A stretch of DNA of 64,000 nucleotides, taken from assembly GCF_037996825.1 (NCBI RefSeq), contig NZ_JBBNAC010000001.1, forward strand, positions 3,162,001 through 3,226,000, written 5' to 3'. The DNA comes from Bdellovibrio sp. BCCA. GTDB taxonomy: Bacteria; Bdellovibrionota; Bdellovibrionia; Bdellovibrionales; Bdellovibrionaceae. Below are positions 1 through 64,000 of the stretch, piece after piece. Position numbers and translations under genes: made by a program. Position 1 is the first letter of the stretch, and every line of letters begins with the position of its first letter. Below the pieces are notes generated by a model that searched no databases, had not been told where the DNA came from, and worked only from the letters and a program-made list of their open reading frames with translations.

Positions 1-2
1 CG

Positions 3-1511
3 CTGGACGTGCAAAGTTCCGGCTCTTTTCAAGCAAGGCTTTGGCACTCTTCTAACAATCAATATGATGGTTCCGCATTGATGATGACTCGCACACGCGG
101 GACGTTGGCATCGAATACGGCAGTCACATCAGGTGATACCATTGGCGGAATTTATTTCCGTGCGCACGATGGTTCAGGCACAGGAACAACGAACTCTTCT
201 GTTGAAGTCAGTGCCGGAGAAAATCATTCAGGAACCAACCGCGGAACTTATATGATTTTCGAAACGACAACAAATGGAAGTGCGACACGTTCAGAAAAAA
301 TGCGCATTCATTCCAACGGCAATGTCGGTATCGGGACAACGACTCCGACTTATCCTCTTTCAATCTATCGTTCTGCTGCCAGTACCACTCTCAATGTTGA
401 AAGCGGTAGCAATGGCTCCGCAGCCCAATCACGTTATGCGGGGCTCACTACAGGTGGTGCCGCTCAGGTTTATGGAGCCGGTGTTAATATCTCCAATGGC
501 AATGCTGGATACGAAGTTTACGATTACACGGCTGGCGCTAGCCGACTTTACCTCAGCCCTGTAGGTCAATTCGGGATCGGCACCGCTTCTCCCTCTGTTC
601 GTTTGACTGTTCAGGGAGCCAGCGGCCAACAGGCTCTCATGCAAATTCAAAACAGTGATTTCGTTGCAGGGACAACAGGGGCGGGTTCTTACTTTGGTAC
701 CGTGTCCCCCTCAGGCAATGTCGGTTCCTTACTTCAGGCTTTCTACAATGGCAATACAACTGCGGCTCCACTCTATTTGAACCCTTATACAGGAAATGTG
801 GGCGTAGGAGTCGGCACTGGCGCAACGATAGACAAACAATTTACCGTGAATGGTGACGCTGCGGTTGGATTAACCAAAACTGCAGGCACGCAAGGATACG
901 GCAATGCACTTTGGTTCCGTGGCACCGAAAGTAGTACCGACGAAGTCTGGATGGCTAAGTACGTAAATGCCACGGACCAAACGTATCTGCGTGTTAACGT
1001 CGGTGATGAAGGCAGTGATTATTTCGTTGTAGGTTACACAATCGGAGGAGCCCCAGGAGGAACATTCAATAATGCTTTTTGGGTAAAAACGGATGGTACT
1101 GGATGGATGGCAGGAACACTGACTCAGGCTTCGGATGCACGTCTCAAAAAGAACGTTCGTCCTCTTGAAAATTCATTGGAAAAAATCTTGCGCTTGGACG
1201 GAGTTACCTATAACTGGATTGATCCACGCAAACCTGCTTCTTTACAAATGGGACTGATCGCTCAAGAGGTGGAAAAAGAATTTCCGGAAGTAGTTGCTAA
1301 CAATGTGGATGGATACAAATCAATCGCTTATCAAAATTTGGTGGCTCCAATTATTAACGCCATCAAAGAGCTTTATACCAAAGTCGTGGATATTGATTCC
1401 CGCGTTGAATCTCTTGAGAAAAAGAACGTGGCGTTGGAACAGCAAAACAGGGAGCTTAAAGAAGCCCTATGCGAGATGAATCCTAAAGCGAAAATCTGTG
1501 TCTCAAAATAA
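3..1511 (+). CDS. Mosaic phage-fibre-like surface protein with S74 chaperone domain (5' end outside window)
   Basis: The frame is open from the first complete codon of the window, and the GTG at 9 aligns with an internal residue of the next gene, so the true start lies upstream. The visible part has repeated VGIG-type beta-fibre modules, closely matching the distal part of the protein at 1587-6059. It ends in an intramolecular chaperone/peptidase S74 domain beginning at SDARLK (nt 1131-1148), where Ser and the Lys five residues later form the self-cleavage dyad known for this family. A coiled coil follows, with a Cys-containing tail (CEMNPKAKIC). Such domains trimerise phage tail fibres and then detach. 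In Bdellovibrio, related proteins are called mosaic adhesive trimers and are proposed to bind prey. Role here is inferred. Confidence 0.8.
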   Translation: MDVQSSGSFQARLWHSSNNQYDGSALMMTRTRGTLASNTAVTSGDTIGGIYFRAHDGSGTGTTNSSVEVSAGENHSGTNRGTYMIFETTTNGSATRSEKMRIHSNGNVGIGTTTPTYPLSIYRSAASTTLNVESGSNGSAAQSRYAGLTTGGAAQVYGAGVNISNGNAGYEVYDYTAGASRLYLSPVGQFGIGTASPSVRLTVQGASGQQALMQIQNSDFVAGTTGAGSYFGTVSPSGNVGSLLQAFYNGNTTAAPLYLNPYTGNVGVGVGTGATIDKQFTVNGDAAVGLTKTAGTQGYGNALWFRGTESSTDEVWMAKYVNATDQTYLRVNVGDEGSDYFVVGYTIGGAPGGTFNNAFWVKTDGTGWMAGTLTQASDARLKKNVRPLENSLEKILRLDGVTYNWIDPRKPASLQMGLIAQEVEKEFPEVVANNVDGYKSIAYQNLVAPIINAIKELYTKVVDIDSRVESLEKKNVALEQQNRELKEALCEMNPKAKICVSK

Positions 1512-1570
1512 AACGCGACCTTTATTCGTCAGCAATTAAGGGGTATTTAACTTTACCTCCGCTGTTAAAA

Positions 1571-1580
1571 TTCCGATAAG
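1571..1580 (+). promoter_or_regulatory. Candidate FliA (sigma-28) -10 element before the 1587 fibre gene
   Basis: TTCCGATAAG matches the FliA -10 consensus GCCGATAA at 7 of 8 positions. A -35 is weak: TTTAACTTTA around 1546-1555 is only a loose match and sits slightly too far upstream. The -10 ends 7 bases before the ATG at 1587, so a transcript from it would be nearly leaderless. The same arrangement is seen before the gene at 6174, with a better -35. Confidence 0.45.
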
Positions 1581-1586
1581 AAATAT

Positions 1587-4500
1587 ATGAGATACGGCAC
1601 GTACCTGCTTCAAATTCTCATTTTATTTATTGGCGCGCTTGCGTTTGCGGCTCCGAGTTCTTTCACATATCAAGGTCGCATTCTTAAAACAGACGGCACT
1701 CCATTAGAATACGCTCATGTTAGCTTTTTATTCGAGATCACGAATCCTGCTGGAACTTGCGTTATCTATCGCGAGCAAGTTGATGACGTAAACATGCAAA
1801 ACTCAAAAGGGGTTTTTGACGTACCGATCGGATCAGGCACAAAAATATTTCCAACAGATCCTACTTTTAAATTATTAGATGCTTTTAAAAATTCCATCAC
1901 TCAAAACTGCTCTGGTGGATCAACCTACATGGCTTCTTCTGGTGACACGCGCCTGTTGAAAGTTCAGTTTCATGACGGTGTTGGTTGGAAAGTCATTTCC
2001 CCTGCCAACGAAATTCGTTCAGTTCCTTTTTCTGCCTACGCTTATTCTGCGGAAATGTTAGGTGATAAGAATGCCAGTGATTTCCTTCTTAAAGCAGGAC
2101 TTCCTACGTGTGCCGCGAATGAGTTTTTAAGTTGGAATGGAACAGCTTTAGCCTGCGCTCCCGTCAGCGGAGCCAGCGGCGGTACAGTGACGAACGTAAG
2201 TTCTGCCAATGGTTACGTCACAATCACCAATAACACTTCGACTCCCCTTGTGACTTTGAATGTCGGCACGACAGCAGGCACGGTCGCTGCGGGTGATGAT
2301 TCTCGTTTTACAAATTCACGCACACCAACGGGACCTGCTGGTGGAGATTTATCCGGGACTTATCCGAATCCTTCTGTTGCAAAACTTCAGGGAGTGGCTG
2401 TTTCCAATGCGGCTCCGACCTCGGGACATTTTTTAAAATTTGATGGCACTCAGTGGGGAAGCTCTTCCATCACAACAAGTGATATTACGAATTTAAATGC
2501 GACCTTGAGTAACTATCATACTGTCGCTGCTTTTAACACCGCTGTTGTAAATGCTAACTGTGCTACTCACCAAACGCCGTATTGGAATTCCGTCTCTGGA
2601 TCTTTTCAATGTCAGTCCATCAACGTTTCTGTTGCCGGTGATGTGAGCGGAACTATTGGTGCTGTATCTGTTAATAAGATCAAAGGCGTTGATGTCGATA
2701 CGACCGGATTAACCTCGGGCCAAGTTCTTAAGTACGATGGAACTAAATGGGCTCCTGCTTCCGATAATAATGCTGGTGGTACTGTTACTAATATTGCAAC
2801 GGGCACTGGTTTAAGTGGTGGTCCTATAACTTCGACGGGAACCATTTCACTCGCAAACACGACGGTCACAGCAGGTTCTTATGGTTCTACAACTCAAGTT
2901 GGTACTTTCACTGTCGATGCTCAAGGACGCTTAACGGCGGCTTCAAATTCTGCAATTGCTTTTCCTGTAACTTCGGTTGCAACTAAGACTGGCGCTGTAA
3001 CACTTGATTACGGTGACATTAACAATGCTGCTACAAAATATTTCACTTACAAACCTAATAACGTCGCATGTGCTGACGGCCAAGTGATTAAGTGGATCGC
3101 GGCAAATTCTCGCTGGGAATGTGCGAATGACACTGACACGAATGCTGGCGGTACAGTCACTAATATCGCAACCGGCACTGGTTTAAGTGGCGGACCCATC
3201 ACCTCAACCGGAACTATTTCTCTTGCAAATACTGCAGTTACAGCGGGCTCGTATGGTTCTACAACTCAAGTTGGTACTTTCACGGTGGACGCTCAAGGTC
3301 GTTTGACGGCGGCTTCGAATGCAGCTATTGCCTTCCCCGTGACTTCTGTCGCAGCAAGAACTGGCGCTGTTGTTCTTGATTATGGTGATATCAACAATGC
3401 CGCTTCAAAATATTTAACTTACAAACCCAACAACGTCGCGTGTACTGATGGACAAGTTTTAAAGTGGATCGCTGCTAACTCTCGCTGGGAGTGTGCGAGC
3501 GATACAGATACAAATGCTGGCGGTACAGTTACGAACATTGCTACAGGCACTGGTCTAACTGGCGGTCCAATCACTTCTACTGGAACTGTTTCACTCGCAA
3601 ACACCGCTGTCACTGCGGGTTCTTACACAAGAGCTAACATCACTGTCGATGCTCAAGGTCGTTTGACTGCCGCAAGCAATGGCGCGGCTGTGAATCTCGC
3701 CACTGAAGTCACTGGCACTTTGCCCATTGCAAATGGTGGTACTGGACAAACAACTGCGACTGCTGCTTTCAATGGTCTTTCACCAATTACAACAAAAGGT
3801 GACTTAATTGTTCACGATGGTACGAATGATATTCGTCTACCAGTGGGAACAAACGGACAAGTGTTATCAGCAAACTCTGCACAAGCTTCCGGCCTTCAAT
3901 GGATCACGCCAACAGCTTCCGGAACTGCGGGCGGAGATCTCTCTGGAACATATCCAAATCCAAGCGTCGCAAAAATCAACGGCAATGCCGTGGCTTCAAC
4001 AACTCCGACAACAGGTCAAGTGATGCGTTGGAGTGGAACTCAGTATGCACCCGTGAATTTTGGTGTGAACAACTTGTTATCTTCAACAGGCGCACAACAG
4101 TTTGCTAACTCTGCTTGTACAGCCTCTCAAACTCTGACTTGGTCTTCACTTTCAGACACATTCACTTGCGCGAATATCGCAGGACTTGACGCCAGCACAA
4201 TTTCAACAGGAACTATCGCGGCAGCAAGACTTCCCTCTTCGGCGACATTCTGGACTGATGGTGGTTCGGGAAAAATATATTATAACGGCGGTAATGTCGG
4301 CATTGGAAGTTCGTCACCACCCGCAAAACTCTCTATAAACTCGACGGGCGCTACTCAAGGTATTCAAGTTTCCAGTCTTGGCAACTCAGGCCCAAGCTTA
4401 TTTTACAACGCTTATAGCGCCACTCTGACAGATCCTGTTTTGACTGTCGGAAGCTATATCGGTTCGGGTTCGACGGTTCTTTTTAAGGTTGAATCAGGAA

Positions 4501-6059
4501 TGCCTACCTCAACTCTCGGATCTGGAAGTTCAAAATTTGCTGTCACGGCTGCGGGTAACGTCGGTATTGGTACAAGCTCCCCCAGCTTTCCTTTCGATGT
4601 TCAAAGCAGCAGCTCCTTCCAAGCCCGTCTTTTCCATTCCTCTGACAATCAAACGGATGGCTCTGCGTTGATGATGACCCGCACTCGCGGGACAGTTTCA
4701 TCAAATACGGCCGTTTTAGCTGACGACACCATTGGTGGATTTTATTTCCGTGCGCACGACGGATCAGGAACAGGCACAACCACTTCCGCTATTGAAGTGA
4801 GTGCCGGAGAAAATCAGTCTTCGACCAATCGCGGATCTTACATGGTGTTTGAAACAACGGCCAATGGTAGTGCTTCCCGTTCGGAGAGAATGAGAATCCA
4901 TACTGACGGCAGTGTTGGTATCGGCACATCCTCACCAAGCTACATGCTCGACGTGGCAAGCACCGGCGCCAACGTAGCACGTTTTACTGGTAACCAAGTC
5001 GTGGTCAACGCTACGTCTGGCAATCCAAACTTCTCTCTTCATGAAGGCGGCGTTTTAAAATGGTCCCTCGGTGAAATCGCAACAGACGACAGATTCAGAA
5101 TCTCCAGCGATACCGCAACAGAAAGATTTACGATTCTGCAAAATGGAAACGTCGGTATTGGCTCAACAGCACCAACTGCAAAACTAGAACTTATTCGCAA
5201 CTTCAATGGTGAAAGTAACACGACCGCGGCCTTTATTGGTGGTATTGACTCGGGTTATACAAACACCGGCGCCTACTTCGTGCAAAAGGACAGCACTGGT
5301 CTTTCCTCCGCAAATACTTATCTCTTCAATGTCGTAAGAAACGGAACAAGTCAGTTCCTCGTGACTGGCGGAGGCCGCGTTGGTATTGGAACAACGGCTC
5401 CGGGTTATCCTTTACATGTTGCCGGGACTGGTTATATTAATGATGGAAGCTCTTACCTGGAGTTTTTGTCTCGCAATGACTCTGCGCTAAACGTGACTAA
5501 CAACTCTTCAACGAAACGCAGTTTCTCCATTCATCATGAAAACAGCAGTGCTCTCATTGCACAATGGTATCACTGCCCTGGAGGCACTTGTACACAGAGA
5601 TTGACCTTTGACTACGCCGGTAACATGGCAATTTCCGGAACCTTGACTCAATCCTCTGACATCCGTCTTAAAAAAGATATCCAGCCATTAGAAAACAGCC
5701 TGAACAAAATATTAGACCTGCAAGGCGTTTCCTACTATTGGAAAGATCCACAAATTCCAGGCAAACAAATCGGCTTGATTGCCCAAGAAGTCGAAAAGAA
5801 TTTTCCTGAAGCCGTCCGCACTAACAGTGAAGGATGGAAATCAGTGGCCTATCAAAACTTAGTTGCTCCAATTATTGACTCCATTAAGGAACTCTACATC
5901 CTTGTCATGTCTGAAAACCAAAGACAAGATCGTGAAATTGCGTCTTTAAAAGAGAACAACGCTGTTTTAAACTCAAAAGTAGATGATCTGGAAAAACAGA
6001 ATAAAGCTCTCAAAGATGCTCTCTGCGAAATGAATCCTCAGTCGAAAATCTGCAAATAA
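1587..6059 (+). CDS. Mosaic phage-fibre-like surface adhesin with S74 self-cleaving chaperone
   Basis: 1490 residues. A signal peptide (about residues 1-21, ending AFAA) leads into a conserved N-terminal head containing SFTYQGRILKTDGTPL. The middle is built from fibre modules: GGDLSGTYPNPSVAK segments, a 124-residue unit repeated from residue 395, a phage-like LPIANGGTGQTT motif, and many GNVGIG turns. The C-terminus carries the S74 chaperone: SDIRLK places the predicted nucleophile at Ser1357 and its Lys at 1362, followed by IGLIAQEVEK, a coiled coil and a CEMNPQSKIC tail. Cleavage would free about 134 residues. Family knowledge indicates a trimeric fibre on the cell surface or in its vesicles; prey binding is the likely but unproven role. 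It is the middle of three tandem paralogues. Confidence 0.85.
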   Translation: MRYGTYLLQILILFIGALAFAAPSSFTYQGRILKTDGTPLEYAHVSFLFEITNPAGTCVIYREQVDDVNMQNSKGVFDVPIGSGTKIFPTDPTFKLLDAFKNSITQNCSGGSTYMASSGDTRLLKVQFHDGVGWKVISPANEIRSVPFSAYAYSAEMLGDKNASDFLLKAGLPTCAANEFLSWNGTALACAPVSGASGGTVTNVSSANGYVTITNNTSTPLVTLNVGTTAGTVAAGDDSRFTNSRTPTGPAGGDLSGTYPNPSVAKLQGVAVSNAAPTSGHFLKFDGTQWGSSSITTSDITNLNATLSNYHTVAAFNTAVVNANCATHQTPYWNSVSGSFQCQSINVSVAGDVSGTIGAVSVNKIKGVDVDTTGLTSGQVLKYDGTKWAPASDNNAGGTVTNIATGTGLSGGPITSTGTISLANTTVTAGSYGSTTQVGTFTVDAQGRLTAASNSAIAFPVTSVATKTGAVTLDYGDINNAATKYFTYKPNNVACADGQVIKWIAANSRWECANDTDTNAGGTVTNIATGTGLSGGPITSTGTISLANTAVTAGSYGSTTQVGTFTVDAQGRLTAASNAAIAFPVTSVAARTGAVVLDYGDINNAASKYLTYKPNNVACTDGQVLKWIAANSRWECASDTDTNAGGTVTNIATGTGLTGGPITSTGTVSLANTAVTAGSYTRANITVDAQGRLTAASNGAAVNLATEVTGTLPIANGGTGQTTATAAFNGLSPITTKGDLIVHDGTNDIRLPVGTNGQVLSANSAQASGLQWITPTASGTAGGDLSGTYPNPSVAKINGNAVASTTPTTGQVMRWSGTQYAPVNFGVNNLLSSTGAQQFANSACTASQTLTWSSLSDTFTCANIAGLDASTISTGTIAAARLPSSATFWTDGGSGKIYYNGGNVGIGSSSPPAKLSINSTGATQGIQVSSLGNSGPSLFYNAYSATLTDPVLTVGSYIGSGSTVLFKVESGMPTSTLGSGSSKFAVTAAGNVGIGTSSPSFPFDVQSSSSFQARLFHSSDNQTDGSALMMTRTRGTVSSNTAVLADDTIGGFYFRAHDGSGTGTTTSAIEVSAGENQSSTNRGSYMVFETTANGSASRSERMRIHTDGSVGIGTSSPSYMLDVASTGANVARFTGNQVVVNATSGNPNFSLHEGGVLKWSLGEIATDDRFRISSDTATERFTILQNGNVGIGSTAPTAKLELIRNFNGESNTTAAFIGGIDSGYTNTGAYFVQKDSTGLSSANTYLFNVVRNGTSQFLVTGGGRVGIGTTAPGYPLHVAGTGYINDGSSYLEFLSRNDSALNVTNNSSTKRSFSIHHENSSALIAQWYHCPGGTCTQRLTFDYAGNMAISGTLTQSSDIRLKKDIQPLENSLNKILDLQGVSYYWKDPQIPGKQIGLIAQEVEKNFPEAVRTNSEGWKSVAYQNLVAPIIDSIKELYILVMSENQRQDREIASLKENNAVLNSKVDDLEKQNKALKDALCEMNPQSKICK
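2769..3668 (+). repeat. 372-bp tandem module repeat inside the fibre gene (two full copies and a partial third)
   Basis: Copies begin at 2769, 3141 and 3513, exactly 372 bases (124 codons) apart, each opening with the peptide NAGGTVTNIATGTGL. The third copy follows the pattern only to about ANTAVTAGSY and then continues TRANITVDAQGRL. Proteins of the copies are nearly identical, while the DNA differs at many third-codon positions. Confidence 0.9.
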
Positions 6060-6140
6060 CATCTGTTCGATCTCTTCGTCTCAAATTTGCTGTTCCGTGA
6101 GATTATGTCTTATAAGAGGGCAATCTAGTCTTAGGGCGCT

Positions 6141-6166
6141 CTAAGTTTTCGTCAAAAATCCGATAA
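6141..6166 (+). promoter_or_regulatory. FliA (sigma-28)-type promoter before the 6174 fibre gene
   Basis: CTAAGTTT (6141-6148), 10-base spacer, TCCGATAA (6159-6166). The consensus is TAAAGTTT-N11-GCCGATAA, so the -35 matches 6 of 8 and the -10 matches 7 of 8. The ATG lies 7 bases after the -10, so transcription would start at or next to the start codon. AAGAAG at 6165-6170 could be a weak ribosome site if a longer transcript exists. Confidence 0.6.
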
Positions 6167-6173
6167 GAAGAAT

Positions 6174-9100
6174 ATGAAATACGGAACGTACTTGCCTTCA
6201 TTGATGATTCTATTCGGCTTTCTTTTAAGCGCGACATCGGAAGCTGCTCCAGGTTCTTTGACTTATCAAGGACGCATCGTGAAATCGGACGGAACTGCGC
6301 TGGAATATAATAACGTCAGTTTTCTTTTTGAAATCACCAATAACACAGGCTCTTGTGTTATCTATCGTGAACAAAAAAATGGCGTCAACATGGCCAACAG
6401 CCATGGCGTATTTGATGTTCCTATTGGCACAGGCACAAAACTATTTCCCTCTTCTCCAACAAGAACTCTTTTAAATGCCTTTGATAATATCCTTGTTCAC
6501 GATTGTGCCGATGCCGACAATAATGTTTCGGGAACTTACACTCCTTCAGTGAGTCATACTCGCCTGCTTCGTGTTCAATTTCACGATGGTACAGGATGGA
6601 AATTGATCAGTCCCGACAATGAAATCCGCACCGTGCCTTTTTCGGCTTTCGCAGAGTCTGCTGAAAAACTGGGAGATAAGTCCTCTTCTGATTTCGTGTT
6701 GAAAACAGGAGTCCCAACTTGCGCTGCCAATGAATTTTTAAGCTGGAACGGAAGTGCCATGATTTGCGCTCCAGTAACAGGGGCCAGTGGTGGAACCGTG
6801 ACAAACGTCACGTCTTCGAACTCTTATGTAACAATCACAAATAACACTTCGACTCCTGTTGTGACTTTGAATGTTGGAACAGGTGCTGGAACCGTGGCAG
6901 CCGGAGACGATGCTCGTTTTACAAATCCTCGCGTGCCGACAGGAACTGCGGCTGGAGATTTGTCTGGGACTTATCCGAATCCTTCTGTGTCTAAGATTCA
7001 GAATGTTGCGGTTTCTAATGCGGCTCCGACAAATGGAAATTTTTTGAAGTTTGATGGCACTCAGTGGATTGGTGCTGCGATTGGTATGAGTGATGTTACG
7101 AATTTAAATTCTTCTTTGAGTAACTATCATACGGTGGCTGCGTTTAATTCTGCTGTTGGAAGTGCCAATTGTGCTGCTCACCAAACTCCTTATTGGAATT
7201 CTGTTTCTGGATCTTTCCAGTGTCAGTCAATCAACGTTTCCGTTGCGGGTGATGTAAGTGGGACTATTGGTGCTGTTTCTGTGAATAAAATCAAAGGCGT
7301 TGATGTCGATACAACCGGATTAACAAGCGGCCAAGTTTTGAAATATGACGGAACGAAGTGGACCCCTGCCAATGATTCAAATGCTGGTGGTACTGTTACA
7401 AATATCTCGACTGGCACAGGTCTTAGTGGTGGTCCAATTACTTCTACTGGGACTATTTCACTTGCCAACACTGCAGTGACTGCGGGTTCATATGGTTCAA
7501 CAACTCAAGTTGGAACTTTTACGGTTGATGCCCAAGGACGCTTAACTTCTGCTTCAAATGCAGCAATTGCTTTTCCTGTGACTTCTGTAGCAACGAAGAC
7601 TGGTGCAGTGACTTTGGACTATGGTGACATTAACAACGCCGCTTCTAAGTATTTAACTTATAAACCGAACAACGTCGCTTGTACTGATGGTCAAGTCATC
7701 AAATGGGTCGCAGCAAGTTCCCGTTGGGAGTGTGCGAACGACACTGACACAAATGCTGGTGGTACAGTTACTAATATCGCAACTGGTACTGGATTAACTG
7801 GCGGACCTATCACCGGAACAGGAACTATTTCGCTTGCAAACACCGCAGTGACAGCAGGCTCTTATACTCGTGCCAATATCACAGTGGATGCTCAAGGCCG
7901 CTTAACTGCTGCAAGCAATGGTGCTGCTGTAAATCTTGCAACTGAGGTGACTGGCACTTTGCCAATTGCAAACGGCGGTACGGGAGTAACGTCGTTAACC
8001 GCAAATCGCCTTCTTGCATCCAACGGCACGGGCTCTGCTGTGACGACATTTAACTGTGCTTTGGGACAGCTTGTTTCCTTTGATGCAACGGGCATGATGA
8101 TCTGTTCAACATTCACAACAAGCTCGGTTTTTATTAACGGTGGAAATTCATTTTCAGCTAATGCCAGTCTGGGCACAAACGATGCCTACGCTTTGAATTT
8201 AGAAACAACAAATATCACGAGAATGACAATCCATAAAGATGGCTACATCGGTGTTGGCCAATCTCCCGATACGACGGCGGCTCTGGCCGTTATGGCTCCC
8301 TCTGCGGCAAAAACTCCTTTGATTCTGAATACTCCTGCAAGTGGAAAACCCGAGATTGATTTTCTTCGCGATGGAACGTGGAAAGGTACAATTGGTTTTT
8401 CAAATGGATCGACCGATGAATTTTATTTTTCAAACGGCGTCAATGGTCCCGTGATCTTTGATACTAACAATGATGAAAAAATGCGCATTGAGGCAGATGG
8501 TAAAGTGGGTATCGGTTCTAGCGGTCCTGGTGCGCTTTTGCAAGTCGGTGGATGGGACGCGCAAGCTGCTTACAACAGTATTTTTGTCGGAAGTTATCAC
8601 AATACAAATGGACAAGCGCAGTTTGTTGGGAACTGGAACAGCACTGGTTATTGGGGCCTTGGCCCTGTCGCGAATCCAGCGAACGGTGTCGTGCGGCTCG
8701 GAAACGCAAATCCTTTGGGAGATTGGCGTGCAACTCAAGATTTAGCTTTGCAAGTTCCAGGTCGCATCGGTATCGGCTCCACGGTAACGGCTCCGGAAAG
8801 AGTTCTGCACATTAAGGGAACCGGAGGAGTGGATGACGATGTCTATATTCAATCACAGCACAATGGCGCAGCCGAGGGCTCTATTATTGTGACCCGCGCC
8901 AGAGATAATGCGGGCACTCCTTCAGCGGTGTTAAATAATGACAGTCTTGGATTTCTAGCATTCCGCGGTCACGACGGGACAGACTATATTCAATCGGGAG
9001 TTATCAAGGTGAGTGCAGCTTCAGACTATGCGACCTCGAAGTCTGCGATCATGACGTTCTCAACAATTTCTGCCGGAACCTCTACAGAGAGAATGAGAAT

Positions 9101-9884
9101 TCACTCTGACGGGAACATTGGTATTGGCATGACTCCCACAAGAAAACTCGATGTCGCCGGAAGCATCGGATCTACGGGAAACATCGTCAATGGTGGATTT
9201 GACTTTATTCTAGGAAGCAGTGATCAAGCTTCACGCGGAAACTCTGGAGGTTCCCGCGCCTTGGTCAAAGACAGTGGCGCGACACTGGTCATTAACTACG
9301 CGGGTGACTTTACCGGTGGTACGGCCGTCAATGGCCCCACTCTTCGCCCTTACGCAGACAACGGCGCCACACTGGGAACGGGCTCCCAAAGATGGAGTGC
9401 TGTCTATTCTTCCAATGGAACAATTCAAACTTCAGATCGTCGTCTGAAATCAAACATCTCGAACTTAGATCGTGGCCTCAGCTATATCGACTCACTTCGT
9501 CCCGTTTCATTTAATTGGAAAAATGAAAAAGATCCGACCTTAGCTAAACAGCACTGGGGATTTATCGCACAAGAATTAAATGATTCTGTGGACTCACAGA
9601 ATCTCGGTCTACTTTACAAAGACGACAATAGTTATTGGGGAGTTAACTACAGCGAATTGATCGCTCCTTTGACAAAAGCCGTTCAGGAACTTCACGGTCT
9701 TTGCAAAGCTTCAGATTCTCAGTTGCAAGAAATCTCGCGCAAAATCGAAAGCCATGAGCGTCGTCTTGCTTCTCTTGAAAATGAAAATTCGGAGCTCAAG
9801 AAAAAGAATCAAGAGCTTGAAAAACAAATCCAAAAACAGTCTCGTGATTTGGACGAAATCAAACGTAAGCTTGGAATCAAATAG
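6174..9884 (+). CDS. Mosaic phage-fibre-like surface adhesin with S74 self-cleaving chaperone
   Basis: 1236 residues and a paralogue of the preceding gene. The signal peptide (about residues 1-25) and N-terminal head (LTYQGRIVKSDGTAL) are conserved, followed by the same GGDLSGTYPNPSV and 124-residue modules (starts at nt 7380 and 7752) and the LPIANGGTGVTSL motif. The distal shaft (residues about 640-1080) differs strongly from its neighbours, which fits a changeable receptor-binding region. The S74 domain starts at SDRRLK, with predicted nucleophile Ser1087 and Lys1092, and ends in a long Lys/Glu-rich coiled coil instead of the Cys tail of the other two. Expected to be a trimeric surface or vesicle fibre; ligand unknown. 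Confidence 0.85.
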   Translation: MKYGTYLPSLMILFGFLLSATSEAAPGSLTYQGRIVKSDGTALEYNNVSFLFEITNNTGSCVIYREQKNGVNMANSHGVFDVPIGTGTKLFPSSPTRTLLNAFDNILVHDCADADNNVSGTYTPSVSHTRLLRVQFHDGTGWKLISPDNEIRTVPFSAFAESAEKLGDKSSSDFVLKTGVPTCAANEFLSWNGSAMICAPVTGASGGTVTNVTSSNSYVTITNNTSTPVVTLNVGTGAGTVAAGDDARFTNPRVPTGTAAGDLSGTYPNPSVSKIQNVAVSNAAPTNGNFLKFDGTQWIGAAIGMSDVTNLNSSLSNYHTVAAFNSAVGSANCAAHQTPYWNSVSGSFQCQSINVSVAGDVSGTIGAVSVNKIKGVDVDTTGLTSGQVLKYDGTKWTPANDSNAGGTVTNISTGTGLSGGPITSTGTISLANTAVTAGSYGSTTQVGTFTVDAQGRLTSASNAAIAFPVTSVATKTGAVTLDYGDINNAASKYLTYKPNNVACTDGQVIKWVAASSRWECANDTDTNAGGTVTNIATGTGLTGGPITGTGTISLANTAVTAGSYTRANITVDAQGRLTAASNGAAVNLATEVTGTLPIANGGTGVTSLTANRLLASNGTGSAVTTFNCALGQLVSFDATGMMICSTFTTSSVFINGGNSFSANASLGTNDAYALNLETTNITRMTIHKDGYIGVGQSPDTTAALAVMAPSAAKTPLILNTPASGKPEIDFLRDGTWKGTIGFSNGSTDEFYFSNGVNGPVIFDTNNDEKMRIEADGKVGIGSSGPGALLQVGGWDAQAAYNSIFVGSYHNTNGQAQFVGNWNSTGYWGLGPVANPANGVVRLGNANPLGDWRATQDLALQVPGRIGIGSTVTAPERVLHIKGTGGVDDDVYIQSQHNGAAEGSIIVTRARDNAGTPSAVLNNDSLGFLAFRGHDGTDYIQSGVIKVSAASDYATSKSAIMTFSTISAGTSTERMRIHSDGNIGIGMTPTRKLDVAGSIGSTGNIVNGGFDFILGSSDQASRGNSGGSRALVKDSGATLVINYAGDFTGGTAVNGPTLRPYADNGATLGTGSQRWSAVYSSNGTIQTSDRRLKSNISNLDRGLSYIDSLRPVSFNWKNEKDPTLAKQHWGFIAQELNDSVDSQNLGLLYKDDNSYWGVNYSELIAPLTKAVQELHGLCKASDSQLQEISRKIESHERRLASLENENSELKKKNQELEKQIQKQSRDLDEIKRKLGIK
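7380..7920 (+). repeat. 372-bp module repeat shared with the upstream fibre gene (one full copy, one partial)
   Basis: Units start at 7380 and 7752, with the same 372-base period and peptide as the repeats at 2769-3668. The second copy again switches to the TRANITVDAQGRL ending. This gene has one full unit where its neighbour has two, so module number varies between paralogues. Confidence 0.85.
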
Positions 9885-10001
9885 TCTCAAACAGATGACG
9901 GTCTTGCAAAGTCTATCAAATCTCAAAATGAAACATCACAACGGGCTCCTGCTTCGACAAGATGAATGTTATGAAATGAAGAGGTCTCAGCGTGGGAAAG
10001 C

Positions 10002-10029
10002 TCAATATCATTCGGTATTCAGCCGATAA
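10002..10029 (+). promoter_or_regulatory. FliA-type promoter of the small lipoprotein gene
   Basis: A perfect FliA -10, GCCGATAA, lies at 10022-10029. The -35 is partial: TCAA at 10002-10005, with 16 bases between it and the -10. A strong Shine-Dalgarno (CGGAGG, 10039-10044) follows, so this transcript would have a normal short leader. Confidence 0.55.
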
Positions 10030-10050
10030 GTAATAAGTCGGAGGTTGTTC

Positions 10051-10344
10051 GTGAAAAAGCTTATTCTTCTTTCTTCGCTTCTCGCATTAGCTACGGGATG
10101 TTCTATGGAAGCCTCTTTAGAACAACTCGCAAAGGACCTTCCGGCCCCAATTAAATTTCAAGATCCGGCAAAAACAACGGGCCTTGTTTCTGGTTCTACA
10201 CAAACAGGCACTGCGACCGGCGGTGGAGTGACTTATCACGTACAAAGCACGGTGGGTAATTACATGTCGGGTATTGAACAAACGACGTCCGACAACACTT
10301 ACAAAGTTTACAGCTCTGTTCAAGGGGCTATCGTTTCCAACTAA
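10051..10344 (+). CDS. Small putative lipoprotein
   Basis: 97 residues from the GTG at 10051, chosen because CGGAGG ends 6 bases upstream; an in-frame TTG at 10045 overlaps the ribosome site spacing and is less likely. The N-terminus MKKLILLSSLLALATGC has a type II signal peptide with the lipid-carrying Cys at residue 17. The mature part is short, rich in Thr, Ser and Gly, with no family I recognise. Its FliA-type promoter and position directly after the fibre genes suggest an envelope protein made at the same time. Confidence 0.7.
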   Translation: MKKLILLSSLLALATGCSMEASLEQLAKDLPAPIKFQDPAKTTGLVSGSTQTGTATGGGVTYHVQSTVGNYMSGIEQTTSDNTYKVYSSVQGAIVSN

Positions 10345-10357
10345 GCACATATTCGCT

Positions 10358-10376
10358 GGACCTAGATCCTAGGTCC
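10358..10376. terminator. Possible weak hairpin after the small lipoprotein gene
   Basis: GGACCTA (10358-10364) pairs with TAGGTCC (10370-10376) around a 5-base loop and is followed by TCTT only. It sits between the lipoprotein stop and the next promoter. The short T-run makes termination uncertain. Confidence 0.3.
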
Positions 10377-10386
10377 TCTTCCCGCC

Positions 10387-10414
10387 TCAAGTTTCAAAAT
10401 AAGACAGCCGATAA
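10387..10414 (+). promoter_or_regulatory. FliA (sigma-28)-type promoter of the 10448-14051 operon
   Basis: TCAAGTTT (10387-10394), 12-base spacer, GCCGATAA (10407-10414): 7 of 8 and 8 of 8 matches to the consensus. This is the best FliA-type site in the window. The ATG at 10448 has a GGAAGG-type ribosome site about 8 bases upstream. Confidence 0.7.
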
Positions 10415-10447
10415 AGGTTTTAGATAAAACCATGGAAGGGTTTTCTT

Positions 10448-11146
10448 ATGATGAAGATGTTTGTCTTTATTCTTGCTTTAGGCTTCAGCTACTCAGCACG
10501 AGCCGCTGATCCCACCGTCGTCGATGTTCGTCGCAATATCACTCTCTCGGAAGACGACACGGTCTACAAAGATTTCTACATCAATGCTGATGCCAGTGCG
10601 GGTTTAAAAAAGAATCTCGTTGTCACAGCCGTTCGTAAAATCAACATCCGTGATGCCAGTGGCGCCAGTGCCGTTGGAGAAATTTTTGTGCCTGTCGGGC
10701 AATTAAAAATTATTGCCGTTTACGACAAAGTGGCTGTGGCTCGTGAGTATGCATTGCTTTCGCGCGATGAACTTCCGATGCTGGAGCAAACCGGAATTAT
10801 GACCGGAGATCGCATTGAAGTTAAAGGTTCATTCATTGACAACTCGAAGTCAAAACCGAAGAGAAAAGTAGCGGAAGAAACGGTCCCTCCTGCAACTACA
10901 ACTGCGGTTGTTGTTAATACAACGGTCGTAACCAGCCCGGCCTCCACCGCTACCGCGGCTCCGGCATCCTCCGCGTCCGCAGGAAACCCTGTAGAAACTG
11001 CAAATGTTAAGGCGGACGCCTTATTGAAAGCTGCATCTAATTCAAGTCCAGTCTCCGCCGCTGCCGCGGCTGCGACATCCTCTGCTTCCGCGGGGGAATC
11101 ACTTGAAAAAACGCAGGTTTCTGGTAACAACACTCTTCATGAGTGA
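10448..11146 (+). CDS. Exported protein with Ala/Ser-rich C-terminal tail
   Basis: 232 residues. Signal peptide of about 19 residues (MMKMFVFILALGFSYSARA, cleavage before ADP). Residues 20-135 form a compact domain with VVDVRRNITLSEDDT and later VGEIFVPVGQLKIIAVYDKVAVARE, suggesting a mostly beta fold. Residues about 145-232 are low-complexity Ala/Ser/Thr/Pro, probably an extended periplasmic tail. I do not recognise a family. The stop overlaps the prmA start by 8 bases, so translation of the two is probably coupled. Expression is likely driven by the FliA-type promoter at 10387. Confidence 0.75.
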   Translation: MMKMFVFILALGFSYSARAADPTVVDVRRNITLSEDDTVYKDFYINADASAGLKKNLVVTAVRKINIRDASGASAVGEIFVPVGQLKIIAVYDKVAVAREYALLSRDELPMLEQTGIMTGDRIEVKGSFIDNSKSKPKRKVAEETVPPATTTAVVVNTTVVTSPASTATAAPASSASAGNPVETANVKADALLKAASNSSPVSAAAAAATSSASAGESLEKTQVSGNNTLHE

Positions 11147-12035
11147 CAATTCTTATTTTCGTATCCGTTTAAGCCAAGTTCCCGCGGAACTTGAAGACAT
11201 CATCACTACACACTGCTTTGAATGCGGAGCCTCTGGAGTTACAGAGGCTTTGGCTTTTACACAGCCGGATCTAACTTACGATCCTCAGGTTTTGCATGTG
11301 CGCGCCCACGAAATGGACGTGTTCTTCCAGGAAAGACCGGGATGCGAGTTCTTCGATGGCCTTTTGGAATACAACCAAGCGATCAAGTGGCACATCTACG
11401 AAGAGGAAAACAAAGACTGGCTTGAAGAGTGGAAAAAAGGCTTTAAACCTTTCAAACTTGTCGGCGATTTCTGGGTTGTCCCGTCTTGGTTGCAACCACC
11501 TGCGGAATGCAAACATGCGATCTACATTGATCCTGGCATGGCTTTCGGCACGGGTACTCACGCCACAACACAAATGATGGCGTTCTTCATCCACAAACTG
11601 GCAGAGAAATACAAAAACCAAGTAGCCGACTGGGCCATGCTTGATGTGGGAACAGGAACTGCGATCTTAGCCATGCTCGCACAAATGAGCGGCATGGGTT
11701 TGGTCACAGGAATCGAAATCGATCCCGAAGCTCGTCGTGTTGCACGTGAAAATGTAAAACTCAATAAGCTCCCACAAATCGATATTCCTGAAACACTGAT
11801 CGAAGACATTCGCGAACAATACGACGTTGTGGTTGCAAATATCATCGATGGCGTTTTAATCAACATTAAAAAAGATCTTCTGCGTGTTCTGAAACCGGGA
11901 GGCCATATGCTTCTTACGGGTATTCTTGAAGAGCGCGACAATCACTTCTTTGAAAAGTTCATGGAGAACTCCGGCCTCACCGTTATTCGTCGTCTTGAAA
12001 AAGATGAATGGGTCGGTTACTGGGTTCAGTCATGA
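11139..12035 (+). CDS. prmA: Ribosomal protein L11 methyltransferase
   Basis: 298 residues. PrmA trimethylates ribosomal protein L11 using S-adenosylmethionine. The N-terminal domain contains the typical WHIYEEENKDWLEEWKKGFKP stretch. The methyltransferase core has PGMAFGTGTHATT and the SAM-binding loop LDVGTGTAILA, then VVANIIDGVL, the family NPPY-equivalent region. The ATG at 11139 lies within the end of the previous gene with no clear ribosome site of its own, which implies coupling; longer in-frame starts lack support. It overlaps rsmE by ATGA. Confidence 0.9.
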   Translation: MSDNSYFRIRLSQVPAELEDIITTHCFECGASGVTEALAFTQPDLTYDPQVLHVRAHEMDVFFQERPGCEFFDGLLEYNQAIKWHIYEEENKDWLEEWKKGFKPFKLVGDFWVVPSWLQPPAECKHAIYIDPGMAFGTGTHATTQMMAFFIHKLAEKYKNQVADWAMLDVGTGTAILAMLAQMSGMGLVTGIEIDPEARRVARENVKLNKLPQIDIPETLIEDIREQYDVVVANIIDGVLINIKKDLLRVLKPGGHMLLTGILEERDNHFFEKFMENSGLTVIRRLEKDEWVGYWVQS

Positions 12036-12793
12036 GACGCTATTGGATTGAGAAAAAAGACCTCTTCCAAGACCAAGTGAATTTCACGGGAGATGTCTTT
12101 CATCACATCTTCGATGTCTGCCGCCAAGAAGTGGGTTCAAAGTTTGAAGTCCTCACAGAAGACAGCAAGGCCTTCTTTGTCGAAGTCACTCAAGTGACAA
12201 AGAAGTCCGCCATTGCACGTATTCTTGAAGAGCGAATGATCCCACCTTTGAAAGAACCTCACGTGCATTTAGTTCTTTCCATCTCGCGCTTTCCGGTGAT
12301 GGACGCCATCATGGAAAAAGCTGTGGAATTGGGAGTTAAAAGCATTCAGCCTTTCTTTTCAGAATTCAGCTTCGTTCGTAAGGGCGAAAAGATTTCCGAG
12401 AACAAGGTCGAACGCTGGGATAAAATTGTCCGCTCCGCCACTCAACAATCGGGCCGCGGCGACTTGATGAAAATTCAGGCACCTATTCCTTTTGAAAAAA
12501 TATCGGATTTAATTAACCAGAAACCGGGTTCGGTGGGTCTATTTGCTTATGAGGGTCCGTCGACTCTTAGCATCAAGGATTATATCACCAAAGTTAAATC
12601 AGAGCACCCTCAAGGGATCAAAGACCTCTGGATCATCGTGGGCAGCGAGGGAGGCTTCTCTCACAAAGAAGTCGAAGAATTCCAAAAACTAGGCCTTCAT
12701 CCAGTGACCCTGGGACCTCAAGTTTTGCGAGTTGAAACGGCTTGCATGGCCCTGGTATCAGTCCTAAAGTATGACTTTGATCTGATGTGTTGA
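12032..12793 (+). CDS. rsmE: 16S rRNA (uracil-1498-N3)-methyltransferase
   Basis: 253 residues, about the family's normal length. RsmE methylates U1498 of 16S rRNA as a SPOUT-knot dimer. The N-terminal PUA-like part contains FHHIFDVCR, and the C-terminal knot carries the signature GSEGGFSHKEV and LRVETA. The start ATG at 12032 overlaps the prmA stop as ATGA, the usual sign of coupled translation. Confidence 0.92.
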   Translation: MRRYWIEKKDLFQDQVNFTGDVFHHIFDVCRQEVGSKFEVLTEDSKAFFVEVTQVTKKSAIARILEERMIPPLKEPHVHLVLSISRFPVMDAIMEKAVELGVKSIQPFFSEFSFVRKGEKISENKVERWDKIVRSATQQSGRGDLMKIQAPIPFEKISDLINQKPGSVGLFAYEGPSTLSIKDYITKVKSEHPQGIKDLWIIVGSEGGFSHKEVEEFQKLGLHPVTLGPQVLRVETACMALVSVLKYDFDLMC

Positions 12794-12804
12794 AAGGAGA
12801 GGGA

Positions 12805-13578
12805 ATGGATCCCTTTGAGGAATTTGAATTTAAGCCGCTCACGGACGGTCTAGGTTTCCACAAAAAGAAATCAGCGACTCCGGCCAAGGAAGAAAAGAAA
12901 GCGGACACTTTCTCCAAAAATCTTATGAAGGATCAAGGTTTGGAATTGATCGAAGAAACTTCGACAGATCCACTTCGTCCGCCTCTTCCACGCAAAAAAT
13001 CTGCGCCAATTCCACCAGCTCCGGGTTCACTCACTGAAGTGGGCGGAGACGGTTCTGCGGCTGTTGATGAAATTCTTAAGACGCTTCAGAAAAACCGTCG
13101 TTTGGATTTTGAAAACTCCAAACAAAAGGTTTCTCAAACAACGACAAAAGAAGAATTCAAAAAGACAACATGGAGTTTTTCAGCCGCCTTGCTGGATGGC
13201 ATGTTGGTCGTCGCGGCGAGCCTTCTTTGCATGATCATTCTTTTGGTCGTGACGAAAGTAGACTTGATCGGAAACCTCACAAACCCAGACTCTCAAGGTA
13301 TGATCTATCTTGCGACAGTGTCTTTGTTTGCAGGTGTATCTTTCATCTACCTTACTTTGAATCGCATCTACATGGGCTTCACTCCTGGTGAGTGGGCTTT
13401 TGATCAAAGAATCGGAAAACCGGAAGAGTTGAACAGAGCTTCTTACTCTTTAAAGGTTGTGGCCCGTTCATTCCTAGTGATTATCACAGGATTCATCGTG
13501 CTCCCGATTCTTTCGACTTTGTTCAATAAAGACCTTGCGGGCTCCATCACAGGCGCTCAACTTTTCAAAAAGGCATAG
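12805..13578 (+). CDS. RDD-family membrane protein with long charged N-terminus
   Basis: 257 residues from the ATG at 12805, preceded by AAGGAGAGGG. Residues 1-125 are soluble, charged and Lys/Pro-rich (probably disordered). Residues about 126-257 form the RDD domain with three hydrophobic segments ([20 protein letters not shown], a second near residues 165-185, and a third near 215-240) and the family [14 protein letters not shown] loop. RDD proteins are small membrane proteins, some linked to ion transport; the substrate here is unknown. Encoded between rsmE and rfaE2 in one run. Confidence 0.75.
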
Positions 13579-13583
13579 AGTTC

Positions 13584-14051
13584 ATGGGCCAAGTTCGCAA
13601 TTTTGATAACATTGAAGCGGCTTTGGCTCCCCTTCGTTCTCAAGGTAAAAAAATTGTTTTCACAAATGGTGTTTTTGACCTGCTTCACGTAGGCCACGTT
13701 CGCTATTTGCAAGAGGCCCGCGCTTTGGGTGACGCTTTAGTTGTCGGAGTCAATGCCGACGCCAGCGTGAAACGTCTAAAAGGCCCTACTCGTCCTGTGC
13801 AAGTGGAAGCGGATCGTGCGGAAATTTTAGCGGGATTGTGGGCCGTGGATTTCACGGTGATTTTCACTGAAGATACTCCAGCCAATCTGATTGAAAAAGT
13901 TCGTCCTGATATCTTAGTTAAAGGTGGCGACTGGAAGATTGATCAAATCGTCGGCGCTCCTTTCGTGCAGTCTTATGGAGGCAAAGTGATGTCTTTGCAG
14001 TTCGTCGACGGCAGATCCACAACAAAAATCATCGAAAAAGCCCAGAAGTAA
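13584..14051 (+). CDS. rfaE2: D-glycero-beta-D-manno-heptose 1-phosphate adenylyltransferase
   Basis: 155 residues, equivalent to the C-terminal domain of E. coli HldE. It transfers AMP to heptose 1-phosphate on the route to ADP-heptose for LPS core. Seen: the nucleotidyltransferase motif [17 protein letters not shown] (HxGH), the late motif VDGRSTTKI (equivalent of ISSTxI), and VKGGDW typical of RfaE2. The kinase half must be encoded elsewhere. The ATG at 13584 is 5 bases after the RDD gene stop. It converges with the next gene with no gap. Confidence 0.9.
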
Positions 14052-14855
14052 TTATTCCGGGCAAATCAAAGCGCGCTCTGCCGAAGTAATAGAGTATTTC
14101 ACCAACGGTTTAAAATCTTTCAATCGCTGGCGAATAGTTGTGAAGCCTGCAGAGTTTCCGTCCGTGTTCTTCACCCAATAATCATCGACCCTGGCATTAC
14201 TCCATCCACAGAATTGTTTTAGGGCCATACCCGCAATCAATCCGGAAGAGTGCCAGCCATTCCAACAATGGGCATACACCGGCCCGCTCAACCTTCCCTT
14301 GATACGGTCATAAACCATTCCCAAAATTTTTTCGTTTTCTTCTGCCGCCGCATACTGCTTATAAATGAGCGTCTGATTTTGATGAGCCGTGTTTTTACAA
14401 GACACACTTTTCGGAGCTTTCTCAAAATTCTCGGAGTAAAGATAAACGGCCGCCCCAAAATCCTCGCGACACAAGTTCGTCAATCCCACTGTAGGCAACG
14501 GATTTGTATTCGATCTTGGAGTTTCCAAGTTGGTGTTGTTTGCACCACCTCGATACATCACTCCGTGCAAAACAACACGAAAATTGCGAGTGCCATAAAG
14601 AGCTTCATCTCCATCTCCGCGATTGTCCGTGAGTTTTTCCTGGAGATTCGCGAAACCATAACGGAGTTTGAATTTCTTCACCTCTTCGTCTAAACGAAAG
14701 CCATCAATCGCAGGCTCCAAGGTTCCGCCGGACTGAGGTGATTCGGAAGAAAAAGAATCTTCAAAAAGTTTCGTGATACTTGCTTTTGCACATCCCAAAA
14801 ACTGACATGCGACCAAAGATGTAAGAATTAATTTTTTGAAAGAAGATTGTTTCAT
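14052..14855 (-). CDS. Putative lipoprotein with tyrosine-phosphatase-like loop lacking the catalytic Arg
   Basis: 267 residues from the ATG at 14855, which gives a clean lipoprotein signal (MKQSSFKKLI...ACQFLGC, Cys about residue 21); a TTG farther upstream (14939) would bury it. Around residues 185-205 lies YAHCWNGWHSSG, matching the phosphatase HC-x5-R loop except that Ser stands where Arg is required. The fold is probably that of a dual-specificity phosphatase, which may be inactive, a binding protein, or a variant enzyme. I recall similar HCWNGWH proteins in relatives but cannot verify this. Its stop abuts that of rfaE2, which is convergent. Confidence 0.65.
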   Translation of the reverse strand: MKQSSFKKLILTSLVACQFLGCAKASITKLFEDSFSSESPQSGGTLEPAIDGFRLDEEVKKFKLRYGFANLQEKLTDNRGDGDEALYGTRNFRVVLHGVMYRGGANNTNLETPRSNTNPLPTVGLTNLCREDFGAAVYLYSENFEKAPKSVSCKNTAHQNQTLIYKQYAAAEENEKILGMVYDRIKGRLSGPVYAHCWNGWHSSGLIAGMALKQFCGWSNARVDDYWVKNTDGNSAGFTTIRQRLKDFKPLVKYSITSAERALICPE

Positions 14856-15012
14856 TTCCTCATATTGAATGACTTCTTGATCATAATACAAGCTGGCAAG
14901 ACCATTAAAATGTGAATGCGAGGTTCTGTTGTTCTGCAATTTGACAATTCACCCGACATTTATCCTTTTTGTAAGATGAACCTCTTGCTCTTTCGCGAGA
15001 AAACATTTGTCT

Positions 15013-16383
15013 ATGAAAACAAATAAACAAAAATCCATCTTTTTCATTCTTACATTATTAACCTCTTCCTCCGCCTTCGCACTGAATCTCAGTGATTTAC
15101 AAGGGGAATCGCGACGCGAATATCGCTCTCCTCGCGGAGTTCCTGAACTTTGTGTTATTGCGAAAAAATGGCCCGGAGCCAGCTACAAAACAGGTGATCT
15201 AGAAAAAGAAAAAACTCTCTGTAATTACGATTTTTATTTGAACATGGGTATTTGCCCAAAATATACGTCAACCAACCCCGCTATTCTTTTGTTAGAGCCG
15301 AACGCAAAGTACACGAAAGAAGCCATTGATGCTTCCGACTGCAACCTTAAAAAGCTGGATGTAAAAACAGAGGCTAAGTTTAAACAGACCATCACTTGTT
15401 CAAACACATCCTCAATTGTCGCCTACTATCACGTCTCGCGTGCCTTGGGAAATATAGGTCGTGTTCCGACAACCGTTTTGCGCACGATGGATATTCAAAC
15501 TCACGCCAAGCTCACGCAAAAGGCCAACGATTATTTGCGTAATGTGAATGACTCGATTCGCATCTCATGGCAACACTTCGCCGAAGTCCATAAATTTCCA
15601 CGCATGTATCCCCTTCTTTTTGACAATTCTCAATCTCAGATATTTGGAGCTTTGAGTGACAACGTGAAAGACGAAGAACAGTACGGCGATGTTAGCGGCG
15701 TGGGCGACTACGATACGCGCTACCAAAGATTTCTTCGTCAAGCTCCGTTCCAACGAGTAGCAAGTTCCCAATCAGTCCCTCAACAAGTCGGCTCTTCAGA
15801 GTTCACCAAAGTGGCGCAAATCGTGACGCAAATGAAAGACGTTTCTGACATGGTTTTGTTGGACACGATGCTAAACCAACAAGACCGCATCGGAAACATT
15901 CATTATAAGTTTTATTGGTATTACATCAATCCGCAAACCACGACGATAGAACGTTCGAAATCAAATGCGAAAGTCTCTAACGGACAGATCAAAGTTCCAG
16001 ATGAGGAGCTTCGAGAAATGGCCGGCCGTAAAGCCGCTCTTCTTAAAGAAATGGTTCTTAAGGACAATGACTGTGGTGTTTCAAAAACCAATATGATGAA
16101 AAAAATCGGAGCTTTGGATAAAGTTCGACATATGAGCTATCAAACGTATCGACGCTTGCTTGCGTTTGAACAAACACTCAATACGCCTGCAGGTAAAGAC
16201 TACTTCATGAAAGAGCTTTTATTCTCCGCCGCTGATTATTCATCGCTTCTTAAAAACACTCAAGAGGCGAAACGAATCCTGGTGAGCAAGTGCCAGTCGA
16301 GTCAGCTTCAGTTCGATGTGGATTTGGAAAACTACGTCGCGGGAACAAACAGCCGTCGCCCAAAAACGACATGCACACTTTAA
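15013..16383 (+). CDS. Exported protein of unknown function
   Basis: 456 residues. The ATG at 15013 gives a good signal peptide (about residues 1-24, ending SSSAFA-LN); the upstream TTG at 15007 is less likely. The mature part has several spaced Cys residues (for example LCVIAKKW, LCNYDF, MGICPKY, ITCSNTSS) that may form disulphides in the periplasm, and is otherwise polar and mainly helical. I recognise no family. The ribosome site is weak. Its stop TAA overlaps the stop of the convergent VTC gene within TTAA. Confidence 0.65.
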   Translation: MKTNKQKSIFFILTLLTSSSAFALNLSDLQGESRREYRSPRGVPELCVIAKKWPGASYKTGDLEKEKTLCNYDFYLNMGICPKYTSTNPAILLLEPNAKYTKEAIDASDCNLKKLDVKTEAKFKQTITCSNTSSIVAYYHVSRALGNIGRVPTTVLRTMDIQTHAKLTQKANDYLRNVNDSIRISWQHFAEVHKFPRMYPLLFDNSQSQIFGALSDNVKDEEQYGDVSGVGDYDTRYQRFLRQAPFQRVASSQSVPQQVGSSEFTKVAQIVTQMKDVSDMVLLDTMLNQQDRIGNIHYKFYWYYINPQTTTIERSKSNAKVSNGQIKVPDEELREMAGRKAALLKEMVLKDNDCGVSKTNMMKKIGALDKVRHMSYQTYRRLLAFEQTLNTPAGKDYFMKELLFSAADYSSLLKNTQEAKRILVSKCQSSQLQFDVDLENYVAGTNSRRPKTTCTL

Positions 16384-17165
16384 CGGTATAAAACCCCTGG
16401 GGATAAGATCTCAGGGGTTCCCAGATAGGTCGCCATGGAGTTTCCGAACTTAGAAAAAGATCCGCCAACCAGTTCGAAACGGCGGATCAGTTCCACCATC
16501 CAAAGTGGAATCTTCTTTTCACACTTCAACTCAAGCACGACGTTTTTACCAGGCTCCTCAAATGAATCCGGGTGGTCATAGTGACAAAGAGACTTTTCAT
16601 GAGGGCTAACACACCAATCCGTCATTTCTTGATAGCGCAAGTCCCGATCAAACGTCACACGGGCATAGTCATCAACTTCCGAAAGATAAGCCTTGCGACG
16701 GTATTGAGTTAAAATCACAGGACCTAAATTGTAAGTCATTTTCAAATGCAAAAAATCCTCTAAGTTGGTAAGCGAATAGGGGTCCATGCCGTTGGGTAAA
16801 CATTCATTTTCCAGAATATTTCTCCAATCCTTTAAAAGAACCTTCGCTCGTTTTTTTCTTACGAATTCGCGAAGCTTATATTTCACTTCAAAAAAATACG
16901 GAGGCTCCGTTCCTTCCCCGTAAGAACGAATGCGCACATTGAAACTGAAAGCGCCGGCGGACTCTTTGTATCGCAAAAGATATAAGCTCGGTGAATCCAG
17001 ATACAGACTGTTGATGGTATAAAAGTGATCACTTTGAATCACAGAGTAATAATCCATACTGCAGTAAGATTCGACAAAACGTGAAATCGGATCAATCAAC
17101 TCAGGTGAGATCAAATACTTCAGCTCATAGCGTTCTAGATTTAACGGCGACACCTGCTGTCCCAT
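16380..17165 (-). CDS. VTC-domain protein (polyphosphate polymerase domain)
   Basis: 261 residues. The pattern ERYELKYLIS near the N-terminus, then RYKESAGAFSFNVRIRSYG, FFEVKYKLREFVRKKRAKV and a late VVLELKCEKKIPLW fits the VTC domain, the CYTH-like tunnel fold that makes polyphosphate from ATP in yeast Vtc4. The basic residues lining the tunnel (Arg and Lys in those motifs) are present. No signal peptide, so it should be cytoplasmic. It is the last gene of the DUF4956/HlyD/TolC operon, its ATG overlapping the preceding stop as TGATG. Polymerase activity is inferred from the family, and bacterial members are poorly characterised. Confidence 0.8.
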   Translation of the reverse strand: MGQQVSPLNLERYELKYLISPELIDPISRFVESYCSMDYYSVIQSDHFYTINSLYLDSPSLYLLRYKESAGAFSFNVRIRSYGEGTEPPYFFEVKYKLREFVRKKRAKVLLKDWRNILENECLPNGMDPYSLTNLEDFLHLKMTYNLGPVILTQYRRKAYLSEVDDYARVTFDRDLRYQEMTDWCVSPHEKSLCHYDHPDSFEEPGKNVVLELKCEKKIPLWMVELIRRFELVGGSFSKFGNSMATYLGTPEILSPGVLYR

Positions 17166-18319
17166 CAGATTTCCTTTTGTTTTTTATCGATGTAGTTTTT
17201 GTCAGGATTCTTAGTCAGGGTTTCACTTTCCAAAAGGTAATTAAGGTAAAGCATTGTGATTTCTTGTTGTTGGTTCAGCAGATCTAATTGTTCCTGTCGC
17301 TGGGCTATTTTGCGATCCATATTTGTCAAAGAATCCAGCGTGCCCACGGTGATTCGTTCCATTTTCTTGGCACTTCGATAGATTTCGATAAGGTTTAAAA
17401 TCTGAGTTCGCAAATTTTGCAGCTGGTCCCCGCTTTCTTCGAGTTCTTTTTGCTTCAAAGCCCTCTTGAGAATCAATTCATTTTGCTTTTGTTTGGCCAA
17501 CACATCTGAACCCAAAATCGGAATCTGAATCACCAGTTCCACCTCGTACTGTGCGTCGGCATCCTTTTTTTTCTTTTGACTGAGTTCCAGTGCTTTAACC
17601 CACTGCTGTTCTCGGCCCTTAACGATAGCCAGTTCCTGTCCCATCTGCTCGATTTCTTCATGAATGATTTTCTTGCTCAAAGAATCTCCGTCGTGAAAAT
17701 GCTCCTGCAAAGCCGTCGAGATATCTTCGACTTGAATGAGATCCATGCTTTCCACTTTTTTCTCTTTGGCATCGGGGACCCAGTTCAGAATTCTTCTTAG
17801 TAAGAGATCACGTTCTTGAGTCAGCGTACTTTGGACCCTTTGAAAACGATAAAGATCGGATTTTGCAGATAGGAAAGCTTTTGACGTCCCACGGCCCGCA
17901 CGCAAAGAAAGACTTTGCGCTTTGACGTATCTTTCAGAAAGAGACACAGCATCCTCAACGCATTTTAATTTCTGCTGGGTGAGTTCAAACAACAAAAGAG
18001 CATTGTAGCGCGTTTGTAAAGCCCACCCTAGTGATGTGTTTTTAAGAAGTTTTTGTTCCTCAGTCTTACCCCGGCCCCGGGTCCACTCAGGCCAAGATTT
18101 CAGCTGAAACTTAACTCCAATTTCAGTCGCTTCAGTGCCGTTTTGTTCATGACCAACAAAGCCCTCGACGTTTCGCAGTGGATTTTTAGAGTCCGTGGCC
18201 TGAATTTCGTCATAAGACAAATAGGTCTTGTCCGTCCAGGCTGTTTTAAGGACTTGCTCCGCTGTGACGGCGACGGCCACCGAAGAGCTTAAAAACACCA
18301 AGAGCCCGAACAGTTTCAT
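17165..18319 (-). CDS. TolC-like outer-membrane channel protein
   Basis: 384 residues with a signal peptide (MKLFGLLVFLSSSVAVAVTA). The body is dominated by long amphipathic helices with a central interruption, as in TolC/outer membrane efflux proteins, though shorter than the usual 430-480 residues. The N-terminal half contains LGWALQTRYNALLLFELTQQ, and the C-terminal helices LDSLTNMDRKIAQRQEQLDLLNQQQ. It probably forms the outer-membrane exit duct for the HlyD-like protein encoded just upstream. The start ATG at 18319 overlaps the stop of that gene by 4 bases. Assignment rests on architecture and context rather than on a signature motif. Confidence 0.7.
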   Translation of the reverse strand: MKLFGLLVFLSSSVAVAVTAEQVLKTAWTDKTYLSYDEIQATDSKNPLRNVEGFVGHEQNGTEATEIGVKFQLKSWPEWTRGRGKTEEQKLLKNTSLGWALQTRYNALLLFELTQQKLKCVEDAVSLSERYVKAQSLSLRAGRGTSKAFLSAKSDLYRFQRVQSTLTQERDLLLRRILNWVPDAKEKKVESMDLIQVEDISTALQEHFHDGDSLSKKIIHEEIEQMGQELAIVKGREQQWVKALELSQKKKKDADAQYEVELVIQIPILGSDVLAKQKQNELILKRALKQKELEESGDQLQNLRTQILNLIEIYRSAKKMERITVGTLDSLTNMDRKIAQRQEQLDLLNQQQEITMLYLNYLLESETLTKNPDKNYIDKKQKEI

Positions 18320-20094
18320 TCTCGCCTCTTTGCCGTCAGGAAAGGAATCGCGATAAACTGCGCATGTTTGGTATCAAAAACTCCATAAATCTGCCGAGGA
18401 TTCGGAGAAACCGCGATGCCTTCTAACTTTCGCACGTTAAACTCTTGCACAAGTTCCGCTGTTTTCGCTCCGGGACTCAGCTTCCACAAAGCACTACACT
18501 GTTCGTCTCGACAAGAGGAGGCCACATAGACCAAATCCCCTTCAGATATAATGTCAGTCAAATATATTTCTGAATCGACATTAGGAAGCTGATATTGAAA
18601 CTGAAACGCGACAGTCACATCATCAGGAGAAATTCGTCCCTTAGTTAAAGCTCTTTCCAAAGCTTTTATGCGTAAAATGATTCCTTGATTTTTGAAAAGT
18701 ATCGGACGCTTCAGAGCGAGATATAAGTCATCCCCTTTAACAAAGTGCCCTTCGACCTCCAGATCATCTTCCCTGCCTCCCTGTGCGTGCGAATAGATAT
18801 CACGAAGCACCCGGTCTGAAGAATTTTTTATCGCATCCAAAAGAGCCGTTCGTAAATCCATTTCCTTTTCCAGTTGAAACTTCAATCCATCTCTTTTAAT
18901 TTTAACAAAAAGCTGGCGTTCTTTTTTCAAATGACTTTTCTTTGTCGCAGACAATGAACTTAAAAGATAAAGGTAAGAGTCCTGAACTGATATTGATTCG
19001 ATATCCTCCATTTTGTCCAAACCTTCTATCGGCAACATCTGCTCTGCCACTTCACCATGCTGATTCATCAACAGAATCAAAGGACGAGAGTTTGGATAAT
19101 CATCCGAGATCACAGCAAACTGTCGTACTTCAGGGAGATAAACTAAACCGGATACTTCGGGGCGAAATTGATCTGTAATCTGCGCCGGAAAGTGAATATT
19201 CTCAATTGTAGGATGGGTCGGCTCCCATTTCGTTTCACTTTCATCGGCTTGGGCGGTGCTAAACAATGTGATTCCCCAAGAATGGCGAACCGTGACTTTT
19301 TCACCTAAAAGAAATTCATTGCTTTCAGGAATTTTCAAAACGACCTCACGTCCCCATGCGGGCAGCGATTGAATGCGCAGAAGTCTTTGCGGAATAGGAA
19401 CGATGCGCGACCCGACACTGATGACCTGCCCTTGCACTTTCGCTCCCGCCACAGAGGAAACCACCATCGCTTGTCCCACCTTCACCGACGAACGCAGATT
19501 TTCATTCACGTATCCGCTCACATAAGTAGGATTGATCGGCACCAAGGTGATTAGCGGCGCAAAAGCGGGAGCTTTTTCACCATCCTTAAAATTCACGCTG
19601 CCAACGGCGCCATCGACTTCTGAAAAAACAAAGAGATTACGAAGTTTACTTTCGATCAAGCCGATTTCACGTTTTGTATCATTCAGTTCGACTTGCAAGG
19701 GATCTGCCGAATCGGGCAAATGTGGAATATCTCGGGCAAGCAAGGAAATCTGTTTACGCAATTTGATTTCCGCTGAAAGACGGTCAAAGCGAGCTCGCAG
19801 CGTGCGCAATTGCAAATCAAGATCCGCCTGACTGAGTTCAATCAGCAAATCACCTTTTTTAACAATTTGATTTGGTAAAACATGCACATGCTTGATCTCT
19901 ACGGAACTATCGAAATTAACATGATATTCCCGTGACTCAGCCACGCCTAAGATACTCACGGAATCTGTTCCTAACACCAGACCAAAACAGAGAATGGAAA
20001 CCACGGCACAACACCAACAGCCAAAGAGGAAACGATTATCGTGTCCCACAACTTCAGAAAAAAAGGATTTGAAAAACGCTTTGAGGGTTTTCAT
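18316..20094 (-). CDS. HlyD-type membrane fusion protein fused to a C-terminal propeller-like domain
   Basis: 592 residues from the ATG at 20094, one base after the stop of the previous gene. One membrane helix at about residues 25-43 is followed by a lipoyl/biotinyl half (HVHVLPNQIVKKGDLLIELS), a short coiled-coil hairpin, and the returning half (VDGAVGSVNFKDGEKAPAFAPL), the normal HlyD plan. Residues about 285-592 are extra: repeated beta-rich segments such as VSGLVYLPEVRQFAVISDD, KMEDIESISVQDSYLYLL and LEGIAVSPNPRQIYGVFD, resembling SdiA-regulated/phytase-like propellers. It should sit in the inner membrane with the periplasmic part reaching the TolC-like protein. The propeller may sense or bind the cargo. 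Confidence 0.75.
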   Translation of the reverse strand: MKTLKAFFKSFFSEVVGHDNRFLFGCWCCAVVSILCFGLVLGTDSVSILGVAESREYHVNFDSSVEIKHVHVLPNQIVKKGDLLIELSQADLDLQLRTLRARFDRLSAEIKLRKQISLLARDIPHLPDSADPLQVELNDTKREIGLIESKLRNLFVFSEVDGAVGSVNFKDGEKAPAFAPLITLVPINPTYVSGYVNENLRSSVKVGQAMVVSSVAGAKVQGQVISVGSRIVPIPQRLLRIQSLPAWGREVVLKIPESNEFLLGEKVTVRHSWGITLFSTAQADESETKWEPTHPTIENIHFPAQITDQFRPEVSGLVYLPEVRQFAVISDDYPNSRPLILLMNQHGEVAEQMLPIEGLDKMEDIESISVQDSYLYLLSSLSATKKSHLKKERQLFVKIKRDGLKFQLEKEMDLRTALLDAIKNSSDRVLRDIYSHAQGGREDDLEVEGHFVKGDDLYLALKRPILFKNQGIILRIKALERALTKGRISPDDVTVAFQFQYQLPNVDSEIYLTDIISEGDLVYVASSCRDEQCSALWKLSPGAKTAELVQEFNVRKLEGIAVSPNPRQIYGVFDTKHAQFIAIPFLTAKRRE

Positions 20095-20095
20095 T

Positions 20096-20812
20096 TTAAA
20101 CCTCAATCACAGATTCTTGGTTCATAAAATTCAAACCACGTACTGATTGAACTTTGCCCAATTCTTCAATAAGCTGCGCTGACGTGGCTTGAGGCTTCAA
20201 ACGAATCTGGTAAGAAAAATCCAGCCGCTCCCCTTGCCCCACCTCACGAATGGTCGCCAAAGCAAAATGGCGACACTGTCCTTCAAGAACATTCTCGACC
20301 AGACGTTGTTCATCAGCAGAGCGCGAAAGGTTGAAACGCAGCAGTCCATCAAACTGAGGACCCGAAGCAAATGAGGACCCTTGTAAAACGATAAGCGCGA
20401 CGACAAAGCACGCAGTGCCAAGAATAGCTATACCATAAGCATGAACGCCCGACGCCAAGCCTACGGCCAATGAAGCAAAAATAAAGAACATATCACGGGG
20501 ATCTTTGATGTTCGTACGAAAACGCAAAAGAGAAAGCGCTCCAATCATACCAATACCACGAGCCACATTGTCACCGATCGCCTGCATGGCAATAGCAATC
20601 ACAATGGGAAGCAACACAAGACCATGCAAAAAATTAAGAGAATAGGAAAGCCCGCGAAAGGTCTTCACATAAATCAAAGCCAACACAGTTCCCAAAACAA
20701 AACTCAGAAGAAACGCGTAGATGATAGAGATCCATGTCGGGTTCGCAAAAGAAGAATTCAGAACAGAAAAATCCAACATCGAAGCCCCCAAGTAAAAAAA
20801 GGCTTTATCCAT
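20096..20812 (-). CDS. DUF4956 membrane protein
   Basis: 238 residues. Three to four hydrophobic segments lie within residues 25-150, including the hallmark GDNVARGIGMIGALSLLRFRTNIKDPRDMFFIF, followed by a soluble C-terminal domain. DUF4956 proteins are commonly encoded beside VTC-domain polymerases, so a membrane partner of the polymerase is likely. First gene of the four-gene operon. An alternative start at 20779 has GGGGG five bases upstream and would suit a promoter placed by the FNR-type box; the start at 20812 has only AGG. Reaction unknown. Confidence 0.8.
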   Translation of the reverse strand: MDKAFFYLGASMLDFSVLNSSFANPTWISIIYAFLLSFVLGTVLALIYVKTFRGLSYSLNFLHGLVLLPIVIAIAMQAIGDNVARGIGMIGALSLLRFRTNIKDPRDMFFIFASLAVGLASGVHAYGIAILGTACFVVALIVLQGSSFASGPQFDGLLRFNLSRSADEQRLVENVLEGQCRHFALATIREVGQGERLDFSYQIRLKPQATSAQLIEELGKVQSVRGLNFMNQESVIEV

Positions 20813-20847
20813 TCTGACCTACGATTTTTCAAGAACAACGACTTTCA

Positions 20848-20869
20848 GATGTTGATGTAAATCAACATC
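20848..20869 (-). promoter_or_regulatory. FNR/CRP-family operator upstream of the DUF4956-VTC operon
   Basis: GATGTTGAT and ATCAACATC form a 9-bp perfect inverted repeat around 4 bases. Its core, TTGAT-GTAA-ATCAA (20852-20865), is an exact match to the FNR box TTGAT-N4-ATCAA. A minus-strand AAAAAT (20824-20829) could be the -10; a start about 20817 would then be 41.5 bases from the box centre, the classic activator position. Related regulators (Dnr/Nnr types) use similar boxes, so the signal may be oxygen or nitric oxide. Confidence 0.6.
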
Positions 20870-20922
20870 CAATTTCACTGAAGAAATGTAGAATATTAAA
20901 TTAGAAACAATAACGATGAAGA

Positions 20923-21033
20923 TTTTTAAGAGGGTAATTTGGCAGTTTTATCAAGGCGCAAGGAGAAAGGCGTACACCCGTACGCCGCCGACGCAGCAAC
21001 GCAGAGAAAACTGCCAAGGCACCCTCTTAAAAA
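20923..21033. repeat. Large multi-stem inverted-repeat element
   Basis: Three nested perfect stems: 20923-20935 with 21021-21033 (13 bp), 20939-20949 with 21007-21017 (11 bp), and 20969-20975 with 20980-20986 (GGCGTAC-ACCC-GTACGCC). The element begins inside the last codons of the minus-strand gene ending at 21027 and fills the gap to the DUF4956 operon. It may end that transcript or be a dispersed repetitive element; its base composition is more GC-rich than the flanks. Confidence 0.75.
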
Positions 21034-21761
21034 CGGAAGCCTAGTTTGCCGCTGTATATTGAATCGTTGTAACGATCAATCTGCAAAGCAATAAACATCT
21101 TAGCAATATCAACATTGATTCCAAAGACACTGTGGCCTTCAAGAATATCTTCTTCCACAGTTGTTTGATTATCGGTAATTCCATCAGCGCCGCCGATAAA
21201 TCGACCAATCGCACGAACCTGACCGGCACCGACATAAATCGCGACATTATCCATGGCCACGGTGGCAATGATATCGCCACCTAAAGTGGAGACATTGATT
21301 AAATTGGAAAAATTCGCACCGCCGCCATAGAGCATCGCCGTCAGTGTTAAAGGGAAAAAGTGAGCTTCGTAAAAACCCCAGCGCACCTGTGCGCCGTAAC
21401 TCTGAATATCTTCGTTTTGTCCAAACGGAGTGAAATAAACATGAGTATCAATGTTGTAGTAAAGACCTTTTCCTAAAGTAAGAGTGTAGTAATTGTACTC
21501 GCCTTTGTCCGTTGTCTTACTGCCCAGACTTGCCAAATCTTCGACGGGAATAAACTCAGAAGAGACACCTATCTCCACACCGGAATATCCACCCAGCGGA
21601 TAAGGGTTGTCCAAAATTTTTGATGCGGACCCCAAACCTAAAATTTGCAAGGCGCGAATACGATCTTCTTTATTGAGATTTTTTGGCAAAGCCGTGTTCG
21701 CCTGGGCGAAAAACACAGAAATAGAAAAAGCTAAAAAAACAATAAGGCGAAGAAATTTCAT
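21027..21761 (-). CDS. Putative outer-membrane beta-barrel protein
   Basis: 244 residues. Signal peptide of about 21 residues (ending FFAQA-NT). The mature chain alternates hydrophobic and polar residues with many Gly and aromatic positions (GGYSGVEIGVSSEFIP, YYTLTLGKGLYYNIDTHVYF, AIYVGAGQVRAIGRF) and ends in SGKLGFRF with terminal Phe, the usual recognition end for barrel insertion. No specific family or substrate recognised. The ribosome site AAGGCG lies in a hairpin that spans the start codon. The stop codon lies within the large inverted repeat downstream. Confidence 0.7.
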   Translation of the reverse strand: MKFLRLIVFLAFSISVFFAQANTALPKNLNKEDRIRALQILGLGSASKILDNPYPLGGYSGVEIGVSSEFIPVEDLASLGSKTTDKGEYNYYTLTLGKGLYYNIDTHVYFTPFGQNEDIQSYGAQVRWGFYEAHFFPLTLTAMLYGGGANFSNLINVSTLGGDIIATVAMDNVAIYVGAGQVRAIGRFIGGADGITDNQTTVEEDILEGHSVFGINVDIAKMFIALQIDRYNDSIYSGKLGFRF

Positions 21762-21770
21762 CGCCTTATT
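21741..21770 (-). promoter_or_regulatory. Hairpin enclosing the ribosome site and start codon of the outer-membrane protein gene
   Basis: On the minus strand AATAAGGCGA pairs perfectly with TCGCCTTATT across a 10-base loop. The first arm holds the ribosome site (AAGGCG) and the A of the ATG, and the second arm lies in early codons. Pairing would hide the initiation site, suggesting translational control, for example by temperature or a bound factor. Confidence 0.5.
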
Positions 21771-21799
21771 CTTGTCATAAATTAAAGGGCTGTCCAGCT

Positions 21800-22849
21800 T
21801 TAAAGAGCTGCCACCGTCGTTTGGATTTGACTCAAAGCTGTATCTGCTAAGCTTTTGATTGCAGGGTCAGAGCTTTGCGCAAGCTGTTGAAAGATCGGAA
21901 TGAACTTAGAGTAACTCGTTACCGAACTTGTTGTCACGTCGCCACGAGAGTTACGTGGATCCGTCGGCGTTCCTTCTTTCGCTTTTCTATAACCTTCCAA
22001 CACGACTTGAGCCGCCGTTTCGACAACATCCGCATTGGAGCTGCCTAACGCACTCGCCAGGATTGGAAGACGTGCCGTCACTGCGTAACTCATCAGATAA
22101 GCATGAGCTTGAGTTTGAACCTCTGGAGCCAATTGCTCGTAGTACTGCGCCGTGATCGAAAAACTCTTTACGTTGTAAGCCGCTTTCGCCGCAACTAAAC
22201 CCAATGCCTGAGTTTCAGATTTATTGGAGCGATAAAGATCTGCGACGATGGCATAATAAGTTTGATCGTCGATCTCTTTGTTCTCAAAAGCCTGGATCAA
22301 TTTCGCTACATTTTCTTTTGTAGGTTGTGCTCTTAAAAGAGCCGTCCATTGATCGCCACTCAAATTATTTTTAGCTTGTTGTTGCGGGTTTTTATCAGGA
22401 CTGCTGTCGTTCACAACGTTTTCTACACGTGAATTTGAGACACCACCGTTCATAAAGCCATCTTCACCCCAAGTCACTTTTGTGTCAGCGCCCACGATTT
22501 GAACGTCGACCGATTTCTTAGGATCTTCCGCTTTTTTCTCTGCATTTTTCTTTTGCGCTACGGCTTTAGGAGCCACAGGAGCCACGGGTTTTTTGGCTTC
22601 CGCTGTCTTTTTCGCTTCTTCTTTTTTCTTAGCAAAAGGATTCACGTATTTACGGGATACTTCACGATCACCAAGATCAAACAAAGCCGCCAAGAAAGAG
22701 TTCTTAGGGCGAGGCATTTCGTAAATCACATCTTGGACTTCGTTAAGCACTGATTGAACAGGAGATTTCAAAACATAACTCAGGCCTGCCACCATCACCA
22801 GGGTCAGTCCTAGAATCGACATTTCGAGTTTTTTATCTGTGAAGCTCAT
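21800..22849 (-). CDS. Membrane-anchored periplasmic protein, Lys/Ala-rich linker, helical C-terminus
   Basis: 349 residues, with AGGAGG eight bases before the ATG. An uncleaved-looking hydrophobic segment at residues 10-27 (SILGLTLVMVAGLSYVL) is followed by a region of Lys, Ala, Pro and Glu (about residues 70-115), then a helical repeat-like domain (about 155-349) with QWTALLRAQPTKENVAKLIQ and AAKAAYNVKSFSITAQYYEQL, reminiscent of TPR or HEAT-type scaffolds. I do not recognise a named family. Probably anchored in the inner membrane with the scaffold in the periplasm. Confidence 0.65.
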   Translation of the reverse strand: MSFTDKKLEMSILGLTLVMVAGLSYVLKSPVQSVLNEVQDVIYEMPRPKNSFLAALFDLGDREVSRKYVNPFAKKKEEAKKTAEAKKPVAPVAPKAVAQKKNAEKKAEDPKKSVDVQIVGADTKVTWGEDGFMNGGVSNSRVENVVNDSSPDKNPQQQAKNNLSGDQWTALLRAQPTKENVAKLIQAFENKEIDDQTYYAIVADLYRSNKSETQALGLVAAKAAYNVKSFSITAQYYEQLAPEVQTQAHAYLMSYAVTARLPILASALGSSNADVVETAAQVVLEGYRKAKEGTPTDPRNSRGDVTTSSVTSYSKFIPIFQQLAQSSDPAIKSLADTALSQIQTTVAAL

Positions 22850-22981
22850 AGTAGCCTCCTGTTCTTACAGTTAGTAAGAGCAGTGCTTATGCCACCTTAG
22901 AGCGTATATAGACGAGTTGGCACAGCTCACTCTGAGACAGGGACAAACTTGCGTCTGGCACTGTCTAGAAATCCAACAGTC

Positions 22982-23359
22982 TCAGTTTGAGGCGCCCGGA
23001 CAGAAACCGGGACGAGGCCCAATAGAGGGGAACTGACGGCAAGTATCGGGACGTTTTTCATAGACGGTGCACAGACGTGTTTTGGAGTCTAAGAAATAAC
23101 AATCGCGGTTGGCTTTTTGCGAGAGCATGAAGAACTCTGTGCCCTGACGGTAGGACACAATATAGCCTTCTTTCATCAAACGTTTTGCGAGTTTTTTGAT
23201 AGAGCCTTGCGCCTCATCTTCAGTGCAAAGCCCTAAACGAATAAGATCTGAAATCTTGATTTCCACCGGCATCGTACAACAGCCGCCCCAGCAGCCTTTG
23301 CACATATCTGTGCGATAGGGTTTCCATGTAGAGGGGCGGTCGACGTCGGGTCTTTTCAT
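22982..23359 (-). CDS. YkgJ-type cysteine-cluster protein
   Basis: 125 residues with eight Cys, arranged as CKGCWGGCC near the N-terminus and later CYF, CTVYEKRPDTCRQFP and a final PGFC. This spacing fits the YkgJ/Fe-S-type zinc- or iron-binding cluster family (UPF0153), whose biochemical role is not established. No signal peptide, so cytoplasmic. The ribosome site is weak. Confidence 0.8.
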   Translation of the reverse strand: MKRPDVDRPSTWKPYRTDMCKGCWGGCCTMPVEIKISDLIRLGLCTEDEAQGSIKKLAKRLMKEGYIVSYRQGTEFFMLSQKANRDCYFLDSKTRLCTVYEKRPDTCRQFPSIGPRPGFCPGASN

Positions 23360-23379
23360 CTTAACTACTAACTAAAAAA

Positions 23380-24516
23380 CTAAGGCTGTCTTTTTCTAAC
23401 AAGTTTACTGTTGTATCGTGCAGACGGATCTGACGATTGAAGTAATACAATACTGTACCCGCGGTTGTAAATCTCGCGGAGGAATTGCGGCATCACTTCC
23501 GCCGTTTTTCTTTGAATATCATGGAAAAGAATCAATCCACGACCACGAGCATCCAATTGCGCCAGCGTATTGCGAAGCATTGTCTCATTAGGCTGAGCCT
23601 TCCAGTCTTCACTGTCGATAGACCAGTAGAACTCTCCTGTAGAATTTGTTCTTAAGAAGTTCTTCAGTTCAGGAGACGACTCTCCATAAGGGAAACGGAA
23701 GAAAGGATCAACCCAACCAAGCACATCGTAAACGGCCTGATGTCCGCCTTTGATTTCTGCAACCGCTTCATCAAAAGAGAAAACGTGACCATTGGTTTTA
23801 CGACAAGCCGAACTTGTTCCCAAACAAGCGTGAGTGACCGAGTGAGAACCTACGGCATGCCCATCAGCTGCGACCTTTTTTACGATCTCTGGATTCAAAC
23901 GAACGTTTTTACCCATGTGGAAGAAGATCACTTTTGCATTCACTTCTTTTAAAGAACGCAAGATGGATTCTGTATAAAGGTTGCTTGGACCATCATCAAA
24001 ACTGATGATCACTTCCTTACGAACCACATCACCTGTCACGGCGAAGTAACCAGCCGATGTATCGCGTTTCTGCACATTTGTCGGGAATTGGAATCTATTT
24101 TGTGAGGGCTGCGCGCTCAATGCATTCACGGCCACTGACAAACGGGATCTTTCAGATTCATGGTATTGCTCAAGCTTTTCCAACAATTGCTCTTTGCATG
24201 AACTTACCAACGCTCTATTGTTAACGTCGTTCAATTCATTTTCAAAAAGCGTCAAAGATTGACCGTCTAAAGTATTAAGCTCTTTGCAAAGATCTTCTTT
24301 CAACTGTTCACGTTGAGAAGCGTCCTGCATAAAATCTTGGCGCCACTGAGCAAACAAGACTTCCGGATTGGCTTTGGATTGCTCCCATTCCATAAGTGAT
24401 TGCGCGTTTTGGTTGTCAGTCACGGCTTGCTGTACACTCTTACCCACTTGGCTTCCACAACCAATAAGAGAGCCTGTTGCCAACACTGTAAAAGCACTAA
24501 GGATTACTTTCTTCAT
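23380..24516 (-). CDS. NodB-type polysaccharide deacetylase lipoprotein
   Basis: 378 residues. The start ATG at 24516 is preferred over a GTG two codons upstream; it gives the lipoprotein signal MKKVILSAFTVLATGSLIGC. Residues about 30-145 are helical, and about 155-355 form the NodB domain with metal and catalytic motifs ISFDDGPS, GSHSVTH and a late LFHD, plus RFPYGESS. All key Asp/His residues are present, so it should remove acetyl groups from a GlcNAc polymer. In Bdellovibrio, related enzymes deacetylate prey peptidoglycan. Here it follows the Wzz-like gene by 6 bases, so its substrate may be the exopolysaccharide itself. Confidence 0.85.
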   Translation of the reverse strand: MKKVILSAFTVLATGSLIGCGSQVGKSVQQAVTDNQNAQSLMEWEQSKANPEVLFAQWRQDFMQDASQREQLKEDLCKELNTLDGQSLTLFENELNDVNNRALVSSCKEQLLEKLEQYHESERSRLSVAVNALSAQPSQNRFQFPTNVQKRDTSAGYFAVTGDVVRKEVIISFDDGPSNLYTESILRSLKEVNAKVIFFHMGKNVRLNPEIVKKVAADGHAVGSHSVTHACLGTSSACRKTNGHVFSFDEAVAEIKGGHQAVYDVLGWVDPFFRFPYGESSPELKNFLRTNSTGEFYWSIDSEDWKAQPNETMLRNTLAQLDARGRGLILFHDIQRKTAEVMPQFLREIYNRGYSIVLLQSSDPSARYNSKLVRKRQP

Positions 24517-24522
24517 AAGCAC

Positions 24523-25941
24523 CTACTGTGATACGTCTGTCCCCTGCCCAACATTTAGAACATTCCAAGCCACTTTCTGTTGCTCGTCCCCTTGTTCATT
24601 TTCTTTTCCAGCCTCCGGCTTTTTCAAACTAAATTTAATTTTGGAATTTTCGATGATCACACGTGGATCCACAGAGTGATTGTCGAAAATAACCAAGTTG
24701 CGCGACGCTTGCGCCGTCACCACGTGAGGATTCCACAAGTATCTAAAGTAAATCACCAAAGATCCGATGAACTGACTAACAAGCAAAGAAAGAAGTCCTA
24801 AGCTTAAGAGTCCGATTTGTGGCAACGTCGTTTCCCAACGGGCTTGCTCCATCACTTCAAAACGAGTGTCGATGGAGATTTTTTGCGCTTCCAATTTTGC
24901 AAGTGAAGTGCTGAGTTCCTTGTAGCGATTGAACTCCAACTCTGATTTCTTTTTAAGATCTTCCACCATTTGCGCGGCAAACGGCAAAGTCTTCACTTCT
25001 TTTTTCAGACGAGCGATCGAAGATTGAACTTGCGACAACTTTTCTGAGAGCAAACTGTTTTCAATCTTCAAAGATTCAATCTTACCACCAACGCCATAAA
25101 GAGCGCTTTCTCTTTGACCGGAGCGGCCGCGTTCCAAGTATTGAATCATTTTTTTGTTTTCAGCCATTTTCAATTTGATTTCGTTGGCGCGAACCAAAAG
25201 ATCAGAAACGTAGTCGCCCATCTTGTCTTTTGACGCCAACGGAAGAAGGTTCTCATCTTTATTTTGCATGTCTGCAAGCTGCTTACCCAATAATACCAAC
25301 TTCTGATCGGCCTCTTCTTTTTGTTTGGCCATGAAGTTTTCAACACGACCAATTTCATCCAACTCGCGCTTTTTCAAAATCTCCGCGGCCAATTCAGAAG
25401 CTGTGTTTGACAAGAATAAAGACATCGCTTTGATCGGTGTCACCGCTACGACCTTGATTTCAAAGTCCGAATCCAATTGTATTTTTGTCCACTTATCAAG
25501 ACGCTGCAAAAGTTCTGTTTTATCGTCCGCTGTTTTAACATTTTTGAGATAGTTGTTTTTCAAAATCTCATAACCTTTGCGCTCTTCCATCGTGATCAAC
25601 GGGCTATTGCCACGCTGTTGGATGCGCGCCAAAAGGGCGTCGTAAAACTCACGAGTTTTCAAATACTCAATGTGCTTTGAAAGAAGACTGCTGCCCTTTT
25701 TGGATTCCTGCACAGTTTTTGATAAACCAAAAAATTGATTAGAAAAAGCCTGCATTGCTGAGTTTTGGGAGTCATTAATAACAATTGTCGAAGAAGCGAC
25801 AAACGGAATCTTAACGACGTAAACTAGAACGCTGATAGCGAACAAAGCGGCTGTAAACAACGCGAACATACGCCAGTGGGATAAATAAAGCTTAATAATT
25901 TCACCCACGGTTAATTCCGGTTCAATATGTTGATCACTCAT
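24523..25941 (-). CDS. Wzz/GumC-type polysaccharide co-polymerase (chain-length regulator)
   Basis: 472 residues. Two membrane segments (about residues 28-48 and 372-400) flank a periplasmic part rich in coiled coil (for example GKQLADMQNKDENLL, LLSEKLSQVQSSIARLKKEV), the layout of Wzz/polysaccharide co-polymerases. A cytoplasmic tail of about 60 residues lacks a kinase P-loop, so it is not a fused BY-kinase. It probably sets chain length for the polymer made with the ligase/polymerase and SLBB exporter encoded upstream. A sigma-54-like site precedes it, so it may be transcribed separately from them. Confidence 0.8.
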   Translation of the reverse strand: MSDQHIEPELTVGEIIKLYLSHWRMFALFTAALFAISVLVYVVKIPFVASSTIVINDSQNSAMQAFSNQFFGLSKTVQESKKGSSLLSKHIEYLKTREFYDALLARIQQRGNSPLITMEERKGYEILKNNYLKNVKTADDKTELLQRLDKWTKIQLDSDFEIKVVAVTPIKAMSLFLSNTASELAAEILKKRELDEIGRVENFMAKQKEEADQKLVLLGKQLADMQNKDENLLPLASKDKMGDYVSDLLVRANEIKLKMAENKKMIQYLERGRSGQRESALYGVGGKIESLKIENSLLSEKLSQVQSSIARLKKEVKTLPFAAQMVEDLKKKSELEFNRYKELSTSLAKLEAQKISIDTRFEVMEQARWETTLPQIGLLSLGLLSLLVSQFIGSLVIYFRYLWNPHVVTAQASRNLVIFDNHSVDPRVIIENSKIKFSLKKPEAGKENEQGDEQQKVAWNVLNVGQGTDVSQ

Positions 25942-25982
25942 ATTTCCCCACCTTCAAAGAGACTATGTGACATGTCCCTTCA

Positions 25983-25998
25983 AGCACTGGTTGTGCCA
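25983..25998 (-). promoter_or_regulatory. Candidate sigma-54 promoter before the Wzz-like gene
   Basis: On the minus strand TGGCAC-AACCA-GTGCT has the invariant GG and GC ten bases apart and matches TGGCAC-N5-TTGCW at all but one position. A start near 25972 would give a leader of about 30 bases containing the ribosome site AAGGTGGGG. No upstream enhancer site was identified. Confidence 0.45.
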
Positions 25999-26053
25999 CT
26001 GATTTTCAGCCTTGGCTTGTGTTTAATCTGTAATGAGGATTAATGCTTTGAAA

Positions 26054-27322
26054 TTACTTCAGGGGTGAGCCTGCATTTGACAACTTCCAGAGGATGAGGA
26101 CCGCCCCAATGAAAAGGCAGCCAACGAGAGGCCCAAATGCGAGACTTAAACGGAAATAAGAGCTCGCCGGATTATCGACGCGGGCCCATGCCAAAATTTG
26201 TCCAGTTACAGCCAAGGCCAAACCCCGAGAAATCTTCCCAATCATCTTCCAAACGCCGAAATAAAGGCCGAGTTCATCCTTTCCGGTGCGCGCCTCTTCG
26301 TCCTTCACAATATCCGTTAGCAAGGACTCTAACAAAACGGCAGAACCTACCAAAGCTCCACCTAGGCCGGAAGCAAAAAGCAAGGTCCATACAAGATCCT
26401 TTGGAGGCAAAAAAGGATAAATAAAAGTCGCCGTCAGGCCGAGTATAAAAACGCCCGCCATCAACGCCTTTTTTTTAGAAACAAATCGAACAAGATAAAC
26501 CCATAGCGGAATCGACAACGTAAAGATTATCAAAAAAGTCAGAAGCACCAGACTGATTTGCTTTTCATCAAATTTCAAACGCAGACGATAGAAATACAGC
26601 GCCAAGGATGAATTAAAAGTCAGCCCCATGTTCGCAATAAAATAAGCGGCTAACAGAGGCATGAATTGTTTGTTTCTAAATGGCATCGATAAAGAAAAAA
26701 TGCCCTGCTGAGTATTCTGATCCGGAGGCCGATTGTATTTGCGAGCCGTGAGCCAAGAAATAAAAGTACCCACAGCCAACAGCCCAACAATGGCCCACGC
26801 GGTGAGACCGTAAGGCTTGTACTCTTTCACGATGAGGAAATAACTGGGAATGGCAATACCACAAATGGCACCGATATTACCGTAAGCCAGGCGCCACCCA
26901 ATCAGACGGGAACGTTCATGCTCTTCGCTGGAAAGGTCACCGACAAGAGCTGAATAAGGCACGCTTAAGGTTGTGTAGGCCGTGTTTACCAGCAATGAAA
27001 AAAACAAAAGATAAGAAAACTGACTCCAGGAACTTTTCAAAAATGGAGGATTCAGAAGGCCCAGGATTGAAAAAGATAAAAATAAAAAACCCCATGGCAA
27101 AAGGGAATAGCGTTCGCCTCGACGCGTGCGCAGTCGATCAGAATAATGACCTACGATAGGATCAATGATCGCATCCCAAAAGATCGCCAATCCCAAAGCC
27201 AGTCCCGCTAAAGTAGAATTGAGTCCGACATGTTCTGTATAAAAAACTAAGAGATGCAGTCGTATGAAGATTTCAACACAGTTTATGCCAAGCTCAGCAA
27301 ATCCGTATCCGGCACCCTTCAT
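26054..27322 (-). CDS. MFS transporter, glycoside-pentoside-hexuronide (GPH) type
   Basis: 422 residues with about 12 hydrophobic segments. The N-terminal part carries GYGFAELGINCVEIFIRLHLLVFY and FWDAIIDPIVGHYSDRLRTRRGERY, the GPH-family signature DPxxGxxSDRxxxRxGRRxP-like loop. Members import sugars with cations. The ATG at 27322 overlaps the stop of the ligase/polymerase gene by 4 bases (ATGA), so it belongs to the polysaccharide operon. It could take up a precursor, or stand in for the Wzx flippase that this cluster lacks; both are speculation. Confidence 0.8.
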   Translation of the reverse strand: MKGAGYGFAELGINCVEIFIRLHLLVFYTEHVGLNSTLAGLALGLAIFWDAIIDPIVGHYSDRLRTRRGERYSLLPWGFLFLSFSILGLLNPPFLKSSWSQFSYLLFFSLLVNTAYTTLSVPYSALVGDLSSEEHERSRLIGWRLAYGNIGAICGIAIPSYFLIVKEYKPYGLTAWAIVGLLAVGTFISWLTARKYNRPPDQNTQQGIFSLSMPFRNKQFMPLLAAYFIANMGLTFNSSLALYFYRLRLKFDEKQISLVLLTFLIIFTLSIPLWVYLVRFVSKKKALMAGVFILGLTATFIYPFLPPKDLVWTLLFASGLGGALVGSAVLLESLLTDIVKDEEARTGKDELGLYFGVWKMIGKISRGLALAVTGQILAWARVDNPASSYFRLSLAFGPLVGCLFIGAVLILWKLSNAGSPLK

Positions 27323-28599
27323 GATTTCCCTGTCCGTGATACAGAGGCTGCCACAAAACCGAAGACCATCCAATATAAACGGTCTGCCATGCCTCCGATG
27401 GACAAGTGAACGTGATAAATAACAAGAATAGGAATATGCGCCAAAAGATAAATGGCAATTTGTCGTTTAGAAATATCGAAAGACGTTAACGCTTTGACCG
27501 CGCCCACTGACATGAGGATCAAAGCCACCGCACTTAAAACCAAAAGAGGCCAACCGCCAATCACACCCGCAGAAACAAAAATATTATGGGGATCTTTCAT
27601 CGCGTTGTAGTTAGAGACATCGACGTCATTGCCGGCTGCAAATTTTGACAACAAACCGTGTCCCAACCAAGGCTCTTCCAAGAAGATCTGACTGCCGCGC
27701 TCCACTTCTTCCCAGCGAGATGCCACCCCGTCTTGCGCTTCACGTCCACCCAGGGAGCTCTGTCCCGTAGCAATGCCGTGAGCGAATTCATAAGTCTGCA
27801 TACCAAAAAATAAAGTGAAGGTGATGACGAATGCTAAAAACGCGAATTTAAAAATGCGACCCTGATTCGTAGCCGTCTTGTGCAAGATCATTGTCACAAC
27901 AAAAGCCATTAAAGCTGCCGCTGCCGATGAGCGAGTGCCCGTAAGAATGATGGCAAAAAAGCTGGCGCACAAAATCAGCGCGCTCCAAATCTTATGTTGC
28001 AATTTTTCTTCCTGAAGAAAAGTGCCCAATGAAAAAACGTAGGCCACGGTCGCACAGGTCACCATGTGAGGAATATGCTTAAAGACACCCACAAAGCGTC
28101 CGCCTTTATAAACGCTTCCTCCGGCAACAACCCATAAAGCCAAAGAGATCAAAACCAAAACACCCGACCATCGCTGCACGTACTTTAAGAAATCTTCCGC
28201 ATCCCAAAGACTCGGAATGATGACGCCGTAAACGGCGATCATAAAAACCGCAACGGCCAAAGCACCGATCTGCAAAATGGCTGACTCTTCCTGGTTCACA
28301 TAATGCGCTTGCAAAAGCGTCTGTACCGTTAAGGTGAGTATCAGAAAAAAAAGAAAAAGCTTATAAAACCCACTGAGATGATTGCGATCTCGAACGCGCA
28401 ACCAAAGAAGCACTAAAGGCACACCAAAAAGTCCGCATAAAAATACGTTCACAAATGGATGCAGACCTTGTTGAAAAATAAAATAGGAAAAACTTTGCGG
28501 CACAGGCAGCAAGCTGCCCAAAGAAATTTTAGAAATAAACAGCAAGGCCACGAGGGCTTTTATTAAAAATAAAATGCGACCATCGCGGGCTGTGATCAT
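27319..28599 (-). CDS. O-antigen ligase / Wzy-type polymerase family membrane protein
   Basis: 426 residues with about ten membrane segments. A large periplasmic loop contains SSLGGREAQDGVASRWEEVE, then FLEEPWLGHGL and NYNAMKDPHNIFV, matching the Wzy_C/WaaL pattern of a conserved Arg before and a His-containing loop after a transmembrane helix. It should join or polymerise lipid-linked sugar units on the periplasmic side. Start and upstream stop overlap as TAATG, so it is coupled to the SLBB gene. Confidence 0.82.
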   Translation of the reverse strand: MITARDGRILFLIKALVALLFISKISLGSLLPVPQSFSYFIFQQGLHPFVNVFLCGLFGVPLVLLWLRVRDRNHLSGFYKLFLFFLILTLTVQTLLQAHYVNQEESAILQIGALAVAVFMIAVYGVIIPSLWDAEDFLKYVQRWSGVLVLISLALWVVAGGSVYKGGRFVGVFKHIPHMVTCATVAYVFSLGTFLQEEKLQHKIWSALILCASFFAIILTGTRSSAAAALMAFVVTMILHKTATNQGRIFKFAFLAFVITFTLFFGMQTYEFAHGIATGQSSLGGREAQDGVASRWEEVERGSQIFLEEPWLGHGLLSKFAAGNDVDVSNYNAMKDPHNIFVSAGVIGGWPLLVLSAVALILMSVGAVKALTSFDISKRQIAIYLLAHIPILVIYHVHLSIGGMADRLYWMVFGFVAASVSRTGKS

Positions 28600-29153
28600 T
28601 ATTTCTTTTCCGTGTTTTTATCGATAAGGACAGCCGTAAGCACAATTCCCAATACGATAGACACGATTGTGATATTACGAGAAGCCTCAGAGCTGATCCA
28701 AGGAGTTCTTGGTGGAACATACACGAAATCATCTTGTTGCAGTTTCAAATTGCGTGCGCCGCCGTACTTAATAAATTTTTCGGCATCGACTTCGTAAGCA
28801 CCTTGATATTCGTTGATTGCTTTGGATTTAATTTCTGCCCAAGTTTTAGGCTCCATTTTACGAACCAACACTTCAGATAAATCTCCGCCATTGGTTGTGC
28901 CGCCCGCCAATGTTAAAAGTTTCAAAAGATCCGTGTTTGCCGGAATGTAATAGATCCCCGGTTTATTCACGGCTCCTAAAAGCTGTACAGTGATCAAAGA
29001 TTCTTTAGGTGAAGAGCGGAAAATATATTCTGAGGACTGTTGAGGTGGTTTGATGTCACTCAACAAACCCACTTCTTGTGCATGAACTGTTTGAGCACAA
29101 GTAACCCAGATAATAACAGCCATAAAAAAGCGAACGGTTCTACGCAAGAGCAT
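28599..29153 (-). CDS. SLBB-domain polysaccharide export protein
   Basis: 184 residues, preceded by the strong ribosome site GAGGAGG. Signal peptide of about 25 residues (ending TVHAQ). Residues about 50-150 contain the SLBB pattern VQLLGAVNKPGIYYIPANTDLLKLLTLAGG and the closing DDFVYVPP. A membrane helix lies near residues 160-178. It lacks the long Wza barrel region and N-terminal lipid Cys, so it is a reduced export component. It heads the polysaccharide operon. Confidence 0.8.
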   Translation of the reverse strand: MLLRRTVRFFMAVIIWVTCAQTVHAQEVGLLSDIKPPQQSSEYIFRSSPKESLITVQLLGAVNKPGIYYIPANTDLLKLLTLAGGTTNGGDLSEVLVRKMEPKTWAEIKSKAINEYQGAYEVDAEKFIKYGGARNLKLQQDDFVYVPPRTPWISSEASRNITIVSIVLGIVLTAVLIDKNTEKK

Positions 29154-29250
29154 GTATCCTCCTCAAAACTACACCAGCTCCCTGGACCTAAATCGAGAGC
29201 GGCAACTGGTCAATGAATTTCGATGACTTGACTTCAGTCTATACCTCACA

Positions 29251-30291
29251 ATGGAGTCTATGACGACTTCTGTTCCAGAGCACGAAAAACTTTTTGATGA
29301 AATCTGCAATAAACTGAACGAGTTAAGCACTCAGAATCAGGGTGAAGAAGCAATGCCTCCTCAACCAAAGTATGAGCAAATGCAAGTTCAGATGAAAAAA
29401 TTCCATTCCGAACTGAAAGGTTCGCAAGAGGAATTGCGTGAGAAGATCAAGACCCTTGAGAACGTGTCTTACGGCCCTGAAACGTTGGACGCACAACTCA
29501 AGCAACTTGTTGATCAACTTTCTGCAGAGAGAGGCAATAACACAAAACTCAGCGCAGATCTTGCGAAGTCTTTGGAACTCAGCTTGCAATTGCAACTGGA
29601 GATTCAAGGATTGAAAGCGCGCGCTTTGCAAATGCAAAGTGAAGAGAAAAAGTACAGCCAGGCTCTCTTCGAAAAAAATAAAGTTCTGCAAAGAGATCTA
29701 GAACTTAATCAAGCTCTGAAAGACGAAACAGCGATGGAACTTATGAAAGCGAAAAGCGCTTTTGCTAAGGAACAAGAGCTGTGGGAAGAACAACGCGATC
29801 AATTCGAAGCACAAATCCAGACTCTGAAAACAGAAAAGCACGAGTTGGAACAAACTGTGGATGAGTTGAAAGCGACCATCGAAGAGCGTGACAACACGAT
29901 CACTTCTTTGAATGAAGAAATTGAGAAAATCTCTGCCTCTTTCAGTGAAGTAGAATCTTCGGCTCAGCAACAAAATGATGTTCTGAAAAACTTGATGTCT
30001 GTAGCTGAAACAAAAATCATTGAAATGAAATTGGCTTTGGACAAAAAAGCTTTAGAGGCTCAAGACTACTACAGTCACTTGCAACAGGCTTTGACACAAT
30101 TAGGAGTCTTGAAGCAAGAAAATGCGGCCCTTAAAGAATACGTAGCTAAGCTCAACTACTACCACCAACAAGCGCAGCACGCGCAAATGGCAGTAGCGCA
30201 GATGGCGCAAGTAGCGGCGGCACAAGTTCAAGGTCAACCGCAACAGCAGCAACAACAAACAGTTCAAGTCACTGCAGTTCAAAAACAATAG
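29251..30291 (+). CDS. Long coiled-coil protein
   Basis: 346 residues. Nearly the whole chain (about residues 30-300) is predicted coiled coil, rich in Glu, Gln, Lys and Leu (for example LEQTVDELKATIEERDNTI), ending with an Ala/Gln-rich tail containing a run of six Gln. No signal peptide or membrane segment, so probably a cytoplasmic filament- or scaffold-like protein. The second ATG at 29260 follows GGAG by only 3 bases and is an alternative start. Function unknown. A strong terminator follows. Confidence 0.75.
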   Translation: MESMTTSVPEHEKLFDEICNKLNELSTQNQGEEAMPPQPKYEQMQVQMKKFHSELKGSQEELREKIKTLENVSYGPETLDAQLKQLVDQLSAERGNNTKLSADLAKSLELSLQLQLEIQGLKARALQMQSEEKKYSQALFEKNKVLQRDLELNQALKDETAMELMKAKSAFAKEQELWEEQRDQFEAQIQTLKTEKHELEQTVDELKATIEERDNTITSLNEEIEKISASFSEVESSAQQQNDVLKNLMSVAETKIIEMKLALDKKALEAQDYYSHLQQALTQLGVLKQENAALKEYVAKLNYYHQQAQHAQMAVAQMAQVAAAQVQGQPQQQQQQTVQVTAVQKQ

Positions 30292-30311
30292 AACTAAATA
30301 CATTAGAAATT

Positions 30312-30342
30312 AAAAGCCCCGTTTTATACGGGGCTTTTTTTT
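30312..30342. terminator. Bidirectional rho-independent terminator
   Basis: AAAAGCCCCG (30312-30321) pairs with CGGGGCTTTT (30329-30338) and runs into eight T on the plus strand, with A on the other side. It lies between the convergent coiled-coil and 3D-domain genes and can serve both. Confidence 0.9.
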
Positions 30343-31336
30343 ATTTAATCGGTCCACCATTCGCATGAACTGGGATCTGCGGATATTTACGGCTTAATAA
30401 AAATTTCTTCGCCGACTCCCCTGTCACTCGATAATAAGGGATGTTTGTTTTTACGTCCCCAAGACCGAGCTTATTAAACGGATTCTTCGGATCAAGCCAA
30501 CTGAAGTATCCAGAGAAGAAATCAAAACGACCCCGACCGATAATTCCACGGCCCTTATCGCGAATCACAAAGTAACCGCTGTGTTTTGATCCATCAGGTA
30601 ATTCCAAACCGACAACAGCCGGAACGTAAATCACCTCGCCTGGCTTGTAGATCGTTAAGTCCGCCGCCAAAGTATAAAAAGGATCAAGGCATGAACTGTT
30701 CACGCCATAACCAAAGCGACAACCGTCTTCTTCAATTTCAAAGAAATGATCTTGGCCATCAACTCGCCCGATCACGTTAAAAGCACGAGTCACGCCTTTT
30801 TGAACTATAGCGCAGGATCCTTGAAGGCCGCAGGCATCTGCTGTTTTCGGGCACACTTTTAAAAGGGCCTTGCCACCTGTTCCGTGCATTGTGACTTTTG
30901 TGTTTGCAGGACAAGTGTTTTTATCTTCGTTAACAACGTAAAAATAATAGACTGTTGGTTTTAAGACGCCAGGACCATTCATCTCTGCCTTAGGAGGAGC
31001 CGATATCGCTGAAGGACTTGTCGGCTTCGGATTTTCAGAAGACTCTTTTTCATTCTCCGAAACTTGCGGTGTTGTGGTGTCCGTTTCTTCTTCTTTTTGA
31101 GAAGTCGGCTTTACTTCAGACGTAGGTTTTTTCTCTTGAACTTCACGAACTTCAGAAGCTTCACTGGCTTCCGCATAAAAGGATGGATCTGGATTTGTAG
31201 GAAGACTTGTCGATGACGTCTGATCAAAGACGCCGGAAGATCGCTCTACATTGGCCTGCATTTGACCACACGAAGCCAAAAACACAAGCTGGCTAAGAAG
31301 AAGGAAAGCGCTCAAATTTTTCTTCTGTAGTTTCAT
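30341..31336 (-). CDS. 3D-domain lipoprotein (MltA/RlpA-like double-psi barrel)
   Basis: 331 residues from the ATG at 31336, chosen for the GAGG ribosome site and lipoprotein signal (QLVFLASC, Cys about residue 22). A Ser/Pro/Glu/Thr-rich linker spans about residues 35-120. The C-terminal domain includes GYFVIRDKGRGIIGRGRFDFF, where the Asp residues fit the 3D motif of cell-wall lytic enzymes, and the KPGEVIYVPAV strand. Likely acts on or binds peptidoglycan in the periplasm, but the catalytic assignment is not certain. Cys in the C-terminal part may form disulphides. Confidence 0.7.
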   Translation of the reverse strand: MKLQKKNLSAFLLLSQLVFLASCGQMQANVERSSGVFDQTSSTSLPTNPDPSFYAEASEASEVREVQEKKPTSEVKPTSQKEEETDTTTPQVSENEKESSENPKPTSPSAISAPPKAEMNGPGVLKPTVYYFYVVNEDKNTCPANTKVTMHGTGGKALLKVCPKTADACGLQGSCAIVQKGVTRAFNVIGRVDGQDHFFEIEEDGCRFGYGVNSSCLDPFYTLAADLTIYKPGEVIYVPAVVGLELPDGSKHSGYFVIRDKGRGIIGRGRFDFFSGYFSWLDPKNPFNKLGLGDVKTNIPYYRVTGESAKKFLLSRKYPQIPVHANGGPIK

Positions 31337-31453
31337 AAAAACCTCGTTCACACCGGGCAGATTACCAAGTTCATCAGAGGTCTTGAGATTTTTTTGGATC
31401 CCTTGAAAAGAAGAAAAATGCGGTGACGAAGATCGTCGCCACCGCAAGTGTCA

Positions 31454-31987
31454 TTATTTTAGACGGACGCGGAAGCCGCCAAACATGATAACTTCGGAAT
31501 ATTCATAACCATTTTCCGCTTTTACGGTTTTACGGGCGCGGATTAAAAGCTCCACATCTTGAGGAGTTTCTTTCTCTTTCACGATAGCCATAGAATAATC
31601 TTGTTGAGCTTGCCCCTTGTTTAATTGCTCCAAAGAAGTCTCAAGAAGAACCTCATATTTTTTATTCACAAGAAGCATTTCGTAATTATCAAACGTGACT
31701 TCGACCTTCAGTCCGTTTGGAGCAACATAGCTTTCTGATGTCGGCAGTTGATCAACCACCCATTGAGAATCTTGGCACTTCACCACTGAAACTTTTATCG
31801 TTGCATCTTGATTTTGCTCTGTCGCGCTTTCATTCAATAGCTCTACACGAATCACTTTCTGGCCAGAGTAGTTCGACTGAGAATTACAATAAGCCACCGA
31901 TCCATCCAAAACTTTATAAACCTGAACTTCAGCCTGTGCCGCAGTTCCCGCAAACAACCCCATCAACACTAGAAAAAACCCCTTCAT
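31454..31987 (-). CDS. Exported protein of unknown function
   Basis: 177 residues with a clear signal peptide (MKGFFLVLMGLFAGTAAQA) and the ribosome site AAGGGG. The mature domain is probably beta-rich (VQVYKVLDGSVAYCNSQ, VIRVELLNESATEQ, YEMLLVNKKYEVLLETSL) with two Cys that could pair. No family recognised. It lies just upstream of the 3D-domain lipoprotein on the same strand, with a gap of about 117 bases. Confidence 0.65.
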   Translation of the reverse strand: MKGFFLVLMGLFAGTAAQAEVQVYKVLDGSVAYCNSQSNYSGQKVIRVELLNESATEQNQDATIKVSVVKCQDSQWVVDQLPTSESYVAPNGLKVEVTFDNYEMLLVNKKYEVLLETSLEQLNKGQAQQDYSMAIVKEKETPQDVELLIRARKTVKAENGYEYSEVIMFGGFRVRLK

Positions 31988-32158
31988 ATGAACCCCTTCA
32001 ATAATCAGTACGAGGTGTTTAGCACGGGAAGCTGGGCTATTCTATAAAAACTTCCGTTTACCGCTTTAATCGCGAATTTTCCGTTGCTCGGCCTTCTAGC
32101 CTCGACTAAGTGGGCGACTTTTATTGAGTGCATTCATAAACTTTGATAGTTTTTCTGA

Positions 32159-33448
32159 ATGAGTTCAGAAAGTTTTCTTTCCATCGATTTCGGTACAAGT
32201 AATTCCCTGGTCGGAGCTTTCCATCAAGGCCAGCGCTATGAGGCTCTTGCCGTAGATCCTAAGGCCCCCGATTCAACCATGATGCGGACTCTGCTTTATT
32301 TTCCCAATCCGGATCTTTGTTATTACGGTTCTGAAGCGATTGAACAATATATTGAACAAGATATGGAAGGACGCCTTTTCCGTTCCTTCAAGTCACATCT
32401 TCCCAATCAAAATTATTTGGGAACGGTTTTAGACAATCGCATTCTGACTTTAGAAAACTTAATTGGTGTTTTTCTTTTAGAACTAAAAAAGCGCGCCGAA
32501 AAAATTCTCAATGCTCCTATTGAAAAAGCGGTGATCGGTCGCCCTGCCCGTTATTCGATGGATGCTGTGAGTGATGGCTTTGCCTTGCACCGAATGCAGA
32601 AGGCCGCGACTTTTGCAGGTTTTAAAGAAGTGCAATTCGTTCCAGAACCTTTAGCTGCCGCGTTCGACTATCGCCGCCAGCTAAACTCTGAAAAAACAGT
32701 TCTGATCGGTGACTTTGGCGGAGGAACTTCCGACTTTACTTTGATCAAACTTCGTCCCGAAGGTTTTGCCAAAGAAGACGTGCTTGCGATTGATGGCTGT
32801 CCTCTTGCTGGCGATGCTTTAGATAGCGTGTTTATGAGTCATCGTCTGAACGAATACTTTGGTGCGAAATCTCGTTACCGTCTGCCGATGGGAAGCAATG
32901 TTTTAACAATGCCTTTTGGTGTGACGCAACGTTTGAATCATCCTGCGCACATCGTACATCTTAAAGAAAAAGACACTTACGAGTTTATCCGCGAAGTGAA
33001 GAAATGTTCTTTAACGAAGAAAGATGCTGACGCGGTTGAGCGCCTTTTCACTTTGATCGAAGATCAACAGATCTTCCCTTTCTTTGAGCATATCGAAAAA
33101 ACAAAGCGCGCTCTTTCGATGGCCGACCAAACACAGTTTGAATTTGATTATCCGGGTCTCGAAATCACAGAGCCGTTTTCAATTTCACAATTTGTGGGGT
33201 GGGCCGAGGCCACAAAAGAAAAAATCTTCGCTGCCCTTGATGAGTGCTTAAAATCCGCAGGCATTTCTTCAGAGAAAGTGGATTTAGTGTGTCTTACAGG
33301 AGGAACGGCGAAAGTTCCGTTCATTCAAAAAGAATTGGAAAAAAGATTCGGCGCTAACAAGTTACAAACCCAAGCCCACTTTCACTCCGTCCTTTCGGGA
33401 CTGACCGAGTCAGCAGGCTTCTGGGCTCAAGGACAAAAAGTCGTTTAA
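32159..33448 (+). CDS. YegD-like Hsp70-family protein
   Basis: 429 residues: essentially the Hsp70 actin-like ATPase half without a full substrate-binding half. ATP-binding motifs are present in order: SIDFGTSNSLVG (phosphate 1), GDFGGGTSDFTLI (phosphate 2) and CLTGGTAKVPFI (adenosine). This matches the YegD group of atypical Hsp70 proteins, of uncertain role. The ATG at 32159 lacks a recognisable ribosome site. Its stop overlaps the convergent methyltransferase stop in TTAA. Confidence 0.85.
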   Translation: MSSESFLSIDFGTSNSLVGAFHQGQRYEALAVDPKAPDSTMMRTLLYFPNPDLCYYGSEAIEQYIEQDMEGRLFRSFKSHLPNQNYLGTVLDNRILTLENLIGVFLLELKKRAEKILNAPIEKAVIGRPARYSMDAVSDGFALHRMQKAATFAGFKEVQFVPEPLAAAFDYRRQLNSEKTVLIGDFGGGTSDFTLIKLRPEGFAKEDVLAIDGCPLAGDALDSVFMSHRLNEYFGAKSRYRLPMGSNVLTMPFGVTQRLNHPAHIVHLKEKDTYEFIREVKKCSLTKKDADAVERLFTLIEDQQIFPFFEHIEKTKRALSMADQTQFEFDYPGLEITEPFSISQFVGWAEATKEKIFAALDECLKSAGISSEKVDLVCLTGGTAKVPFIQKELEKRFGANKLQTQAHFHSVLSGLTESAGFWAQGQKVV

Positions 33449-34749
33449 ACGACGTAGTGCACGTACATCTTTAAATAAAAACCTTCAGGGAATTGCATCA
33501 GTGTTGGATGATCAGCCGCATGGCCACCACGCAAAACACTGCGCACCTCAGAGAAATTTCTTAAAGACGCTTTACGAATAGCATCGCGGAACTCTTCTTC
33601 TTCAAGCAGACCTGAACAAGAGCACGAAGCCACAAAGCCATTCTTCTTAACAACACGGAAAGCCTGCGTGTTCATTTTTAGATACGCATGCTTTCCAATA
33701 GGAATATCTTTTTTGGATTTAATAAACGCCGGAGGATCTGCGATCACGATGTCATAGTAAGTGCTCGGAAGCTCCGTAAGACCTGTCGAAACATCCATTT
33801 CATGAACGATCACTTCAGCGCCTTCACGTTCCGCATTCTTTTTTGCAAACGCCAAAGCCGTCTTAGAAACGTCCACCAGAGACACTTCCACTTCAAAGCC
33901 TAAAGATTTCAATGCACGAGTGATCTGTGTCGACCAATGACCGACGTAACAGCAAAGATCCAAAACGCGCAACTTGCGCTTTTCTTGGGTCTTCGCCCAG
34001 TTTTTAAATAACTCCACGGCCAAATGAATATTGTGAGTTTGATCGAGGAAGAATCCTGTTTTCTGTCCTTCTTGCAAATCGCAACTCATGCGCACAAGTC
34101 CGTCGTCACTGGCTGCATTCAAAAGAATTTCAACATCTCTTAAATCAAATCCAGGAAGATCTTTGATCGTGCGAGGATCATCCACCGTCAAACCTTCAAG
34201 CTTACGAATCCCAACGTCATTGCGAATAACGACGGCCGTTTTATCCCAAGAAAATTCCGAAAGACCTAAAGCCTTGGCTTTTTCCACAAGACCTTTAAAG
34301 AAGCCCTCGGCCTCTTTCAAAGCCTCGTTCATTCCCGCCGTTACCAACTGAGCCGCAAAAACTTGCGCTTTCTGACCTTTTTGTTCAATCACGTAGTAAT
34401 CAAGCACAAGACCCGGAATGTAATCAGATTCACCGAAAGCCAAACGGAAACTTCCACGAAAGCCTGCCGCCTTACGAACTTTCCAAGAGTTCAAAACTTT
34501 TTCTTGAAGGAATTCAAAACTCGTCGGCTCTTGATCCTGGGGACTGAAACTCAACGCACGAAACGCAATCAAAGAATGAGGATTGCCGTAACCACGCGCC
34601 AAGAATTGACCTTTAGAATCCTGCAACTCCACGGGAGTTCCAGGAATAAGGCCTTTCGGACTTGCGGAAAGTTCATTGGAAAAAACCCACGGATGGCCGC
34701 TACGAATTCGTTTGTCAGCTCCAGGACGGAGTCTCCATACGGTTATCAT
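33445..34749 (-). CDS. RlmI-like 23S rRNA cytosine-C5 methyltransferase
   Basis: 434 residues. An N-terminal PUA-like region (RIRSGHPWVFSNEL) is followed by a Rossmann methyltransferase with the SAM loop LDLCCYVGHWSTQI and catalytic-region motif VIADPPAFIKSKKDI, then SCSCSGLL with the candidate catalytic Cys. This is the order in RlmI, which methylates C1962 of 23S rRNA, but paralogous families look similar, so the exact target is not certain. Confidence 0.82.
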   Translation of the reverse strand: MITVWRLRPGADKRIRSGHPWVFSNELSASPKGLIPGTPVELQDSKGQFLARGYGNPHSLIAFRALSFSPQDQEPTSFEFLQEKVLNSWKVRKAAGFRGSFRLAFGESDYIPGLVLDYYVIEQKGQKAQVFAAQLVTAGMNEALKEAEGFFKGLVEKAKALGLSEFSWDKTAVVIRNDVGIRKLEGLTVDDPRTIKDLPGFDLRDVEILLNAASDDGLVRMSCDLQEGQKTGFFLDQTHNIHLAVELFKNWAKTQEKRKLRVLDLCCYVGHWSTQITRALKSLGFEVEVSLVDVSKTALAFAKKNAEREGAEVIVHEMDVSTGLTELPSTYYDIVIADPPAFIKSKKDIPIGKHAYLKMNTQAFRVVKKNGFVASCSCSGLLEEEEFRDAIRKASLRNFSEVRSVLRGGHAADHPTLMQFPEGFYLKMYVHYVV

Positions 34750-34752
34750 TTA

Positions 34753-35856
34753 TTACTCACCTTCAACCGCAAAAACGATCATCTCTGTCAGTTCTTTTTT
34801 AGAAAAATTATTATCGACCATCACCAAAAGTGTGCGACGTCCATCCGCCAACTTCGGTCCCCACGTAAGGGCTTCAAAGTTTTGAATCGTTTTATCGCCA
34901 CGCTCTTTTGTCAGATCCGTTTCAAAATCAATGAGCTTGATTTTATCAACGCCCGTGAATTTGCCATCGCTAAGTTTGGTTAAACCTGTGATGTCAGTTC
35001 CTTTCGAAAGGTCCGCCAAATAGATCGCAACTGTTTGCGCCCACAGATTTTTAGAGAAGATTCTCACACCACGCTCAAGCACGAGCATTTTTGCCTCTGA
35101 CAAAGCCAGAATCTCTGAAACACCTCTGAAAACTTCTTTGCCCTTTTGATTGTCTTTAAACGCATCCACACGATAAGCGTATTCTGCAACGGGCTTATAA
35201 CCCTGCTGGCCTTTGTCTTCGTATTTCAGAATACGAATCCAATCACCATTGATTTCTTCGCCACTGATATAGTCTTGAGCCAATGAAGACTCCGTGCTCG
35301 TGAAAACAAATTTCCCGTCAGCAAAACTTGTTAAACCTTCGAAAGCCGCATTGTTTTGAATGCCTTTCTTTTGTTGGCCTGTGGTCTCTGGCAAAAACTT
35401 ATCAGGAATTGGAAAATCGGATTTCCACTTACCGTCAGCATTCACACGGAAAATACGTGGCATCTCACGAGGCTTCGCATCGTTATTGCCTTCAGAAGAA
35501 ATTAAAAAATCTCCGTCCAGCAAACGCACTAAACCTTCAGGATCAAGTCCTGCGGGCTTATCACCTTCCATAGGAAGACTTGTGATGAAATGAACTTTCT
35601 TAGGCGTTAACGTCACTGTTTTTTTATCGATCTTTAAATCAAACTCAAAAAAGCGCGGCTCACCTGCGCGACCCTTGTCATCAGAAAGGGCATAAAGCGT
35701 GTTATCACTCCACACCATTCCTGAAAGCCCACCGATCGTCGCTTTTTCAAACTTTGTTCCTGTTGGAATCGAAGTCTCGCCGACATATTCCAAACGAAGC
35801 GCATGCGCCTGAACGCTCACCATCAAAACTAAAAAAGAAATAAAAGATTTCAACAT
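34753..35856 (-). CDS. Exported esterase-like/phytase-like beta-propeller protein
   Basis: 367 residues from the ATG at 35856, with ribosome site GGAGAAG and a signal peptide (about residues 1-20, ending AHA-LR). Motifs GGLSGMVWSDNTLYALSDDKG, PEGLVRLLDGDFLISSEGN and NNAAFEGLTSF match the esterase-like-activity-of-phytase family, a periplasmic propeller. The substrate is unknown; phosphate esters are possible. It starts one base after the Rieske oxygenase stop, so the two are co-transcribed. Confidence 0.8.
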   Translation of the reverse strand: MLKSFISFLVLMVSVQAHALRLEYVGETSIPTGTKFEKATIGGLSGMVWSDNTLYALSDDKGRAGEPRFFEFDLKIDKKTVTLTPKKVHFITSLPMEGDKPAGLDPEGLVRLLDGDFLISSEGNNDAKPREMPRIFRVNADGKWKSDFPIPDKFLPETTGQQKKGIQNNAAFEGLTSFADGKFVFTSTESSLAQDYISGEEINGDWIRILKYEDKGQQGYKPVAEYAYRVDAFKDNQKGKEVFRGVSEILALSEAKMLVLERGVRIFSKNLWAQTVAIYLADLSKGTDITGLTKLSDGKFTGVDKIKLIDFETDLTKERGDKTIQNFEALTWGPKLADGRRTLLVMVDNNFSKKELTEMIVFAVEGE

Positions 35857-35857
35857 T

Positions 35858-36898
35858 CTAACTTCTCCAACGAAGTTCAGTTTCTTTAACCGGATGATTG
35901 AACTCACGCTTTTGCTCAAGATGATCATGATATTCCGTTTTCAAGGCGTAGTACCATTTCGCCTGCGTGTCGGCGTCTTTAATCAACATCAAACTTGGAT
36001 CGTATTTAAGACCCTCTTGCTGTTTCGTCACAGCATCCATGTCTTGTCCCAAGAAATTTTTTGAAAACAGATGAAGACCTGGTTTAATCAAACTCAACCA
36101 AGGAATATCCCAATACGCGAGTTGCGTCACACGCGTATTCATTTCATCCACCGGAGTTAGCGCCGTGAACGAATAGAAATTGCGAGACCCCACTTCGATG
36201 TGCTCCACACGGACACACGGAAGAGTGAACGTGATTTCAGTCGTTGGAGCACCGCCTAGAATTTTATAAGCCTTGGAATTTTTCGAAGGCTGGTGGCGCA
36301 CCATTTGAAAGCCGTAGTTCACTGGAGCAAATTTCTTTTTCTTTTCAAGCATTGTCTTTTCAGAACGCCAGAACCAGCTCTTATGCACGTAAGGTCCATG
36401 TGCCGGGTCCATCAAACCAATCACGGCATGATCGACGTGACATGGGAAGTTCACCACATAAGTTAGTTTTGGTTTTACATCCGAAGGGAAGGCTTTCATC
36501 ACCGGAACTTGCGGTGCCTTCGTCATATCGTAATCTTTATCGCCGACAAAAATCCAAATAAGACCTTGAGCTTCGTGAACAGGATAAGAACGTACTTTGA
36601 TTTTGTTGGGATTTAATTCCTGATCTGGACACAAAGAGGGTATCTCTGTGCACATGCCCGTCCCATCGAATTTCCAGCCGTGATAAGGACACTCAATCGT
36701 GTCATTCACAACGCGACCATAGCTGAGTGGAATTCCACGATGAGGGCAGATATCTCGGACCGCAGAAACTTTGCCTTTGCTATCGCGGAAGAAAACAATC
36801 GGTTCATTCATGATTTTGCGAGACTGTGTTTTTCCGATGGCCAACTCGTGGCTAGGAAGTCCCACATACCAAACATTCTTTAAAAATCCCGTGTACAT
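35858..36898 (-). CDS. Rieske-type oxygenase
   Basis: 346 residues. The Rieske [2Fe-2S] motif CPHRG...CPYHGW is at about residues 51-76. The mononuclear-iron region follows with FPCHVDHAVIGLMDPAHGPYVH, where His and Asp residues would bind iron. The layout matches aromatic-ring or sterol/pheophorbide-type oxygenases (alpha subunit), which need an electron-donating reductase not seen here. Cytoplasmic. Substrate unknown. Confidence 0.85.
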   Translation of the reverse strand: MYTGFLKNVWYVGLPSHELAIGKTQSRKIMNEPIVFFRDSKGKVSAVRDICPHRGIPLSYGRVVNDTIECPYHGWKFDGTGMCTEIPSLCPDQELNPNKIKVRSYPVHEAQGLIWIFVGDKDYDMTKAPQVPVMKAFPSDVKPKLTYVVNFPCHVDHAVIGLMDPAHGPYVHKSWFWRSEKTMLEKKKKFAPVNYGFQMVRHQPSKNSKAYKILGGAPTTEITFTLPCVRVEHIEVGSRNFYSFTALTPVDEMNTRVTQLAYWDIPWLSLIKPGLHLFSKNFLGQDMDAVTKQQEGLKYDPSLMLIKDADTQAKWYYALKTEYHDHLEQKREFNHPVKETELRWRS

Positions 36899-36907
36899 CT
36901 AATTCCT

Positions 36908-37765
36908 CTAACGTAACCCGGCTCTTTTTTCTGCGAGCAAGCAGGTATTTTGTAACAGCGTCGCTATGGTCATCGGTCCGACTCCACCAGGAACGGGAGT
37001 CGCCGCTTGCACCCAGCCTTCAAGTTCTTCGAAACGCACATCTCCACACAGTTTTCCCGCGGGGCCCGCGCGGTGCATACCCACGTCGACAATAATGGCG
37101 TCTTTTTTAAAATCATTTTTTCCCAGCATGCGCGCTTTTCCTGCTGCCACAATCACAAGGTCCGCCTGACGAGTGATCTCAGAAAGATCTTTCGTCTTTG
37201 AGTGGCAAACAGTCACTGTGGCGTTAGCTTCGGTCAAAAGCTGCGCCATCGGTTTTCCGACGATGTTACTGCGCCCTACAACCACCGCACGCATTCCTTC
37301 AACAGGAACTTTATAGTGCTTCAGCATCGTCATCACACCCGCTGGAGTGCAGGGTTGTACAACAGGTTTTCCAGCAAAGAAATAACCGAGTGAAGAATAG
37401 GTTAACCCATCTGCATCTTTTTCAGAGGACAATAAATTCAAAACTTCTTCGGAATTCAGATGCTGCGGAAGCGGAAACTGCACCAAGATCCCATCCACGT
37501 GGTCATCTTGATTTAAAGCGATGATGTGATCATTGAGTTCTTGCTGGGTGGTGCTTATCGGTAGAGCATGAATCGTCGACGTCATTCCTACGGATTCACA
37601 TGCGAGTTTTTTATTTTTTACGTAAATGTGAGAGGCAGGATCATCGCCGACAATGACGACTGACAGATGAGGAGATCGGCCCTTTTCCTTCACGAAACTC
37701 ACCACGCGAGGGGCAAGAGATGAACGCACTTCTTTGGCTACTTCCTTACCATTGAGAATGAGCAT
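36908..37765 (-). CDS. folD: Bifunctional methylenetetrahydrofolate dehydrogenase/cyclohydrolase
   Basis: 285 residues, the normal FolD length. It interconverts methylene-, methenyl- and formyl-tetrahydrofolate in one-carbon metabolism. Seen: SHIYVKNKKLACESVGM with the catalytic Lys, DGILVQFPLPQHL, the nucleotide-binding VVVGRSNIVGKPMAQLL, and PVPGGVGPMTIATLL. The ATG at 37765 has GGGAGG upstream; longer starts do not. Confidence 0.95.
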   Translation of the reverse strand: MLILNGKEVAKEVRSSLAPRVVSFVKEKGRSPHLSVVIVGDDPASHIYVKNKKLACESVGMTSTIHALPISTTQQELNDHIIALNQDDHVDGILVQFPLPQHLNSEEVLNLLSSEKDADGLTYSSLGYFFAGKPVVQPCTPAGVMTMLKHYKVPVEGMRAVVVGRSNIVGKPMAQLLTEANATVTVCHSKTKDLSEITRQADLVIVAAGKARMLGKNDFKKDAIIVDVGMHRAGPAGKLCGDVRFEELEGWVQAATPVPGGVGPMTIATLLQNTCLLAEKRAGLR

Positions 37766-37977
37766 CGGACCTCCCATTTTTTGTGACCTCAATCTCACTT
37801 ATTTGCCTAAGAAATTCAATGGTTTAATAGCTGCATTCAGAAAATTAACAAAGCCTTAAAGAGATCTCTGTCCGAGGTCGTTTGCGACAGTCCAGAACCG
37901 TCAAAAACCCATTTTATTCTTGCTTCCAACCCCGCGTTTGGGGTACAAACCCTTTAAAACATTAGGGGATTTAATAA

Positions 37978-38277
37978 ATGGCTGATAAAGTAAAACTCTC
38001 AAAAGACGGCAGTTCTATCGATTTCGTTCAGTCTGACAGCCTCCCTACGTCCCTCAAAAAATTCCGCCAAAGCCCAGAGATCGAAGGTTTCTACCGCTTC
38101 ATCTTCGAAAACGATTTGCAAAAAGAAGCTTTTGAAATTTTGGATCGTATTATCATCCAGCGTAAGGCGAAAAAAGCCGGCGCGAAAAAAGAGGCCGCTG
38201 CTGCTGCGAAGGAAGAAAAAGCTGCAGCGGCTGCCGCTGCAGCAGCAAAAGCTCCTGCCAAAGGCAAAAAGAAGTAA
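37978..38277 (+). CDS. Small protein with Lys/Ala-rich histone-like tail
   Basis: 99 residues, ribosome site AGGGGA. Residues 1-62 form a conserved-looking helical domain (VQSDSLPTSLKKFRQSPEIE, FYRFIFENDLQKEAFEILDRI). Residues 63-99 are almost only Lys and Ala with some Glu and Pro, ending APAKGKKK, like the tails of bacterial histone H1-like proteins. It may bind nucleic acid. Family not recognised. A good terminator follows immediately. Confidence 0.75.
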   Translation: MADKVKLSKDGSSIDFVQSDSLPTSLKKFRQSPEIEGFYRFIFENDLQKEAFEILDRIIIQRKAKKAGAKKEAAAAAKEEKAAAAAAAAAKAPAKGKKK

Positions 38278-38282
38278 TCACG

Positions 38283-38310
38283 AAGTCCGGACCTCCGGAC
38301 TTTGTTTTTT
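38283..38310 (+). terminator. Rho-independent terminator
   Basis: AAGTCCGG (38283-38290) pairs with CCGGACTT (38295-38302) around ACCT and is followed by TGTTTTTT. It separates the Lys/Ala-tail gene from the pilus genes. Confidence 0.85.
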
Positions 38311-38372
38311 CATTTTATCGGTTCTCACCTCTGAACTCATCTTGCTTTCAGTCTCCGCACATGGAGAAACCA

Positions 38373-38645
38373 ATGAAAGCAAATCAAATTCTAAAAAATA
38401 AAAAAGGCCAAGGACTCATTGAGTACCTTATCATCGTCGCTATTGTCGCCGTCGGTAGTATTGCGATCATCAAAGTCGTCGGCGGTAACGTGAACGTGCA
38501 ATTCGCCAACGTCGCACAAGCTTTGGGTGGCAAGGAAAGTCGTAAAAAAGACGCCTACGACGTCACCGACAATATGTACAAGAAAAAAGACTTTAGCGAT
38601 TTCTTTGACGGCGCCGTCAATCCCTCAAAATCTGAAAAGAAATAA
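38373..38645 (+). CDS. Flp-type pilin (type IVb)
   Basis: 90 residues from the ATG at 38373, whose ribosome site GGAG overlaps an upstream in-frame ATG at 38361. The leader (MKANQILKNKKGQG) is cut after Gly by prepilin peptidase, leaving LIEYLIIVAIVAVGSIAIIKVVGG, with Glu at position 3 as in Flp pilins. It should form the fibre of the Tad pilus. First gene of the left half of the split Tad locus; in B. bacteriovorus a Flp/Tad cluster lies beside the host-interaction (hit) locus. Confidence 0.88.
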   Translation: MKANQILKNKKGQGLIEYLIIVAIVAVGSIAIIKVVGGNVNVQFANVAQALGGKESRKKDAYDVTDNMYKKKDFSDFFDGAVNPSKSEKK

Positions 38646-38989
38646 TGAAACTCTTGCGTGCGCAAAAAGGTCAGGGCGTGATTGAAGCGACCCTGACCTT
38701 GCCTTTATTGGTGGTCGTTGGAACCGTTTTTACTCTGCTGCTTTATCGCGGCATGGTTTTCTATTTTACCGACTACAATTTGCATGAGGCCTTGATCTGC
38801 GGGCAAAGTTCCCCCCTGTCTTCTTGCGAACAAGAACTGCGCGGTCGAATAACGAAAGTTCTTATTACCAACATTCGCTCGAACATCCGCATATCTAAAA
38901 GAGGCAAAGACCTTCAGGGAAAAGTCTCTATTGAGTTCACTCCGTCATTAGAGATCGAAAAAACTTTAAAAGGACCACGATCATGGTGA
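38645..38989 (+). CDS. TadE-like minor pseudopilin
   Basis: 114 residues. N-terminal QKGQGVIEATLTLPLLVVVGTVFTLLLY has the prepilin cleavage Gly, Glu five-region and a hydrophobic helix, typical of TadE/TadF minor pilins. Two Cys (LICGQSSPLSSC) may form a disulphide. Start overlaps the pilin stop as TAATG. Confidence 0.8.
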   Translation: MKLLRAQKGQGVIEATLTLPLLVVVGTVFTLLLYRGMVFYFTDYNLHEALICGQSSPLSSCEQELRGRITKVLITNIRSNIRISKRGKDLQGKVSIEFTPSLEIEKTLKGPRSW

Positions 38990-39717
38990 TTCAAAATCAA
39001 AAAGGCTCCGCCTTAGCCATCATTCTTGCTGTTCTCCCCGTCTTTATCGCAGGCGCTTTACTGTGTTTTTCTCTTCTGGGAATTTTACAGAACGATTTGG
39101 GTCTCAAGTATCAATGCCGGGTGGAAGGGCAAAACGGACAAAAAAGAGTGGCTCCCCTTCTTTCGAGTCTTTTGGCTTTAAATCCCGTGGCTGTCGCCGT
39201 GAAAGCGGAACTGGCCGAAGCCATTTTAGAATTGGAAGCGGCCATTGCCAGTGAAAATCCTGTGGCTATTGCAAAAGCCACGAAACACTACACTCAAGTT
39301 CTTGAAAAAAGAGACAAGCTGGATCATCGACAAAAACAACTCATTAAGCAGAGCGATCTGCTTCTTCAACAATCACATACTTTCACTTCTATGAACCTTC
39401 GCCGCACTGGCGGATCTGCTTCCAATATTCTACTTAAGGTCGATCTCGATTCTGTACGTGGCAAAGCTCCCAAATTGGCTGTCCGTCCGGATTCACCGGA
39501 CATCGCTCCGACATACAGTCCAGTGGATGATTTTGAAAACAAGCAAGCTCTGGCCCACGAATGGCAGTACCGGGTTCAAGTCCGTCCTCCTTTTTCAAAT
39601 TTTCTAAAAGGAGAATTTAGTTTCAAAAAAGCGTGTGCCGTTTCCCTCGCAAAGGAGAATTCTTCATGGCTACCAAAAATCATCGTGGGCAAATACTCAT
39701 TGAAGTCTGTGTGGTGA
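38983..39717 (+). CDS. TadG-like pilus-assembly protein
   Basis: 244 residues, start ATG overlapping the TadE-like stop by 7 bases, ribosome site AAAGGA. The N-terminal IQNQKGSALAIILAVLPVFIAGALLCFSLLG resembles a TadG-type anchor; the rest is helical (about residues 55-130) then beta-rich and periplasmic. No von Willebrand domain as in full TadG, so the assignment is tentative. Confidence 0.65.
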   Translation: MVIQNQKGSALAIILAVLPVFIAGALLCFSLLGILQNDLGLKYQCRVEGQNGQKRVAPLLSSLLALNPVAVAVKAELAEAILELEAAIASENPVAIAKATKHYTQVLEKRDKLDHRQKQLIKQSDLLLQQSHTFTSMNLRRTGGSASNILLKVDLDSVRGKAPKLAVRPDSPDIAPTYSPVDDFENKQALAHEWQYRVQVRPPFSNFLKGEFSFKKACAVSLAKENSSWLPKIIVGKYSLKSVW

Positions 39718-39848
39718 TGCTCTTTGTAGTTTTCTTCTGTTTTGCCGCCGTCACACAGCTTGGAAATCTCAAAGACACTCAAAAAAAATATCAACTAACC
39801 GAGGATAAAAATCATGCAACAAAAAATTCTTATCGCTCTAAAAAATAA
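39666..39848 (+). CDS. Small pseudopilin-like protein, nested start
   Basis: 60 residues. The ATG at 39666 is preceded by AAGGAG and lies 52 bases inside the preceding gene, in another frame. HRGQILIEVCVVMLFVVFFCFAAVTQLG has the prepilin Gly-cleavage site and Glu at position 5 and one helix, then a basic tail. Probably a minor Tad pseudopilin. Its end overlaps the next gene by 35 bases. Confidence 0.65.
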   Translation: MATKNHRGQILIEVCVVMLFVVFFCFAAVTQLGNLKDTQKKYQLTEDKNHATKNSYRSKK

Positions 39849-40293
39849 CTACCTTCTTGTCGCCTTCATTTGTCTGGGCCTTCTTTCATTTTTTAGTACT
39901 CGTCCGACGGCACAGCCCGAGCAAAAAGAAACTTTTTTGCCTGAACCTAAATCCGTCGACACTTTTATTCCCCGTGGTTTTGTGCTTGTGCCCATTGAAA
40001 TTTCCAATGCTGAATCACTGGCCTCTTTGGTGGGGGACATGGGCGGAGTGGTGGATTTATATCTGGCATCCAACGAAAAACAAAAAGGCGGTCTTAAAGT
40101 AGGTTCAAAATTAAAACTTTTGCGAGCGCCTTTAAATCCGCAGCAATATGCGGTTTTAGTAAAAGAAACCGAAAGCTCAAGACTTCTAACTTACGCAGGT
40201 CCCTTTATCGCTGTCGTTCAAAATCCTGACGAAAAAGGCACCCAACTTAGCTCTTCAGGTCCTTCGCGTGTTCGCGTTGAATATCAAAATTAA
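39814..40293 (+). CDS. CpaB/RcpC-like pilus-assembly protein
   Basis: 159 residues. One N-terminal membrane helix (NNYLLVAFICLGLLSFF, residues 11-27), then a domain with PRGFVLVPIEISNAESLASLVGDMGGVVDLYLAS, which resembles CpaB/RcpC proteins that stabilise the pilus secretin. It is shorter than usual (about 250-300), so probably a reduced form. Ribosome site GAGGA, start inside the previous gene end. Confidence 0.55.
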   Translation: MQQKILIALKNNYLLVAFICLGLLSFFSTRPTAQPEQKETFLPEPKSVDTFIPRGFVLVPIEISNAESLASLVGDMGGVVDLYLASNEKQKGGLKVGSKLKLLRAPLNPQQYAVLVKETESSRLLTYAGPFIAVVQNPDEKGTQLSSSGPSRVRVEYQN

Positions 40294-40303
40294 GGGGTTT
40301 TAT

Positions 40304-41173
40304 ATGAAGAACTTGTTAATTCCATTTTTATTCCTGACTCCACTGAACGTTTTTGCGCAGAGTATTCTGCTGCAATCTCCAGGAGCATCAACGACTTCAT
40401 ATCAAGAGTTTTTAAAATCTCATAAAGAGGTCATTTCTCATGTAGAATATACGCAAGGACGCTTGTTGAAAAATGAGATTCAGGAAGCGCAACTTTTCCA
40501 ATTGGGCGATTCTTTTAGCCAGGATGTCGCAACGACAATCACTCTGCTTAAGAAAATCCAAAACGAGGGACCGTTAACACTCTTAAGTCTTCGATACGTG
40601 CGAGATCTTACGGAAAAAAGTTTAAACTTAAAAACTACAAACCAAGAACGTCAAGAGCTCTTGCATTTTTACTGCAAAAGTGTCGCTCTATTAAGCGAAG
40701 GTCCGGTTTTGTTTTCTTGCCCGACTCAATTCACGTCACTGCAGAAACTTGCAAAGAAATATCCGCATCTCGACAAAGTCTTTATCGAGTCACAAGGATT
40801 TTCTCTTGAGGAAACAGTCCCCCTTTCACCAAAAACGGCTTATCAGTGGACGCTGGTTTCAAACTCTCAATCACCAGTGAGCTTCTTTGGAACTTATGAA
40901 CAGCTTTTAAATCAACAGTTCGCATTTGAATACCTTGCTGAAGGCACTTGCGATGGATTTTCGACGAAGGATCTGGATTTAGAATTAATGAATCGCGGTG
41001 TGATTTATTTTTCTACCGAATGTACGCCGCGAATCCAGTCTCACGAAAAGAAAAAATCCTGGGTCGCTGAACACAAGCCTTGGCTTTATACTGCAGGAGC
41101 CTTGGTCCTTGGTGGAATTATTTATTCCATGAAAGATAAAAAGATGGTGGTTAATACGTCCTTACTCAAGTGA
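40304..41173 (+). CDS. Exported protein of the Tad locus, unknown function
   Basis: 289 residues from the ATG at 40304, ribosome site AAGGGG. Signal peptide of about 16 residues (ending NVFAQ-S). Mostly helical domain with paired Cys (FYCKSV...LFSCPTQF), and one membrane helix near the C-terminus (residues about 263-279, WLYTAGALVLGGIIYSM) before a basic tail. So it should be periplasmic with a C-terminal anchor. No family recognised. The stop overlaps that of the convergent amidohydrolase by 12 bases. Confidence 0.65.
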   Translation: MKNLLIPFLFLTPLNVFAQSILLQSPGASTTSYQEFLKSHKEVISHVEYTQGRLLKNEIQEAQLFQLGDSFSQDVATTITLLKKIQNEGPLTLLSLRYVRDLTEKSLNLKTTNQERQELLHFYCKSVALLSEGPVLFSCPTQFTSLQKLAKKYPHLDKVFIESQGFSLEETVPLSPKTAYQWTLVSNSQSPVSFFGTYEQLLNQQFAFEYLAEGTCDGFSTKDLDLELMNRGVIYFSTECTPRIQSHEKKKSWVAEHKPWLYTAGALVLGGIIYSMKDKKMVVNTSLLK

Positions 41174-42427
41174 CAGAGGACGCCCATCAAAAACGATTTC
41201 TTTCACGACACCTTCTTCAATCACCGTGTGGGAATTTCCAACGAAGTTTGAATCCGGATGCGCGTGCGTGACCGTAATATCCCCAGTAAATTTTTTAATT
41301 TTTGCTTTGACGCTTTCTTCAAGAGCGATTTTATTACGCCAAAAAGAAGGCGGTTCGATAGGACTGTCACAACCAAAAGACATTGGAATCTGTGCCGCAC
41401 GCAAAGCTTCCCAAGGGAAAGCGTACTTGTACAACTCTCCTAATTTATTTTCCAACCACACACGATCACTCAGCCAATGACAAGGTTGCAAGTGGCAACG
41501 CACGTGTAGAGGTTTCATCATCTGAATTGTTTCAGGTCTTAGCACTTGCGCGTGCTCTAAATTCAAACGACCTACGGCTCCTTGAGCAGAAATCTTGCGT
41601 GCAAGCTGCACGATGTGATGAGCAGCTTCATCCCCAATCGTATGAACGGAAAAATCAAGTCCTTCAGCCCAAGTTCTTCGGATCACTTCTTCGACGTGAG
41701 AAAGGTCCCACAATGTCATCCCACGCGGACCTTCCGCTTTACCATTGTAAGGTTTTGAAAGATACGCCGTCTCTGAGCCCAAAGATCCATCATAGAAAAT
41801 CTTAAGGCCCTTCATCCGCAAATAAGGCGTTTCACCTTTCTTCGCCTGCACACAGAGCTGCAACATTTTATCGAAATCATTAAGGTCATGAGACGTAACA
41901 TTTTCCTCAATAGCTAGAGTCAGCTCTTGGGCCTCTGACATCTCCACTAAAAGATTCCATAAAGATTCCGTGCAGGACATGTCTCGCACATGAGTAAAAC
42001 CGGCTTTATTGAATACACGACAGGCTGAAAGAATATGCCCGCGCTGTTGTTCTTTCGTAAACTCTGGCAAACGATCCCACGCTTGCAGGTGTTCTTTCTC
42101 AATAAGAATTCCGGTGTCTGACGTAAAACCTAAAAGCTCTAAAGCGCGCGAGTTCACCCAACAACGATGTCCATCCATACGTGCAAAGAAAACCGGATTG
42201 TTAGGAAAAATCTGATCCAGAATTTTCTTATGCGGAGGCGTTGGCCACTTGGTTTCATCCCACCCAAATCCCACAATCCAATCGCCGCGATAAAAAGATT
42301 TCTGTAACGGAATGTGCGCAAGGTCTTCCGGTTTTTGCAACGAACCCAAAGCCAGGCCTGAAGCGAATTCTCCGGTGGCAAGAAAGTGAGTATGACTGTC
42401 GTAAAGACGCGGGATTTTAAAAAGCAT
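41162..42427 (-). CDS. YtcJ-like metal-dependent amidohydrolase
   Basis: 421 residues. TIM-barrel amidohydrolase signatures: DSHTHFLATG near residue 10 (HxH), KGLKIFYDGSLGSETAYL, FSVHTIGDEAAHHI (metal His region), RLNLEHAQVLRPE, and SFGCDSPIEPPSFW with the catalytic Asp. This order matches the YtcJ group, which includes formamidase-like enzymes of unsure substrate. Cytoplasmic. It sits between the two parts of the Tad locus on the opposite strand. Confidence 0.85.
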   Translation of the reverse strand: MLFKIPRLYDSHTHFLATGEFASGLALGSLQKPEDLAHIPLQKSFYRGDWIVGFGWDETKWPTPPHKKILDQIFPNNPVFFARMDGHRCWVNSRALELLGFTSDTGILIEKEHLQAWDRLPEFTKEQQRGHILSACRVFNKAGFTHVRDMSCTESLWNLLVEMSEAQELTLAIEENVTSHDLNDFDKMLQLCVQAKKGETPYLRMKGLKIFYDGSLGSETAYLSKPYNGKAEGPRGMTLWDLSHVEEVIRRTWAEGLDFSVHTIGDEAAHHIVQLARKISAQGAVGRLNLEHAQVLRPETIQMMKPLHVRCHLQPCHWLSDRVWLENKLGELYKYAFPWEALRAAQIPMSFGCDSPIEPPSFWRNKIALEESVKAKIKKFTGDITVTHAHPDSNFVGNSHTVIEEGVVKEIVFDGRPLSLE

Positions 42428-42430
42428 AAG

Positions 42431-42452
42431 GCCCTCTGTTTTAGCAGAGGGC
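42431..42452 (-). terminator. Hairpin between the Met-rich protein gene and the amidohydrolase gene
   Basis: GCCCTCTG (42431-42438) pairs with CAGAGGGC (42445-42452). On the minus strand it lies after the Met-rich protein stop, but with few T after it; the T-run is on the plus strand (CCTTTT). Its second arm (minus strand) holds the AGAGGG ribosome site of the amidohydrolase, so it could instead affect translation. Confidence 0.4.
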
Positions 42453-42479
42453 CCTTTTAATTTTAACTAAATAATTTTC

Positions 42480-44633
42480 TTAGCGAGGTGCAGGGATCGG
42501 AGCTGTGCCTCCGCCTGTGCCAGGAATTCCTCCAACACCACCGGAGCCTGGAAGTGGAGTCAAGACTCCGCCGCCTGTGACACCACCGACGCCGATGCCG
42601 CCACCAATACCGATTCCTCCACCGATAGAGCCGCCGATGTATCCGCCGCCCATACCGCCGTAAGAAACTTGTTGGATTCTATAAAGCAAACCGTAAAGTT
42701 CTTGCTGAAGGCTCGCCACAACTTGCTGTCTTTGCATTTGTTGTTGCATGTAAGACTGCTGTTGCTGGATGTACATTTGGTATTGTTGCATCTGCATTTG
42801 CATCATTTGTTGTTGCATTTGCAATGCGCCCAAACCACCGTTCATACCACCCATCATCGGCATACCCATCATGCCGCCCATAGGCATTCCCATCATACCG
42901 CCGGCCATTCCGCCCATCATCGGCATGCCCATCATTCCACCCATTGGCATACCCATCATACCGCCGGCCATTCCGCCCATCGGCATTCCCATGGCACCAC
43001 CAAGAGCTCCACCAATCATTCCGCCCATTGGCATGCCCATCATTCCGCCCATTGGCATGCCCATCATTCCGCCCATTGGCATGCCCATCATTCCACCCAT
43101 CGGCATACCCATCATGCCTCCGGACATTGGCATACCCATCATTCCGCCCATTGGCATTCCCATGACGCCGCCAAGAGCTCCACCAATCATTCCACCCATT
43201 GGCATGCCCATCATACCGCCCATCGGCATACCCATCATGCCTCCGGCCATAGGCATTCCCATCATTCCGCCCATTGGCATTCCCATGCCACCCATAGGCA
43301 TTCCCATGACGCCGCCCATGACTCCGCCGATCATATTACCCATCGGCATACCCATCATACCGCCCATCATTGGATAGCCCATCGCTCCTGGATATGGTCC
43401 ACCCATACCCCAAGGACCGGCCATACCCCAAGGGCCCATGCCAGGCATAAAGATTCCGCCACCAAGACCACCCATGCCCATGCCGGCCATCGCGTATGGG
43501 TTGCCCCACATGCCGCCGCCGTTCATGCCACCGTAAGGTCCCATCATACCGTAAGCGCCACCGTTCATTCCCGCACAACCAAAACCACCGGCACCGATAC
43601 CGCCGCCGATTGCTCCGTAGATTCCACTACCGCCACCGATCGCTTGACCGATACCTTGAGCAAGGAATGGGAAGCCGTAGCCCCACGCTGGATATGGTTG
43701 AGTCGGCCAACCGATATTGGCGTTGGCATTCGCAACCATTTTATTTGTTTGATAACCCATGTAAGTCGCAGCCAAGCCAAGACCGATGTTACCGATCACT
43801 GAGCCCCAATCTGTTTCAGGTTTTTGATAAGAGTAACCTGAATTTTGCTGCATACACTCGATACAGATTCCACCTTCAGACATCTCACGCTGTCTTTCGC
43901 GCATTTCGTCTGCGTAGTTTGTCCGAGCATCTTGGATATTTCTTTTGCTGTTCTTAATTGCGTTTTCTAGAGACTCAATTTCACGCTGAAGTTTATTTGA
44001 TTGAGCGTAACCTTTTTTGTAATCGCCCAAACCTTTCTTACAATCTTGAGCTGTCGAACGACCTTTTTCAGGTTGACGGAAACGAGCACCGTCACACACA
44101 AGACCTGCTACTGAACCGGCTTTGTTTTGATCACAAAGCACATCCCACTCTTGCACCGTGAAAGCACGGATGTCGACAGAGTTAGGAATATCACCGTTTG
44201 TTTGCGGAGTTACAATCGCAACGCCACCTTCTTGACCAGAAACATTGGATTCACCGTCACCAGATTGACCTGCATTGCTCTTGTGTCCTTTGTAAGAGCG
44301 GCACGTTCTGTTGTTTTCCATGTGATCGAAAACGAATTCAGAGAAGTCTTCAGAGACAACGTCTTCAACGGTCTTACGAGATCTTTCCAGATCTTTCTCA
44401 ATTCTTTTCTTTTCAGATTTTTTAGCACGAAGTTGCTTTTCAGCTTCACGAATGTTGGCTTGTTCTTCCTTGATTTCATCAAGGTAGCTTGAAGAACCTG
44501 CAGCAGCACCGTAGTTGTATGGGCAAGATTGCATCCCGCCGTACATTCCAGTACCCCACATTTGAGCCTGAGCACCAACTGCAAAACTCATCACCAACGT
44601 GAACGGAGTTGCAATGCGCATCCAAAATTTCAT
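42480..44633 (-). CDS. Exported coiled-coil protein with long Met/Gly/Pro repeat
   Basis: 717 residues from the ATG at 44633, which has AGGAG upstream and a signal peptide (about residues 1-23, ending GAQAQ). Residues about 45-85 and 210-265 are coiled coils separated by a Cys-containing domain. A Gly-rich region (about 310-415) leads to roughly 175 residues built from MMGMPMGG-like units, where well over a third of residues are Met. A Gln/Met stretch and a Gly-rich tail end the protein. No known family. Secreted or periplasmic; the repeat could bind soft metals, absorb oxidants, or be structural. A FliA-like site lies upstream. Confidence 0.7.
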   Translation of the reverse strand: MKFWMRIATPFTLVMSFAVGAQAQMWGTGMYGGMQSCPYNYGAAAGSSSYLDEIKEEQANIREAEKQLRAKKSEKKRIEKDLERSRKTVEDVVSEDFSEFVFDHMENNRTCRSYKGHKSNAGQSGDGESNVSGQEGGVAIVTPQTNGDIPNSVDIRAFTVQEWDVLCDQNKAGSVAGLVCDGARFRQPEKGRSTAQDCKKGLGDYKKGYAQSNKLQREIESLENAIKNSKRNIQDARTNYADEMRERQREMSEGGICIECMQQNSGYSYQKPETDWGSVIGNIGLGLAATYMGYQTNKMVANANANIGWPTQPYPAWGYGFPFLAQGIGQAIGGGSGIYGAIGGGIGAGGFGCAGMNGGAYGMMGPYGGMNGGGMWGNPYAMAGMGMGGLGGGIFMPGMGPWGMAGPWGMGGPYPGAMGYPMMGGMMGMPMGNMIGGVMGGVMGMPMGGMGMPMGGMMGMPMAGGMMGMPMGGMMGMPMGGMIGGALGGVMGMPMGGMMGMPMSGGMMGMPMGGMMGMPMGGMMGMPMGGMMGMPMGGMIGGALGGAMGMPMGGMAGGMMGMPMGGMMGMPMMGGMAGGMMGMPMGGMMGMPMMGGMNGGLGALQMQQQMMQMQMQQYQMYIQQQQSYMQQQMQRQQVVASLQQELYGLLYRIQQVSYGGMGGGYIGGSIGGGIGIGGGIGVGGVTGGGVLTPLPGSGGVGGIPGTGGGTAPIPAPR
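42840..43380. repeat. Short tandem DNA repeats coding MGMPMGG units
   Basis: Near-identical 18-24-base units (plus-strand form CCCATTGGCATGCCCATCAT with variants) follow each other for about 540 bases. Higher-order blocks, each ending in the MIGGALGG-type spacer, are also repeated. This kind of repeat readily gains or loses units. Confidence 0.9.
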
Positions 44634-44677
44634 ACTCGATCTCCTGAAAAGGATAAAAAACACTTCTACCGTTTCAC

Positions 44678-44705
44678 TCATCGTCAGGAGGGGACGCAGA
44701 CTTGA
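44678..44705 (-). promoter_or_regulatory. Candidate FliA-type promoter of the Met-rich protein gene
   Basis: On the minus strand TCAAGTCT (44698-44705), 12-base spacer, GACGATGA (44678-44685): 6 of 8 matches in each element to TAAAGTTT and GCCGATAA. The spacer equals that of the better site at 10387. It would give a leader of about 40 bases with the ribosome site AGGAG. Confidence 0.4.
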
Positions 44706-44877
44706 CTCATTTCTGAGCAAAATTGTTGAAAGATTGTTAAACTGGACCAGGGTCTAGCCCAAGAAGTGTCGCAATCCTTCGCAATTTTCCAAACCTTTTT
44801 CGTCATCATCCATGACAACAAGAGGGCCTGTGCAAAATCCTTTGCACTGCTCTTTTTCAAATCCTACACTACATTAT

Positions 44878-45984
44878 ATGACGAAGCACACAATTCTTTG
44901 TGTAGATGATGAAATAGATAACGTGGACGCCCTCGAACGGTTGTTTCGCAAGAAATTTACTGTACTAAAGGCCACCTCAGGAAAAGAAGCGTTGGAGGTT
45001 CTGGCCAAAAATCCAGGACCTGTTTCTCTTATTATTACTGATCAACGCATGCCTGAAATGACGGGAGTGGAATTCTTAGAGAAAACTTTGAATTCTCATC
45101 CTGAGACGGTTCGTATTCTTCTCACCGGTTACACGGATCTTGAATCTGTAATCATGGCAGTGAATAAAGGACAGATCTTTAGATACCTCACGAAGCCGTG
45201 GGACCCTGTTGATCTTAGCAACACTGTCGAGCATGCGATTGAAAGATTTGTATTGGGCCAGGAGCTCAAACAAAAAAATGCGGAGCTGGCTCGCGCTTTG
45301 GAAGATCTTAAGAGTCTGGATGTTGCGAAATCCAACTTCATGATTTTGATCAACCATGAATTGAAAACTCCGCTGACTTCAATTTTAAGTTTTTCATCTT
45401 TGCTTTCTGAATCGAATTTGGCTGATGAAGATAAGTTGATGGTCAATCGGATCACTAAGAGCGCTGAAAGACTGAAAAGTCTTGTTGAAGACGTCCTTCT
45501 TGTTGTTCGTGCCGAGACAAACCAGCTTAAGATCGACATGCAAAGCATTGCTTTCTCTCAATTCGATGAGGGACTTGGCAAAGACGTTGTCGACATGATG
45601 AATAAGAAACATCAAAAGCTCGTGAGCAAGCTAGAACCCGTGAATGTAAAAGCGGATGTGCGCTTGATTAAGCAAGTCGTGCAACGCCTGATTCACAATG
45701 CCGCGAAGTTTGGTGTGGAATCCAGCGAGATTCATGTGGAGAGCTTGCGTAACGGCAACAGTCTTCGTTTCCTGGTCTCTAATAAGGGGCCTCACCTCCC
45801 CGCCTCTGTGATTGATAAAATTATGAAGCCTTTTTATATCGACGAAGATGTTATGCACCACTCAACAGGCACAGGCCTGGGTTTGACGATCTGCCAGTCG
45901 ATTTTAAAGTCTCATAATTCCCATTTGCAGTTTAAGAATACTGACCAAGGAGTCATGGTGTTCTTTGATCTTGCGGTCGGCTAA
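44878..45984 (+). CDS. Hybrid response regulator-histidine kinase
   Basis: 368 residues from the ATG at 44878. The N-terminal receiver (about residues 4-118) has the acidic pair CVDDE, phosphoacceptor Asp in LIITDQRMPEMTG, and Lys in YLTKPWDP. A short coiled linker leads to the dimerisation/phosphotransfer helix with INHELKTPLTS (His about residue 160) and an ATPase domain with IHNAAKFG (N box), GTGLGLTICQSIL (G2 box). No membrane segment, so it should be a cytoplasmic kinase that receives a signal through its own receiver. No ribosome site is visible. Encoded between the halves of the Tad locus. Confidence 0.88.
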   Translation: MTKHTILCVDDEIDNVDALERLFRKKFTVLKATSGKEALEVLAKNPGPVSLIITDQRMPEMTGVEFLEKTLNSHPETVRILLTGYTDLESVIMAVNKGQIFRYLTKPWDPVDLSNTVEHAIERFVLGQELKQKNAELARALEDLKSLDVAKSNFMILINHELKTPLTSILSFSSLLSESNLADEDKLMVNRITKSAERLKSLVEDVLLVVRAETNQLKIDMQSIAFSQFDEGLGKDVVDMMNKKHQKLVSKLEPVNVKADVRLIKQVVQRLIHNAAKFGVESSEIHVESLRNGNSLRFLVSNKGPHLPASVIDKIMKPFYIDEDVMHHSTGTGLGLTICQSILKSHNSHLQFKNTDQGVMVFFDLAVG

Positions 45985-46030
45985 GCTGTCCGGACGCCGT
46001 CCATTAAGATTTTCCTTATTTTAAAACATC

Positions 46031-46060
46031 GCCGCGCAAAGTTTGCTCTTTGTTCGCGGC
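46031..46060 (+). promoter_or_regulatory. Hairpin abutting the secretin start codon
   Basis: GCCGCG-CAAAG (46031-46041) pairs with CTTTG-tt-CGCGGC (46048-46060) with a two-base bulge; the ATG follows at 46061 directly. No ribosome site is seen, so the stem may control initiation, or end the kinase transcript though a T-run is absent. Confidence 0.4.
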
Positions 46061-47359
46061 ATGAAAAACGCTCTTCTTCTTTTTACATTTATTTCTTCCG
46101 TCAGTTTCGCTCAAACCGAGTTAACTCTGTCTTTAGGTGAATCCAAAAATTTGTCTTTAAAAGGAAGTTCTTCGGTCTGGATTCAGGACCGCGAAATTCT
46201 GAAAGCGGAGGGCCAAGGCTCAAGGCTCGTGATTAAAGGTGCTCGCGAAGGAAGGACGGTTTTAAAATTAGGCTCAGAAACCTATCATGTCCAAGTTCTT
46301 CATCCCAATAAGACGGATTCATTGGCGGAACTAAAAAAAGATCTTCAAGGCATTGTGGGTTTGTCTGCACAAGTAGGTGAAGGAGACCTTTTGATTAAAG
46401 GTCATCTTTATCGACTGCAGGATTGGGTGAAGCTTGCTGACTTTGCTCGTGCGAAAGCATTTTCTTATTCGATGCGGGCGGAGCTTTCTTCGGAACTGCA
46501 AAGTGACGCGCAAAAATATTTCCAGGAATTATTCGAGCGAGCCAAGCTTCCGTCGCAAACTTTAATCTTTGAACCCTCGCCTGAAGTTCGCGTCAGCGCA
46601 CCGGATCTGACTTTAAAAAAATACCAACAGATTCTTTCGCCCTTTGGTATTTCGGTTTTGCGTGATGAAAACAGTTTGGAAATGGCGCCCACAGTGAAAG
46701 TTCAAATCACGGTAGCAGAAATTAAGCGCGACCTCTCGATCCAATATGGACTGCAGTGGCCTTCAAGTTATTCCGCAAAGATTCTCAGCACCGGGAAGCG
46801 TGTAATGGACGAGGACCTTCCTTTCAGTCTGAAAGCATTGGAAGGACAAGGTTACGGAAAAATTCTTGCAAGCCCCAATATTCTTTGTCGCAGTGGTAAA
46901 GAAGCTGAGTTCTTAGCCGGTGGAGAATTCCCGATTAAGATTATGAATTACAAAGCTCAAGACGTTGTTTGGAAACGTTATGGAATTTTATTACGAGTAA
47001 AACCAAAAGCCGATGCTGCTGGTCGTATCAGTCTTTCGATTGAAACGGAAGTTTCAACCTTGGATGATTCACGCAAAGTGGATGGTATTCCGGGTATTCT
47101 TACGAACCGTGTTTCAAGTCATTTTGATTTGACTCGCCCTCAGACAATTGCTCTTTCGGGCTTATTAAAAAGTGAAGACGGAAATAGCTCACAGGGACTT
47201 CCTTTCTTATCAAGGCTTCCTGTTATTGGTGCGCTTTTCTCAAGCAAAGATTTCCGGGAAAATCGTTCTGAACTTGTGATTTTTGTACGCCCCACAATTT
47301 TAAAAGAGGGTGACAATGGAGAGGGCCTGGAGCATCTTCAAGGGAGACCGCGTTTATGA
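46061..47359 (+). CDS. Secretin of the Tad pilus (CpaC/RcpA type)
   Basis: 432 residues from the ATG at 46061; signal peptide of about 18 residues (ending VSFAQ-T). An N-terminal domain with LTLSLGESKNLSLKGSSSVWIQD is the pilus secretin N-domain, then a BON-like region (LAELKKDLQGIVGL...), and the C-terminal secretin barrel from about residue 215: VQITVAEIKRDLSIQYGLQW, ILASPNILCRSGKEAEFLAGGEFPI and LPFLSRLPVIGALFSSK. It should form the outer-membrane pore for the Flp pilus. Overlaps the ATPase gene by 4 bases. Confidence 0.88.
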   Translation: MKNALLLFTFISSVSFAQTELTLSLGESKNLSLKGSSSVWIQDREILKAEGQGSRLVIKGAREGRTVLKLGSETYHVQVLHPNKTDSLAELKKDLQGIVGLSAQVGEGDLLIKGHLYRLQDWVKLADFARAKAFSYSMRAELSSELQSDAQKYFQELFERAKLPSQTLIFEPSPEVRVSAPDLTLKKYQQILSPFGISVLRDENSLEMAPTVKVQITVAEIKRDLSIQYGLQWPSSYSAKILSTGKRVMDEDLPFSLKALEGQGYGKILASPNILCRSGKEAEFLAGGEFPIKIMNYKAQDVVWKRYGILLRVKPKADAAGRISLSIETEVSTLDDSRKVDGIPGILTNRVSSHFDLTRPQTIALSGLLKSEDGNSSQGLPFLSRLPVIGALFSSKDFRENRSELVIFVRPTILKEGDNGEGLEHLQGRPRL

Positions 47360-48468
47360 TGACCGCCGCTAAAAAGATTTATGATCAGATTCAAGATGAC
47401 ATTCATAAAATGCCTTTGAATGAGTTTATGCTTTCTCCTGATGAGGAAAATAATTTGCGTTCGCAGAAAGTAGAGCAGATTGTTTCTCGTCATGTACAAA
47501 ATGTGGAAGAAAGTGTGCAAAAACGCGTGCGTTGGGAAATGGATTCTTGGGGGCCTCTTTGTGAGCCTATGATGGATGAGACCATCACGGAAATCATTGT
47601 GAATGGGCCGACTTCGATTTGGATTGAAAAGGAAGGACGTCTGCAACGTTATCCCGACTCTTTCTTTTCTGAATTAAGCTATCGCAATTGCCTGGATCGC
47701 ATCTGCCATGAAGCGAAAGCTCATATCACAAAAGAACATCCTTGCGTCGATGGAAGCTTTAAGGATTTTCGTTTAAGTCTTATCGGTTCTGATTTAACGA
47801 ACACCTCAGCGCATTTTTCCCTGCGTCGCCATCCGAAAAATCCTTGGACGTTTTTAAAGTTGGCCGAGAAAGACTGGTGTTCTCAACAAGATCTTGAGCT
47901 TTTTCAAAATCTCATGGAGCAAAGAAAGAACTTTCTCGTTATCGGAGGTACAGGTTCGGGAAAGACCTCGGTGCTAAATTCTTTTTTAAATCTTTTGCCG
48001 GAAAACGAACGTGTTGTTGTGATTGAAGATACATCTGAAATCGCGCTTCCCAATAAAGCCAGCATGAAACTTTTAACCCGTGAAGATCCTCAAGGAGTTC
48101 TCCCGAACGTGGATCAAACGCAATTGGTAAAAAGATCTTTGCGTTTACGACCTGACCGCATTGTGATGGGCGAAGTCCGTGGTTCTGAAGCGAAAGACTT
48201 TTTGATGGCTTTAGCTACTGGGCACGCGGGAAGTTTTGGAACTCTTCATGCGCAAGATGCGGGTCAGGCCTTGATTCGTTTAGAAATGTTGATTCAAATG
48301 GGCGCTCCGCAGTGGAGTCTTTCGGCGATTCGTCGATTGATTCAGATGTCTTTGGATTATGTGATCGTGACCGGAAAAGATAAAGCGGGAAAACGATGTT
48401 TTAAAGGGGCTTATCGTCTTTGCTCACTAGAAGAAAATGGAATTTTGCTTGAGCCTGCAGAGTTTTAA
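47356..48468 (+). CDS. CpaF/TadA-type pilus ATPase
   Basis: 370 residues. Secretion ATPase with Walker A IGGTGSGKTSVLN (about residue 196), Asp box VVIEDTSEI, Walker B-region RPDRIVMGEVRGSEA and the His box GHAGSFGTLHA. The N-terminal part contains ITEIIVNGPTSIWIEKEGRL, as in CpaF. It powers Flp pilus assembly. It starts with ATGATG inside the secretin stop. No TadB/TadC platform or TadV peptidase genes follow in this window: the next gene converges. Confidence 0.92.
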   Translation: MMTAAKKIYDQIQDDIHKMPLNEFMLSPDEENNLRSQKVEQIVSRHVQNVEESVQKRVRWEMDSWGPLCEPMMDETITEIIVNGPTSIWIEKEGRLQRYPDSFFSELSYRNCLDRICHEAKAHITKEHPCVDGSFKDFRLSLIGSDLTNTSAHFSLRRHPKNPWTFLKLAEKDWCSQQDLELFQNLMEQRKNFLVIGGTGSGKTSVLNSFLNLLPENERVVVIEDTSEIALPNKASMKLLTREDPQGVLPNVDQTQLVKRSLRLRPDRIVMGEVRGSEAKDFLMALATGHAGSFGTLHAQDAGQALIRLEMLIQMGAPQWSLSAIRRLIQMSLDYVIVTGKDKAGKRCFKGAYRLCSLEENGILLEPAEF

Positions 48469-49190
48469 TAAGGGAGAATTAAATTGTCCTCCTTGTCACT
48501 GCCCTCTTGATAAGGAGGTGACGGTTGCTCTTCAAAGAAGACTTCAGAAACAATCGCCGCTTTAAACTTTCCTTGATTAAAATAATAATAAACAGCGCCA
48601 GAGATAACTCCGACAATAAAACCAACTAAGTGCGCACGATAACTCACTTGCGGATCAAAGGCGGCCGAAGGCATAAAAACAGCAAGTGCAACTCCCACAG
48701 AGCGAAGAATTCTTTGCATCACTGTTCGTTGCTGATCTATGAGGAGATAAAGAACCAACCACATTCCTCCCATCCAATACACGACACCGGAGACACCGAT
48801 GAGGTAGACTTCGGGATTGTAACTCGACAGTACGATGGCGTTTGTAACTCCACCGAGCGCAAATGCTAAAAAGGGAAAAGTAAAAAGTCCGAAATATCCT
48901 GCTAAGAAATAACCAAAGATCGAAAACAAAAGAGAATTAGAAACAAGATGCCCTACGTCTGCGTGGGCAAAAAGAGTTGTCCAAAGGCGCCAGTATTGAT
49001 GTTGTGAAAAGACAGAGTATCCCGAAGCGGACATCCACTTTGAAGATTGAAAAAGATTTTGCCAATAAGAAACGCTTCCCAGAATTAAAGCCAAAAGCGA
49101 CCAAGCGGCGGCGAACCATGCGCGACCATTGGGTTTTCTTGTCAACCACGTGGCACGAACAACTGTCCAAGACCGCTTTGCTGGCTCCAT
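48465..49190 (-). CDS. Rhomboid-family intramembrane serine protease
   Basis: 241 residues with about six membrane segments. HADVGHLVSNSL is in the second helix region, the catalytic Ser in GVSGVVYW (GxSG) and the catalytic His in SYRAHLVGFIVG. All key residues are present, so an active protease cutting substrates within the membrane is expected; substrates unknown. Ribosome site GGGAGG. Stop overlaps the cpaF stop in TTAA. Confidence 0.9.
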   Translation of the reverse strand: MEPAKRSWTVVRATWLTRKPNGRAWFAAAWSLLALILGSVSYWQNLFQSSKWMSASGYSVFSQHQYWRLWTTLFAHADVGHLVSNSLLFSIFGYFLAGYFGLFTFPFLAFALGGVTNAIVLSSYNPEVYLIGVSGVVYWMGGMWLVLYLLIDQQRTVMQRILRSVGVALAVFMPSAAFDPQVSYRAHLVGFIVGVISGAVYYYFNQGKFKAAIVSEVFFEEQPSPPYQEGSDKEDNLILPY

Positions 49191-49246
49191 GAAGCCTCCC
49201 GTGAGGTTGAATTTGAGGCCTCAGCGGGAGATGTCAAGGTGACAGA

Positions 49247-49663
49247 TTAATTATTGTCTTTTAGAGGATTTAAAGCGGGCTCCTGAGGGCGCAATTCTTT
49301 TTCTACATAGAATAAGCCGTCATTGCTGTCTGTCTTCTTTAAAGTTTCCTCGGACTTCGCAAGGTCGTCTTCACGAGCGATGTCTTTTGGATTTGCAAAG
49401 AATTTTTGATTGAGGTCTTCAATCACTTTGAGCTTCTTCACTTCACCAGGGTTTTTGTAAACGGGAGAGGCCTCTGGTTCAGGAAGCTGTCCTGACTGTC
49501 TCATCTCTTCCAGCTGTTTGCTTAAAGTGATTCTGTCGCCCAAAGAATTTTTTCCCATCGGTCGACCGAGAGCAGGAGCTCCTGGACGCGCGGGCTGAGC
49601 CACCGAAATATCGGCCACTCGAGTGCGAGCGCTGGCAGGAAGAATTCCACTGATTTTATCCAT
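49247..49663 (-). CDS. Small polar protein of unknown function
   Basis: 138 residues, ribosome site GGAGG. No signal peptide or membrane segment. The first 40 residues are Ala/Pro/Arg-rich (VAQPARPGAPALGRP), then a helical stretch (LSKQLEEMRQSGQL) and a charged tail. The N-terminal layout recalls anti-sigma FlgM-like or flagellar-associated small proteins, but no key motif supports that. Function unknown. Confidence 0.6.
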   Translation of the reverse strand: MDKISGILPASARTRVADISVAQPARPGAPALGRPMGKNSLGDRITLSKQLEEMRQSGQLPEPEASPVYKNPGEVKKLKVIEDLNQKFFANPKDIAREDDLAKSEETLKKTDSNDGLFYVEKELRPQEPALNPLKDNN

Positions 49664-49766
49664 TCCACACCTCCGTGTGTGCTTGAAAGAAAGTCATCCA
49701 TGACTCTCTTAAGTCACGTATCGGAATGGAACGTTCAAACTTGAGACATAATGCGGAAAACTGGAA

Positions 49767-50537
49767 CTAGGTCCAGTCTAAGAACTGCCAAGGACTTGCA
49801 GGATGCCCAAGAAGTCTTTCGCAAATGGATTTCACCTGCGGATCTGCCCCGCCCGACCAGAAGGTGCGACCGATCAGAAAACTTTGTGAAAATTCCATCC
49901 ATGAATTGAAATGGCCTTCCGTGATCGGAGCAAGTTTTAAAATCTCCGCCCATGCTTCGTCATCCGTTAAGTAACCCGCGATAAAGCTGAGACGAATGAG
50001 ATGAACATAGCGAGCGGCATCCCACGCAAGAATTCCGGCTTCATTAAGATATTTATTGGTGTTCTGAATCCACGAAGCGAGTTTCTGATAATCTTCGTCA
50101 CTCATTTTGAGTTCTTGGCCCTCGGCAAAATCAAAACTGAAGATCTGCTTAAACTTCGTCATCGACGCGATATCAATTTTTCCATCGGAAGGAAGAGTGG
50201 ATTTTAAAACATTGAATTTGGTACGGTGACCTTGAGTGCGAATGTTTTCTAAATTTTGCAGAGCGGATTTTTTATCGTGCACGGCCCAGAACTCTTGCAG
50301 GATTTCGACGCAGTCCGATTTAATATCGGGTCCGTAGTTCATATCCAGACGGAAAAAGTACTCACCGATTTCATTGAGAACCTGTTCTTTCGTTTCTTGC
50401 GAAAGTTCTTTTCCCTCTTCTAGATCGGACCCAATAACCTGAAACAGCTCATCAAGAACTTGATTTTCTTCGACAAAAACAGCACCAAGGCTCATCATTT
50501 TTTTCTCTAAGTCTGTTTCCGGCAAAATACGCTGCAT
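49767..50537 (-). CDS. DUF1266-family protein
   Basis: 256 residues, ribosome site AAGGAG. The C-terminal half has ILAWDAARYVHLIRLSFIAGYLTDDEAW and SWMEFSQSFLIGRTFWSG, which match my memory of the DUF1266 pattern (AWD-AR, GYL-D-EAW, SW-E-GR-FW). Cytoplasmic and mostly helical. Role unknown. A CTGGA/TCCAG palindrome covers its stop codon (49761-49776). Confidence 0.65.
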   Translation of the reverse strand: MQRILPETDLEKKMMSLGAVFVEENQVLDELFQVIGSDLEEGKELSQETKEQVLNEIGEYFFRLDMNYGPDIKSDCVEILQEFWAVHDKKSALQNLENIRTQGHRTKFNVLKSTLPSDGKIDIASMTKFKQIFSFDFAEGQELKMSDEDYQKLASWIQNTNKYLNEAGILAWDAARYVHLIRLSFIAGYLTDDEAWAEILKLAPITEGHFNSWMEFSQSFLIGRTFWSGGADPQVKSICERLLGHPASPWQFLDWT

Positions 50538-50599
50538 AGGGACTCCTTCCCCTATTCAATTACGTTTAACTTTCCATTTCAAGATGATAGTTTAATCAG

Positions 50600-51259
50600 A
50601 TGCTTAAGAAGTTTCTCCTAGGTCTAGGAGCTTTATTTTTTATTTTGATGGGATCGCTGATCCTTATCATGGGATATGTGTTTAACAATCCCGACTCCGT
50701 CTTCACGGCTTTTAATTCTGTGACTAACAAAATTATGCAAGGTCAAAAATATGAGGAGAATGAAGAATTTTTTCTTCAAGGGATGAACAACCTCACCTTG
50801 TCTTCTCGCCGCGTGGACCTTTCCGTGAAAATTTATTCAGGAAATACTTTGAAGGTGCAACTGCACGGAAAGATTCCGCGTTTTGAGCAAGGGCCTTTTA
50901 TCACGCAAACAGCAGAAAAAGATGCCGTGCATGTGGAGTTTCACGAACCGATTGCGAGCAGTTGGATTCAGATGAATGTGAATGGCAAAGAAACAACTCA
51001 AGAGTCGGACGCTAAACTGCAAGCCGATATTTATTTGCCAGAGTCTTTTAAAAACCATGTTTCAATTGAAACGCGAGACGGAAATGTGTCTCTTCAGATT
51101 CCGAAAGAGCTTTTGTATGAATTGGATCTGCAGTCTATTTCCGGAAAAATTCAAAACAGCGTGACTTCAAATCCGACAGGAGAAGTTCTTCCGCAGAACG
51201 TAGGACATATCAAAATACAGACGGCAGAAGGCGCTATTACTGTCACACCTCAAGAATAA
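50600..51259 (+). CDS. DUF4097-like membrane-anchored beta protein
   Basis: 219 residues. An N-terminal membrane helix (about residues 5-27) leads to a repetitive beta domain: LTLSSRRVDLSVKIYSGNTLKVQLHG and HVSIETRDGNVSLQIPKELLYELDLQSISGKIQ fit the DUF4097 beta-helix-like (putative adhesin/GGIF) pattern. Probably anchored in the inner membrane, facing the periplasm. No partner gene is evident. Confidence 0.65.
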   Translation: MLKKFLLGLGALFFILMGSLILIMGYVFNNPDSVFTAFNSVTNKIMQGQKYEENEEFFLQGMNNLTLSSRRVDLSVKIYSGNTLKVQLHGKIPRFEQGPFITQTAEKDAVHVEFHEPIASSWIQMNVNGKETTQESDAKLQADIYLPESFKNHVSIETRDGNVSLQIPKELLYELDLQSISGKIQNSVTSNPTGEVLPQNVGHIKIQTAEGAITVTPQE

Positions 51260-51285
51260 AAAACCCGGAGGCCATCCGGGTTTTT
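51259..51285. terminator. Bidirectional rho-independent terminator
   Basis: AAAAACCCGGA (51259-51269) pairs with TCCGGGTTTTT (51275-51285) around GGCCA. T-runs lie on both sides (TTTTTGTTTT on plus). It serves the convergent DUF4097-like and aspS genes. Confidence 0.9.
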
Positions 51286-51289
51286 GTTT

Positions 51290-53104
51290 TTAGACTTTTT
51301 TCATTTCTTCAAGATTCTTTTCAGCCAGCGGGCTTAAACGAACCCCGACTTCCGCCAACTGATCGCGGCTGACTTCACTTGGGCAGTCTGCCATCAAGTC
51401 GGAAGCCTTCGCTGTTTTCGGGAAGGCGATCACTTCACGAATCGCATCTGTTCCGCAAAGAAGCATCACAAGACGGTCCATACCCCAAGCGATACCACCG
51501 TGAGGGGGCGCACCGTATTTCAAAGCATCAAGCAAGAATCCAAACTTCGCTTCTTGTTGTTCTTTGTTCATTCCCAAAAGACGGAACATCGCTTGTTGCA
51601 ACTCTGTACGATAGATACGGATACTTCCGCCACCCATTTCGTAACCGTTACAAACAAGGTCGTAAGCTTTTGCAAGCATCTTGCCGTAAGTCGCTTCGTT
51701 ACCGTCGATCAAATCTTGCATGAACTCGTCTTTTGGAGATGTGAACGGATGATGTCTTGAAACCCAACGTTTTTCCTCTGGAGAGTATTCAAACGCCGGG
51801 AAGTCGATCACCCACAAGAAATGATCTTTCGAGGTATCGATCAAATTCAATTCTTTACCCAAGTGCAAACGCAATGTTGAAAGAGCGGCGCATGCCGTTT
51901 CAAAATCATCGCCCACAATCAAAGCGCAGTCTCCTGGATTTGCACCCACAGCTTTAAACATTTCCGCCAATTTTTCTGGCGTGAAGAATTTAGAAACTGG
52001 AGACGACAATGAGCCGTCCGCTTCGGCTTTGATCCACACAAGGCCTTTCGCACCTGCGCGTTTTGCCATGTCCGTCAATTTATCAAACTGACCGCGAGAG
52101 TAGGTGCCACCTTTAGGAACGGCAATACCACGCACGATTCCACCACGCGCAAGAACGTCGTCGAAAACTTTAAAGCCTGAACCTGTCACGATGCTTTGAA
52201 GATCTTTGATCTCCATGCCGAAACGTGTGTCTGGTTTGTCGCTGCCGTAACGATCCATCGCCTCTTGGAAAGACATGCGGGGAATATCGCCGACATCAAC
52301 GCCTTTGATTTCTTTCCAAATCGTGCGCAAAAGTTTTTCATTGATTTGCATGATGTCTTCTTGATCGATGAAAGACATCTCCATGTCGATCTGTGAGAAC
52401 TCCGGTTGACGGTCGGCACGCAAATCTTCGTCACGGAAGCAACGAGCGATTTGGAAATAGCGATCGTAACCAGACACCATCAAAAGCTGTTTCAAGATTT
52501 GTGGTGATTGAGGCAAAGCATAGAATGTACCTTGGTTCACGCGTGAAGGCACAAGATAGTCACGCGCCCCCTCTGGAGTGGACTTAAACAAAATCGGCGT
52601 TTCGACTTCGACAAAACCATTGTCTGAAAGAAAACGACGAACCAACTGCGCCACTTTATGGCGAGTCAAAAGATGATGAGTCAAACGAGGCGAACGAAGA
52701 TCCAAATAACGGTGCTTCAAACGCAAAGTCTCGTTCACATTTTCATCATCCACTTGGAATGGAGGAACAGCAGACTCATTCAAAATTTCGCAACGAGTGG
52801 CTTCGACTTCAATAGCCCCTGTCGCGATTTTGTTATTTTTCATACCATCTGGACGAGCGCGTACAACACCTTCCAGCGCAAGAACGAATTCTCCGCGAAG
52901 ATTTTTTGCAGCCGAAGTTTCTGGTTTATTCGGATCCAAAACGACTTGCACGATACCTTCACGGTCGCGGAGGTCGATAAACACAAGACTTCCGTGGTCG
53001 CGACGCACATCGACCCAGCCCATGAGGACTACTTTTTGGCCTACTTGAGGGAGGTCCAGACTTCCACAATAATGCGTTCTCTTTAGATCTTTAACAAACT
53101 TCAT
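51290..53104 (-). CDS. aspS: Aspartyl-tRNA synthetase, bacterial type
   Basis: 604 residues from the ATG at 53104. Anticodon-binding OB domain first (VVLMGWVDVRRDHGSLVFIDLRDREG), then class II core: motif 1 region FVEVETPILFKSTPEGARDYLVPSR, motif 2 FQIARCFRDEDLRADRQPEFSQIDMEMS, a GAD insertion (about residues 290-410), and motif 3 GGIAWGMDRLVMLL. It charges tRNA-Asp; whether it also charges tRNA-Asn cannot be told here. A longer in-frame start at 53194 is unlikely. Confidence 0.96.
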   Translation of the reverse strand: MKFVKDLKRTHYCGSLDLPQVGQKVVLMGWVDVRRDHGSLVFIDLRDREGIVQVVLDPNKPETSAAKNLRGEFVLALEGVVRARPDGMKNNKIATGAIEVEATRCEILNESAVPPFQVDDENVNETLRLKHRYLDLRSPRLTHHLLTRHKVAQLVRRFLSDNGFVEVETPILFKSTPEGARDYLVPSRVNQGTFYALPQSPQILKQLLMVSGYDRYFQIARCFRDEDLRADRQPEFSQIDMEMSFIDQEDIMQINEKLLRTIWKEIKGVDVGDIPRMSFQEAMDRYGSDKPDTRFGMEIKDLQSIVTGSGFKVFDDVLARGGIVRGIAVPKGGTYSRGQFDKLTDMAKRAGAKGLVWIKAEADGSLSSPVSKFFTPEKLAEMFKAVGANPGDCALIVGDDFETACAALSTLRLHLGKELNLIDTSKDHFLWVIDFPAFEYSPEEKRWVSRHHPFTSPKDEFMQDLIDGNEATYGKMLAKAYDLVCNGYEMGGGSIRIYRTELQQAMFRLLGMNKEQQEAKFGFLLDALKYGAPPHGGIAWGMDRLVMLLCGTDAIREVIAFPKTAKASDLMADCPSEVSRDQLAEVGVRLSPLAEKNLEEMKKV

Positions 53105-53276
53105 AAATCTACCTTGCTCGTGAGGGACAGATTTACATATTGTGCCATTCCAGTCAAAAGCCATATTTTTATACCTCCCATAAGTCGAAGCCACTTGGCA
53201 TTCTGCTTCCTTTTTCTCAGGACTGTCCTTTATAATTTTAGTTCAACATCTGTCCCATTAAATGAAGGTAAGGTAG

Positions 53277-53582
53277 ATGCCAAAATTCACAATAGACCAC
53301 GAAAGCAGTCAGAACGCCGAAGAGGCTTACAAAAAAATTAAAGAATTCCTTTCAAATGATCAGGACATTCGACGCTTTGACCCAAAGCTTCAATGCTCTT
53401 TTGACGATGGCGGCAAGAAAGCGGCTTTGAAGGGAGCGCAATTTAAAGCGGATATGACGGTGGCTTCCGCTGGCGCAGGCAGTAAAGTCTCTGTGACTGT
53501 CGATCTGCCGTTGATGCTCACTCCGTTCAAAGGTAAAGTCCAAGAAACTTTGCAAAGGAAACTGGCTAAGTATCTAGGCTAA
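53277..53582 (+). CDS. Polyhydroxyalkanoic acid system (PHA_gran_rgn) family protein
   Basis: 101 residues. The pattern MPKFTIDHESSQNAEEAYKKIKEFLSND then AQFKADMTVASAGAGSKVSV and LPLMLTPFKGKVQETLQRKLAKYLG matches small PHA_gran_rgn family proteins, named from polyhydroxyalkanoate loci but found without them. Cytoplasmic. It lies 7 bases before the sigma factor gene and may share its transcript. Confidence 0.75.
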   Translation: MPKFTIDHESSQNAEEAYKKIKEFLSNDQDIRRFDPKLQCSFDDGGKKAALKGAQFKADMTVASAGAGSKVSVTVDLPLMLTPFKGKVQETLQRKLAKYLG

Positions 53583-53589
53583 AAACTCT

Positions 53590-54711
53590 ATGGCAAAAAC
53601 CAAGGCTAAGTCCCCTTCTTCCGAAAAATCCAAGACCGCATCTAAGACTGCAAAAAAAGCAGCTTCTAAAACGGCTGCGTCTGCGACCAAATCGGAAAAA
53701 AAGGTCGAGCCGAAGAGCGTCGTTGCAGAGATCGTTGAGGACCAACATCACGACGACATTCATCCTGCCGCTGAGGCGGAAAAAGCTTATGCCGTTTCTT
53801 CGCATGAAGAGGATTTCGATACTCACGAATCCGCTGAGGATTCGAAATCCCTTGCGGTCGCTGACAACTCCAAAGCGATCACCTCCTCAGACCCTTTGGT
53901 GATGTATTTAAATGAAATTCGTCGCTACAAAGTTTTGACTAGGGAAGAAGAAACCGCGCTTGCCAAAAAATATTTTGAATCCAAAGATCCTGCTGCCGCT
54001 GAAGCTCTCGTGAAAGCCAACTTGCGTTTCGTCGTCAAGGTCGCTGCTGAATACTCCAAGTTCGGTTCGAAAATGATCGACCTTATTCAAGAAGGCAACG
54101 TGGGACTTATGCATGCGGTTCGCGAGTTCAATCCTTACAAAGGCGCTCGCTTAATCACGTATGCTGTGTGGTGGATTCGCGGATACATTCAAGAGTTCCT
54201 CATGCGCCAGTATTCCATGGTGAGGATCGGAACAACTCAGAACCAACGCAAACTTTTTTACCAACTGCAAAAAGAAAAAGAAGCCTTGGATGCTATGGGC
54301 ATTGAACCGAACACCGCTTTGATCAGCAGTCGTTTGGGAATTCCTGAAGATGAAGTTCGCGATATGGCGATGCGTATGTCCGGTCGAGACATGAGTTTGG
54401 ATCGTCCTGTTGACGAAGACTCCGGTACAAGCTTCGGAGATCTTCAAAAAGACGTTAACGATCAGCCCTTGGATGAAGTCCTTGCCAAAGAAGAACAGCT
54501 TGAAATCTTAAAGAAAAAAATCGAGGAGATCCGTCCTGAACTTTCTGATCGCGAAAAAATCATTTTGGATGAGCGTATCTTGAACGACGATCCGTTGACT
54601 TTACAAGAGATCGGCGAAAAGTATGGCATCACCCGTGAAGCCGTTCGTCAGATGGAAGCGCGTCTGATGAAAAAAATCAAAGCCAAAATGGATGAAGAAG
54701 CCTCTGAATAA
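53590..54711 (+). CDS. RpoH-like (sigma-32) RNA polymerase sigma factor with basic N-terminal extension
   Basis: 373 residues, against about 285 for typical RpoH. Residues 1-100 are an extra tail: Lys/Ala/Ser-rich first, then acidic. The sigma-70 core starts near residue 105 (DPLVMYLNEIRRYKVLTREEE), region 2 FVVKVAAEYSKF...DLIQEGNVGLMHAV and YAVWWIRGYIQEFLMRQ, the RpoH box QRKLFYQLQ, and region 4 DREKIILDERIL...LTLQEIGEKYGITREAVRQMEARLMKKI. It should direct heat-shock-type or similar genes. The RpoH box supports the group assignment. Confidence 0.85.
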   Translation: MAKTKAKSPSSEKSKTASKTAKKAASKTAASATKSEKKVEPKSVVAEIVEDQHHDDIHPAAEAEKAYAVSSHEEDFDTHESAEDSKSLAVADNSKAITSSDPLVMYLNEIRRYKVLTREEETALAKKYFESKDPAAAEALVKANLRFVVKVAAEYSKFGSKMIDLIQEGNVGLMHAVREFNPYKGARLITYAVWWIRGYIQEFLMRQYSMVRIGTTQNQRKLFYQLQKEKEALDAMGIEPNTALISSRLGIPEDEVRDMAMRMSGRDMSLDRPVDEDSGTSFGDLQKDVNDQPLDEVLAKEEQLEILKKKIEEIRPELSDREKIILDERILNDDPLTLQEIGEKYGITREAVRQMEARLMKKIKAKMDEEASE

Positions 54712-54720
54712 TTTTTTTCA

Positions 54721-55743
54721 CTAAAGATAAATCACGTCATTTTGCAAAAGAGGCTCCACCGTTTTATATCCCTGTGGATGCGTTCTATGCCATTGCCAAG
54801 CATGCTTCACAATATCTTCTAGATGAGTATACTGCGGCTTCCAACCCAAGTGTTTTCGGATTTTTTCACTTGAAGCAATCAGTGTGGCCGGGTCACCCGC
54901 TCTGCGCGCCTCTTCTTTTACCGATAATTTTCTACCGGTGACCGTTTCGCAAGTTTTGATAATTTCTTTGACGGAAAATCCGCGCTCGTTTCCTAAATTA
55001 TAAACTTCGCACTTTTCACTGCCCAAAGATTCCAGCGCCAGAATGTGCGCATCAATAAGATCCATCACATGAATATAATCACGAATGCAGGTTCCGTCTG
55101 ATGTTGGATAATCGGTTCCGAAAATTTTGACTTCCGCCCAAGGATCTAGGGTCGCTTTCAGAACTCGTGGAATTAAATGTGTTTCAGGATCATGGGCTTC
55201 GCCTATGTCGCCCTCAGGGTGAGCTCCTGCCACATTGAAATATCTTAAGACGGCATATTTTAACCCGTAAGCTGCAGCAAAATCCTCAAGCACCATTTCC
55301 GTCATGAGTTTGCTGCGACCATAGGGATTTATAGCAAGCTTTGGATGCGATTCCACGATCGGGCATTTTTCAGGATTGCCATATACGGCGGCCGTGGATG
55401 AAAAAATAATCTTATTCACTTGCGCATCACGCATCGCCATTAAAAGGTTGAGCGTATTGCCTAAATTATTCTGATAATATTTGTGAGGATTTAAAACACT
55501 TTCTCCGACTTCGATATTCGCGGCGAAATGCAGAACCGCTTCAATTCCATGCGCGCGAAAAGCGCTATTCAGTGTCTCAAAACTATTTGTGTTTCCAAAA
55601 ATGAATTCCGCTCTGTCGTCAACAGCTGTACGAAATCCCGTAGAAAGATTGTCATAGACCACCACGCGGTGCCCACGGTCTAAAAGTTCCCGCACGGCAT
55701 GACTGCCAATATAACCCGCGCCTCCCGTTACCATCACACGCAT
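54721..55743 (-). CDS. galE: UDP-glucose 4-epimerase
   Basis: 340 residues from the ATG at 55743 (ribosome site TAGGAG). Short-chain dehydrogenase fold: MVTGGAGYIGSHAVREL (NAD loop), IIFSSTAAVYGNP (catalytic Ser region), YGRSKLMTEMVLEDF (Tyr-x3-Lys), CIRDYIHVMDL and YNLGNERGFSVKEI, all typical of GalE. It interconverts UDP-glucose and UDP-galactose, feeding the Glf enzyme encoded just upstream (9-base gap). Confidence 0.93.
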   Translation of the reverse strand: MRVMVTGGAGYIGSHAVRELLDRGHRVVVYDNLSTGFRTAVDDRAEFIFGNTNSFETLNSAFRAHGIEAVLHFAANIEVGESVLNPHKYYQNNLGNTLNLLMAMRDAQVNKIIFSSTAAVYGNPEKCPIVESHPKLAINPYGRSKLMTEMVLEDFAAAYGLKYAVLRYFNVAGAHPEGDIGEAHDPETHLIPRVLKATLDPWAEVKIFGTDYPTSDGTCIRDYIHVMDLIDAHILALESLGSEKCEVYNLGNERGFSVKEIIKTCETVTGRKLSVKEEARRAGDPATLIASSEKIRKHLGWKPQYTHLEDIVKHAWQWHRTHPQGYKTVEPLLQNDVIYL

Positions 55744-55751
55744 AAATTCTC

Positions 55752-56900
55752 CTACAATGGTGACTGGCTGAAGCTGGGCCAATCAGAAATATTTTTACTT
55801 AAGCAGACCTTGGCCAAATCCAAAGACTCCCCTATCACAACGTGCATATCCAAATAGCGATAAGTGCCCAGACGTCCGATAAAAGTGACGTTCTTTTCTT
55901 GCTCGGCGAGTTCCACGTATTTTTTTAAGAGCGTGAGATCTTCGGGCAAGCGCAATGGGTAATAAGGAGTGTCTTCAGGTTTTGCAAAGTCACTGTACTC
56001 TTTAAAGCATACGGTTTTTTCGTGAGTTTCCCACGGAGAAAAATGCTTATGCTCTGTGATACGCGTGTACGGCACTTCGGCTTCGCAATAGTTAATAACA
56101 GGATTTCCCTGAAAATCTCCTTGAGCGACGAACTTTTCAAACTTCAAAGTTCGGTAACGTAAACGACCTAATTTGAATTCAAAGTAGCTGTCAATCGGGC
56201 CGCTCCAGAATACGTGTTGGTAGAGATGTTTTTCCTGAGGCTTGAATTTTTGTTTTAGTCGCACTTCAATATCGTCGTGCTTCAGGATTTTTTGAACAAT
56301 GGGAGTGTAACCTTCGACAGGCAACCCCTGATATTTTTGATTATAGTAATTATCATCATAGTTAAACCTGACTGGCAGGCGCTTAAGAATTGAGGCGGGA
56401 AGTTTTTGCGGCTCAACGCCCCACTGCTTTTTGGTATAACCGTAGAAAAAACTTTTGTAGAGAGCAGAGCCTAAAAACGTAAGAGCCTGCTCTTCGAAGT
56501 TTTGCGGCTCGGAGATACTTTTTTCAGAGAGATTTTTTAAAAAATCTTCGGCCTCTTGCGGGTTCATTCTCTTTTTAAAATATTGATTGATGGTCAAAAG
56601 ATTGATCGGCATGGAGAACACACCCTCTCGAGTCACGGCCTTCACCCGATTGACGAAAGGAACAAATTCGGACCAACGATTGACGTAGTCCCAGACGTCT
56701 TTTCGGCTCGTATTAAAAATGTGAGGACCGTATTGATGAAGAAGTATTCCCGTTTCATCATCTCTTTTAGTAAAACAGTTTCCGGCGATATGATCCCGCT
56801 CATCGAAAACAGTCACTTGGAAATCTCCTGTTTCAACGAGTTCACGGGCTAAAACCGCGCCCGCAAATCCGGCTCCAGCAATTGCGATTTTGTGTTTCAT
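55752..56900 (-). CDS. glf: UDP-galactopyranose mutase
   Basis: 382 residues from the ATG at 56900 (ribosome site AGGAG). FAD loop IAIAGAGFAGAVLAREL, then ILLHQYGPHIFNTSRKDVWDYV, and FFYGYTKKQWGVEPQKLPASILKRLPVRFNYDDNYY with the residues known to contact substrate. It converts UDP-galactopyranose to UDP-galactofuranose, so this cluster probably makes a galactofuranose-containing glycan. It follows the GH1-RmlD gene by 11 bases. Confidence 0.94.
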   Translation of the reverse strand: MKHKIAIAGAGFAGAVLARELVETGDFQVTVFDERDHIAGNCFTKRDDETGILLHQYGPHIFNTSRKDVWDYVNRWSEFVPFVNRVKAVTREGVFSMPINLLTINQYFKKRMNPQEAEDFLKNLSEKSISEPQNFEEQALTFLGSALYKSFFYGYTKKQWGVEPQKLPASILKRLPVRFNYDDNYYNQKYQGLPVEGYTPIVQKILKHDDIEVRLKQKFKPQEKHLYQHVFWSGPIDSYFEFKLGRLRYRTLKFEKFVAQGDFQGNPVINYCEAEVPYTRITEHKHFSPWETHEKTVCFKEYSDFAKPEDTPYYPLRLPEDLTLLKKYVELAEQEKNVTFIGRLGTYRYLDMHVVIGESLDLAKVCLSKNISDWPSFSQSPL

Positions 56901-56911
56901 GCACATCTCCT

Positions 56912-59086
56912 TTAAATACTGACTTCAAGTTCTCGAAAATATTTCTCCAATCCTTCCTCGATACTCGGAAGAAGACGATGATACCTTTCACTTTTTAAAA
57001 CACTGTTGTACGGTCTTCGCGCCGGCTTATTCAGGTCTGCAAGAGGACATGGGACCACCAAATGCTTTTTAAACGGTTCCGTTCTTTGCACAGCGAGAAG
57101 TGCAAACTCGCTCCATGAAACGTCGCCATCATTGACCAGATGAACCAGCCCTTTTTCTTTGTCCATCAAAAGGTCCAAGCTGACATTGGCTAGATCCGGA
57201 ATATAAGTAGGGGAAATCCGAACGTCTTGCGCCGCTAGGAAATATTGTTTTTGCTGAAGAGCTCGCAAGCACGAAGTAATGAAATTGTATTCATCCCAAG
57301 GACCAAAAAAAGCGCTGGTGCGAATAACCAAAGCTTCCTGATTCAGTGACAGAACTTTTTGTTCCGCCACAGCTTTCGAATAACCATAGATGTTTAACGG
57401 ACGCGCCTCATGGCTTTCTAAATAAGGATTCTCCGACTCGCCATCAAAAACAAGATCCGAAGAAAACGTCATGAGTTGAATATTTTTTTCCAAACATTCC
57501 AACGCGAGAATTTCTGGACCATGAACATTTTCCCGAAAACATCTTTCGACGTCGCTTTCCGCCTCGTCCACCTTCACGTATCCCGCCGTATTAATAACAG
57601 CCCAAGGATTGAACTCCGTAAGAATTTTTAAAACATGGTCTCTTCGCGTAATATCTAACTGAGCCCGCGATAACAGACGGAATGGTATATTTCTTCTGGC
57701 ACAAATTCTGGCGAAAGCCCGCGATAGCGTGCCTCCGCCACCAGTAATTAAAATGGGACGGCCCTTCACAGGATCTAACGGAGTGAAAATCTCGTTGGGC
57801 GCATAGAGAATTCGCGCCGGTGTATTCCAAACTCCCTTTTGTTCTAAAAGAGGATGGCCAAAAGATTTTTCCTGAGCGCAACTCTCTAACATGTCCGTCA
57901 GTAAGGTTTTACGAGGATTTCCGTCCGCTGAACGCAGATCGAAGACGCCAGGTTCGTAAAAATAATTATCCTTCGTACAAAGCTCGTTCCAATCGAAACT
58001 GCCCAAAAGGCTCCAGGCCGTTACAGCTTGAATCGGTATTTGCTGTGCTCGCAAATTTTTGGCGCTTTGCCAAACTTCATTAAACCAACGCAACTGACTT
58101 TCGCGAAATCCGCGGCAATGAACTTCTGTGACTGCCATGGGCCGTTCATATCGGTTCCACGCTTCTAAAAGGATGGACTCTACAGACGGAGGTGCGACCT
58201 GGCCAGTATCAATAGCGCCGACATCGGCATAGAGATCTCTGCCGTTACCACCATGAAACAAAGGAGGATATAAATTCAAGCGGTGATCCAAGAAACGATT
58301 GCTGAGATGGTAATGGTTAAGACCCAGCACATCAATGCCACAGTGGTGATCTTGCATCCACGAAATTTCTTCCTCTTTAAGTTCTAGCAAAAGATAGTCG
58401 TAAAGAGAATGGCCGCGGTCTACTTTACCAGTGAGAAAATCAAACGAAAGCCAGCGTCTTTCATTTTCAAAATCACTTTGATACTTCAGCGGAGCCGTAC
58501 TTTGCGCTTTTCCCAAATCTTCGGTTTGAATAAGCCTTGCTTGAGAATTGACCGATTTAATTTCATTCATTGCAAGCACAGTGGCTTTGCACTGGTTAAA
58601 GACAGCTCTAATAAAATCGGCGTCATTCTTTTTATGCGGATACCAATGACCATAGAGACAACTAAAACGAGCCGTCGTCAGAATTTCGTTAATGGGAGTA
58701 TAGTCTTGAACCGACGGATAACGTTTCGCGAACGCCGCAGCGTATTCTGCAAACTTTTGCGGAAAATCGACATGCGTCAACTGTGTGTGCGACGGACCAC
58801 TTCCATGATGAAGAAAGCCTGCAATCGGTATGAGATTTAATTTTTTCAGTTCATCCATGCGAGCATCCGACCACTCCCACGAGGGTCTTTCGGCAGGACA
58901 TAACTGCTCCCAAAGGAACGGATAACGAATTCTTTCAGCACCGAGACTGGAAAAAAGATGCAAGTCGGTCATTCTTCGCGAATGACCACTCTTCTCTATT
59001 TGGCTGTAATAGGTGTCTTGCACACGATTTAAAGTGCACTCCACACCTATCCATAGCTTGAGAGGTTCCACGCTTAAAAAATCCAT
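56912..59086 (-). CDS. Fusion of GH1-like glycosidase and RmlD-type sugar-nucleotide reductase
   Basis: 724 residues. Residues 1-430 resemble family 1 glycosidases: acid/base Glu134 in TPINEI and nucleophile-position Glu321 in MAVTEVHC, with GLNHYH between. Residues about 443-724 form a Rossmann reductase: ILITGGGGTLSRAFAR, VINTAGYVKVDEAESDVERC, TFSSDLVFDGESENPYLE and IYGYSKAVAE (Tyr-x3-Lys), as in RmlD (dTDP-4-dehydrorhamnose reductase). No signal peptide. Substrates unknown; TGATG overlap with the glycosyltransferase upstream shows an operon. Confidence 0.82.
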   Translation of the reverse strand: MDFLSVEPLKLWIGVECTLNRVQDTYYSQIEKSGHSRRMTDLHLFSSLGAERIRYPFLWEQLCPAERPSWEWSDARMDELKKLNLIPIAGFLHHGSGPSHTQLTHVDFPQKFAEYAAAFAKRYPSVQDYTPINEILTTARFSCLYGHWYPHKKNDADFIRAVFNQCKATVLAMNEIKSVNSQARLIQTEDLGKAQSTAPLKYQSDFENERRWLSFDFLTGKVDRGHSLYDYLLLELKEEEISWMQDHHCGIDVLGLNHYHLSNRFLDHRLNLYPPLFHGGNGRDLYADVGAIDTGQVAPPSVESILLEAWNRYERPMAVTEVHCRGFRESQLRWFNEVWQSAKNLRAQQIPIQAVTAWSLLGSFDWNELCTKDNYFYEPGVFDLRSADGNPRKTLLTDMLESCAQEKSFGHPLLEQKGVWNTPARILYAPNEIFTPLDPVKGRPILITGGGGTLSRAFARICARRNIPFRLLSRAQLDITRRDHVLKILTEFNPWAVINTAGYVKVDEAESDVERCFRENVHGPEILALECLEKNIQLMTFSSDLVFDGESENPYLESHEARPLNIYGYSKAVAEQKVLSLNQEALVIRTSAFFGPWDEYNFITSCLRALQQKQYFLAAQDVRISPTYIPDLANVSLDLLMDKEKGLVHLVNDGDVSWSEFALLAVQRTEPFKKHLVVPCPLADLNKPARRPYNSVLKSERYHRLLPSIEEGLEKYFRELEVSI

Positions 59087-60240
59087 CAGTTCAGATTGTC
59101 GTACGATCTGTTGAAAGAGTTTTTATTTTCTAAAACATGAGTTTCCATCTCTGCCATTTTTCGCCATGTTCTGTCCCAAGAAATATCTTTTAAAAATTGA
59201 TCAATCTTTTCGATGCGAGCGGCATTTTTCTTAGTCGCTAGCACTCGCTCCACCCGCGCCACAAAATCTTTGGCGCAGTCGGCGATTTCAACAAGCTTAT
59301 TGGTTCCATAAGGTTCAACAACGTCACGAATGGACGTCGAGACCACTGGCAACCCTGCCGCGAGGTACTCGGGAGTTTTCGTAGGACTTATAAATTGTGT
59401 CGCTTCGTTCTTTGCAAAGGGCATCAAAGCGCAATCCCAGTTGCTCAGATAACGAGGAAGATCCTGATAATTCTTCATCCCTAAATAATGAATATTCTTT
59501 TCTCGAGGCAAAGTCGCCGGATTGATTTTTACAACAGGTCCAATCAGAACAAATTCCCACTGGGGCCTTAAAAGAGCCATGTCCTGCAAAAGCTCTAGAT
59601 CCATGCGTTCATCAATGACACCGACAAAACCCAAGCGGGGACGCTTGATATGTTTTTGGTCGGCGGGGTCGTCATGCGTTTCTCTGGCTGTTTTAAAATG
59701 AGCGGCGTCAATGGCACTTGGGAACGGATGCACGTTCATGTGACGATCTTTTTTAGCTTCATAGAGTGAATAACCGCCAGTGAAAACCAAGTCTGTTCTC
59801 ATCAGAAGAAGACGCTCTTTTTCAATCAATGCGGGATCTGCGCCCTTAAACTTTGAGAGTTCATCCATACAGTCATAAATGGTGACAGCGGGCTGTAAAT
59901 GATCTGAGAAATTAATAGCCATGGGCGTGTAATACCAAAAACTGTAATTTTGAATATTCTCGCCTTCGAAAAGGCTGTCGAGCAATCCACGCATCACTTC
60001 GTCTTTTTCTCTCGGGGAAAGATGATTCGGCATATGTGGAACAACGACATGCAGACGATCTTGAGTTAGACGAACATCCAAGTAAGGACTTTCCATCTTT
60101 TCAAAAATCGGTTCCTCCACAAAATACACTCGGCGATAGAGAGCATATCGTGTCATCAAGTGTTGGGGACGTTGAAAAACAAAATCCCAACGTAGGTGCG
60201 AAAAAACGACAAGATCTGAATCAGTGCAAATTGCTTTCAT
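59086..60240 (-). CDS. GT-B glycosyltransferase (TuaH-like)
   Basis: 384 residues from the ATG at 60240. LVVFSHLRWDFVFQRPQHLMTRYA at the N-terminus is characteristic of a group that often accompanies glf, similar to TuaH. The C-terminal half has GFVGVIDERMDLELL, then the nucleotide-sugar site SPTKTPEYLAAGLPVVST. It probably transfers galactofuranose or a related sugar in the cytoplasm; the donor is inferred from the neighbours. First gene of this minus-strand run; a divergent promoter region of about 165 bases precedes it. Confidence 0.85.
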   Translation of the reverse strand: MKAICTDSDLVVFSHLRWDFVFQRPQHLMTRYALYRRVYFVEEPIFEKMESPYLDVRLTQDRLHVVVPHMPNHLSPREKDEVMRGLLDSLFEGENIQNYSFWYYTPMAINFSDHLQPAVTIYDCMDELSKFKGADPALIEKERLLLMRTDLVFTGGYSLYEAKKDRHMNVHPFPSAIDAAHFKTARETHDDPADQKHIKRPRLGFVGVIDERMDLELLQDMALLRPQWEFVLIGPVVKINPATLPREKNIHYLGMKNYQDLPRYLSNWDCALMPFAKNEATQFISPTKTPEYLAAGLPVVSTSIRDVVEPYGTNKLVEIADCAKDFVARVERVLATKKNAARIEKIDQFLKDISWDRTWRKMAEMETHVLENKNSFNRSYDNLN

Positions 60241-60406
60241 GATTTTATTCCTCATTTTTCTTAATATTTCTTAAAAAGAAAATTCATGAAACCGTTGGAC
60301 AGAGGCAATTGCAAACGAAAGGAATTTTCGGTTGCACAAAAACATGCTGCCAAAATTCCGTCCATGATTTGAGATTAGAAAATAAACATATACAGCGGAG
60401 AAAATT

Positions 60407-62245
60407 GTGAACACCCAACACGAGTTTAAATTTTTGCAATATCCTCGCAAAAACTTTGTGCGAAATAATTGGTCGAATTTAAACGGCCGCTGGAGATTTT
60501 TGTTCGACGACGACGAGGTCTATACTCATCCTTCGCAAATTTCGCAATGGCCTTTGGAAATCGAAGTACCCTTCGCTCCCGAGTGTCCCGCTTCAGGCGT
60601 TGGCGACACCGGATTTCACAATCGCTGTTGGTATCAAAGGACTTTTCAGTATTCAAAAAATTCAAAACGCGTCCTTTTGCATTTCGGCGCCGTCGACTAC
60701 CAAGCCAAAGTGTGGCTTAATTCTCATTTCTTAGGATCACATGAAGGCGGTCACACGCCTTTCTGTTTTGATATTACGGATATTTTATCAGAATCCGGCG
60801 AACAAATTCTTTCCGTCTGCGCAGATGACGATCCTTTGGACTTAACCAAACCACGGGGCAAACAAGATTGGCAAAAAGATCCCCATAGCATCTGGTATCC
60901 TCGCACCACCGGAATTTGGCAAACAGTTTGGTTTGAAGAAGTTTCCGATATCCATATCGCAAAAATTCGCCTTGCCCCGCAACTAGAACGCTGGGAAGTC
61001 GGTTGCGAAATTTTTGTTGATGGACCTTGCTTTAATGGACTGCAACTAAAAATCAAACTTTCCTGCGAAGGTAAAACTCTGGCTAATGACACTTATGAAG
61101 TCGTTCATAAAGAAGTTCATCGTCGTATTGCTCTTTCAGACCCAGGTATCGATGACTATCGTAACGAGCTTTTATGGAGTCCGGAAAAGCCAACCTTGAT
61201 TCAGGTGCATCTAGAGCTTTGGCAAGGGGACACTCTTTTAGACTCTGTCTATTCTTACACCGCTCTTCGCAGTGTTGCCTTTAGTGGCGATCGTTTTTTA
61301 CTCAATGGAAGACCTTATTATTTGCGCATGGTTTTAGATCAAGGATATTGGCCCGAAACATTTCTAACTCCTCCGAACTCCGAAGCCTTGCGCCATGATA
61401 TTGAGTTGGTGAAAGCCGCAGGTTTTAACGGCGTTCGTAAGCACCAGAAAATTGAAGACCCTGATTTTTTTTATTGGGCTGATCATTTAGGACTGGTCGT
61501 GTGGGAAGAAATGCCCAGCGCTTATCGCTTTACCCATGATTCCGTTGAGCGAATTGTGAAAGAATGGGCTGAGGTGATAGACCGCGACTTGGGACATCCG
61601 AGCATCATTTTGTGGGTGCCTTTCAATGAATCTTGGGGCGTTCCCGATCTGGCAGAAAAAGAAAGCCATCAGCATTGCGTTCAAGCGCTCTATCATTTAA
61701 CAAAAACTTTCGATCCAACTCGTCCTTGCATTGGCAACGACGGTTGGGAAAGTACCGCCACGGATTTGTTGGGCATTCACGATTACGATGATCAACCTGA
61801 GCGTCTGATTAAAAAGTATGGAAGCAATCACAATATTGCCGATATTCTTACCCGCTATCGTCCCGGTGGACGCGTTCTAACCGTAGAAGGATATCCTCAC
61901 GGAGGTCAACCAATCATGATTACTGAATTTGGTGGAATTGCTTATGTCGATAAAAAAGGAGACAGCACTTGGGGCTATTCGGCAGTACAAAGTTCTCGTG
62001 AGTTTCGCAACCGCTATGAAAAACTCATGGAAGCCATCCATCGCATCGAAATTTTCTGCGGCTTCTGCTACACGCAGTTCACAGACACCTTCCAAGAAGC
62101 CAACGGCCTCTTCCGCGCCGATCGCACGCCGAAATTTTCTTTAAATTCAATGGCGCGTGCCACTCGCGGTGCCGGCTACAGTCGAGGCGAACTAACTTCA
62201 ACGCCTCAACCTCCACCACTACCCGCACCGGACACGGAAATTTAA
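60407..62245 (+). CDS. Glycoside hydrolase family 2 enzyme (beta-galactosidase/glucuronidase-like)
   Basis: 612 residues from a GTG start at 60407 (GCGGAG 6 bases upstream). Order of domains: sugar-binding jelly roll (WYQRTFQYSK, HFGAVDYQAKVWLNSHFLGSHEGGHTPF), a beta-sandwich, and a TIM barrel with acid/base Glu in VPFNESWGVPD and nucleophile Glu in IMITEFGG. No signal peptide, so cytoplasmic. The bond cleaved is unknown, but beta-galactosides fit the galactose theme of the divergent cluster. Stop overlaps that of fliA in TTAA. Confidence 0.85.
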   Translation: MNTQHEFKFLQYPRKNFVRNNWSNLNGRWRFLFDDDEVYTHPSQISQWPLEIEVPFAPECPASGVGDTGFHNRCWYQRTFQYSKNSKRVLLHFGAVDYQAKVWLNSHFLGSHEGGHTPFCFDITDILSESGEQILSVCADDDPLDLTKPRGKQDWQKDPHSIWYPRTTGIWQTVWFEEVSDIHIAKIRLAPQLERWEVGCEIFVDGPCFNGLQLKIKLSCEGKTLANDTYEVVHKEVHRRIALSDPGIDDYRNELLWSPEKPTLIQVHLELWQGDTLLDSVYSYTALRSVAFSGDRFLLNGRPYYLRMVLDQGYWPETFLTPPNSEALRHDIELVKAAGFNGVRKHQKIEDPDFFYWADHLGLVVWEEMPSAYRFTHDSVERIVKEWAEVIDRDLGHPSIILWVPFNESWGVPDLAEKESHQHCVQALYHLTKTFDPTRPCIGNDGWESTATDLLGIHDYDDQPERLIKKYGSNHNIADILTRYRPGGRVLTVEGYPHGGQPIMITEFGGIAYVDKKGDSTWGYSAVQSSREFRNRYEKLMEAIHRIEIFCGFCYTQFTDTFQEANGLFRADRTPKFSLNSMARATRGAGYSRGELTSTPQPPPLPAPDTEI

Positions 62246-63027
62246 GCGACTTCGAGTTCGCCAGCGCCAATTGTTGCTGCTAGTTTTGCACGAAGACGTG
62301 CGACGGCTTGCGCATGCAATTGGGAAACGCGGGACTCTGTCACTCTTAGAACTTGGCCGATCTCTTTCAGGTTGAGATCTTCATAGTAATAAAGGGAAAG
62401 CACCAAACGTTGTCTTTCTGGAAGCTCTTCGATAGCTTGAGCGACAACTTCTTTGATGTTTTTAACATTCAATTGATTGAATGGACTGTTTGTACGGGAA
62501 CCTTCCAAAATATCCATGATGGATTTTTTGTCGGTATTGCTAAACGTTGTTGCCTGATCAATCGGAAGAAGACTGACAGGACGCACTTGGTTTACAAGAT
62601 CATGGAATTCGTCAATGCTGACATTGAGAGCCTTTGCCACCTCTTCATCAGTTGGAGAGCGACCGAGATCGGCTTCCAATTGCACCATGGTTTTATCAAG
62701 AAGTTTGGCTTTGTCGCGGATAGAGCGAGGAACCCAGTCTTGCGCGCGAAGTTCATCGAGAATCGCACCACGAATACGGAATTCCGCATAAGTTTTAAAT
62801 TTATTGTCGCGAGTAGAATCGTATTTCTCAATCGCATCCATCAAGCCGATCACGCCGGCAGAAATCAAGTCATCCAACTCGATATTTGAGGGAAGTCTTA
62901 CGGCGATCTTTTGCGCAATGAACTTAATCAATGGCGCATATTCTTTAATGAGATCATCTTTTTGATTAGCAGCAAGCTTACGTGGCTCTTCTTTGTACTT
63001 CTTCAACAATGCCGCATTTTTCCCCAT
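62242..63027 (-). CDS. fliA: Flagellar sigma factor FliA (sigma-28)
   Basis: 261 residues, ribosome site AGAGGG. Region 2: DDLISAGVIGLMDAIEKYD, then FKTYAEFRIRGAILDELRAQDWVPRSIR (the FliA DELR-DWVPRS signature); region 3 LEADLGRSPTDEEVAKAL; region 4 ELPERQRLVLSLYYYEDLNLKEIGQVLRVTESRVSQLHAQAV. It directs late flagellar and, in Bdellovibrio, attack-phase genes from GCCGATAA-type promoters, several of which occur in this window. It follows flhG by 60 bases in the usual flhF-flhG-fliA order. Confidence 0.95.
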   Translation of the reverse strand: MGKNAALLKKYKEEPRKLAANQKDDLIKEYAPLIKFIAQKIAVRLPSNIELDDLISAGVIGLMDAIEKYDSTRDNKFKTYAEFRIRGAILDELRAQDWVPRSIRDKAKLLDKTMVQLEADLGRSPTDEEVAKALNVSIDEFHDLVNQVRPVSLLPIDQATTFSNTDKKSIMDILEGSRTNSPFNQLNVKNIKEVVAQAIEELPERQRLVLSLYYYEDLNLKEIGQVLRVTESRVSQLHAQAVARLRAKLAATIGAGELEVA

Positions 63028-63087
63028 ATTTTTCCCTCTTAAGAACTATGTTAACAAACAGGTCCGAGTGCTGAAAGTCCAAATCTA

Positions 63088-63918
63088 CTACGCAAATCCA
63101 ACGACCTGGTCCCAGAACATCTGCATTCCGCCTGTCGTCTCGATTTGTTTGGAAGATTTCTCTATCTGGTTAGAAATTTGACGAATGGCTTTCGACGATT
63201 CTGCGCCCACATCTTGTCTCACAATGAGACGTTGCATTTGAATTGCCTTACGTAAAACCACATCGTTCGGAATCGAACCCCAGTAGTCCAGACCTATGTA
63301 GAGAAACTTGTTTACGACATCATTGAAGCGTTGATAAAGCCCCAATCCTTCCTGCTCATCACGCACTTGATTGCACACGATGGAGAAGTGATTCACTTTG
63401 TAGTTCTTATTCAGAACTTTGATCAATGCATAAGCATCCGCAAAACTTGCAGGATCTGGAGTGATCACCACAGACACCGTTTGCGCCGCTGAATTTAAAA
63501 ACAAAACGTTTTCGGCAATACCCGGTGCCGTATCAATGAGCAGGTAATCAAAGCCCAAAGGCAATGCACTCACCGCTTCCACCATCGCTCTTCTTTCAAA
63601 GTGATTCATGTGGTTGAATTCCACAACGCCACTTCCCCCGGGAATTAAAAACACATCTTTAGCAACTTCAACCAAGATGTCTTTCATTTCTTTGCGGCCC
63701 GCTAAAATATCATGAATGTTTCCTTGGGTTTTTACGCCAAAAAGAATATCCACGTTGGCCATGCCCAGGTCACCATCCAGAATCAGAACTTTTTTCCCTC
63801 TTTGTGCCAAAGTCAGAGCGACGTTGGCCACTAGAGTGGTTTTTCCCACACCACCTTTTCCCGAAGTGATGCTGATCGTTCTTGTACGATGCATATCAAA
63901 GGAATTCATATTTCTCAT
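63088..63918 (-). CDS. flhG: Flagellar number regulator, MinD-like ATPase
   Basis: 276 residues. MinD/ParA-type ATPase with deviant Walker A SGKGGVGKTT, then LILDGDLGMANVDILFG and LLIDTAPGIAENV, all typical of FlhG/FleN (also named YlxH), which limits flagellar number with FlhF. The ATG at 63918 overlaps the flhF stop (ATGA); a second ATG at 63909 is an alternative. Confidence 0.92.
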   Translation of the reverse strand: MRNMNSFDMHRTRTISITSGKGGVGKTTLVANVALTLAQRGKKVLILDGDLGMANVDILFGVKTQGNIHDILAGRKEMKDILVEVAKDVFLIPGGSGVVEFNHMNHFERRAMVEAVSALPLGFDYLLIDTAPGIAENVLFLNSAAQTVSVVITPDPASFADAYALIKVLNKNYKVNHFSIVCNQVRDEQEGLGLYQRFNDVVNKFLYIGLDYWGSIPNDVVLRKAIQMQRLIVRQDVGAESSKAIRQISNQIEKSSKQIETTGGMQMFWDQVVGFA

Positions 63919-64000
63919 ACCGCTTCTGATTCCTGTTGTTTAAGTTTTGTAATTTTGAAAATTAAATCCAAAAGACGCTCTTTCGTCGCAAATTCAAAAT
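63915..64000 (-). CDS. flhF: Flagellar biosynthesis GTPase FlhF, C-terminal end only
   Basis: Only 27 codons and the stop are in the window. The tail reads FEFATKERLLDLIFKITK then a polar end; FATKERLLDLIF is a conserved closing segment of FlhF, the SRP-like GTPase that places the flagellum at the pole. The stop TGA overlaps the flhG start as ATGA, which supports the frame and the operon. The gene continues beyond the right edge. Confidence 0.8.
   Translation of the reverse strand, partial: FEFATKERLLDLIFKITKLKQQESEAV

Follow-up and report, generated by a model that had tools for sequence, protein, structure and literature searches.

Can a putative polymerase of the VTC family, encoded side by side with the parts of a channel through two membranes, pass its product out of the cell? 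The question is raised by four adjacent minus-strand genes that run from 20812 to 16380 in the window (the 64,000-nucleotide stretch of the Bdellovibrio sp. BCCA genome analyzed here) and encode, in this order, a DUF4956 protein, a membrane fusion protein (MFP) ending in a propeller, a TolC-like duct protein, and, last, the VTC-domain protein. A preliminary description of this DNA had assigned these four families and had reported junctions of 1-4 bases between the genes; Pfam searches, profile comparisons, and structure models bore out all four assignments, and we measured the junctions as +1 (DUF4956/MFP), -4 (MFP/TolC-like), and -1 (TolC-like/VTC).

Table 1. Genes of the four-gene set, in window coordinates, with the evidence for each assignment.
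Feature	Position	Strand	Evidence
DUF4956 inner-membrane protein	20096-20812	-	PF16316, hydropathy, relatives
MFP (periplasmic adaptor) with propeller	18316-20094	-	AF2 model, profile and structure matches
TolC-like outer-membrane duct, signal peptide	17165-18319	-	AF2 model, Foldseek, OEP in relatives
VTC-domain (TTM fold) protein, predicted cytosolic polymerase	16380-17165	-	PF09359, Vtc4p profile and residues

By their layout the four genes form one transcription unit, since the downstream neighbor is convergent (15007-16383, plus strand) and a gap of ~215 bp, which holds a terminator-like hairpin, separates the DUF4956 gene from the gene upstream; a scan for promoters and terminators gave no signal above chance. 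The DUF4956 protein likely starts at the ATG at 20779 rather than at the ORF start at 20812, because its relatives begin at the equivalent ATG. For the MFP we take the ATG at 20094, one base past the DUF4956 stop, as the start, and the TTG at 20106 chosen by the ORF caller is less likely. Between the upstream gene and DUF4956 lies a 101-base near-palindrome with 22-base arms (20928-21028), of which a weaker 53-base copy (79%) occurs elsewhere in the genome. Genes for a polysaccharide deacetylase and for a chain-length protein resembling Wzz are found a few kb upstream of the operon (23380-25941). In several Bdellovibrio species the operon keeps the deacetylase gene as a neighbor, along with the gene at 21027-21761 and a HEAT-like gene.

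The VTC-domain protein matches PF09359 with an E-value of 2.4e-45 (155 bits against a cut-off of 23), and the profile of its relatives matches the yeast Vtc4p structures (4.4e-15) over residues 10-249. When MFP-lineage VTCs were aligned with Vtc4p, the tunnel residues were found in place: R196, K200, R264, R266, E279, K281, K294, R296, Y359, R361, R373, D377, E426, and K428 were kept in 70/70 sequences and K458 in 69/70. In the window protein, R78, R80, E212, and K239 correspond to R264, R266, E426, and K458 of Vtc4p. The first three of these Vtc4p residues are altered in the inactive mutant of the cryo-EM VTC complex (PMC9911596). The fourth, K458, has been termed the catalytic lysine, and in a TTM tripolyphosphatase its counterpart is of little import (PMC4641920). 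By our own position mapping, the window protein has, as does Vtc4p, basic residues (R12 and K214) at sites that are mostly acidic in TTM hydrolases, and at one further acidic site of those hydrolases it retains a glutamate, E14. With the Vtc4p catalytic residues intact and the acidic patch mostly basic, the protein is likely a polymerase that makes polyphosphate from ATP. In the searchable literature, no prokaryotic VTC was reported to act as a polymerase, and the one deletion of a VTC gene from a bacterium that turned up was that of SIR_1593 in Streptococcus intermedius, for which no aggregation phenotype was reported, while deletion of the DUF4956 gene gave one (PMC12345266). Three relatives have over-long VTC ORFs (L081, L086, and L095) with the VTC domain at the C-terminal end only, probably because the start choices are too long. 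We also rejected an apparent HLY-VTC fusion as a functional protein: the 357-residue ORF at L127:7495-8568 (-) joins the middle of an MFP to the C-terminal half of a VTC at a locus where the TolC gene is missing, and it looks like the remnant of a deletion in the operon.

The DUF4956 protein matches PF16316 (1.7e-14, 54.4 bits against a curated cut-off of 30.6) and also MgtC (1.4e-4), and it shares 37-88% identity with its MFP-linked relatives. Hydropathy predicts four to five TM segments in a hydrophobic N-terminal half and a cytosolic C-terminal domain. An invariant R-F-R motif (ORF residues 97-99) falls in a predicted cytosolic loop; no charged pore helix was evident in the protein, and its conserved arginines lie on the predicted cytosolic side. 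By analogy with the yeast complex, we propose that the DUF4956 protein could serve as the inner-membrane passage for the polymer.

The Pfam matches of the MFP, HlyD_D23 (9.7e-6) and HlyD_3 (2.6e-4), both fall just below cut-off, and the family was settled by profile and structure together: HlyD_D23 was matched by 31/32 aligned sequences, and the core of the AF2 model (pLDDT 86.9), which comprises an N-terminal TM helix, a barrel-sandwich, a short alpha-hairpin (90-152), and a beta-barrel, matches MacA, MexA, and EmrA by profile, Foldseek, and VIA. A simple pattern for the RLS tip motif hit 3/32 MFP hairpins and did not hit the window MFP. Hairpins of the Bdellovibrio MFPs are ~60 residues shorter than those in most other phyla (~79 against ~140 residues).

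By strand count on the AF2 model, C-terminal residues ~299-585 of the MFP form a five-bladed propeller, which in structure comes closest to yjiK (Z 20.3), to glutaminyl cyclases, and to the human Ca-activated nucleotidase (Z 17.9). At the sequence level, the window propeller reaches yjiK at an E-value of only 0.039 and does not match the phytase-like family PF13449, which is found in 10/32 MFP relatives (best 1.9e-7); DUF3616 is matched by 11/32, and no solved nucleotidase was reported as a sequence-profile match. Residues E313, S315, D331, D364, E366, S380, and E558 are invariant in 22 sequences, and E448, D514, and D574 nearly so. The one-per-blade arrangement of S315, E366, E448, T513, and E558 presumably resembles the Ca site of CANT1, and the propeller may bind a metal ion and perhaps shorten or retain the chain on its way out. 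In a sizeable minority of relatives the MFP is short and lacks the propeller, and we therefore regard the propeller as an accessory; the propeller-tailed HlyD protein that was singled out earlier is thus present in the window, but the tail does not define the system. A free-standing propeller of the MFP type is encoded in one relative at G015:C1:288229-289053, ~36 kb from the operon of that genome.

The TolC-like protein has no Pfam match of its own, and 15/42 of its relatives match OEP. Its AF2 model (pLDDT 90.8) shows two beta-hairpins and long helices, its first 44 Foldseek matches are all outer-membrane efflux proteins, and it aligns with TolC over 357 residues (Z 21.4, rmsd 4.3), so that by its modeled fold it is an outer-membrane efflux protein. 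Long Myxococcota ORFs suspected of being MFP-TolC fusions proved to be overlapping frames in GC-rich DNA.

A scan that used only the VTC alignment, run across ~85,000 species genomes, retrieved 66 loci; the scan patterns were drawn from MFP-linked VTCs, and these counts therefore describe that VTC lineage and not all VTCs. The loci span about seven phyla: Bdellovibrionota, Desulfobacterota, Fibrobacterota, Gammaproteobacteria (Methylococcales and Thiotrichaceae), Nitrospirota, Myxococcota, and Verrucomicrobiota. Within ~6.5 kb of the VTC gene, an MFP was present in 65/66 loci, DUF4956 in 58/66, a TolC-like gene in 54/66, and all four in 47/66, which, for loci retrieved by VTC alone, argues that the co-occurrence is not due to chance and shows that the genes are conserved together in relatives. 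Contigs cut near the genes account for 14 of the 19 incomplete loci, and four of the other five are from Verrucomicrobia, which keep VTC, DUF4956, and MFP and have no TolC gene nearby. The gene orders observed (DUF4956-MFP-TolC-VTC, MFP-TolC-VTC-DUF4956, and VTC-DUF4956-MFP-TolC) are cyclic permutations of one another.

Within the genus, the set is inherited all or none. Among 24 genomes, 16 have it and eight do not: VTC was found in 15 and DUF4956 with the MFP in 16 (the sixteenth is cut by a contig end), and the eight that lack VTC, DUF4956, and MFP include three complete single-contig genomes. In a tree, 72 MFP-lineage VTC rows fell on one side of a branch with support of 100/97, and 15 CotH-type or unlinked VTCs, whose long branches leave their own order unsure, fell on the other. 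The MFP-linked VTCs thus form one lineage apart from the CotH-type VTCs tested. We found no relatives of the VTC or the MFP in viral contigs.

The locus has no export ATPase, as the preliminary description had pointed out, and in 55 related neighborhoods we saw no family of exporter genes that recurs. CotH or LTD genes adjoin the set in up to ~20/55 loci, mostly in Desulfobacterota and Fibrobacterota; a genome search found neither CotH nor PHO4 in the window's genome. A PHO4 phosphate transporter gene lies between TolC and VTC in one gammaproteobacterial operon, and a Nitrospirales operon runs directly into a PstS-PhoU-PstC-PstA-PstB-like set, consisting of a solute-binding protein, PhoU, two permeases, and two ATPases. 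These PHO4 and Pst neighbors are single cases, and they tie the set to phosphate independently of the VTC name. A gene for a phytase-like propeller lies downstream of the operon in two methanotrophs. PPK1 was found in 23/24 genomes of the genus, with or without the four-gene set, which implies that polyphosphate storage does not need the set and that the set is not the sole polyphosphate route. Two other neighbors were seen in relatives. A protein of 1109-1150 residues (one copy is cut) adjoins the operons of Halobacteriovoraceae and related bacteria at five loci (L048:9795-13124, L049:1728-5180, L050, L052, and L054), and the two copies that were scanned had no Pfam match. Directly upstream of another relative's operon, L057:3849-5792 encodes a PPDK_N (pyruvate phosphate dikinase ATP-binding) protein.

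We infer, as had been suggested at the outset for a phosphate polymer, that the operon encodes a synthesis-coupled exporter that carries polyphosphate across two membranes; this is the best reading we can offer, and we hold it with somewhat more belief than doubt. By homology and by its residues, VTC would lie on the cytosolic side of the inner membrane and add the gamma-phosphates of ATP to a growing chain. The chain would thread through the DUF4956 protein, by analogy with the TM channel of Vtc1/3/4, and then pass through a periplasmic ring of the MFP and an outer-membrane trimer of the TolC-like protein, whose folds are predicted and whose assembly is presumed. Polymerization and the inside-negative membrane potential would both drive the polyanion outward, and a transport ATPase would then be unneeded. 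Where the MFP carries a propeller, its fold group (yjiK, phytase-like, and Ca-activated nucleotidase proteins) hints at a metal-binding stage at which the chain may be trimmed or held. In yeast, Vtc4p makes the chain on the cytosolic side, the exit of the TTM domain opens toward the membrane channel, and synthesis and translocation are coupled (PMC9911596). Together with this coupling, the conserved set, its all-or-none inheritance in the genus, the single VTC lineage, the intact polymerase residues, the phosphate-gene context (to which the relatives' transporters contribute), the separate PPK1, and the absence of a recurring exporter favor polyphosphate export. Our confidence is tempered by the missing reports of prokaryotic VTC activity and the S. 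intermedius VTC deletion without an aggregation phenotype, by a DUF4956 pore that is only putative and shows no charged pore helix, by MFP hairpins without the RLS motif, which in Bdellovibrio are also short, by the optional propeller, by E14 of the VTC, by the Verrucomicrobial operons without a nearby TolC, and by PHO4 and Pst links that are single cases.

TTM folds have many activities (PMC4641920), and the enzyme might instead make another phosphate product, such as a short oligophosphate or a phosphate on a glycan or protein, which the same four proteins would secrete or feed to an outside phosphotransferase such as CotH. The CotH and LTD neighbors would suit such a product, as would the Gram-positive VTC-DUF4956-CotH set found beside Pel polysaccharide genes (PMC7112168), but the full Vtc4p residue set is kept, including the K458 that is important for polymerization, and the window's genome is without CotH; we consider this explanation rather unlikely. 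A second explanation separates the four proteins. MFP and TolC proteins usually work for ABC, MFS, or RND pumps, and here they might export something else through a transporter encoded elsewhere, while VTC and DUF4956 only deliver polyphosphate to the periplasm or act as a phosphate sensor or regulator. This division of labor would fit the Verrucomicrobial loci and the resemblance of DUF4956 to MgtC, a regulator; it sits poorly with an MFP beside the VTC gene in 65/66 loci, with the lack of a recurring pump gene, and with genes that are kept and lost as a block, and it is in our judgment about as unlikely as the first. It is highly improbable that the set works inward, in the scavenging, uptake, or breakdown of outside polyphosphate, even though two relatives have a Pst or PHO4 importer at the locus and the propeller is phytase-like, as export is the known role of MFP-TolC assemblies and VTC synthesizes polymer rather than importing it.

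If polyphosphate export is correct, a high-energy phosphate polymer could become available to the cell surface or to kinases outside the cytoplasm such as CotH. Effects of bacterial polyphosphate outside the cell have been reported, and we know of no bacterial route that takes the polymer there; a four-gene set that is conserved, is kept or lost as a whole, and has its polymerase residues intact is a direct candidate. DUF4956 would gain a proposed function, as the membrane conduit for the VTC product, and the joint travel of VTC, DUF4956, and secreted CotH kinases a proposed reason, with the diderm version adding the two parts required for passage across the outer membrane. More tentatively, and with less confidence than in export itself, we raise the possibility of an undescribed class of secretion system, in which a polyphosphate polymerase is plumbed to a tripartite channel that lets the polymer leave the diderm cell. 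In the periplasm, such a system could include a phosphohydrolase-like propeller that is optional and binds a metal, and its polymer would go to extracytoplasmic kinases, for example CotH, or to the cell surface. A search of 5.39 million open papers found no description of the four-gene set, no paper that brings polyphosphate, TolC, MFP, and VTC together, and few mentions of DUF4956.

The pairing of VTC with DUF4956 is known, and the four-gene set is its diderm variant; the set also shares parts with several other systems. Like the eukaryotic VTC complex (Vtc1/3/4), it has a TTM/VTC domain with the same residues and a membrane-protein partner, and its synthesis is proposed to be coupled to translocation, as it is in that complex (PMC9911596). 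It differs in having no SPX or DUF202 domain, in its partner, which is DUF4956, in the added adaptor and outer-membrane duct, and in its proposed destination, the cell exterior and not the vacuole. The CotH-VTC-DUF4956 set of Gram-positive Pel loci (PMC7112168, PMC12345266) has the same two neighbors, and some MFP-linked loci also have CotH; that set is without MFP or TolC, its tested VTCs fall outside the MFP-linked lineage, its function is putative too, and its linked CotH kinase gene has no counterpart in the window's genome. Synthase-dependent secretion (BcsA-B-C; Alg8-Alg44-AlgK-AlgE) likewise joins an inner-membrane polymerase to a periplasmic part and an outer-membrane exit with no export ATPase, and Alg44 has a HlyD_3 domain (PMC4594306), whereas here the polymer and synthase are unrelated, the exit is of the TolC type and not an AlgE/BcsC-type barrel, and there is no c-di-GMP domain. 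The MFP and OMF folds are those of tripartite pumps (MacAB-TolC, EmrAB-TolC, HlyBD-TolC), but the set contains no ABC, MFS, or RND pump and is therefore not a classical tripartite pump; its MFP also carries a propeller and shows no RLS tip motif. That propeller shares its fold, with acidic residues in each blade, with the phytase-like, SdiA-regulated (yjiK), and Ca-activated nucleotidase propellers, and differs from them in being fused to an MFP and in having a catalytic site that is putative.
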